Below are positions 1 through 33,134 of a DNA stretch of 33,134 nucleotides, piece after piece. The stretch's first letter is position 1, and every line of letters begins with the position of its first letter. Below the pieces are notes generated by a model. That model was given only the letters and a program-made list of their open reading frames with translations, was not told the DNA's origin and did no database searches. The stretch comes from Planctomycetota bacterium (GTDB lineage Bacteria; Planctomycetota; Planctomycetia; Pirellulales; UBA1268), in the NCBI GenBank assembly GCA_016872955.1, contig VGYP01000005.1:1-33134 (forward strand), in the 5' to 3' direction. The position numbers were made by a program, and so were the translations under genes.

Positions 1-74
1 GGGATGCGCAAGCCTTGCGGCCAAGCTGATCGCCGGTCGTGCGGGTCCTGCCGGGGCGGACCTTCTCCGGCGGA

Positions 75-102
75 CTGACCGGGCGGCGAGCGACGATACA
101 CT
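75..102 (+). promoter_or_regulatory. Putative sigma70-like promoter for the TPR-protein gene
   Basis: CTGACC (75-80), 16-nt spacer, TACACT (97-102), about 60 nt upstream of the ATG at 163. Confidence 0.4.
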
Positions 103-162
103 GAGGGCCGACGGGCTCGAGGTGCAGCCCGCCGGTCGCACGCCCGTCGACGGGAGACACGC

Positions 163-978
163 ATGGCCCGCTGGGTGAGCCGAGGCAATCGTTTTCACGC
201 CGTCGCGGCGCTGGCCGTCGCGACCGGCTTCGGCAGCGTGGCGGTGGCCGCGCCGACCGGTGCCGAGCCCTCGCTCGCCCGCGTCTATGGGGTCGGTGTG
301 CACGCCTACTACTCGGGCGCTCACCAGCGATCGTACGACGATCTCACGCAGGCGATCGAATCGGGCAGCAAAGACCCGCGGGTCTGGTATTTCCGCGGGC
401 TCGCTGCCCGCAAGCTCGGCCGCTTCGACGAGGCCGAGGCCGACTTCTCGACGGCGGCAGACCGCGAATCGGAGGCCGTGGCCGCGTGGGACGTGGCGCG
501 CTCGCTGGAGCGGGTCCAGGGGCTTGATCGGATGGCGATCGAACGCCACCGGATGCGGGCCGGCGTCGCCAAGCAGCAGAATCAACTCCGCCGGTACGAG
601 CGACGGTACGTCGAGTCCGATCGGCGGCAGCCGGAGGTGCAGCGGCAGATCAGGCCCATGGCGCCGGCGAACGACCCGCTCAACCTGTTTACGGAGGGCG
701 TGGACGAACCGGCGGAGGACGACGTGCCCGAACCGGTGGCACCCGGACCCGCGGACGGCGGTGCCCGGCAGGTTGCGGACCCCCCGGCGGAGGAGCCTGC
801 CGGGGACGAGCCGTGGGCGGAGGACGACGTGCCCGAACCGGTGGCACCAGGACCCGGGGGCGGCGGTGCCCAGCAGGTTGCGGACCCCCCGGCGGAGGAG
901 CCTGCCGGGGACGAGCCGATGGCGGAGCGGGAAGTGCCGCCGGCAGACGCCCCGTCATCGGAGGTCTTCCTGGAGTAG
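163..978 (+). CDS. Secreted TPR-like protein with acidic/Pro-rich tandem-repeat C-terminus
   Basis: 271-aa ORF; N-terminal signal-like hydrophobic segment (AVAALAVATGFGSVAVAAP); TPR-like 'DPRVWYFRGLAARKLGRFDEAEADFSTAADRE'; low-complexity repeats at the C-terminus. Confidence 0.75.
   Translation: MARWVSRGNRFHAVAALAVATGFGSVAVAAPTGAEPSLARVYGVGVHAYYSGAHQRSYDDLTQAIESGSKDPRVWYFRGLAARKLGRFDEAEADFSTAADRESEAVAAWDVARSLERVQGLDRMAIERHRMRAGVAKQQNQLRRYERRYVESDRRQPEVQRQIRPMAPANDPLNLFTEGVDEPAEDDVPEPVAPGPADGGARQVADPPAEEPAGDEPWAEDDVPEPVAPGPGGGGAQQVADPPAEEPAGDEPMAEREVPPADAPSSEVFLE
712..921 (+). repeat. In-frame 105-bp tandem duplication (2 near-identical copies plus the start of a third)
   Basis: Unit begins gcggaggacgacgtgcccgaaccggtggcacc at 712 and 817 (offset 105 nt = 35 codons), encoding AEDDVPEPVAPGPxxGGAxQVADPPAEEPAGDEP; a partial third copy starts at 922. 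Confidence 0.9.
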
Positions 979-986
979 GCCGGCTG

Positions 987-1373
987 CTACCGAATCCTGG
1001 ATGCCGCCGTCGTCAACAGGGCCCAGCCTGCGATCAGCAAGACCCCGCCGATCGGAACGATCGCCCCGAGGGGCTTCCAGCCGGAAAGAGCCAGTGCCGC
1101 CAGACCGCCGCAGAAGATCGTGATCCCGGCTGCGAAGCAGGCCGTGGTTGTTGCGAGCAGGGTGGCTGGAGATCGCGACCGCGCGGCCAGCAGGCCCGTT
1201 GCGACGAGTGCCAGCGCGTGATCCATCCCATAGCGGCAGGCTGTCTCCCAGTTGTCGGCTCGGCCCGTGGCGGCGAGCGTCGTCTGGAGCCCGTGAGCGC
1301 CGAAGGCACCCGCCGCGACAGCGATGCCACCGAGCAGGCAGCCGGCCACAAGGCTGACTCGGGCGATGGGCAT
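987..1373 (-). CDS. DUF423 (YgdD-like) small membrane protein
   Basis: Reads MPIARVSLVAGCLLGGIAVAAGAFGAHGLQ...; AxGAFGAHGL motif and about four TM segments. Start taken at the ATG at 1373, not at the 4289 start in the ORF track. Confidence 0.8.
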   Translation of the reverse strand: MPIARVSLVAGCLLGGIAVAAGAFGAHGLQTTLAATGRADNWETACRYGMDHALALVATGLLAARSRSPATLLATTTACFAAGITIFCGGLAALALSGWKPLGAIVPIGGVLLIAGWALLTTAASRIR

Positions 1374-1375
1374 GC

Positions 1376-4213
1376 TCAGGGCTCCCGCGTGCCCAGCAGG
1401 CGTTCCTCTTCCTCTTCCTGGATGATGATCCGCGGGGTGACCATCAGCATCAGGCTGTCGGTCGTGCGACCGAGCCCGACGTTCTTGAAGAGCCGGTTGA
1501 TGTAGGGAATCTTCGACAGGATCGGCACGCCGTATTCGTTGCGGCCCTCGCGGAGCCGCTTGATGCCGCCCAGCAGCACGGTGCCACCGTCGGGCACGCT
1601 GACGGTGGTGGTCACCGTCGTGAAGATGAACTCCGGCAGCTGGATCGTGGTGCCGTTGGACTGGACCTCCAGTTCCCGATTGGCCGCCTGGCTGCCCGTC
1701 ACCCCTGCCAGTTCCTCGACACCGGGCACGTCGAGGTCGGCACCGGACTTCTCGTCGGAACTCTTCGACTTCGTCGACCGTGAGCCCTCGAACTGGAAGA
1801 CCTCGACCTTGCCGATCTGCGAGAAGAACGGCACGAGCGTCAGCCGCACGAATCGGCGATCGTTGGAGACGACGGCCTGGACGTTGACGGCCGTGCCCTC
1901 GTTGAGCACCGTGATCACCGGCTGCTGGGCGGCGGCGAAGTCGCCCACCACCGGGGTCACCGCGGTCACGAACGGTCGCTGCCGGGTGTCGGACACGAAG
2001 GCCTGCTGGCCGTTGAAGAGGGTCACCTTCGGTGCCTGCATAACGTTGGACCGCGTGTTGCCCTGGGCGGCCTGGATCAGGAAATAGGCCTCGATGTCGG
2101 AGAGGATCGCGAAGCCGAAGTTGGCCGCCGAGGTGGCCGGATCGGGGAGGCCCGGAAACTGCGGCGGTGTGGCGCTCGCGAAGCTGTTCTGTCGGAAGGG
2201 GATCGAGAAGTAGCTCGAGCCGCTGCGCCGGTACGGGTTCAGGCTCTGGGGCGTGATGGCGCCACCGCCTGCACCTGGCGCACCAGCGCCGCCCGCCTGA
2301 TTCTGGTCCTGGGGCCCGACGGCGACGCCCGGATTTCCCGAGTTGTCGAGGCCGATCACCTGCGACCGGCCGCCGGGGATCGCCTGCAGGCCCAAGGCGT
2401 AGGGTGAGACGGATCCGTTGCCCTGGGTCGGCACCGCGGTCATGTTGAGCGGCTGATTGACGCCGCTCTGGATGTTGAAGTCGAAATCGACGCCGATCCG
2501 CTCGAAGAACGTGTCGTTGAGCGTGATGAAGCGGACCTCGATCGTGACCTGGAGATCCTGGAGCCGCCGCAGCTGCTCGAGCAGGTCGGCGATCTGATCG
2601 TGCACCTCCTGCGTCTGGCTGATGACGAGGCTGAGGTTGGTCTCGAACGGCCGGATCGCGCCGGGGCCACCGACCGCATCCCATGTCTCGGCCGAGACAG
2701 TGCTCTGAATCAGGTCGATGAGGGGTTGGAAGTTGAGTTGCCCGCCGCCTGGCGATGGCGGACCGAATGGGATCGCCGGGGTGCTGCCCGTCGTGGCGGG
2801 ACGGCCACCCCCTTGGATTTGGGCCAGCGAGGTCGCTGCCAGCGCGGCTTCGCCACCGGCCGCCACCTGGTTGATGCCCGCCGGGGCGGGCCCGACCTGG
2901 ACGGCCAGGGAGTTGCGGAGGGCGGCTTGCTCGTAGCCTTCCCGCAGGGCACCGGCGATGCCGAGGCCGTCGGACGAGAAGTTGGGAATCGGCATCACGA
3001 GGTCGGCCACAGGGTAGGTGACGGCGTAGATGTCGCCCTTGACCAGGCGGGGGCTCGTGACCTTGAGCACCTCGTCGCGGACCACGTAGCCGAGGTGCAG
3101 CGGCTCCAGGAGCAGCTTGAGCGCGCTCTTGAGTGAAATCGGCTGGTCGAGGGAGAGCGTGACCGGCGTGTCGCTGCGAATCGCCTCCTGGTCGAGCCCC
3201 ACCATGTCGATGTGGATGGCGACGCCCGCCTGTTTGGCCAGCGAGTCGAGCACGAGCGCGAGCGGCTGCTCGCGAAAGGTCGGCTGCACCTTCTCCTGGA
3301 GTTTCTTCTGGATCGCCAGTTCGGCGGCCGAGATGCGGCTGCGGCCTTCGGCCATTTTTTCCGTGCGGGTCTTGGTCAGTTCCGTCCAGTCTCGCGTGTT
3401 CGGGAACTCGATCGAGCCGGCCATGGGGCGGGCCGAGCGGGCCACGTCCTCGACCGAGTCGAGGAAGCCGGCCTGGTTGCCGTCGTCGATCGACCGCTGG
3501 GCGTCGAGCCGACGGATCGTGCGGCTCTGGGCGAGCAACTGCCGGACAACCGAATTGTCGGGATCGAGTTCGCCGGCCTTCTTGGCGACGGCCTCCGCCT
3601 CGGGGTAACGCTGCTCGTTGACCAGCGAGTTGTACTCCTCGACGAGCAGGGCGATCCGCTGGTCGATCTCGACCCGGCGGGTGCGGCGGCCCTCGATCTC
3701 GGCCTCGACGGTCTCGTTGCGACGTTCGAGCGCGAGTTCGGCGCGACGCTTGCCGGTCACGTCCTCGATCTCGCGGCGGCTGCGCTCGATCCGGCGGAGG
3801 AGCCGGTCGCGAGCCTCCGCGGAGAGCGGCTGCTGGTCGATGCCCGCGGCGACCTGGTCGAGGAGGTCGAGGGCGTCGGCGGGCGACTTCTGGGCCAGTC
3901 GCTTGGCTTCCAGTTGCCGGGCTGCGACCTCGGCCGAGACGCGGGCCAGCAGCAGGCCCTCGGGCTCGTCGCGAGAGGCGGGTGGAAGCGTCGCGCCGGA
4001 GCGCTGTGCCGCCCGACGAGTCGCCGGCTCGGCGGCGGCCCGCTCGACGGCCTCCGCGATCACCCGCCGTGCATCGGGCTGGACGGGGGCGGGCGACGGC
4101 AACTCCTCGTCGGCCTGTGGAACCCGTAGGCCGAGCACCAGAACGGCGAAGATCGTCGCGGCCGTCATGCGGCGAACGCGGCTGCCGGAGACCGCGGCTT
4201 GGGCACGGGGCAT
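1376..4213 (-). CDS. Type II/III secretion system secretin (GspD/PilQ superfamily)
   Basis: 945 aa; signal peptide, coiled coil, N0/STN-like domain (FREQPLALVLDSLAKQAGVAIHIDM), secretin core and the C-terminal motif VPDGGTVLLGGIKRLREGRNEYGVPILSKIPYINRLFKNVG. Confidence 0.93.
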   Translation of the reverse strand: MPRAQAAVSGSRVRRMTAATIFAVLVLGLRVPQADEELPSPAPVQPDARRVIAEAVERAAAEPATRRAAQRSGATLPPASRDEPEGLLLARVSAEVAARQLEAKRLAQKSPADALDLLDQVAAGIDQQPLSAEARDRLLRRIERSRREIEDVTGKRRAELALERRNETVEAEIEGRRTRRVEIDQRIALLVEEYNSLVNEQRYPEAEAVAKKAGELDPDNSVVRQLLAQSRTIRRLDAQRSIDDGNQAGFLDSVEDVARSARPMAGSIEFPNTRDWTELTKTRTEKMAEGRSRISAAELAIQKKLQEKVQPTFREQPLALVLDSLAKQAGVAIHIDMVGLDQEAIRSDTPVTLSLDQPISLKSALKLLLEPLHLGYVVRDEVLKVTSPRLVKGDIYAVTYPVADLVMPIPNFSSDGLGIAGALREGYEQAALRNSLAVQVGPAPAGINQVAAGGEAALAATSLAQIQGGGRPATTGSTPAIPFGPPSPGGGQLNFQPLIDLIQSTVSAETWDAVGGPGAIRPFETNLSLVISQTQEVHDQIADLLEQLRRLQDLQVTIEVRFITLNDTFFERIGVDFDFNIQSGVNQPLNMTAVPTQGNGSVSPYALGLQAIPGGRSQVIGLDNSGNPGVAVGPQDQNQAGGAGAPGAGGGAITPQSLNPYRRSGSSYFSIPFRQNSFASATPPQFPGLPDPATSAANFGFAILSDIEAYFLIQAAQGNTRSNVMQAPKVTLFNGQQAFVSDTRQRPFVTAVTPVVGDFAAAQQPVITVLNEGTAVNVQAVVSNDRRFVRLTLVPFFSQIGKVEVFQFEGSRSTKSKSSDEKSGADLDVPGVEELAGVTGSQAANRELEVQSNGTTIQLPEFIFTTVTTTVSVPDGGTVLLGGIKRLREGRNEYGVPILSKIPYINRLFKNVGLGRTTDSLMLMVTPRIIIQEEEEERLLGTREP

Positions 4214-4254
4214 ACTTCGAAGTTCCTGGGCGGAAGAGTCCTCGGGGCGGGGAG

Positions 4255-4283
4255 AAGTAGCCGCGGCCTCGATCGCGGGTCAA
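4255..4283 (-). promoter_or_regulatory. Putative sigma70-like promoter for the secretin gene
   Basis: On the minus strand: TTGACC (4278-4283), 17-nt spacer, CTACTT (4255-4260). Confidence 0.4.
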
Positions 4284-4395
4284 GCCCACGTATTGATCGG
4301 GCCAATCAACGGAAACGCGGCAAACTGGGATGGCGAGGGGAGGCGGTCCGGGCCGCCGCGGGCATGCCGCGGCCCGCCGCTCGCCGTGCGGCCCG

Positions 4396-5946
4396 TCAGC
4401 CGCGGGCGACCGGCGCGGAGCGGCGCGCGATCGCCTTCTCGACCGTGTTGAGAAGCTGGTCGATGCGAAACGGCTTGAAGAGCACGAGGTCGATGCCCGC
4501 CTGCCGGGCCTTGACGATCGAATGGCCCGGGTCGTACCCGAAGCCGGTCATCAAGACGAGCGGCACGGGATCGAGCACGTCCTGCAACCGGAGCAGCAAC
4601 TGGTGGCCGCTCATGTCGGGCAGCCGGATGTCAGAGATGATCACGTCGTAGGCGTCAGCCCCGACGGCCCGCACCATCGAGACCGCCTCGCCTCCGTCGC
4701 GGGCCGTCTCCACGGTGCAGCCGCACCGCTCAAGGAGCGCATGGGCTGCGGCCCGCACCTGCTCGTCGGAGTCGACGACGAGGATCCGTCGGCCTTCGAG
4801 GGCCGGCCGCCTACCGGCATGCCGGCGCTGGGCCTGGGCCGCGCTGGGCGCCATCCGCTCGCCCACCCGCTGGATCACCTGTTTGATGTCGCGGGCATTT
4901 CGCAGGATTCGCTGCAGCCGGGCCACGACGTCGGCATCGTGGCCGATGTACTTCTCCATCACGCCTACGGCGTCGTTGAGGATGTCATCCACCGGCAGGG
5001 CGACCGCGCCGTGGATCGCCTCGATGCTCTCGGCCGCCGTGGAGGCCTTTTCGGCGACCAGCAGTTCCAAGGTGTTGAGGGCCGCGGCGACGTCGCGGGC
5101 GAAGATCTCCAGAAACTGCAGGTCGGTGCCGGAGAATCCGCCAGGCTCCGGGCTTTCGACGTTGAACGTGCCGATCACGTTGCCGTGTAGCAGCAAGGGC
5201 ACCGTCATCGAGCCCTTGGCCCCTTTGCAGCCTTCGAGGTAGAGCGGATCCTTCGTGGTGTCGGTGCAGGTGTAGCTGCGACCGGTGGCGGCGACGTAGC
5301 CCGTCACGCCGTTGCCCTTCTCGCGGGCGAACAGGACGCGGGCCTCGGCCTCCGGCTGCATCCCCTCGGCCAGCAACTTCTCGAGCCTGCCGGTCTGACG
5401 GTCGAGCAGCCGGATTTCGAGCACGTCGAACTTCAGCAGGTCTTTGGAGTAGTGCAGGATGTTGCTCTTGAGCAGCTCGATCCGCTCGTCGACGGTCATG
5501 TCGGCCAGTTCGGTCGGCGACAGGTCGGCCAGCGTGCGACCGGCGGCGTGGATCGCCGCCCGTTTCTGCTGCTCGAGCATTGCGTCGGTCACGTCTCGGA
5601 CGGCGATCACGCTCCGGTCGGACCGGTCGCCGGGCGACTCGGCCGCGAAGGCGGCGGAGGCCCGCACGTCGAAGTAGCGATTGTCCGCGGTGCGGAGCGT
5701 GCCGCTCGCGGCCCGGCCGTCAGCGATCGCCCTGCGGAGGGCCTGCGCCTCGGGCTCGGGCAGGTCGAGTGCCGTGAAGAAATCACGGCCCACGGCGCGA
5801 CCGCCACACCAGGCCACGAAGGGGGCGTTGGCCCAGCGGACTTCGGAACTCCGGCCGACCACGGCGACGCCGTCGGCGATGTGCGACACGATCTCGCGAT
5901 CGAGCCGTGATGAATCGTCCGTTCCTGCCGGGGGCGCCGTCACCAA
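4396..5946 (-). CDS. PAS-GAF-receiver (REC) hybrid regulator without a kinase catalytic domain
   Basis: 516 aa; PAS-like N-terminus (IADGVAVVGRSSEVRWANAPF), GAF (RVLFAREKGNGVTGYVAATGRSYTC...FNVESPEPGGFS), C-terminal REC (RILVVDSDEQ...DVIISDIRLPDMSG...LVLMTGF...LFKPF). No HATPase N/G boxes seen. Confidence 0.85.
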   Translation of the reverse strand: MVTAPPAGTDDSSRLDREIVSHIADGVAVVGRSSEVRWANAPFVAWCGGRAVGRDFFTALDLPEPEAQALRRAIADGRAASGTLRTADNRYFDVRASAAFAAESPGDRSDRSVIAVRDVTDAMLEQQKRAAIHAAGRTLADLSPTELADMTVDERIELLKSNILHYSKDLLKFDVLEIRLLDRQTGRLEKLLAEGMQPEAEARVLFAREKGNGVTGYVAATGRSYTCTDTTKDPLYLEGCKGAKGSMTVPLLLHGNVIGTFNVESPEPGGFSGTDLQFLEIFARDVAAALNTLELLVAEKASTAAESIEAIHGAVALPVDDILNDAVGVMEKYIGHDADVVARLQRILRNARDIKQVIQRVGERMAPSAAQAQRRHAGRRPALEGRRILVVDSDEQVRAAAHALLERCGCTVETARDGGEAVSMVRAVGADAYDVIISDIRLPDMSGHQLLLRLQDVLDPVPLVLMTGFGYDPGHSIVKARQAGIDLVLFKPFRIDQLLNTVEKAIARRSAPVARG

Positions 5947-5990
5947 CCACTCTCCGTCGTGTCAGACGTCACCGCGACTCGACTGTCAGG

Positions 5991-6020
5991 AGTATAAAAT
6001 CGGTGTCGGTGGTGAGACAA
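5991..6020 (-). promoter_or_regulatory. Putative promoter for the PAS-GAF-REC gene
   Basis: Minus strand TTGTCT (6015-6020), 18-nt spacer, TATACT (5991-5996). Confidence 0.45.
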
Positions 6021-6032
6021 ACCGGCCCGCCG

Positions 6033-6060
6033 TTGTCGGATGGGCCGCGGTTCCTATACT
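6033..6060 (+). promoter_or_regulatory. Putative promoter for sdhCAB
   Basis: TTGTCG (6033-6038), 16-nt spacer, TATACT (6055-6060). Confidence 0.55.
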
Positions 6061-6130
6061 GGTCTTGGATGTGGCGGCCGTTGGTGTGGAGATGCCCGTC
6101 CCCCCTCGGAAGTCTGCGAGACTATCGCTC

Positions 6131-6892
6131 GTGAGCGAGACCCCGCCGTTCCTCGAACGCCACCAGTTCCTCATCTACAGGCTCTTCTCGCTGGCCGGCC
6201 TGGTTCCGGTCGGGGCCTTCTTAGCGGTGCACCTGCTGACCAATGCGTCGGTGCTCGGCGGCGCGGCATCGTTTCAGTCGCGGGTCGACCTGATCCATTC
6301 GCTCGGCCCGCTCCTGGTGCCGGTCGAAGTGGCCTTCATCTTTCTGCCGATAATGTTTCACGCGGCAGTCGGGTTCGTGATCATCGCCAATGGCATGCCG
6401 AATGTCGGCTCCTACCCGTACGTGGGCAATGTTCGGTACGCCCTGCAGCGTGCCACCGGCATGGTCGCCTTCGCCTTCATTGTGTGGCACATTATCCAGC
6501 TTCACTGGCTGGGCGCTCCCCTGGGAGGCGGGCAGTTCGACCCGCACTACGCCACGAGCACGGCCGCCGTAGCGCTGCAGCCCACGTGGGTGACGATCCT
6601 GTACGCGATCGGCATCCTGGCGGCGGTGTTCCATTTCGCCAACGGTCTCTGGACGCTCGGCATCACCTGGGGAATCTGGACGAGCCCGGCGGCCATGCGG
6701 CGGGCCAACGTGATCAGCATCGTCGTCGGCGTGGGGCTGGCGGCCGCCGGCCTGGGCGCACTCGGCGGCATGAGGGCCGTCGATGTGGAGCAGGCGCGAG
6801 CCGTCGAGACCTGGATGCACGAACAACTCGAGCGGCAGCAGCCGCCGACCGCGGAGCCTGCGCCGGTGGCCGCCGCCCGCAAGGAGGACTGA
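6131..6892 (+). CDS. sdhC: Succinate dehydrogenase cytochrome b558 subunit (type B)
   Basis: Five-TM-like protein (FLIYRLFSLAGLVPVGAFLAVHLLTNASVL...RATGMVAFAFIVWHIIQLHW...FHFANGLWTLGITWGIW), immediately upstream of sdhA. GTG start at 6131 preferred; an in-frame ATG at 6092 is an alternative. Confidence 0.9.
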   Translation: MSETPPFLERHQFLIYRLFSLAGLVPVGAFLAVHLLTNASVLGGAASFQSRVDLIHSLGPLLVPVEVAFIFLPIMFHAAVGFVIIANGMPNVGSYPYVGNVRYALQRATGMVAFAFIVWHIIQLHWLGAPLGGGQFDPHYATSTAAVALQPTWVTILYAIGILAAVFHFANGLWTLGITWGIWTSPAAMRRANVISIVVGVGLAAAGLGALGGMRAVDVEQARAVETWMHEQLERQQPPTAEPAPVAAARKED

Positions 6893-6896
6893 CGTC

Positions 6897-8891
6897 ATGG
6901 CAGAGCCGAGGATCCTGGTCGTGGGTGGCGGCCTCGCGGGTCTGGCCTGCACGATGCGGCTGGCGGAACTCGGGGTGCACGTCGATCTCGTCAGCCTGGT
7001 GCCGGTCAAGCGATCCCACAGTGTTTGTGCCCAAGGGGGCATCAACAGCGTTAATGCGCTCACGCGGCAGCAGGGCGACACGGAGTGGAAGCACTTCGAC
7101 GATACGGTGTACGGCGGCGACTTTCTTCAGCATCAGCCACCGGTCAAGGAGATGGCCGATTGGGGGCCGCGGATCGTCGATCTGATGGATCGTCTGGGGG
7201 TGCCCTTCAACCGCACGACGGAGGGCTTTCGCGATCAACGACGGTTCGGTGGGACGCTCTACAAGCGAACGAGCTTCGCGGGCGCGACGACCGGACAGCA
7301 GTTGCTGTACGCGTTGGACGAGCAGGTCCGGCGACGGGAGGTGGAGGGATTGGTCACGAAGTGGGAGTTCTGGGACTTCCTCACCCCCGTCCTCGACGAG
7401 CGGGGGCGTTGCCGTGGGGCGGTCTGCCAGGACCTTGTCACCATGCAGTTTCGCGCCTTCCAGGCCGACGCGGTGGTGCTCGCCAGCGGTGGCAACGGGC
7501 TGATCTACGGTCGCAGCACCATGTCGATGGTCTGCACCGGCAGCGCCGTCAGCCGGGCCTATCAGGCCGGTGCGTGGTACGGCAACGGCGAGTTCATCCA
7601 GGTGCATCCCACGGCGATCCCGGGTGCCGACAAGCTGCGGCTGATGAGCGAGAGCGCCCGCGGCGAGGGAGGCCGGGTCTGGGTGCCGCGGAAGCCGCAG
7701 GACCCGCGCGATCCGCGTGAGATTCCCGAGGCCGAGCGTTGCTACTTCCTCGAGGAGCGGTATCCCAAGTACGGCAACCTCGTGCCCCGCGACATCGCGA
7801 CGCGTGAGATCTTCGACATCTGCACCAACGAGGGACTGTCGGTCGAGAAGGACCGGCTGTGCGTGTACCTTGACCTGACCCACATTCCCCGTGAGACCCT
7901 CGACCGCAAGCTCGGGGGAATCCTGGAGATCTACGAGAAGTTCCAGGGCGTCGACCCGCGGTCGATGCCGATGAAGATCTTCCCGGCCGTGCACTACTCG
8001 ATGGGCGGCCTTTGGGTCGACTATACGCGAAGCGGTGACGGCGGCATGCTCGAGGGTTCACCCCGCAACCAGCAGACCAGCATCCCTGGCCTGTACGCCA
8101 TCGGCGAGTGTGATTACCAGTATCACGGTGCCAATCGGCTGGGTGCCAACTCCCTGCTGTCGTGCATCTTCAGCGGTTTGTTCGTGGCGCCGAGTCTGAA
8201 GGCGGCCCGTGAGGAGGGGAGCCGCGGTGGCGAGCCGACGAAGCTCTTCGACGCCGCGGTGCGGCGGCAGGAGGAGCGGCATCGCGAACTGCTCAGCCGG
8301 ACCGCCGGGACCGAGAATCCGTACGATCTGCACCAGCAGCTTGGCGGCCTGATGACCCGGGTGGCCACGGTGGTGAGGCGGAATGAGCAACTCGCCGATG
8401 CCTACGGCGAGGTCTGTCAGATGGAGGAACGTTGGCGGCGGTGCGCGGTCTCCGACACGGGCAACTGGACTAACCAAAACGTCGTGTTCACCAAGGCGTT
8501 GGGCGACATGTTCCCGGTCGCCAAGGTGATCCTGAAGGGCGCGTTGCTGCGGGACGAATGCCGCGGGGCCCACTTCAAGCCGCAGTTTTCCATGCCCGGC
8601 ATCGAGGCCGTCGAGCCTGCCGCGAAGCGTGCCGAGGCCGAGCGGTGGTGCGACCGGTTCGAGGAGAACACGCGGAAGTGGCTTAAGTCTACGATCGCCG
8701 CCTGCGGCCCAGGCGGTGAGCCGGACATCAGCTACCAGGACGTCGACACCTCGCTGATCCCGCCGCGGCCGCGGCTGTACGGCCTCGTCGGCGCGGAGGT
8801 GATCGAGGAGGTCTGGAAGGAGCGGCAGGCGGCGCGGTCGGCCGCCGAGGGGCTGACGGGTGGCGTCGGCGTGGCCGTGGCGGCACCATGA
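6897..8891 (+). CDS. sdhA: Succinate dehydrogenase flavoprotein subunit
   Basis: 664 aa; ILVVGGGLAGL FAD motif; RSHSVCAQGGIN; HPTAIPGADKLRLMSESARGEGG; aaggagg Shine-Dalgarno-like sequence just upstream. Start at the ATG at 6897. Confidence 0.97.
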   Translation: MAEPRILVVGGGLAGLACTMRLAELGVHVDLVSLVPVKRSHSVCAQGGINSVNALTRQQGDTEWKHFDDTVYGGDFLQHQPPVKEMADWGPRIVDLMDRLGVPFNRTTEGFRDQRRFGGTLYKRTSFAGATTGQQLLYALDEQVRRREVEGLVTKWEFWDFLTPVLDERGRCRGAVCQDLVTMQFRAFQADAVVLASGGNGLIYGRSTMSMVCTGSAVSRAYQAGAWYGNGEFIQVHPTAIPGADKLRLMSESARGEGGRVWVPRKPQDPRDPREIPEAERCYFLEERYPKYGNLVPRDIATREIFDICTNEGLSVEKDRLCVYLDLTHIPRETLDRKLGGILEIYEKFQGVDPRSMPMKIFPAVHYSMGGLWVDYTRSGDGGMLEGSPRNQQTSIPGLYAIGECDYQYHGANRLGANSLLSCIFSGLFVAPSLKAAREEGSRGGEPTKLFDAAVRRQEERHRELLSRTAGTENPYDLHQQLGGLMTRVATVVRRNEQLADAYGEVCQMEERWRRCAVSDTGNWTNQNVVFTKALGDMFPVAKVILKGALLRDECRGAHFKPQFSMPGIEAVEPAAKRAEAERWCDRFEENTRKWLKSTIAACGPGGEPDISYQDVDTSLIPPRPRLYGLVGAEVIEEVWKERQAARSAAEGLTGGVGVAVAAP

Positions 8892-8916
8892 GGGCAACCA
8901 GCGGGAGGAGCGGGCG

Positions 8917-9798
8917 ATGATCAGGGCGATCGACGGCGACGCACTTAGAACAGGCGACGGGCGCAGCCGACAGGCGGCTCCGCTTGTGCGGGTGCGCATC
9001 CTGCGGCAGGACGTCGCCGGGGGCGAAAGCTACTGGGAGCGGTTCGAGGTGCCCCACGAGCCCAACATGAACGTCATCAGCCTGCTCCAGAAGATCGCGG
9101 CAGCGGCCCGCACGCAGGATGGTCGGCGGGTCGCGCCGGTGGCTTGGGACTGCTCTTGCCTGGAGGAGGTCTGCGGATCCTGCACGATGCTGATCAACGG
9201 TCGCACGCGGATGGCCTGCTCGGCCCTCGTCGACAAACTGCTCGAGGAGAACGGCGGCGAGGTCGAACTACGGCCAATGTCGAAGTTTCCGGTCGTCCGT
9301 GACTTGGTCGTGGATCGCCGCCGGTTGTTTCGCTCGTTGGAGCGGGTCCAGGCCTGGGTGCCCGTGGACGACTCCTATGATCACGGCCCGGGGCCGCGGA
9401 TCTCGCCCGAGCAGCAGCAAGACGCCTACCCGTTGTCGGAGTGCATCTCCTGCGGCTGCTGCCTCGAAGCCTGCCCGCAGTTCACGAAAATTGAACCGGT
9501 CCTTCGCGACGGGGAGTCGGATGCCGACTTCGAGGCCCGCCGCCGTCAGGCCTTCGACGCGGCCTTCCTGGGAGCGCATGCCATCAGTCAGGCGATGCTC
9601 TTCAACTCGCACCCCACCGGCGGCATGATCGCCGACGAGCGGATGGAGTCGCTCACGGGCCGGGGAGGCATCCAGATCTGCGGGAACGCCCAGAACTGTG
9701 TGGCCGTCTGCCCGAAGCGGATCCCGCTGACTCGCTCGATCGCCCGCGCGGGCCGAGCGGCGACGGTGTGGGCCATTAAGAAGCTCTTCGATCGCTGA
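8917..9798 (+). CDS. sdhB: Succinate dehydrogenase iron-sulfur subunit
   Basis: Fe-S cysteine motifs: WDCSCLEEVCGSCTMLINGRTRMAC, CISCGCCLEACP, CGNAQNCVAVCP. Start at the ATG at 8917. Confidence 0.96.
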   Translation: MIRAIDGDALRTGDGRSRQAAPLVRVRILRQDVAGGESYWERFEVPHEPNMNVISLLQKIAAAARTQDGRRVAPVAWDCSCLEEVCGSCTMLINGRTRMACSALVDKLLEENGGEVELRPMSKFPVVRDLVVDRRRLFRSLERVQAWVPVDDSYDHGPGPRISPEQQQDAYPLSECISCGCCLEACPQFTKIEPVLRDGESDADFEARRRQAFDAAFLGAHAISQAMLFNSHPTGGMIADERMESLTGRGGIQICGNAQNCVAVCPKRIPLTRSIARAGRAATVWAIKKLFDR

Positions 9799-9957
9799 TT
9801 TGCCCCTGCGGGGGGCGGCGTGGTAGGGTCTTTTGGGTACCAGGGGCGGTCCCGAGGTGGGTCGTCCACGATGGTCGAGGAACAGCCGGGCGGCAGGACG
9901 CCCTGGGGTGAAGCCCCGACCCGACGACCGCACCAGACGCGAGGAACACGAGTGTTG

Positions 9958-11433
9958 ATGGACGACAGCCGCGGCCGCCCGAAGGAGACGGGCAGTGCCG
10001 CCGGAGGCCACCACGGTGAACCCGAGTGGAACGGTGGCCCGCCCTCCCTGCACGGTGTGGGTAGTTCACCGGCCGCCGACTTCCGTTCGCTCGGCCTGTC
10101 TGCGGCGGTGCTCGCGGCCGTCGAGCGGGCAGGGTACGCGACCCCGACTCCGGTCCAGGCGGGCTTGATTCCGCGGGCGCTGAGGGGAGTCGACGTGCTC
10201 GGTCAGGCGCGCACGGGCACCGGCAAGACCGCCTCCTTCGTGCTGCCGATCCTGGAGCGGATGGCCACGCAGGGCCGCGGCGGTAGCCCGCGGGCACTGG
10301 TGCTCGTGCCGACCCGCGAACTGGCCGTGCAGGTGAAGGACGAGTTCGAGAAGCTCGCCCACGGCTCCGGCATCCAGTGCGTTGCCATCTACGGCGGCAA
10401 GCCGCTCAAGGGGCAGATCGACAAGCTCTCGCGGCACCCGGCCGTGGTGGTGGGCACGCCGGGCCGCGTGCTCGACCACCTGGGCCGTGGCACGCTCTCG
10501 CTGGCTGGCCTCGACATCGTGACGCTCGACGAAGCCGACCGGATGCTCGACATCGGGTTCCGCCCCGACATTGAGAAGATCCTGCGACGCTGTCCCGAGG
10601 GCAGGCAGACCCTGCTGCTCTCAGCCACCGTGCCAGCGGACGTCCAGAAACTCGCGACGCGATACATGCGAGATCCTGAGATGATGGACTTCTCCACCAA
10701 TGAACTGGCGGTGGAGACGATCGAGCAGCGGTATTTCACCGTCGATCCGACGCGGAAGTTTGACCTGCTCGTACGGCTCCTCGAACGGGAGCAGCCGCGG
10801 CAGGCGATCGTCTTTTGTCGCACGAAGCGCGGCACCGACAAGGTGTTCGAGAAACTCGCCCGTCGCCGCCAGCGCGGCCGTGGTCACCGCTCCGCGGCCC
10901 GTGATGACCGTGCGGAGCAGACCGAAGGCCACGCGGACGTCGCCTGCATCCACGGTGATCTGGCGCAGAACGTCCGCGACCGCGTGATGCGGCAGTTCCG
11001 AGACGGTAGCGTGAGGATTCTGGTGGCCACCGACGTGGTGGGACGCGGCATCGACGTCACCAGTGTCTCGCACATCATCAATTACGACATTCCCGAGTTT
11101 TGCGACGACTACGTGCACCGGGTCGGCCGCACCGGCCGGATGGGGCGCGAGGGGATCGCGTTCACGTTCGTAAGCCCCGAGGAGGGGCCCCAGTTGACAC
11201 GAATCGAGATCCGCATCGACCGGCTACTCGCCCGCGACGAACTCGACGGCTTCGAGGCTTTCGACCGCCGGCCCGCGCCGGCACCGGTCGTGCAGTTGCC
11301 GACGGGAGGATTTGGCCGGACGCCCGCCGAGCCACCGGTGGCGGAGGCCGAACCGCCGCCACCGCCGAAGCCGTCGGCGGCAGCGCTGCTCGGCAAGGGC
11401 AGGGGGCCCAAGCGGCACCGTCGGGCGCTCTGA
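9958..11433 (+). CDS. rhlE: DEAD-box ATP-dependent RNA helicase, RhlE-like
   Basis: Q motif and motifs [53 protein letters not shown]. Start ambiguous (GTG 9952, TTG 9955 or ATG 9958). Confidence 0.93.
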
Positions 11434-11460
11434 GATCGGCGTCGGGAGTGATGCGATCGC

Positions 11461-12192
11461 ATGGACGCGGGTGAGGGACGGGGCGTGCGGCAACGGCTCG
11501 AGAGCCTCGCACGGGCCGGCGTCGAGACGCTGCCCGCGCGGGGACGGGGCGCCGCGTCGTCGGCCGTGCCGCCCGCCACGGCGAGACCGGTACCGGACGA
11601 GGACGCGGCTCCTGCCACCATGCCGAGCCACACGCTCGCCGTCCTGCGGGATGAGGTGGCGGCCTGCACGCGGTGCACGGAACTCGCCTCGCAGCGGACG
11701 CGGACGGTGTTCGGCACCGGGCGGGCCGATGCCCGGCTGGTCTTCTTCGGCGAGGCTCCCGGTGCCGACGAGGATGTCAGTGGCGAGCCGTTCGTGGGCC
11801 GGGCTGGCCAACTACTCACGAAGATCATCGAGGCCTGCACCTTGCGGCGGGAGGATGTGTACATCATGAACGTCCTCAAGTGCCGGCCGCCCGGTAATCG
11901 TGCCCCGCTGCCCGAGGAGGTGCGGAACTGCCGTCCCTTCTTCGAGCGACAGTTCGAGATCATCCGGCCCGAGTTCATCTGTTGCCTGGGGGCGTCGGCT
12001 GCCCAGTCGCTGCTCGAGTCGACGGAGACGATCGGCAAACTCCGCGGTCGCTGGTTCAGTCACGGATCCGCGCAGGTGATCTGCACCTACCATCCGTCCT
12101 ATCTGCTCCGGAATCCTGCGGCCAAGCGGGACGTCTGGGAGGACATGAAAGTGCTGATGGCTCGGATGGGCGTGGAACTGTCGAACGCCTGA
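11461..12192 (+). CDS. Uracil-DNA glycosylase, family 4/5 (Fe-S type)
   Basis: [73 protein letters not shown] and TYHPSYLLR motifs. Confidence 0.93.
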
Positions 12193-12332
12193 TCCGGCCG
12201 CGGAGACGCCCTGTGGGCCCGCGGCAAGACCCGGCCAGGGGCCGGATTTTCTGAAGAAAAGGGTTCTGACGATCCGATCACCTTCTCCGGGGTCGTGGGT
12301 GGGGGGAACAGCCGCTGCTTTTGTCTTGGGAT

Positions 12333-12367
12333 CGTCGGGGACCGGTCGCAGGGCCGGTACCCCGACG
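12333..12367 (+). other. Stable hairpin in the 5' leader of the putative lipoprotein gene
   Basis: CGTCGGGG-ACCGG / loop TCGCAGGG / CCGGT-(A)-CCCCGACG: 8+5 bp stem with one bulged A, followed by AAGGAGG and the ATG at 12393. Confidence 0.6.
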
Positions 12368-12392
12368 GTAGGGCCGCAAGGAGGCCAACGCC

Positions 12393-12800
12393 ATGGATCA
12401 GGCTGCTTCGCATCGGGCCCCGCTGGGGGGCGGACTCGCAGCCCTGTTCCTTGCCGGATGCACCATGTGTCCGGACCCCTTCGACTACTCCGGACCGGTC
12501 CCCAACGGGTCGGCTCCGCAAAGTGACTTCCGGGCCCGCAGCAACGGCATCGTGCCGATCGGCATGCGGCCGCGGCCCTGGCCGCCGATCGTGAAGCGGT
12601 CACCGCCTTCGGCCGAAGCACCTACGGTCGCAGCCGCCCCGATTCCCGAGGTGATCGCCGACGGCCCGCTCGACGTCGCCGCAGCGTTCCACGTGCCGGT
12701 CGCCGACACCGATGCCGAGATGAGCGACGTGGAGGAGGCGGTGCCGGAGCCGCTGGCGAGCGTCCCGGCCGCGGAGCCCACCGAAGTCGACCCCCCCTGA
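12393..12800 (+). CDS. Putative small lipoprotein
   Basis: 135 aa; lipobox-like LFLAGC followed by a Cys/Pro-rich start (CTMCPDPFDYSGPVP) and a Pro/Ala/acidic tail; AAGGAGG upstream. Confidence 0.65.
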   Translation: MDQAASHRAPLGGGLAALFLAGCTMCPDPFDYSGPVPNGSAPQSDFRARSNGIVPIGMRPRPWPPIVKRSPPSAEAPTVAAAPIPEVIADGPLDVAAAFHVPVADTDAEMSDVEEAVPEPLASVPAAEPTEVDPP

Positions 12801-12826
12801 CCGCGACGGCTCCGGAGCGGGCTGGA

Positions 12827-14146
12827 TCAGTCGGTCTTCACGAGCCCGGGTTCAGGAAGCCAGCCGTCGGGCACGATCGCGGCCCGTGGCACGACCGCCA
12901 CGCCGTCCCGCACCAGGAACCGCGGACTGTCGGCCGTGTCGACCCAGCCGTGCTCGTTGCAGATGCGGACCCGCTGGCCGATGCGGACGTTCTTGTCGAC
13001 GATCGCGCCCTCGATGATCGAACCCGCCCCGATGCCGCACGGCGGTTCGCCGCGGGCGGCACCGGCCGCCACGTCCTCGGGCGTCTCGTAGAAGTCGCTC
13101 CCCAGCACCACCGAGTTGCGGATCACAACGTCCGTGCCGATCCGGCACCGCAGGCCGATCACGCTGTTCTCAATCACGGCCCCGCGCTCGATCAGGCAGC
13201 CATCCGAGACGAGACTTTCCCGCACGCTCGCCCCCTCGAGCCGCGACGGGGGCAGGAAACGGGCCCGCGAGTAGATCGGCGCCTCGGCCGTAGCCAACTC
13301 GAAGGGCACCGCCGCCCGGGCGAGGTCGAGATTGCACTGGTAGTAGGAGCGGATCGTCCCGATGTCCTCCCAGTAGCCGTCGAAGACATGCATCTGCACC
13401 ACGTTGGCCCGGATCGCGGCCGGGAACACCTCGCGACCGAAATCGCGGTAATCGGTCTTCGTGAGGAGGTCGAGCAGGCAGTCCCGATTGAAGAGGTAGA
13501 TCCCCATGCTGGCCATCAAGCTGCGGCCGGCCGGGGCGATACCACGGGCCTCGATCCAGCCCGGATCGGTGCGGAACGCGGCCAGTTCACCCGCGGTCTG
13601 GGGCTTCTCGAGAAACCCCTGGACTCGCCCGTCGTCGCCGATCCGCATGATGCCCAGCGCCGACGCAGCCTCGTCATGGACCGGGATGGCGGCGATAGTC
13701 ACGTCGGCATCGGTGCGGACGTGGGTGGCGAGCATGTCCGCGTAGTTCATCCGGTAGAGCTGGTCGCCCGACAGGATGAGCACATGGCGGATGTCGGGTT
13801 GCTGGAGATAGCGGAGATTCTGCCGGACCGCATCAGCCGTGCCCTGGTACCAGCCGACATCAGCGTCGAGCGTCTGCTGGGCCGCGAGGATCTCGACGAA
13901 GCCGCCGCTGAAGGCGTCGAAGGTGTAGGTGCGACGGATATGGCGATGGAGGCTGACGGAGTTGAACTGCGTCAGCACGTAGATCCGCTGCACGCCCGAG
14001 TTGATGCAGTTGGAGAGCGGAACATCGATGATCCGGTACTTTCCGGCCAGCGGCACGGCCGGCTTGGAGCGGTCGCGGGTGAGGGGCAAGAGCCGCGTGC
14101 CGCGGCCGCCGCCGAGGACGAGCGCGAGGACGCTGCGAAGGCTCAT
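12827..14146 (-). CDS. glgC: Glucose-1-phosphate adenylyltransferase
   Basis: 439 aa; [59 protein letters not shown]-terminal left-handed beta-helix repeats. Start at the ATG at 14146. Confidence 0.96.
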
Positions 14147-16959
14147 GGGCCGGCTCCCGGGTTGGCGAGCACGAAGTTGACCGTCCGGCCCGGCACGGCG
14201 ACCACCTTGGCGATCGTGCGGCCCGCCAGCAGTTCGGCGATCTTGGGGTCGGCGGCCGCGGCGGCCTGGAGCGCGGTGGCATCGGCCCCGGCCGGCACGA
14301 CGATCCTGCCCCTCAGTTTTCCCTGCACCTGCACCGGAATCTCGACGGTGTCGTCCCGCAGCCAGCGCTCCTCGACGGTCGGCCACGGGGCGAGTGAGAC
14401 GGGGGCCGGTTTGCCGAGCAGTTCCCAGAGCTCCTCAGCCAGATGCGGGGCGAAGGGAGCGAGAACGGTCACGAAGGGCTCGAGCAGCGTTCGCGGCCGG
14501 CGGTCCAGTGGCGTGCAGACGTTGACGAACTCCATCATCCGCGCGATGGCCGTGTTGAAGGAGAGCGACTGGATGTCGCGAGTCACCTTGTCCACCATTC
14601 GGTGCAGTTCACGGAGCAGCGCGTCGTTCGGTGCATCGTCGACCACCTGCGGCGCAAGGGCCACCTCCTCCGCCCGCTCGTCGACCACCAACCGCCAGCA
14701 GCGGTCGAGGAAGCCGCGGACGCCCCCCACGCCGGCCGTGCTCCAGGGCTTCGTGGCCTCCAGCGGCCCCATGAACATCTCGTAGAGTCGCAGCGAGTCG
14801 GCACCGAAATCCTTGACCACCTGGTCGGGATTGACCACGTTGCCGCGGCTCTTCGACATCTTGTAGGCGCGACTCTCGACGCGGACCTGGGGCATGTCGC
14901 GGAGCACGAAATGCTCCCCCCGCTTCTCGACCTGCTCGGCGGGCAGTCGCACCGGCGCGTCGGCGTCACCCCGTCGGTCGGCGGGCACCCAGCCCCCGCC
15001 CCCCGCCCGATAGCCGGTGAACTCCATCTCACCGAGAATCATGCCCTGATTGACGAGACGGTCGAAGGGCTCCGGCTGCGACACATGCCCGCGGTCGTAG
15101 AGCACTTTGTGCCAGAACCTCGAGTAGAGGAGGTGGAGCACGGCGTGCTCCGCGCCGCCCACGTACAGGTCCACCGGCATCCAGGCCTGCTCCACGGCCG
15201 GATCGACGAACCGGTCGGCGTTCCGGGGATCGAGAAACCGTAGGTAGTACCAGCATGACCCGGCCCACTGGGGCATGGTGTTCGTCTCGCGACGGTAGCG
15301 GCGGCCGTCACGTTCCACGTACAGCCAGTCCCGGGCGGCCCGCGCCAGCGGCGGGTCGGGCGTGTTGCCGGGCCTGAAGTCGGTCAGTGGCGGCAGCGGC
15401 ACCGGCAGTTCGGCGTCGGCGACTGCCTCGATGCTGCCGGTGAGCCGATCCTCGGCGTCGACCTCGTGGAGGATCGGGAACGGCTCCCCCCAGAATCGCT
15501 GCCGGCTGAAGAGCCAGTCGCGGAGTTTGTAGTTCACGGCCGGTCGACCTAGCCCCGCGGCCGTGAGATCGGCCGTCACCCGCTCGATGCAGGCCGCCGT
15601 CTCGAGCCCGTCGTACGGGCCCGAGCCGACGGCGCGGCCGCGGCCCGTGAACGGTCCGACCGCCGCCGCGGACCCGTCCGCAGGTTCCACGACCGTGGCG
15701 ATCCGGAGGCCAAACGTCGCGGCGAACTCGAAGTCCCGCTCATCGTGCGCCGGCACGGCCATGATCGCCCCCGTGCCGTAAGTGGCGAGCACGTAGTCGG
15801 CCACCCAGACCGGCACCGGCTGACCCGTCAGCGGGTTGATTGCATGGGAGCCGGTGAACTCGCCCGTTTTCTCGCGGGCCAAGTCGGTGCGGTCGAGGTC
15901 GCTCTTCTGGGCGGCCGTCTCGCGGTAGGCGGCGACCGCAGCGCGTCGCTCGGGGATCGTCAGCCGCTCCACGAGCGGATGTTCCGGCGCGACGAGCATG
16001 AAGGTGGCGCCCCAAAGCGTGTCGGGCCGCGTGGTGTAGACCCGCAGCACGTCTGCCGACGCCTCGGCGGGAAAACCGGTTTCGGCTCGGCGCCGCGTCC
16101 AGGCCACGTGGCCCGCGGCGGCATCGTCACCCGCCGCCGGCAGGAAGAAGTCGAGTTCGGCGCCGGTGCTGCGGCCGATCCAGTCCCGCTGCAGTTTCTT
16201 AATGCTCTCGGGCCAGGAGAGGCCGTCGAGATCCTGCTCGAGACGGTCGGCGTAGGCGGTGATCCTCAGCATCCATTGTCGCAGCGGGATCCGGACCACC
16301 GGATGCCCCCCCCGCTCGCTCACGCCCCCCACAACCTCCTCGTTGGCCAGCACCGTGCCCAGCGCGGGGCACCAGTTGACGGGGGCCTCGGACTGGTATG
16401 CGAGCCGATGGGCGTCGCGGTAGCTCCCGACGGCAGCCGGACCGCGTGCGGCAACCTCGGTGGGGATCGGCAGGTCGGCGATTGGCCGGCCCCGGCGTTC
16501 GGCCGGGTCGAACCAGGTGTCGAACAGCACCAGGAAGATCCATTGGGTCCAGCGAACGTATTCCGGGTCGGTCGTGGCGATCTCGCGGCTCCAGTCGTAA
16601 CTGAAGCCGAGCATCTTGAGCTGGCGGCGAAAGGTGGAGATGTTGCGGTCGGTGCTCTCCCGCGGAGGCGTGCCCGTGCGGATAGCGTGCTCCTCGGCTG
16701 GCAGGCCGAAGGCGTCGAATCCCATCGGGTGCATGACGCTCGTGCCCCGCATCCGCTCGAAGCGGACGACGATGTCGGTGGCGGTATAGCCCTCCGGATG
16801 GCCGACGTGCAGGCCGTCGCCGCTGGGATAGGGAAACATGTCGAGCACGTAGGCCTTGCGGCGGCCGGCGGCGGGCAGCCGGGACGTGGCGAACGTGCCG
16901 TGCGCGTCCCACCAGGCCTGCCACTTCGGCTCGATGCGCGAAGGCTGGTAGCGGGGCAT
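14143..16959 (-). CDS. leuS: Leucyl-tRNA synthetase
   Basis: 938 aa; HIGH-like ([21 protein letters not shown]), CP1 editing region ([12 protein letters not shown]), KMSKS ([14 protein letters not shown]). Confidence 0.97.
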
Positions 16960-17012
16960 CCGAGGTGTCCGGGGGCAGTCGCGGGGCAGCGGGGGCCGAG
17001 GGTTTTCGGCTG

Positions 17013-17059
17013 TTCAGTCCGCGCAGCCGCGATTCTAATAATTACGAGACTGCGGGCAA
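17013..17059. promoter_or_regulatory. Overlapping divergent promoters between leuS and the acyl-ACP-synthetase-like gene
   Basis: Plus: TTCAGT (17013-17018), 17 nt, TAATAA (17036-17041). Minus: TTGCCC (17054-17059), 16 nt, TAGAAT (17032-17037). The -10 boxes overlap in TTCTAATAATTA. Confidence 0.45.
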
Positions 17060-17097
17060 CGTGAGGCTCGTGTTTCGGCCCCGGAGGCAGCTCCCCG

Positions 17098-18720
17098 ATG
17101 CCTGCTTCGCCCGCCATCGCGACCGACGCTCGACCAGTCCTCCAACGACGCCTGCTGAGGGCCTGCCGTGCCGCGGGCGGACGGCTGAAGATGGCCGATT
17201 CCCTCGGCACGCGGCTGACGGGCCGAGTCCTGCTGACGCGAATCCTGGTGGCCAAGCGGTTGCTCGATCGCGTGCTCGGCCCCGCCGAGACACGGGTCGG
17301 CGTGCTGCTGCCGCCGACGGCCGGGGCGGCCATCGTAAACGCGGCCCTGGCCCTCTCCGGACGGGTCGCCGTGAACCTGAACTACACCTCGGCCCAGCCG
17401 ATCCTCGACGTCTGTATGGAGCGGGCGGGCCTGCGTCACGTCATCTCGAGTCCGCTGTTTCTCGGCCGCGTGAAGCTCGACGTGGGTACGCGGCTGCTCG
17501 ATGCGGGGGACCTCAAGAAGCTCGCCACGCCCGCCGACAAGCTGCTGGGCTTCCTCCAGGCCACGGCCGTGCCGCTGCCGCTCCTCGAGCGGATGCTCGG
17601 CCTCCACCGGCTGCGGCCGGACGACGTGCTGACCGTGATCTTCACGTCGGGGTCGACGGGTGATCCCAAAGGGGTGGTCCTGAGCGAGGAGAACGTCTGC
17701 TCGAACGTCCGGGCGATCGACGGCATGCTGCACCTCTCGCCCGCCGACGTCGCCCTCGGCGTGCTCCCCTTCTTCCATTCCTATGGCTACACGACCACGC
17801 TCTGGACGCCGCTCGTGCTGGAACCGGCGGTCGTGTACCACGCCGACCCGCGGGACGCGCAGGTCGTCGGCCGGCTGGCCCGCGAGCATCACGCCACGAT
17901 CCTGATGGCCACGCCCACCTTCCTGCGGATCTACGTGCGGCGGACACCGGCGGAGGATTTTTCGAGCTTGGAGGCGGTGTTCGGCGCTGCAGAGAAGCTT
18001 CCCAAGGAAGTCAGCGATGCGTTCGAGCAGAAGTTCGGGGTGCGGCCGTGCGAGGCCTACGGGGCGACGGAACTGTCGCCACTGGTGGCCGCCAACGTGC
18101 CGCCCAGCCGTCACGTGCCCGGACGGCCCGTGGATGCACGGGAGGGGACGGTCGGGCAGCCGATCGCTGGCTGTCGTGCCAGGGTCACTGACCGCGAGGG
18201 CGGTGGCGAACTGCCCAGCGGTGCCGAGGGACTGCTCTGGATCACCGGGCCCAACGTCATGCAGGGCTACCTCGACCGTCCCGACCTCACCGAGAAGGTG
18301 GTCAAGGATGGCTGGTACTGCACCGGCGACATCGCACGGATCGATGCCGAAGGCTTCATCACGATCACCGGCCGCGAGAGCCGGTTCTCGAAGGTCGGCG
18401 GCGAGATGGTGCCCCACCTCTCGGTCGAGGAGGCGGTGAACGAGGCGTTGGGCGCGGCTGACGGTGAGCTCCTGGCCGTGGTCACCGCGGTCCCCGATCG
18501 GGCCAAGGGGGAGCGGCTCGTCGTCTTCCACCTGCCGACCGACCGCGATCTCCGCGAGGTCGTGGCGGATCTTCGCAACCGCGGCCTGCCGAACCTCTGG
18601 ATTCCCTCGGTCGACAGTTTCACCGTGATCGCGGAGCTGCCCGTGCTGGGCACCGGCAAACTCGACCTTCGCAGGCTCGGTGACATGGCCCGCGAGCGGT
18701 TCACGGAGGCGGATGCGTGA
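17098..18720 (+). CDS. AMP-forming acyl-CoA/acyl-[ACP] synthetase-like enzyme (resembles the synthetase domain of Aas)
   Basis: 540 aa; FTSGSTGDPKGVVLSEEN (P-loop), YGATELSP, WYCTGDIARIDAEGFITITGRESRFSKVGGEMV, GTGKLDLRRL. Confidence 0.88.
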   Translation: MPASPAIATDARPVLQRRLLRACRAAGGRLKMADSLGTRLTGRVLLTRILVAKRLLDRVLGPAETRVGVLLPPTAGAAIVNAALALSGRVAVNLNYTSAQPILDVCMERAGLRHVISSPLFLGRVKLDVGTRLLDAGDLKKLATPADKLLGFLQATAVPLPLLERMLGLHRLRPDDVLTVIFTSGSTGDPKGVVLSEENVCSNVRAIDGMLHLSPADVALGVLPFFHSYGYTTTLWTPLVLEPAVVYHADPRDAQVVGRLAREHHATILMATPTFLRIYVRRTPAEDFSSLEAVFGAAEKLPKEVSDAFEQKFGVRPCEAYGATELSPLVAANVPPSRHVPGRPVDAREGTVGQPIAGCRARVTDREGGGELPSGAEGLLWITGPNVMQGYLDRPDLTEKVVKDGWYCTGDIARIDAEGFITITGRESRFSKVGGEMVPHLSVEEAVNEALGAADGELLAVVTAVPDRAKGERLVVFHLPTDRDLREVVADLRNRGLPNLWIPSVDSFTVIAELPVLGTGKLDLRRLGDMARERFTEADA

Positions 18721-19703
18721 GCGATGACGGTGGTCCACCCGGTGCCGGCGCGCCGCAACTCGACGTGGTGCTCGGCCGGTGCGATTCCCTGCGGGCGGAG
18801 GTCTACGTCCGTGCCGTGCTGCCGCCGGGAGCGGACGAAGGGGAGGCGACCATCCGGGGCACACTGTCCGGGCCGCAGTGCAGCCGAGCCATCACGCTGC
18901 CGGTCTCCGCGAGACTCCTGCCGCTGCCGGATGTGGCCGGAGGCGCGACGCCCTTGGCGCGGGCGACCCTCACGGAGCCATCCTTCTGGACACCCGACCT
19001 GCCGAGCCTCTATCGCCTCGACGCCTCGCTCACCTGCGGTGACCGCGAGGTGGCGACGGTGCGACGGACGGTGGGCCTGCGACGGTTCGGGGTGCGCGGC
19101 CGCTCGTTGTGGCTCGACGGTCGTCGGTTCGTGCCCCGGGCTGTCGCCGCGACGGGTGAGCCGTCGGCCGACACTTTCCGCAAGGCGTCCGTGGGGGTGG
19201 TGGCGTCGGCGTTGTCGGAGTCGTTCCTCGACCGCTGCGATGCGGCGGGCGTGGTGGTGATCGGCCTCCTCGGCGACGCCGATGGCCGAGCGGCCGGCCC
19301 GGCGGCCGCCACCGCGTCCATCCTGCGTTGGGCGCGGCATCCGGCCGTCTGCCTGGTGATCGTGCCCCTGGCATCCTCGCCCGAGGCCACCAGCCTGATC
19401 GCCGTCGAGAGCCGCGGCCGGCGGGGCACGCTGTTGGTGGCCTGCGAGGTGGATGGCACCCGACCGCCGCCGCCGACGCCCGGCGGCGTCGACCTGCTCG
19501 TGGTCGCGCTGCCCGCGGACGCGACACCCCACGAGGTGTGGAAGACGTCGCCCCCAGCCCTCCCGCTGGTGGCGCGGTGCACCGCTGCCGCCGAGCCGCC
19601 GAGCCGCCGCGCGTGCGACGCGTTGCAGGCGGCGCTGGCCACCTGGGCCACCGCCGGAGGGGCCACGCCGGCGTGGGACTGGGCCGGTTATCTGGCCGGC
19701 TGA
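18717..19703 (+). CDS. Truncated glycoside hydrolase family 2-like protein, probably non-catalytic
   Basis: 328 aa; GTG start overlaps the upstream stop (GTGA, 18717-18720). 'FWTPDLPSLYRLDASLTCGDREVATVRRTVGLRRFGVRGRSLWLDGRRFVPRAV' resembles the GH2 Ig-like to barrel junction. Confidence 0.6.
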   Translation: MSDDGGPPGAGAPQLDVVLGRCDSLRAEVYVRAVLPPGADEGEATIRGTLSGPQCSRAITLPVSARLLPLPDVAGGATPLARATLTEPSFWTPDLPSLYRLDASLTCGDREVATVRRTVGLRRFGVRGRSLWLDGRRFVPRAVAATGEPSADTFRKASVGVVASALSESFLDRCDAAGVVVIGLLGDADGRAAGPAAATASILRWARHPAVCLVIVPLASSPEATSLIAVESRGRRGTLLVACEVDGTRPPPPTPGGVDLLVVALPADATPHEVWKTSPPALPLVARCTAAAEPPSRRACDALQAALATWATAGGATPAWDWAGYLAG

Positions 19704-20386
19704 GCGGCGGAAGCGGGGCGGCCGCTGATGCGCACGTCCGCAAAGTCGTTCATGTCGTCGAACGAACCGATTCCCACGCGGCCGCTCGTGAAGGTGCGGT
19801 CGACCGCCTCCATCAGCGGAGTCTCCAGGTCGTCGAAGTAGACGGTGATCGAGCCGGTCCCGGCGTCGCGCACGAGGCGCACGGTGTGCCAGCGGTCGTC
19901 CCAGGGTACGGGTTTCGTGTTCTTCGTCAGCGGCCGGCGTGGTGCGCCATCGACGATCATGATCTGACCGCTCGCTGAATCTGGCTCAGCGCCCAGGTGG
20001 ACGTAGTAGAAATGCTCGGCATCGCGCCAGTTGAAGAACACGCAACAGTCGCGGTGGCGGCCCGTGTCGAGCGTGCTTCTCACGCGGACGGTGACCATCG
20101 TGTCGGTCAGTTCGAGATCGCGGGCGAGGGCGACGTTGTGAGGGCTGCGGACCCGGGGTCGGTAGTCACTCTGTCGCTTCGTGAGCCCCCAGGTGGTCCG
20201 CCCACCGTCCGAACCGATCCTCCAGGCGGCTGGATCGGTCGGTTCCCAGCGTTGGGCTCCCGCTGTGAAGTCGTCCGCGAAGGCCAGTGGCCAGGCGGGC
20301 TCGGCGGCGGTGACGGCCCCAGCCGTGGTGGTCGCCACGAGGAGCATGACCGCGATCGGACGGAAGCGGGCACGAGCGCTGCGCAT
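19688..20386 (-). CDS. Secreted LamG/DUF1080-like (concanavalin-fold) protein
   Basis: Signal peptide (RPIAVMLLVATTTAGAVTAAEP); FADDFTAGAQRWEPTDPAAWRI; WHTVRLVRDAGTGSITVYFDD; SGRVGIGSFDDMNDFADVRI. Start chosen at the ATG at 20386. Its 3' end overlaps the convergent upstream gene by 16 bp. Confidence 0.75.
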   Translation of the reverse strand: MRSARARFRPIAVMLLVATTTAGAVTAAEPAWPLAFADDFTAGAQRWEPTDPAAWRIGSDGGRTTWGLTKRQSDYRPRVRSPHNVALARDLELTDTMVTVRVRSTLDTGRHRDCCVFFNWRDAEHFYYVHLGAEPDSASGQIMIVDGAPRRPLTKNTKPVPWDDRWHTVRLVRDAGTGSITVYFDDLETPLMEAVDRTFTSGRVGIGSFDDMNDFADVRISGRPASAAQPAR

Positions 20387-20431
20387 GTCGCTGCCCGCCG
20401 CGGGCGAGGGCGGGGTCGGTCGTCGTGGTCG

Positions 20432-20460
20432 TTGGAAGCCGCCGCGGAGGAGCGTAGCAT
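20432..20460 (+). promoter_or_regulatory. Putative promoter for the ThiF/MoeB gene
   Basis: TTGGAA (20432-20437), 17 nt, TAGCAT (20455-20460), 20 nt before the ATG at 20481. Confidence 0.45.
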
Positions 20461-20480
20461 AACGGTCAGCGACCCCGACC

Positions 20481-21512
20481 ATGAACGCCTTCGACCCCGA
20501 ACGTTATTCGCGCCAGACGAGGTTCATGCCGCTCGGTGCCGAGGGGCAGGCGCGGCTTGCCGCCGGCCGCGTCGCGATCCTGGGCTGCGGCGCGCTCGGC
20601 AGCGCCTCGGCGACCATGCTCGTGCGGGCGGGCGTGGGGTGCATCCGACTGATCGACCGTGACGTGCCGGAACGGTCGAATCTGCCCAGGCAGATCCTGT
20701 TCGACGAGGAGGACGTGGCCGCGGGACTCCCCAAGGCGGCGGCTGCCGCCTGCCGCCTCGCCCGCATCGACTCCGGAGTGAGCATCGAGCCGGTGGTGGC
20801 CGACCTGACAGCCGCGAACGCGACGGCGTTGCTCGGGGGCGTCGACGTGATCGTGGACGGCACTGACAACCTCGAGGCCCGGTATCTCGTCAACGAGGTG
20901 GCGTGCCGGACCGGGACGCCCTGGGTGCATGGCGGCGCGATCGGGGCCGAAGGCCGCGTGTTGACGGTGATTCCAGGCAAGACCGCCTGCCTCCGCTGCC
21001 TGGTGCCCGAACCGCCGCCGCCGGGCGCTCTGCCCACCTGCGACACCGCCGGGATCATCGGGCCGGCGGCCTGCGTCGTGGGTGCGGTGCAGGCCGCCGA
21101 GGCAATCAAGCTGCTCGTCGGTGCCGCCGATGCGACCGCCGGTCGGATGCTGGCCTGTGATCTGTGGAGCGGGCAGTGGCGATCCGTCGATCTGGCCCCG
21201 CTCGCCGCCGCCGGTTGTGCCACGTGCCGCGGCGGCGACTACCCCTGGCTCGAGGGCCGGCTGGGCAGCGCGGTGGCCGCGATCTGCGGCCGGGAGGCGG
21301 TGCAGGTGGCCGCCGCGACGGACATGCGGATCGATCTCGACGCCGTGGCCGCGCGGCTCGCCGTCGTCGCGGAGGTGACACAGAACCGGTGGATGCTACG
21401 CGCCGCGGTGGAGCCTGGCATCCGACTGACCGTGTTCGCGGACGGGCGGGCCATCGTGGATGGCACGCGCGACGAAGCCCGCGGTCGCGCGATCGTGGCC
21501 CGCTATCTGTAG
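20481..21512 (+). CDS. ThiF/MoeB/HesA-family E1-like adenylyltransferase
   Basis: YSRQTRFMPLGAEGQARL, ILGCGALGSASATMLVRAGVG, DRDVPERSNLPRQILF, DGTDNLEARYLVNEV; paired CxxC zinc motifs (CLRC...CATC). Confidence 0.93.
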   Translation: MNAFDPERYSRQTRFMPLGAEGQARLAAGRVAILGCGALGSASATMLVRAGVGCIRLIDRDVPERSNLPRQILFDEEDVAAGLPKAAAAACRLARIDSGVSIEPVVADLTAANATALLGGVDVIVDGTDNLEARYLVNEVACRTGTPWVHGGAIGAEGRVLTVIPGKTACLRCLVPEPPPPGALPTCDTAGIIGPAACVVGAVQAAEAIKLLVGAADATAGRMLACDLWSGQWRSVDLAPLAAAGCATCRGGDYPWLEGRLGSAVAAICGREAVQVAAATDMRIDLDAVAARLAVVAEVTQNRWMLRAAVEPGIRLTVFADGRAIVDGTRDEARGRAIVARYL

Positions 21513-21544
21513 CCTGCGGCCATCGCTGGTGTGGCAACGGCTCG

Positions 21545-21561
21545 GGGGCGGCCACCGCCCC
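21545..21561. terminator. Candidate bidirectional hairpin between convergent genes
   Basis: GGGGCGG-CCA-CCGCCCC, 7-bp perfect stem, between stops at 21512 (+) and 21583 (-). No T-tract. Confidence 0.35.
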
Positions 21562-21582
21562 GTGGGCCGGCGCCGATGACCG

Positions 21583-22092
21583 TCAATACTTCAGGCCGTT
21601 TCGCCGGACATGCACCACCGGTGGCGTGTCGACCGCACCGCCGCCGGCCACGACGCGCCCGAGCACCACCACGTGGTCGGTGTCGGTCGCCGTCGATTCC
21701 CCCGCCGGCCGACATTCCATCCAGCCGGCGGCATCGACGAGCGTGGCCAGCCCGGCCGGCGTCCGCAGTACGGGCAAGCCCGCGAACGGATCCTCCCCGT
21801 CGGCAGGCGGTTTGCCGAACCGCGAAAGCAGGCTCCGCTGCGTGTCGGCGAGGATCGTGACGGCGAAGGCAGCGCCGCTGCGGACGGCCGCCAGCAGGTC
21901 ACGCGACGCCCCGACCGCCACCGACACGAGCGGTGGCGCGAAGCCCGCCTGCATCACCCAACTGGCGAGCATCACGCGGTCGGCCGAGTCCGACTTCCAG
22001 GTCACGATGAACAGGCCGCTGGGGATGCGGCCGAGCGCCGCGGCGACGCCCTCGTCGACGGTCGACGAGGGTGCTTGGGATGTCGGGGGCAT
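21583..22092 (-). CDS. Flavin reductase-like (FMN-binding split-barrel) protein
   Basis: 169 aa; ALGRIPSGLFIVTWKS..., ASWVMQAGFAPPLVSVAVGASRDLL, AFAVTILADTQRSLLSRFGKP, DHVVVLGRVV. Confidence 0.82.
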   Translation of the reverse strand: MPPTSQAPSSTVDEGVAAALGRIPSGLFIVTWKSDSADRVMLASWVMQAGFAPPLVSVAVGASRDLLAAVRSGAAFAVTILADTQRSLLSRFGKPPADGEDPFAGLPVLRTPAGLATLVDAAGWMECRPAGESTATDTDHVVVLGRVVAGGGAVDTPPVVHVRRNGLKY

Positions 22093-22350
22093 GGTGGAAG
22101 AATCCGTGACTCGGAAACCTGAGCAGCGTGGCGGAACCGCACATTTCCGATCCCGCCCAGCCTGCCGCCGTCCAGCGAAGAACGCGAAAACGTGCCACTC
22201 GAGACGGCCAGACCGCGGCTCGGGCCGACCGACTGCCGATCAGTCTGGGGTCGGGTCGTGCCGCCCAGGTAGAGTGTGCCGGCTCACACGTTCTGACCGC
22301 AACCCGCGGAGTGTCCGCGGGCCGCGTTCGCCCATTCCCCGTGGCCCGCC

Positions 22351-23379
22351 ATGCCCAGTTCCCTCCTGCATCGGCTCGTCTGCGCCGGCTGTCTGGCCGC
22401 GGCGACGGCGATGATGACGGCCCAGGGGCAGCCGCCCGCGGAGCAGCCCGCGACCATCGCCGGCGACGCGATGAACATGTTGCCGGCCGTCGACCCGGCG
22501 GCGGTGGTGCTCGACGACACGTATCTCACGGGCAGCTACGGCTTTAGCGCGACCGAGGCCCGGGCGTTCGACGATCTCTGGGCGCCGCGGCCCTGGGCGT
22601 GGCACCTGCTGCCCAACAACCTTATCTACACGAGCTATCTCGCCGGTCCCAAGGAACCTCGCTTCGCCACGGTCTGGTACGACGACAGTGATCCCGACCC
22701 GTTCGACCCGAGCGAGTCGAGCGGCTGGCTGTGGGACAGCACGCTGGGCGGTCGGGTCTCGATTCTGCGCTACGGCTCCGATCCCGTCCTGCACCCGCAG
22801 GGCTTCGAGGTGCAGCTCGAGGGGGCGGCTTTCGTGCGACTCGATCCGGCCCGCGACCGCGACCTGACCTCGAGCGACTACCGCTTTGGCATCCCGCTGG
22901 TCTACGGGGTGGGGCGTTGGCAGACGAAGCTCGCCTACTACCACCTCAGCGCCCACCTTGGTGACGAGGCGATGATCCGCTACCCGACGTTTCCGCGGGT
23001 GAACTACGTCCGCGATGCCATCGTCTGGGGCAACTCGTGGTATCTGCTGGATTGGCTGCGGCTCTACGGCGAGGTCGGCTGGTCGTTTTTCAACTCGGGT
23101 GGCTCCGAGCCCTGGGAGTTCCAGTTCGGCACCGAACTCATCCAGGCCCGTCCGACGGGCATCCACGGTGCCCCCTTCCTGGCCATCAACGGCATGTCGC
23201 GGCAGGAGCTCGATTGGGGCGGCAACATCTGCGTCCAGACCGGCTGGGCCTGGCGGGGCTACGCCAGCGAGAAACTGTTCCGGATCGGCTTCGAATATCT
23301 CTATGGCTCCGATCCGCAGTACGAGTTCACGTTGTACAACCAGAATCGGGCCGGGATCGGAATGTGGTATGACTACTGA
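22351..23379 (+). CDS. DUF1207-like outer-membrane/secreted protein
   Basis: 342 aa; signal peptide; WHLLPNNLIYTSYLAGPKEPRFATVWY, WLWDSTLGGRVSILRYGS, EVQLEGAAFVRLDP, FGIPLVYGVGRWQTKLAYYHLSAHLGDE. Confidence 0.8.
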   Translation: MPSSLLHRLVCAGCLAAATAMMTAQGQPPAEQPATIAGDAMNMLPAVDPAAVVLDDTYLTGSYGFSATEARAFDDLWAPRPWAWHLLPNNLIYTSYLAGPKEPRFATVWYDDSDPDPFDPSESSGWLWDSTLGGRVSILRYGSDPVLHPQGFEVQLEGAAFVRLDPARDRDLTSSDYRFGIPLVYGVGRWQTKLAYYHLSAHLGDEAMIRYPTFPRVNYVRDAIVWGNSWYLLDWLRLYGEVGWSFFNSGGSEPWEFQFGTELIQARPTGIHGAPFLAINGMSRQELDWGGNICVQTGWAWRGYASEKLFRIGFEYLYGSDPQYEFTLYNQNRAGIGMWYDY

Positions 23380-23459
23380 CTTCACGCGGCGCTCGCCATC
23401 CTAGCCTCACTTCGCTTGCCGACCTCCCGCCATCGGTAGGCCGGTGGTACAGTACGCGA

Positions 23460-24488
23460 ATGCCGCTGCTGGCCATCGAGACGACGTGCGACGAGACGGC
23501 CGCGGCAGTGGTCACCCGCGGTCGGGAGGTGCTCGCCAGCATCGTGGCCAGCCAGGAGCGGCTGCATGCCAAGTGGCGAGGTGTCGTGCCGGAAATCGCC
23601 TCGCGGGCCCACGTCGAGCGGATCATTCCCGTGATCGACGAGGCGGTCCGCCGGGCCGGCATCACCCCACACGGGATTGAAGCCGTGGCGGTGGCGGTCA
23701 CCCCCGGCCTCGTCGGCTCGCTGCTCGTCGGCCTCTCCGCCGCGAAGGGCATCGCCGCGACGCTTCGTGTGCCGATCGTGGGCTACGACCACGTCGCGGC
23801 CCATCTCTATGCCTGCCGCCTGGCCCATGGCGAGGCGGTCAGGTATCCCTGCATCGGCCTGGTCGCCAGCGGCGGACACACGTCCCTGTTCCTCGTCCGC
23901 GGCCCCCTCGAATTGGAGCGGCTCGGCGGCACAATCGACGACGCAGCCGGTGAGGCGTTCGACAAGGCCGCCGCAATCCTGGGCCTCGGCTATCCCGGCG
24001 GTCCCGAGATCGAGCGGGCCGCCCGGGAGGGCGATGCGGCATCCCACCGCCTCCCGCGGCCGCTGCGGGCCGACCGTGAACGCTTCGACATGAGCTTCAG
24101 CGGTCTGAAGACGGCGCTTCGCTACCTCGTTCGTCCACCCGGTGCGCCGGCCGACACGCCCGCGCCCACGGGCCGCCCGCGGGCTGATCTCGCCGCGGCG
24201 TTCCAGCAGGCCGTGGTCGACTCCATTCTCGCGAAGGTCGAACTGGCGGTCGTGAAGACGGGCTGTCGCACCGTCGCGGTCGGCGGTGGCGTGGCGGCCA
24301 ACACGCTGCTCCGGGAGTCGCTCGCCGACCTGGGCCGTCGGTTGGGCGTGGCCGTGCTCATGCCGCCGATGGCACTCTGCACCGACAACGCCGCGATGGG
24401 GGCGATCGCCTGGGAGCGGCTGGAGCGAGGCGAGGACGACGGCCTCGACCTCGACATCCGGCCAGGCACCGATCGGGCCTGGCGCTGA
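23460..24488 (+). CDS. tsaD: tRNA N6-adenosine threonylcarbamoyltransferase
   Basis: 342 aa; MPLLAIETTCDETAAAVV, NITPGLVGSL-type segment (VAVTPGLVGSLLVGLSAAKG), YDHVAAHLYAC, LVASGGHTSL, SFSGLKTAL. Confidence 0.97.
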   Translation: MPLLAIETTCDETAAAVVTRGREVLASIVASQERLHAKWRGVVPEIASRAHVERIIPVIDEAVRRAGITPHGIEAVAVAVTPGLVGSLLVGLSAAKGIAATLRVPIVGYDHVAAHLYACRLAHGEAVRYPCIGLVASGGHTSLFLVRGPLELERLGGTIDDAAGEAFDKAAAILGLGYPGGPEIERAAREGDAASHRLPRPLRADRERFDMSFSGLKTALRYLVRPPGAPADTPAPTGRPRADLAAAFQQAVVDSILAKVELAVVKTGCRTVAVGGGVAANTLLRESLADLGRRLGVAVLMPPMALCTDNAAMGAIAWERLERGEDDGLDLDIRPGTDRAWR

Positions 24489-24551
24489 CGGCTCGTCAGG
24501 GCCGCATCCGGCGGCCGCGCACGGGTTCCATGGACTGTGCGGTCCCGGGTG

Positions 24552-25847
24552 TCAGGCGAAGCGGGCGACCGCGTACGACTTCTTGCCCGATCGCAGCACG
24601 AGCGTCGTCGTGCCGGCCAGATCGCGGGCCGTCAGCCGATAGGAAGCCTCGTTGATGCGGCGATTGTTGACATAGGCACCCCCCTGCTCGATCGTCCGCC
24701 GCGCCGCTCCCTTGCTGGCCGCCAGGCCCGTCGCTTCCAGGGCATCGACGAGCGACAGTCCGGCGCCGTCGAGCGTAGCGCGTGGAAAGTGGCCGCTGGG
24801 TACGTCGGCGAAAATCTCAGCCAGGGCCGCGTCGTCGAGATTGGCGATCTCCGCGCCGAAGAAGACGTCGGTCGCCTGCCGGGCCGCCGCCAGTCCTTCG
24901 TCGCCATGCACCAGCCGTGTCAGTTCGGCGGCCAGCCGTTTTTGGCTGTCGCGGGTGGCCGGATTCGCCCGCCGCGCCTCGTCGAGGCCGCGGATCTCCT
25001 CGAGCGAAAGTTCCGTCAGCCGCGACAGGCAACGGCCTGCATCCTCGTCGTCGAGGTTGAACCAGTACTGGTAGAAGCGGTACGGGCTCGTGCGGCGGGG
25101 ATCGAGCCAGATCGCCCCGGCGGCCGTCTTGCCCATCTTCGTGCCATCAGCCTTGGTGAGGAGCGGGCAGGTGATGCCATGGAGTTCCCGGCCGCGAAGT
25201 CGTCGGCCGAGTTCGATGCCCGCCGTGATGTTGCCCCACTGGTCGCTGCCGCCGATCTGCACGCGGCACTCGAGGGCGTCGGAGAGGTACACGAAATCCC
25301 AGGCCTGCAGGAGCATGTAGCTGAACTCGGTGTAGGACAGGCCGCCGTCCCGCTCGAGGCGACTCTTGACGGAGTCCTTGCCGAGCATCTGGGAGAGGGG
25401 AACGTGTTTGCCCACGTCCCGCAGAAAGGCGAGGTATCCGACGCCCCGCATCCAGTCGGCGTTGTCGACGATGTGGACCGTGCCGACGGCCGCTCCGCCG
25501 GGGCCCGCGGCCGCCAGCACGGCCTTGATCTGTCGGCCGACTCCAGCAACGTTGGCCGCCAGTTCGTCGGTGGAGAGCAGGTTGCGTTCCTCGCTGCGGC
25601 CGCTGGGATCGCCGATCATGCCCGTCGCCCCGCCCACCAGCGCCACCGGCTCGTGACCGGCCGCCGCCACCTGCCGCAGCAGCACGAGCGCCACCAGATG
25701 GCCCACGTGCAGGCTGTCGGCCGTGGGGTCGAAGCCGGCGTACACCCGGCGGCCAGCCGTCGCCAGCCACGACCGCAAGGCGTTCGGATTGGTCGATTGA
25801 TGGACGAGGCCGCGGGCCTCGAAATCGGTGAGCAGATCCGCGGGCAC
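24552..25847 (-). CDS. tyrS: Tyrosyl-tRNA synthetase
   Basis: 431 aa; YAGFDPTADSLHVGHLVAL, GGATGMIGDPSGRSEERNLL, QIGGSDQWGNITAG, TKADGTKMGKT, C-terminal S4 domain. Confidence 0.97.
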   Translation of the reverse strand: MPADLLTDFEARGLVHQSTNPNALRSWLATAGRRVYAGFDPTADSLHVGHLVALVLLRQVAAAGHEPVALVGGATGMIGDPSGRSEERNLLSTDELAANVAGVGRQIKAVLAAAGPGGAAVGTVHIVDNADWMRGVGYLAFLRDVGKHVPLSQMLGKDSVKSRLERDGGLSYTEFSYMLLQAWDFVYLSDALECRVQIGGSDQWGNITAGIELGRRLRGRELHGITCPLLTKADGTKMGKTAAGAIWLDPRRTSPYRFYQYWFNLDDEDAGRCLSRLTELSLEEIRGLDEARRANPATRDSQKRLAAELTRLVHGDEGLAAARQATDVFFGAEIANLDDAALAEIFADVPSGHFPRATLDGAGLSLVDALEATGLAASKGAARRTIEQGGAYVNNRRINEASYRLTARDLAGTTTLVLRSGKKSYAVARFA

Positions 25848-25850
25848 CGG

Positions 25851-26591
25851 TCACCTCCAGACGTCGTCGCCGGCGAAGGGATGCGCGGGCCCCGAGAGCT
25901 TCGGCCTCGGCAGGGCCTTGAGCGTCTGCTCGGCCAGGCAGAGATCCTCGCGGGAGGTGATCTTGAGGTTGGCGGGTGATCCCGGCACGACTACCACCGA
26001 ATGGCCGGCCGCCTCGACCAGGGCCGCCTCATCGGTGAAGGCCCTGCCCGCCGCACCGGCAAAGGCCCGCTCTAAGAGACTGCGGGAGAAAACCTGCGGT
26101 GTCTGGGCCTCCCATAGCCCCGCTCGGTCGACCGTCTCGGTGATCACGTCGCCGGGGCCCACACGCTTGAGCGTGCTGACCACCGGCGTCGCGAGGATCG
26201 CAGCCCCGGTCTTGGCACCCGCGGCAAAGACGCGGTCGATCCACTCCGTGGCCAGGCAGGGCCGCGCGGCGTCGTGGATCGCCACCATGTCGACCTCGGG
26301 ACCAAGTTTTTCCAGGCCGCTCCTGACCGAATCGGCCCGCTCCGCCCCCCCCTCGGCCAACGTGATCCCCATGAAGGCCAGATTGGCGGCAAACTTCTCC
26401 AAGAATGCCTCGCGGTCTTCCGGCGAGACGACGACCACCACCTGCTTCACGTCGTCCCGATCGGTGAACTTCTCAACCGAGTGGAGCCAGACGGCACGCC
26501 CTGCTAGTGGCACGAAAGGCTTCTTGTAGTTGGCGTCGCGAAAACGGCTGCTCCTGCCCGCCGCGGCGAGGATCACCCCGAAGGTGGCCAT
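25851..26591 (-). CDS. ispD: 2-C-methyl-D-erythritol 4-phosphate cytidylyltransferase
   Basis: MATFGVILAAAGRSSRFRDANYKKPFVPLAGRAVW; VAIHDAARPCLATEWID; DRAGLWEAQTPQVFSR. Start set at the ATG at 26591, 4 bp after the upstream stop. Confidence 0.93.
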   Translation of the reverse strand: MATFGVILAAAGRSSRFRDANYKKPFVPLAGRAVWLHSVEKFTDRDDVKQVVVVVSPEDREAFLEKFAANLAFMGITLAEGGAERADSVRSGLEKLGPEVDMVAIHDAARPCLATEWIDRVFAAGAKTGAAILATPVVSTLKRVGPGDVITETVDRAGLWEAQTPQVFSRSLLERAFAGAAGRAFTDEAALVEAAGHSVVVVPGSPANLKITSREDLCLAEQTLKALPRPKLSGPAHPFAGDDVWR

Positions 26592-26595
26592 CGCG

Positions 26596-29500
26596 TCAGG
26601 GCCCGTCGGCTGCGAGTCGATCCGCGATCGCGCGGTCCATGAGCAGCCGCAGCGCCGACTTGACGGCAGGCTTGTCGAGGATCCAGCCCGCGAAGGCCTC
26701 TCCGTGGGTGGCGTAGGCATGTAGCAGCCACGTCGGGGCATCCTGCGCGAGCCACGCTCGGAAGACGAGCCAACGGGGGTCGTGTTCACCGTAGACGGCG
26801 CGAGCGACCCAGCAGAAACCGCCACCGCCAGCCCCGCCGCCACCGATCTGGCCGCCGCCGGCGCCGAAGCCGCCGCCACCGATCTGGCCACCGCCGGCGC
26901 CGAAGCCGCCGCCACCGATCTGGCCACCGCCAGCCCCGCCGCCACCGATCTGGCCGCCGCCAGCGCCGAAGCCCCCACCGCCCGCTGCCACGCCCGCGGC
27001 CGTGCCGACGGTCGTGCCGGAGGTTCCGCCAGCGGTGCCGCCCCCGGAAAAGTTGAACTGGGTCACCTGGCCCACGATTGAAAACAGCGGCACCGAGGTG
27101 ACGCGCACGTAGCGGCGATCGGCGGAGACCACCGCCCGGGCGTACAAGTTGGCACCCTCGGGAAGAGTCGTGATCTGCGGCTGATAGCCGACGGCGCCCC
27201 TACCAAAGAACGGTAGGCCTGGGATTGGCGGCCCGACCTGGCCACCGCGGCTCGCCGACATGGCGGCGGCGGTCGTCGGATCGGTGATCGCCGCGAGCTG
27301 TTGAGCGAGCACGGCCCGACTGATCGCCCGCTGGGCTGCGACGTCCTGCGCGACCTGCGCGTCGAGCAGCGGCTCCCGGCGGCGGCCCTCCGGCAGGTTC
27401 ACCGTGAGCAGGTGCTCGTCGGCACCGAGACGGACCTGTCGCCGCAGCGTCTGCTCCCGGTCGGTGCCGCGGTTGATCGTCATTTCGGCCGTGACGGTGT
27501 CGGCTGCCACCTTGCCCCACGAGCGGCGCAGGAGGATTCGATACTCGCCCGGGAAGGCCTCGGTGGCCACGTAGCGTTCGCGATGCGTCGTGCCGTCGCC
27601 GCCCGCGTCGCCGTCGGCCAAGAGCGTGCCGCCCGACGACGAACGAGGCGATGCGATCTCGCACACCGTGCCGACCGGCTCCTGCACGGCGATGTCGACG
27701 TCGGCATCGCCGGTCCAGGAGATGTCGATCACCACGTCCCGGATCAGCGCACGGTCCACCGCTGCCCGAAAGGCCGCGGCGTCGTCGGCTCGCCCGTCCG
27801 ACCGAAGGCGCTCGATCGTCGCCTTCGCCAATCGCGCCGCCCGCGTGGCCACCTCCTGTTGTCCGGCCGGCCAGTCGTACGCGAGCACTCCCGGGCAGGC
27901 CCAGCGGAGGGCGCCGATATCGTCCGTGCGGGCCGCAACGGTCATGGCCAGGGCGTAGGCCTCCCGGTTCGTCGGATCGTTCCTCGCGATTCGGCGACAG
28001 ACGCGGATCGCCTGGGCGTCGAAGCCTGAACGGGCCAGATAGTTGGCCAACTGCAGCAGCTCCGTCGAGCTGGAGGCGAAGTCGATCGCTGAGAGCAGCG
28101 CCCGCTCCACGTCGGCCTGCGGTCGGCCCGCCGCCTCCATCGCGATCGCGAGCGATTCGTACATCCACGACTCCGCGTTGCCGCTGGCGATCGCACCGGA
28201 GATGAGTTCGGCCGCCCGGGCGAACTCGCCGTCACGGCCGAGTTCGGCGGCGGAGACGCGCAGCCGGCCCATGCGATCGGCGGCGTCCTCACCGGACTCG
28301 GATGCGGCCGCCTTCCCGGTCGGGGTGAGGTAGGCGATCACGGCCGCCCGCAGATCCTTGGCGTCGAGCACTTCGCTGGGCAGACCCAGCCGCGTGGCGG
28401 CGACGGGCTTCGTCGCCTCGATGCTGGCAGCCGTGGTGATGACGCGGCTTCGAGGCTTGCTCTCCGTGCGGCCGCGGGCCGACGACACCTGGAAGAGGCC
28501 GCCGGCCAAGGGCATCGGCCGGGACGCGAGCACCGCGTCCATCGCCACCCTCACGACGGCCTTCGGAGCGGGACGGTCGTGCAGCCAGGCGGCGAAGGCC
28601 TCGCCGTGACGTCCGTAGAGATCGTGGAGCCACGCGGGGGCGGACGTCGTGATCCAGTCTCGAAACGCCAGCCACCGCGGATCGTGCACGCCGTACACCT
28701 CGCGGGCCACCCAGCAGAACGCGCCGCCCTGCATTCCGCCCATGCCCATGCCGCCTACCGCACCACCCATGCCACCGCCCATGTTCATGCCACTGTTGAT
28801 GCTCTGAGCGCCCCCGAGGCCGCCGCCCATCTGGAAGGGATTGAGACCCTGGGACGGGTCGATCGGCAGCACGAGATCGGCCACCGGATAGACCTTCACC
28901 ACCAGGTTCTCCTGCGCCTTCTCCTTGGTGGTTATCAGGAGCACCTCGTCCTTGACGATGTAGGCCAGATCGATGGGCGCCAGCAGTCGCTTCATGGCCG
29001 ATCGCAGGCTGATGCCGGAAATGGTGTTTTGCGTGACGGGCGTGTCGATGTCGAGACCCAGGTCTTCGAGCGCCCGGGCATCGATCTCGACGGGAATGTC
29101 GAACCTGTCCTCGATGGCCCGCTCCACGTCCCGCAGCGGTGACTCGTTGAACTCCCAACCCGACACCGGCTTTTCGATCGCCTCGTAGATCTCCCGTTCC
29201 TTGCTCCCCGGCTGGGTGAGGTCAACCGACTTGTACTTCTGCCGCATCTTCGTGATCGTTTGCCACCGTTCGGCGGTGGGGTAGATGATCGGCGGATCGT
29301 CGGGAAAGGCGATCGAGGCCTCGTCGACCTGCTGCAGCGCGTCCATGAAACCCCGCTGATGATCTCGCCTGGTCCGCCAGTTGTGGGCGTCGTAGTCGAG
29401 AATCTGGGCCACGAGGGGGGCCGTACGGCCCACGACCCGGGCCGTCATCGCAATGGGAGAGTTGGCGTAGAGCGACGGAGCCTCGCGGGCAATTTCCTCG

Positions 29501-31239
29501 CCGGCCACCCGCTCGGCCTCCTCGAAGGCACGGGTCGGCGGGTCGGCGCCGATCACCGCCTCGCCGTTGAGCACGGTGGGATATTCCTGGGGCTGGGAAT
29601 AGCCGACCCGGATCCCCTCCTCGACGAGCGCGTTGTACTTGTCGGTGAGTTGCCGGATCTTGTCCTCGCGGCGCTGGAGTTCACCGACGAGCCGCATCCT
29701 CTCGCGACCGATGGCGGCGCGGCGATCGGAGGCCAGATCGCGGCCCTCCTTCTCCCGCAGGCGAACGTCCGCCTCGCGAATCCTCATCTCGATCTGCGCG
29801 AGCAGCCGCTCTCGCGGGCCGGCATCCAGCGCGTCGGAAGCACGGACCTCCTCCTGCAGCCCCTTGAGATTGTCGCGGGCCTGCCGTGGATCGGAGGTGA
29901 GCAGTTGCCGGGCCTCGCGGATCCGCACCGCGGCGTCCTGTTCCATGGCGGTGCCCTGCACCCGGCGGGCACGGTCGATGTCCGCGAGGTCGTCGGCGGC
30001 CTCCTCCTCGAGCATGCCGCTGGGAGCCGGGAGCGGCTCATCGTCGGCGATCCGACGCTGCGCCACCTCGCGGACGATGCCTGCCTCCTGGTTGTCCGGA
30101 TCCCGCCGCAGGGCGGCATCCGCGAGCCTGGCTGCCGATGCGTGGGAACCGGCGGCCTCGGCCTGGGCGGAGAGGGAGGCCAGCGACGCTGCTTCTCCCC
30201 GCACGAGGTCACGGACGGCCGCCAGACCCTCGCGGCCGATGACCGGCAGGAACAATCCGTCGCTGCTGCGGGCGTTGCGGGCGAGTTCCGACAGATAGGC
30301 GTTTTCTGCCACCGGCTGGGCGGCGGGCACGTCGACCGTGACCGGCGTCTTCTCGCCCAGCGAGATTTCGAGCCGGGCGCCCTTGACGGGCCCCTCGATC
30401 AGCACGACCGAGTCGCGGTCGGCCCGCAGCGGTGGCAACCGCGAGGGCAGCATGCGAGGCGGCTTGTCCACGGCCTCGCTCACGAGCGTCGTCTCGCCCG
30501 GCCACGCCACGCGTTGCACGGCCAACGAACCTACACGGCCGCCCGCCGCCTTGGCATCGTCCTCGTCGGTGGGGATCACGAGCATGCCGCCGGTGTTCGA
30601 GGCCAGCGCGGCGAGACACTGCCAGTTGACGGCCGGGCCGATGCCAAGGCTGGAGACGGAAATCCGGTTGGATCGGAGGAGGTCGATCGCTCGGGCAAAA
30701 TCCTCGGGATCCACACCGTTCACGGCGGGCCCGTCCCCGATGTAAACGATCGACCGCGGGCCGGGTCCTTCGAAGCGGGCCGCCGCTTCCTCGAGCACCG
30801 CCACGAGGTCTGTCGAGCCCAGCGGGGTGCGGGCATCGAGGCCGCGGGTGCCGGCTGCCAGAGCCTCGTCGTTCGGGGCGTGAAAACCCTCGGTCAACGG
30901 TGTAGACCCGACGTCCACGGCTGTGATGGCGATCCGGTCATCGGGACGGGCTTTCTCGCGCAGTCCGGCCAGGGCGTCGAGGCTCCTCTGACGGTGGCGT
31001 CCGATCTGGCTGGCCGACGTGTCGACGAGCACCACGATCTGCGTCGGTCCGGCCGCTGCCGCTGCCTTGGCGCGGAGGCCTACCGCCGTCACCTGCGGGT
31101 CGCCGTTCAACGATGGTGCCGATTCCGCGAAACTGACGGCCACGGGTTCAGCGCGAGTTGGAGTGCCCAGGCCCACGTCCAGGATGGCCGCGAGGCATGC
31201 CAGTAGCAGAACCAGCGGCAGGGGCAGATCGGAACGCAT
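26596..31239 (-). CDS. Giant multidomain VWA / secretin-N-domain / CFI-box-like mosaic protein
   Basis: About 1547 aa from the ATG at 31239 (signal peptide MRSDLPLPLVLLLACLAAILDVGLGTPTRAEP). VWA MIDAS (VVLVDTSAS...GSTDL), coiled coil, STN/N0-like segment, Gly/Met linker, FCWVAREVYG module, TPR-like helices, beta-sandwich, secretin-like fragment, Gly-rich repeat, second FCWVARAVYG module. Confidence 0.85.
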   Translation of the reverse strand: MRSDLPLPLVLLLACLAAILDVGLGTPTRAEPVAVSFAESAPSLNGDPQVTAVGLRAKAAAAAGPTQIVVLVDTSASQIGRHRQRSLDALAGLREKARPDDRIAITAVDVGSTPLTEGFHAPNDEALAAGTRGLDARTPLGSTDLVAVLEEAAARFEGPGPRSIVYIGDGPAVNGVDPEDFARAIDLLRSNRISVSSLGIGPAVNWQCLAALASNTGGMLVIPTDEDDAKAAGGRVGSLAVQRVAWPGETTLVSEAVDKPPRMLPSRLPPLRADRDSVVLIEGPVKGARLEISLGEKTPVTVDVPAAQPVAENAYLSELARNARSSDGLFLPVIGREGLAAVRDLVRGEAASLASLSAQAEAAGSHASAARLADAALRRDPDNQEAGIVREVAQRRIADDEPLPAPSGMLEEEAADDLADIDRARRVQGTAMEQDAAVRIREARQLLTSDPRQARDNLKGLQEEVRASDALDAGPRERLLAQIEMRIREADVRLREKEGRDLASDRRAAIGRERMRLVGELQRREDKIRQLTDKYNALVEEGIRVGYSQPQEYPTVLNGEAVIGADPPTRAFEEAERVAGEEIAREAPSLYANSPIAMTARVVGRTAPLVAQILDYDAHNWRTRRDHQRGFMDALQQVDEASIAFPDDPPIIYPTAERWQTITKMRQKYKSVDLTQPGSKEREIYEAIEKPVSGWEFNESPLRDVERAIEDRFDIPVEIDARALEDLGLDIDTPVTQNTISGISLRSAMKRLLAPIDLAYIVKDEVLLITTKEKAQENLVVKVYPVADLVLPIDPSQGLNPFQMGGGLGGAQSINSGMNMGGGMGGAVGGMGMGGMQGGAFCWVAREVYGVHDPRWLAFRDWITTSAPAWLHDLYGRHGEAFAAWLHDRPAPKAVVRVAMDAVLASRPMPLAGGLFQVSSARGRTESKPRSRVITTAASIEATKPVAATRLGLPSEVLDAKDLRAAVIAYLTPTGKAAASESGEDAADRMGRLRVSAAELGRDGEFARAAELISGAIASGNAESWMYESLAIAMEAAGRPQADVERALLSAIDFASSSTELLQLANYLARSGFDAQAIRVCRRIARNDPTNREAYALAMTVAARTDDIGALRWACPGVLAYDWPAGQQEVATRAARLAKATIERLRSDGRADDAAAFRAAVDRALIRDVVIDISWTGDADVDIAVQEPVGTVCEIASPRSSSGGTLLADGDAGGDGTTHRERYVATEAFPGEYRILLRRSWGKVAADTVTAEMTINRGTDREQTLRRQVRLGADEHLLTVNLPEGRRREPLLDAQVAQDVAAQRAISRAVLAQQLAAITDPTTAAAMSASRGGQVGPPIPGLPFFGRGAVGYQPQITTLPEGANLYARAVVSADRRYVRVTSVPLFSIVGQVTQFNFSGGGTAGGTSGTTVGTAAGVAAGGGGFGAGGGQIGGGGAGGGQIGGGGFGAGGGQIGGGGFGAGGGQIGGGGAGGGGFCWVARAVYGEHDPRWLVFRAWLAQDAPTWLLHAYATHGEAFAGWILDKPAVKSALRLLMDRAIADRLAADGP
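26820..26990 (-). repeat. Gly-rich tandem repeat (36/36/30-bp periods)
   Basis: gatctgg core recurs at 26845, 26881, 26917 and 26947; encodes (GGGQIGGGGFGA/GGGQIGGGGA)n on the minus strand. Confidence 0.9.
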
Positions 31240-31284
31240 CGGGGGGAACTCCGGGGGCGAGCGACACGCAGCCAGACCACCACA

Positions 31285-31314
31285 AGCATATTTAGGGGCT
31301 CCCAAACCCGCCAA
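31285..31314 (-). promoter_or_regulatory. Putative promoter for the giant gene-ispD-tyrS unit
   Basis: Minus strand TTGGCG (31309-31314), 18-nt spacer, TATGCT (31285-31290), about 45 nt upstream of the ATG at 31239. Confidence 0.35.
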
Positions 31315-31479
31315 CGTCGATCTGCCGCCTTGTCAGCCATTTTTGAGGTTTGCCCCGGGCCGGCAGGGTGGCGATTCGGGAATTTCAGGATGGAGCGACT
31401 CGCGGATTTTCGGAATAATCGGGCACGTTCCGGAGGGATGGTTGTGACAGCGTCCGGTCGCCCTGCGAGGTCCTGACCC

Positions 31480-32607
31480 GTGAAATCGCCCTTGCGAACG
31501 CCGTGGCGGGATGTGTGGCACGGACTGGCTACCGCCGCCCGTGCGGCGATGCTGGCGGGCCTTTGGTGGCTCGTCCTGGCGACGGGGGGCCAAGCTGCCG
31601 AGCAGGCTTCGGAGCGGTCGTTTTCGCCCGAGGAGCGGACGAATATCGCCGTCTACGAGGCGGGGAACAAAAGCGTCGTCAACATCAACACGAAGGCCAC
31701 GGTGGCGGCGGGCTTCTTTCTCATGGAGGTGCCCTCGGAGGGGGCGGGCTCGGGGATCGTCCTGGATGGGCAAGGTCACGTGCTCACCAACTTCCACGTC
31801 GTGGAAGGGGCCCGTGAAATCCAGGTGATGCTGCATGACGGCTCGGCCCATGAGGCGCGGGTGGTGGGCGTGGATCCGGCCACCGACGTGGCTATCGTGC
31901 GCGTGGATGCCGATCCGGCCTCGCTTCAGCCGGCTGAACTCGGCACGTCGCACGACCTTCGGGTAGGGCAGCGGGTGTTCGCGATCGGCAATCCGTTCGG
32001 TCTCGAACGGACCCTGACCACGGGCATCATCTCGAGCCTCAACCGCTCATTGCCCACGAAGACCGGCCGCACGATCAAGTCGATCATTCAGACCGACGCC
32101 GCGATCAACCCTGGAAACTCCGGCGGACCGTTACTGGATGGCCGCGGGCGGCTGATCGGCATGACGACGGCGATCGCCAGCCGCACGGGACAGAGTTCGG
32201 GCGTCGGCTTCGCGATCCCCGTGGGCACGCTGCAGCGGATCGTGCCGCAGCTCATCGCACGAGGCCGGGTCGTGCGGCCCGACGCCGGGATCGCCCGCGT
32301 CTATCAGTCGGACGCAGGCCTGCTCGTGGCCGCCGTCGCCCCGGACGGCCCGGCCGAACGAGCGGGGGTGCGCGGGTTCCGCGTCGTCCGCGAACGCCGC
32401 CGGCAGGGCCCGTTCACGGTCGAGTTCGAACGCGTGGACCGAGGGGGGGCCGATCTGATCGTCGCGGTCGACGGGCAATCGGTGAAGACAGCCGATGACT
32501 TCCTGGCGACCGTCGAGTCGCGAAACCCCGGCGACAAGGTGCTGATCCGGGTTCGCCGGGAGGGGCACGAACTGGAAATTCCATTGGTTTTAGCGGCTGA
32601 AAACTAG
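31480..32607 (+). CDS. HtrA/DegP-like trypsin-type serine protease with one PDZ domain
   Basis: 375 aa, GTG start; signal/TM N-terminus; catalytic triad motifs TNFHVV, ATDVAIVRVD, NPGNSGGPL; C-terminal PDZ (GLLVAAVAPDGPAERAGV...LIVAVDGQSVKTADDFLATVESRNPGDKVLIRVRREG). Confidence 0.92.
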   Translation: MKSPLRTPWRDVWHGLATAARAAMLAGLWWLVLATGGQAAEQASERSFSPEERTNIAVYEAGNKSVVNINTKATVAAGFFLMEVPSEGAGSGIVLDGQGHVLTNFHVVEGAREIQVMLHDGSAHEARVVGVDPATDVAIVRVDADPASLQPAELGTSHDLRVGQRVFAIGNPFGLERTLTTGIISSLNRSLPTKTGRTIKSIIQTDAAINPGNSGGPLLDGRGRLIGMTTAIASRTGQSSGVGFAIPVGTLQRIVPQLIARGRVVRPDAGIARVYQSDAGLLVAAVAPDGPAERAGVRGFRVVRERRRQGPFTVEFERVDRGGADLIVAVDGQSVKTADDFLATVESRNPGDKVLIRVRREGHELEIPLVLAAEN

Positions 32608-32713
32608 GGTTCACGGTCGGGCTACCGGCTGGCCGAACCAACCATCAGGCGGCACCTTAGAGATGGACTCTCGGCCCGGCGGGCACGGTTCGTGCTCGAA
32701 CGAGGCAAGGGTG

Positions 32714-32741
32714 TTGACCCCCGGCTGGCCGCTGCTAGACT
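32714..32741 (+). promoter_or_regulatory. Putative rRNA promoter
   Basis: TTGACC (32714-32719), 16-nt spacer, TAGACT (32736-32741), about 270 nt upstream of the 16S 5' end. Confidence 0.6.
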
Positions 32742-32754
32742 TAGGGGCTCGAAC

Positions 32755-32774
32755 GATTTGCTCGCGAGCAAATC
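32755..32774. repeat. Perfect 20-bp palindrome in the rRNA leader
   Basis: GATTTGCTCGCGAGCAAATC is its own reverse complement. Confidence 0.9.
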
Positions 32775-33013
32775 AGCCGAAAACGATCCTTGGCAATTTG
32801 GCAGTTCGATCTCTTTTGGTTTCGGCCGGCACGCGATCGTGACCGGCAACCAGGATGGTCGATTCGTTTCCGTTCGTCGGCGTTGCTGGTGGCGGTTCGA
32901 TCGCCCTTCCTGGGAACCATTTCAAGTTCATAGCACAGATGGACCTCTTCAGGGGTTCGGAAACAACGCCACGCCGCGGGGTAACCCGCCGGTGGTGGTG
33001 TCACGATCCAATC

Positions 33014-33134
33014 AATTGAAGGGTTTGATTCTGGCTCAGAGTGAACGTTGGCGGCGTGGATTAGGCATGCAAGTCGAGCGAGAACCGTAGCAATACGGGG
33101 ACAGCGGCGAAAGGGACAGTAATGTGTAGGTACC
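33014..33134 (+). rRNA. 16S ribosomal RNA, 5' part only (runs off window)
   Basis: AATTGAAGGGTTTGATTCTGGCTCAGAGTGAACGTTGGCGGCGTGGATTAGGCATGCAAGTCGAGCGAGAACC matches the canonical 16S 5' end (27F region) with planctomycete-type GGATTAGGCATGCAAGTCGA. The exact 5' end is approximate. Confidence 0.95.

Follow-up and report, generated by a model that had tools for sequence, protein, structure and literature searches.

A class-wide VWA protein of the Planctomycetia with secretin-derived pieces, apparently divided at a nine-adenine run in two families

Crateriform pits mark the unusual envelope of the Planctomycetota; to our knowledge, the assembly and control of their secretins are unexplained. The protein described here, a giant polypeptide of the Planctomycetia (hereafter the giant), borders on several known systems. 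ITIH heavy chains and bacterial VIT/VWA-TPR-DUF2135 proteins resemble it in the VWA domain and flanking module (ITIH H4, HC1); however, it lacks VIT, adds the coil, N0 domain and strip of a secretin, and reaches DUF2135 below threshold only. Secretins (PF00263; GspD, PilQ, pIV and the Planctomycetia-class secretin) find in it homologues of their coil, N0 and one inner-barrel strand pair, but neither the secretin core nor the remainder of the barrel. The T2SS scaffolds GspB/OutB anchor the secretin (PMC9239104); the giant would be like them in its proposed role as an accessory periplasmic secretin protein, and differs from them in domain content. The last comparison is with dnaX-type slippage, ribosomal in E. 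coli and transcriptional in Thermus thermophilus, where a conserved A run leads to a short and a long product, as appears to be the case in giant orthologues of families f22 and f21; in these, in contrast to dnaX, the long form would be the shifted one, the gene codes for an envelope protein, and a downstream hairpin is not universal. Judged by its domains, the giant can best be called a variant built from known domain families, outside the secretin family.

The window (the whole stretch of 33,134 nucleotides that was analysed) carries the giant as an intact ORF on the minus strand, coding for 1547 aa from an ATG at 31239 or 1572 aa from a TTG at 31314. The ATG, which is residue 26 in the TTG count, is the likely start; residue numbers are counted from the TTG. 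The features are as follows.

26596-31239, minus strand: whole giant ORF from the ATG, a single chain in 42 fetched loci
31153-31239, minus strand: putative signal peptide, about residues 26-54 (MRSDLPLPLVLLLACLAAILDVGLGTPTR), read by eye from the translation
29995-31137, minus strand: VWA module with attached beta-sandwich/helical part, residues 60-440 (Pfam VWA_3, ITIH profile, fold matches)
30580-31041, minus strand: Pfam VWA_3 core (E 2e-12)
29215-29994, minus strand: long helices/coiled coil, residues 441-700, paralogous to the N-terminal coil of the secretin (hhalign E 1e-32, model)
28849-29214, minus strand: secretin-type N0/STN domain, residues 701-822, ending in a conserved YPVADLV motif (BLASTP, hhalign, Pfam STN in orthologues)
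28720-28848, minus strand: Gly/Met-rich linker, the position at which two other families have a run of nine A's (junction reading)
28525-28719, minus strand: CFI-box-like module 1 (home-made profile, E 5e-38)
27745-28293, minus strand: TPR-like helical domain, residues 1008-1190 (Pfam 1e-4, ten-helix model, Foldseek matches to TPR proteins)
27325-27744, minus strand: beta-sandwich, DUF2135-like, residues 1191-1330 (model; sub-threshold DUF2135 matches in relatives)
27019-27213, minus strand: secretin strip (strand pair), residues 1368-1432 (BLASTP, hhalign, pIV alignment)
26821-27018, minus strand: Gly-rich repeat linker (translation)
26620-26817, minus strand: CFI-box-like module 2 (home-made profile, E 7e-37)
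1376-4213, minus strand: class-type secretin, 945 aa (Pfam Secretin, 5e-22)
about 1760-1954, minus strand: strip of the window secretin (match to the giant strip)
within about 2981-3763, minus strand: coil and N0 of the window secretin (match to the giant coil and N0)
31480-32607, plus strand: HtrA/DegP-type protease, divergent to the giant, a recurrent neighbour in the order

We infer that the giant is exported to the periplasm. It was modelled with AlphaFold as two halves, using alignments of the window protein and orthologues from genome contigs, and in the first half a VWA module was predicted with confidence, together with long helices and a compact alpha/beta domain resembling N0 (mean pLDDT 83). 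A previous sequence-only reading of the window had proposed one chain composed of a VWA domain with an intact-looking MIDAS, a coiled coil, an STN/N0-like domain, TPR-like helices, a beta-sandwich and a secretin-like strip, and all of these are borne out by the evidence given below.

The VWA domain is recognized by Pfam VWA_3 at residues 92-245 (47.7 bits against a cut-off of 27). Among 18 orthologues, S100 and D194 of the MIDAS are invariant (18/18), D98 is Asp and T168 is conserved in 17/18 each, and S102 is kept in 14/18. The domain thus has the DxSxS/Thr/Asp pattern of a metal site, and metal binding is predicted. A profile search against PDB placed the domain next to ITIH heavy chains (H4, E 6e-12), and Foldseek with the first half matched VWA cores of the ArnAB/Sec23-24 type together with ITIH HC1.

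Three pieces of the giant match the class secretin. BLASTP against the window secretin gave two significant matches, one over coil and N0 (3e-14) and one over the strip (2e-12, 46% identity over 65 aa), and hhalign against seven class secretins gave 1e-32 for the coil, 9e-35 (99.9%) for N0 and 1e-21 for the strip; the TPR, sandwich and VWA parts had no match to these seven. By these alignments, coil, N0 and strip of the giant are collinear paralogues of those of the class secretin. In the model, the long helices lie at about residues 446-573. Pfam STN matched seven of the 18 orthologues (best 7e-6) and did not match the window copy. Likewise, Pfam Secretin (PF00263) had no match in the giant, whose share of the secretin C-domain is a strip of 57-65 aa only; lacking the PDGGTVLLGG core segment and all other parts of the barrel, the giant is not a secretin.

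To place the strip in the barrel, the class secretins were aligned by HMM with phage pIV. This alignment extends through the strip start and puts the conserved strip Gly at pIV Gly297, a position obtained by counting along it. In pIV, Gly267 and Gly297 are named as Gate-1 hinges, and residues 292-303 are assigned to Gate 1 and to the inner barrel (PMC8563730). Since by this alignment the strip begins at the Gate-1 hinge Gly, it is inner-barrel/gate sequence; that its second strand reaches towards Gate 2 is an extrapolation. In the model of the giant, the strip forms a hairpin of two strands whose pLDDT is below 50. Giants of the examined f21 and f26 genomes have no strip, nor do the examined f23 giants apart from one (L185, weak), while the secretins of all three families retain it. 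Therefore, the strip is not universally essential in the giant.

In the C-terminal half, the TPR domain has a Pfam match (1e-4) and ten helices with high pLDDT, and the sandwich consists of nine strands, mostly with pLDDT above 90. Foldseek on this half returned mainly TPR proteins and left the sandwich without an assignment. DUF2135 (PF09906, cut-off 22 bits) scored 13.9 bits in the out-of-class locus L191 and 16-18 bits in f21 genomes, where at least two of the sub-threshold matches are located at TPR-sandwich orthologues. The two CFI-box-like modules of the earlier reading are both real (eight copies are 58-71% alike to the first). However, they scored 11.5 and 12.9 bits with CFI-box-CTERM (NF041770) against an NCBIfam cut-off of 40 bits, with nearly the whole model aligned, and because these scores are far under the cut-off our naming stops at CFI-box-like. 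Among 60 sampled relatives such modules are present in 32, all of the own family f1, and they also occur on other proteins; a part in the core mechanism was therefore rejected. One ends an SLBB/Wza-type polysaccharide-export protein and one lies in another Gly-rich protein (L003 on own-genome contig C57; L002 on C568); the module seems to be a mobile cassette, often found behind Gly-rich linkers.

The sequence-only reading had regarded the combination of VWA and secretin modules as unusual and asked for a survey of the architecture across genomes. Matches to the giant were found in each of 60 sampled relatives (35 genera) and in each of 120 genomes sampled from the class; in most of these they span the family architecture, in some only a part of it. 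The giant belongs to the regular inventory of the class as a whole and is no local oddity. Close relatives fall in Pirellulales, as far as the records are named. Outside the class, matches are partial, with two very long exceptions. L191 (1790-11596, 3268 aa) contains VIT (Pfam 4e-25), VWA, STN, FecR, TPR and a DUF2135-like end; it has three matches of the secretin ring-domain type (STN/GspD_N0/Secretin_N), of which GspD_N0 and Secretin_N are sub-threshold, as is its match to zf-HC2, N-terminal as in anti-sigma factors. L192 (3857-10255, 2132 aa) contains VIT (Pfam 1e-25), VWA, TPR and a DUF2135-like end without N0. The order VWA-TPR-DUF2135-like end in both is the same as in the giant, and VIT was matched neither by the window protein nor in any entry among the matches listed (25 families, set A1). 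In our reading, the class protein probably derives from the VIT/VWA-TPR-DUF2135 type and carries secretin pieces in addition. The domain reading behind the claim of an unusual mosaic was accurate, but the backbone is a known one, found in fuller form outside the class. In several Pirellulales genomes there are additional VWA-coil-N0 or coil-N0 paralogues without the TPR half (L069, L072, L070, L073), of which L069 and L072 are standalone VWA-coil-N0 proteins.

The genes that recur beside the giant code for HtrA (within the order), TsaD and a CtpA-type protease. No separate secretin gene came with any of the other loci fetched around it, and a conserved operon of giant and secretin was rejected on these neighbourhoods. 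Co-occurrence of the two is uninformative, because both are ubiquitous in the class.

Had the modules diverged before the radiation of the class, a giant would be expected to resemble the secretin of its own genome no more than those of other genomes. For the strip, giant-secretin identity was 6.6 points higher within families than between families (0/5000 label shuffles). Within f22, the own secretin exceeded others by 7.8 points (2/20000 permutations) and was the best in 6/8; the difference was 9.7 points over 18 genomes (0/20000) and 1.6 points in the own order (231/20000). This test covers a single short segment in 18 genomes, and its own-order effect is weak. Coil and N0 had no own-secretin signal within f22 or within the own order, and coevolution of these modules within families was dropped as a candidate. 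At fourfold sites of identical strip residues, 57/161 own and 289/987 other pairs agree (35% vs 29%). Recent gene conversion of the f22 strip is unlikely, since this agreement is near background, and the match lies mainly at the protein level. Together, the comparisons suggest that the strip coevolves with the secretin of the same genome. Family f24 stands apart: in genomes G063 (L180, L193) and G068 (L279, L278), giant and secretin are unusually alike both in coil-N0 and in strip (50% and 72%; in the second genome 46% and 56%), and the two G063 copies group together in the tree with full support. This likeness, which could come from older conversion or exchange, is the cause of the coil/N0 signal in the all-genome set.

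In families f22 and f21, adjacent ORFs on the same strand with short gaps take the place of the single chain, the break lying between N0 and TPR. A run of exactly nine A's (A9) is present in all 52 split loci of these families, a count that overstates independence as some loci are close relatives, and starts 13-39 nt ahead of the point where the upstream ORF ends. At 51/52 loci the downstream ORF is in the -1 frame and at one (L177) in the +1 frame, and no stop interrupts its frame between A9 and TPR (52/52). Elsewhere in the same 526 kb, with both strands counted, A10 and A11 occur once each and A9 never. At eleven loci the downstream frame is without ATG, GTG or TTG from A9 to TPR, with candidates in many others, and the downstream halves have no strongly hydrophobic, signal-like N-terminus as in the upstream halves, one overlapping ORF excepted. 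Several of the split loci belong to one-contig genomes, so that sequencing error is no sensible explanation. In the tree, f22 and f21 (with f25) form separate, well supported clades, and the codon phase of A9 differs between them; a single origin was therefore rejected, and the state reflects two gains or several losses. Thus f22 and f21 orthologues combine a conserved slippery run with an open downstream frame, as in dnaX, and the pattern is apparently a signature of programmed slippage from which a short product, VWA-N0, and a full-length one would come. In these families the TPR, sandwich and strip of the C-terminal half would apparently be made only as a frameshifted extension at A9.

A universal stimulatory hairpin downstream of A9 was not supported (mean z -0.79 vs -0.20 for control stretches), and strong hairpins 3' of the run were found only in some loci, e.g. 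L179, L264, L268, L270 and L274. Because a hairpin is not general, and exactly nine A's resemble T. thermophilus dnaX, in which transcriptional slippage occurs at nine A's (PMC3711429), we favour transcriptional slippage over ribosomal frameshifting. The slippage survey in that paper covered two Planctomycetes genomes, and neither VWA nor secretin appears in its main text. Runs of seven or more A's are absent from the window, where the gene is an in-frame fusion. Of the 42 in-frame fused loci, one (L043, own order) has an A run of at least seven in the linker; this is an A9, at which slippage would leave the frame. Two other loci of the own order, L052 (7338-11896) and L254, are split at the Gly-rich linker without A9, by sequencing error or another frameshift signal. 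In the f21 loci L188, L189, L190, L199 and L200 the upstream half is without the VWA core, with coil, N0, A9 and the TPR-sandwich half retained.

Our main reading is that the giant is an exported accessory or gate-modulating partner of the Planctomycetia-class secretin, to which we give a probability of about 0.5. Its N0 would join or cap the N0 ring of the secretin, its C-terminal hairpin would pair with or imitate the gate/inner barrel and thereby stabilise or gate the pore, and its VWA domain could bind a ligand or envelope protein through the metal site. Slippage may fix how much short VWA-N0 is made relative to the full-length chain, as with gamma and tau of dnaX, and in other species an in-frame fusion plus separate short paralogues may do so. 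A more specific form is put forward tentatively, with doubts outweighing belief: a gate mimic, i.e. a periplasmic protein with a copied gate hairpin and N0 that coevolves with the hairpin of the pore and renders the pore controlled by a metal-dependent VWA ligand, A9 slippage in two lineages fixing the amount of the gate-bearing form, or at any rate of the TPR half, relative to the short form. A gating, scaffolding or receptor role at a secretin had been guessed before; it gains from the strip coevolution and the shared ancestry of coil, N0 and strip, but the window secretin is no conserved neighbour. The strip-less giants of f21, f26 and nearly all examined f23 genomes, and the low pLDDT of the strip hairpin, also weigh against the main reading.

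Alternatively, the giant might work independently of the secretin as a VIT/VWA-line receptor or sensor in the envelope, with STN/N0 as a FecA/FecR-style module for signalling or dimerisation and a strip that binds a third partner shared with the secretin. The ITIH match in PDB, weak FecR_C matches in 5/18 giant members, and the out-of-class VIT/VWA proteins with TPR and DUF2135-like end, one of them (L191) with FecR and STN, point this way; yet the window protein has neither VIT nor the anti-sigma part, its coil and N0 are clear homologues of those of the class secretin, and its strip resembles inner-barrel sequence that is normally buried in a secretin. We consider such a receptor unlikely, though worth keeping in mind. 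Still less probable is that the matching strips reflect concerted evolution without function, through ancient gene conversion between paralogous segments of giant and secretin. The f24 proteins are homogenised in both coil-N0 and strip, and fourfold agreement is slightly higher in own pairs, as such conversion would have it, but the f22 N0, though longer, is without matching and synonymous sites are near background level.

For the split loci, two independent co-transcribed genes with an incidental A9 would agree with adjacent same-strand ORFs at short gaps in f22 and f21 and with possible GTG, TTG or ATG codons in the downstream frame at many loci. This is very improbable, as A9 is exact in 52/52 loci with the downstream frame open to TPR in all, 11 loci are without a common start codon, and downstream halves are without a signal-like N-terminus. 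A frameshift or assembly error joining two genes in the window, which the earlier reading had named as a possible refutation, is close to negligible: the host assembly is fragmented (620 contigs), but the same in-frame chain recurs in independent genomes of many families, single-contig ones included, and its presence in the 42 fetched loci means that the fusion is no assembly error.

On the main reading, a class-wide giant that apparently coevolves with one strand pair of a secretin is a concrete candidate regulator, and it makes the question of secretin control testable in cultivated isolates. Meanwhile, the A9 site is a clean, well-conserved candidate for programmed slippage beyond the classic examples, and automatic annotation would cut the f22/f21 gene in two and hide its architecture. 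A literature search found no description of the giant protein. A few MAG record titles look misassigned, namely 'Candidatus Kuenenia stuttgartiensis' (L078, L082, L096, L098, L100, L104) and 'Nealsonbacteria' (L130), as these loci carry giants of the Pirellulales type.
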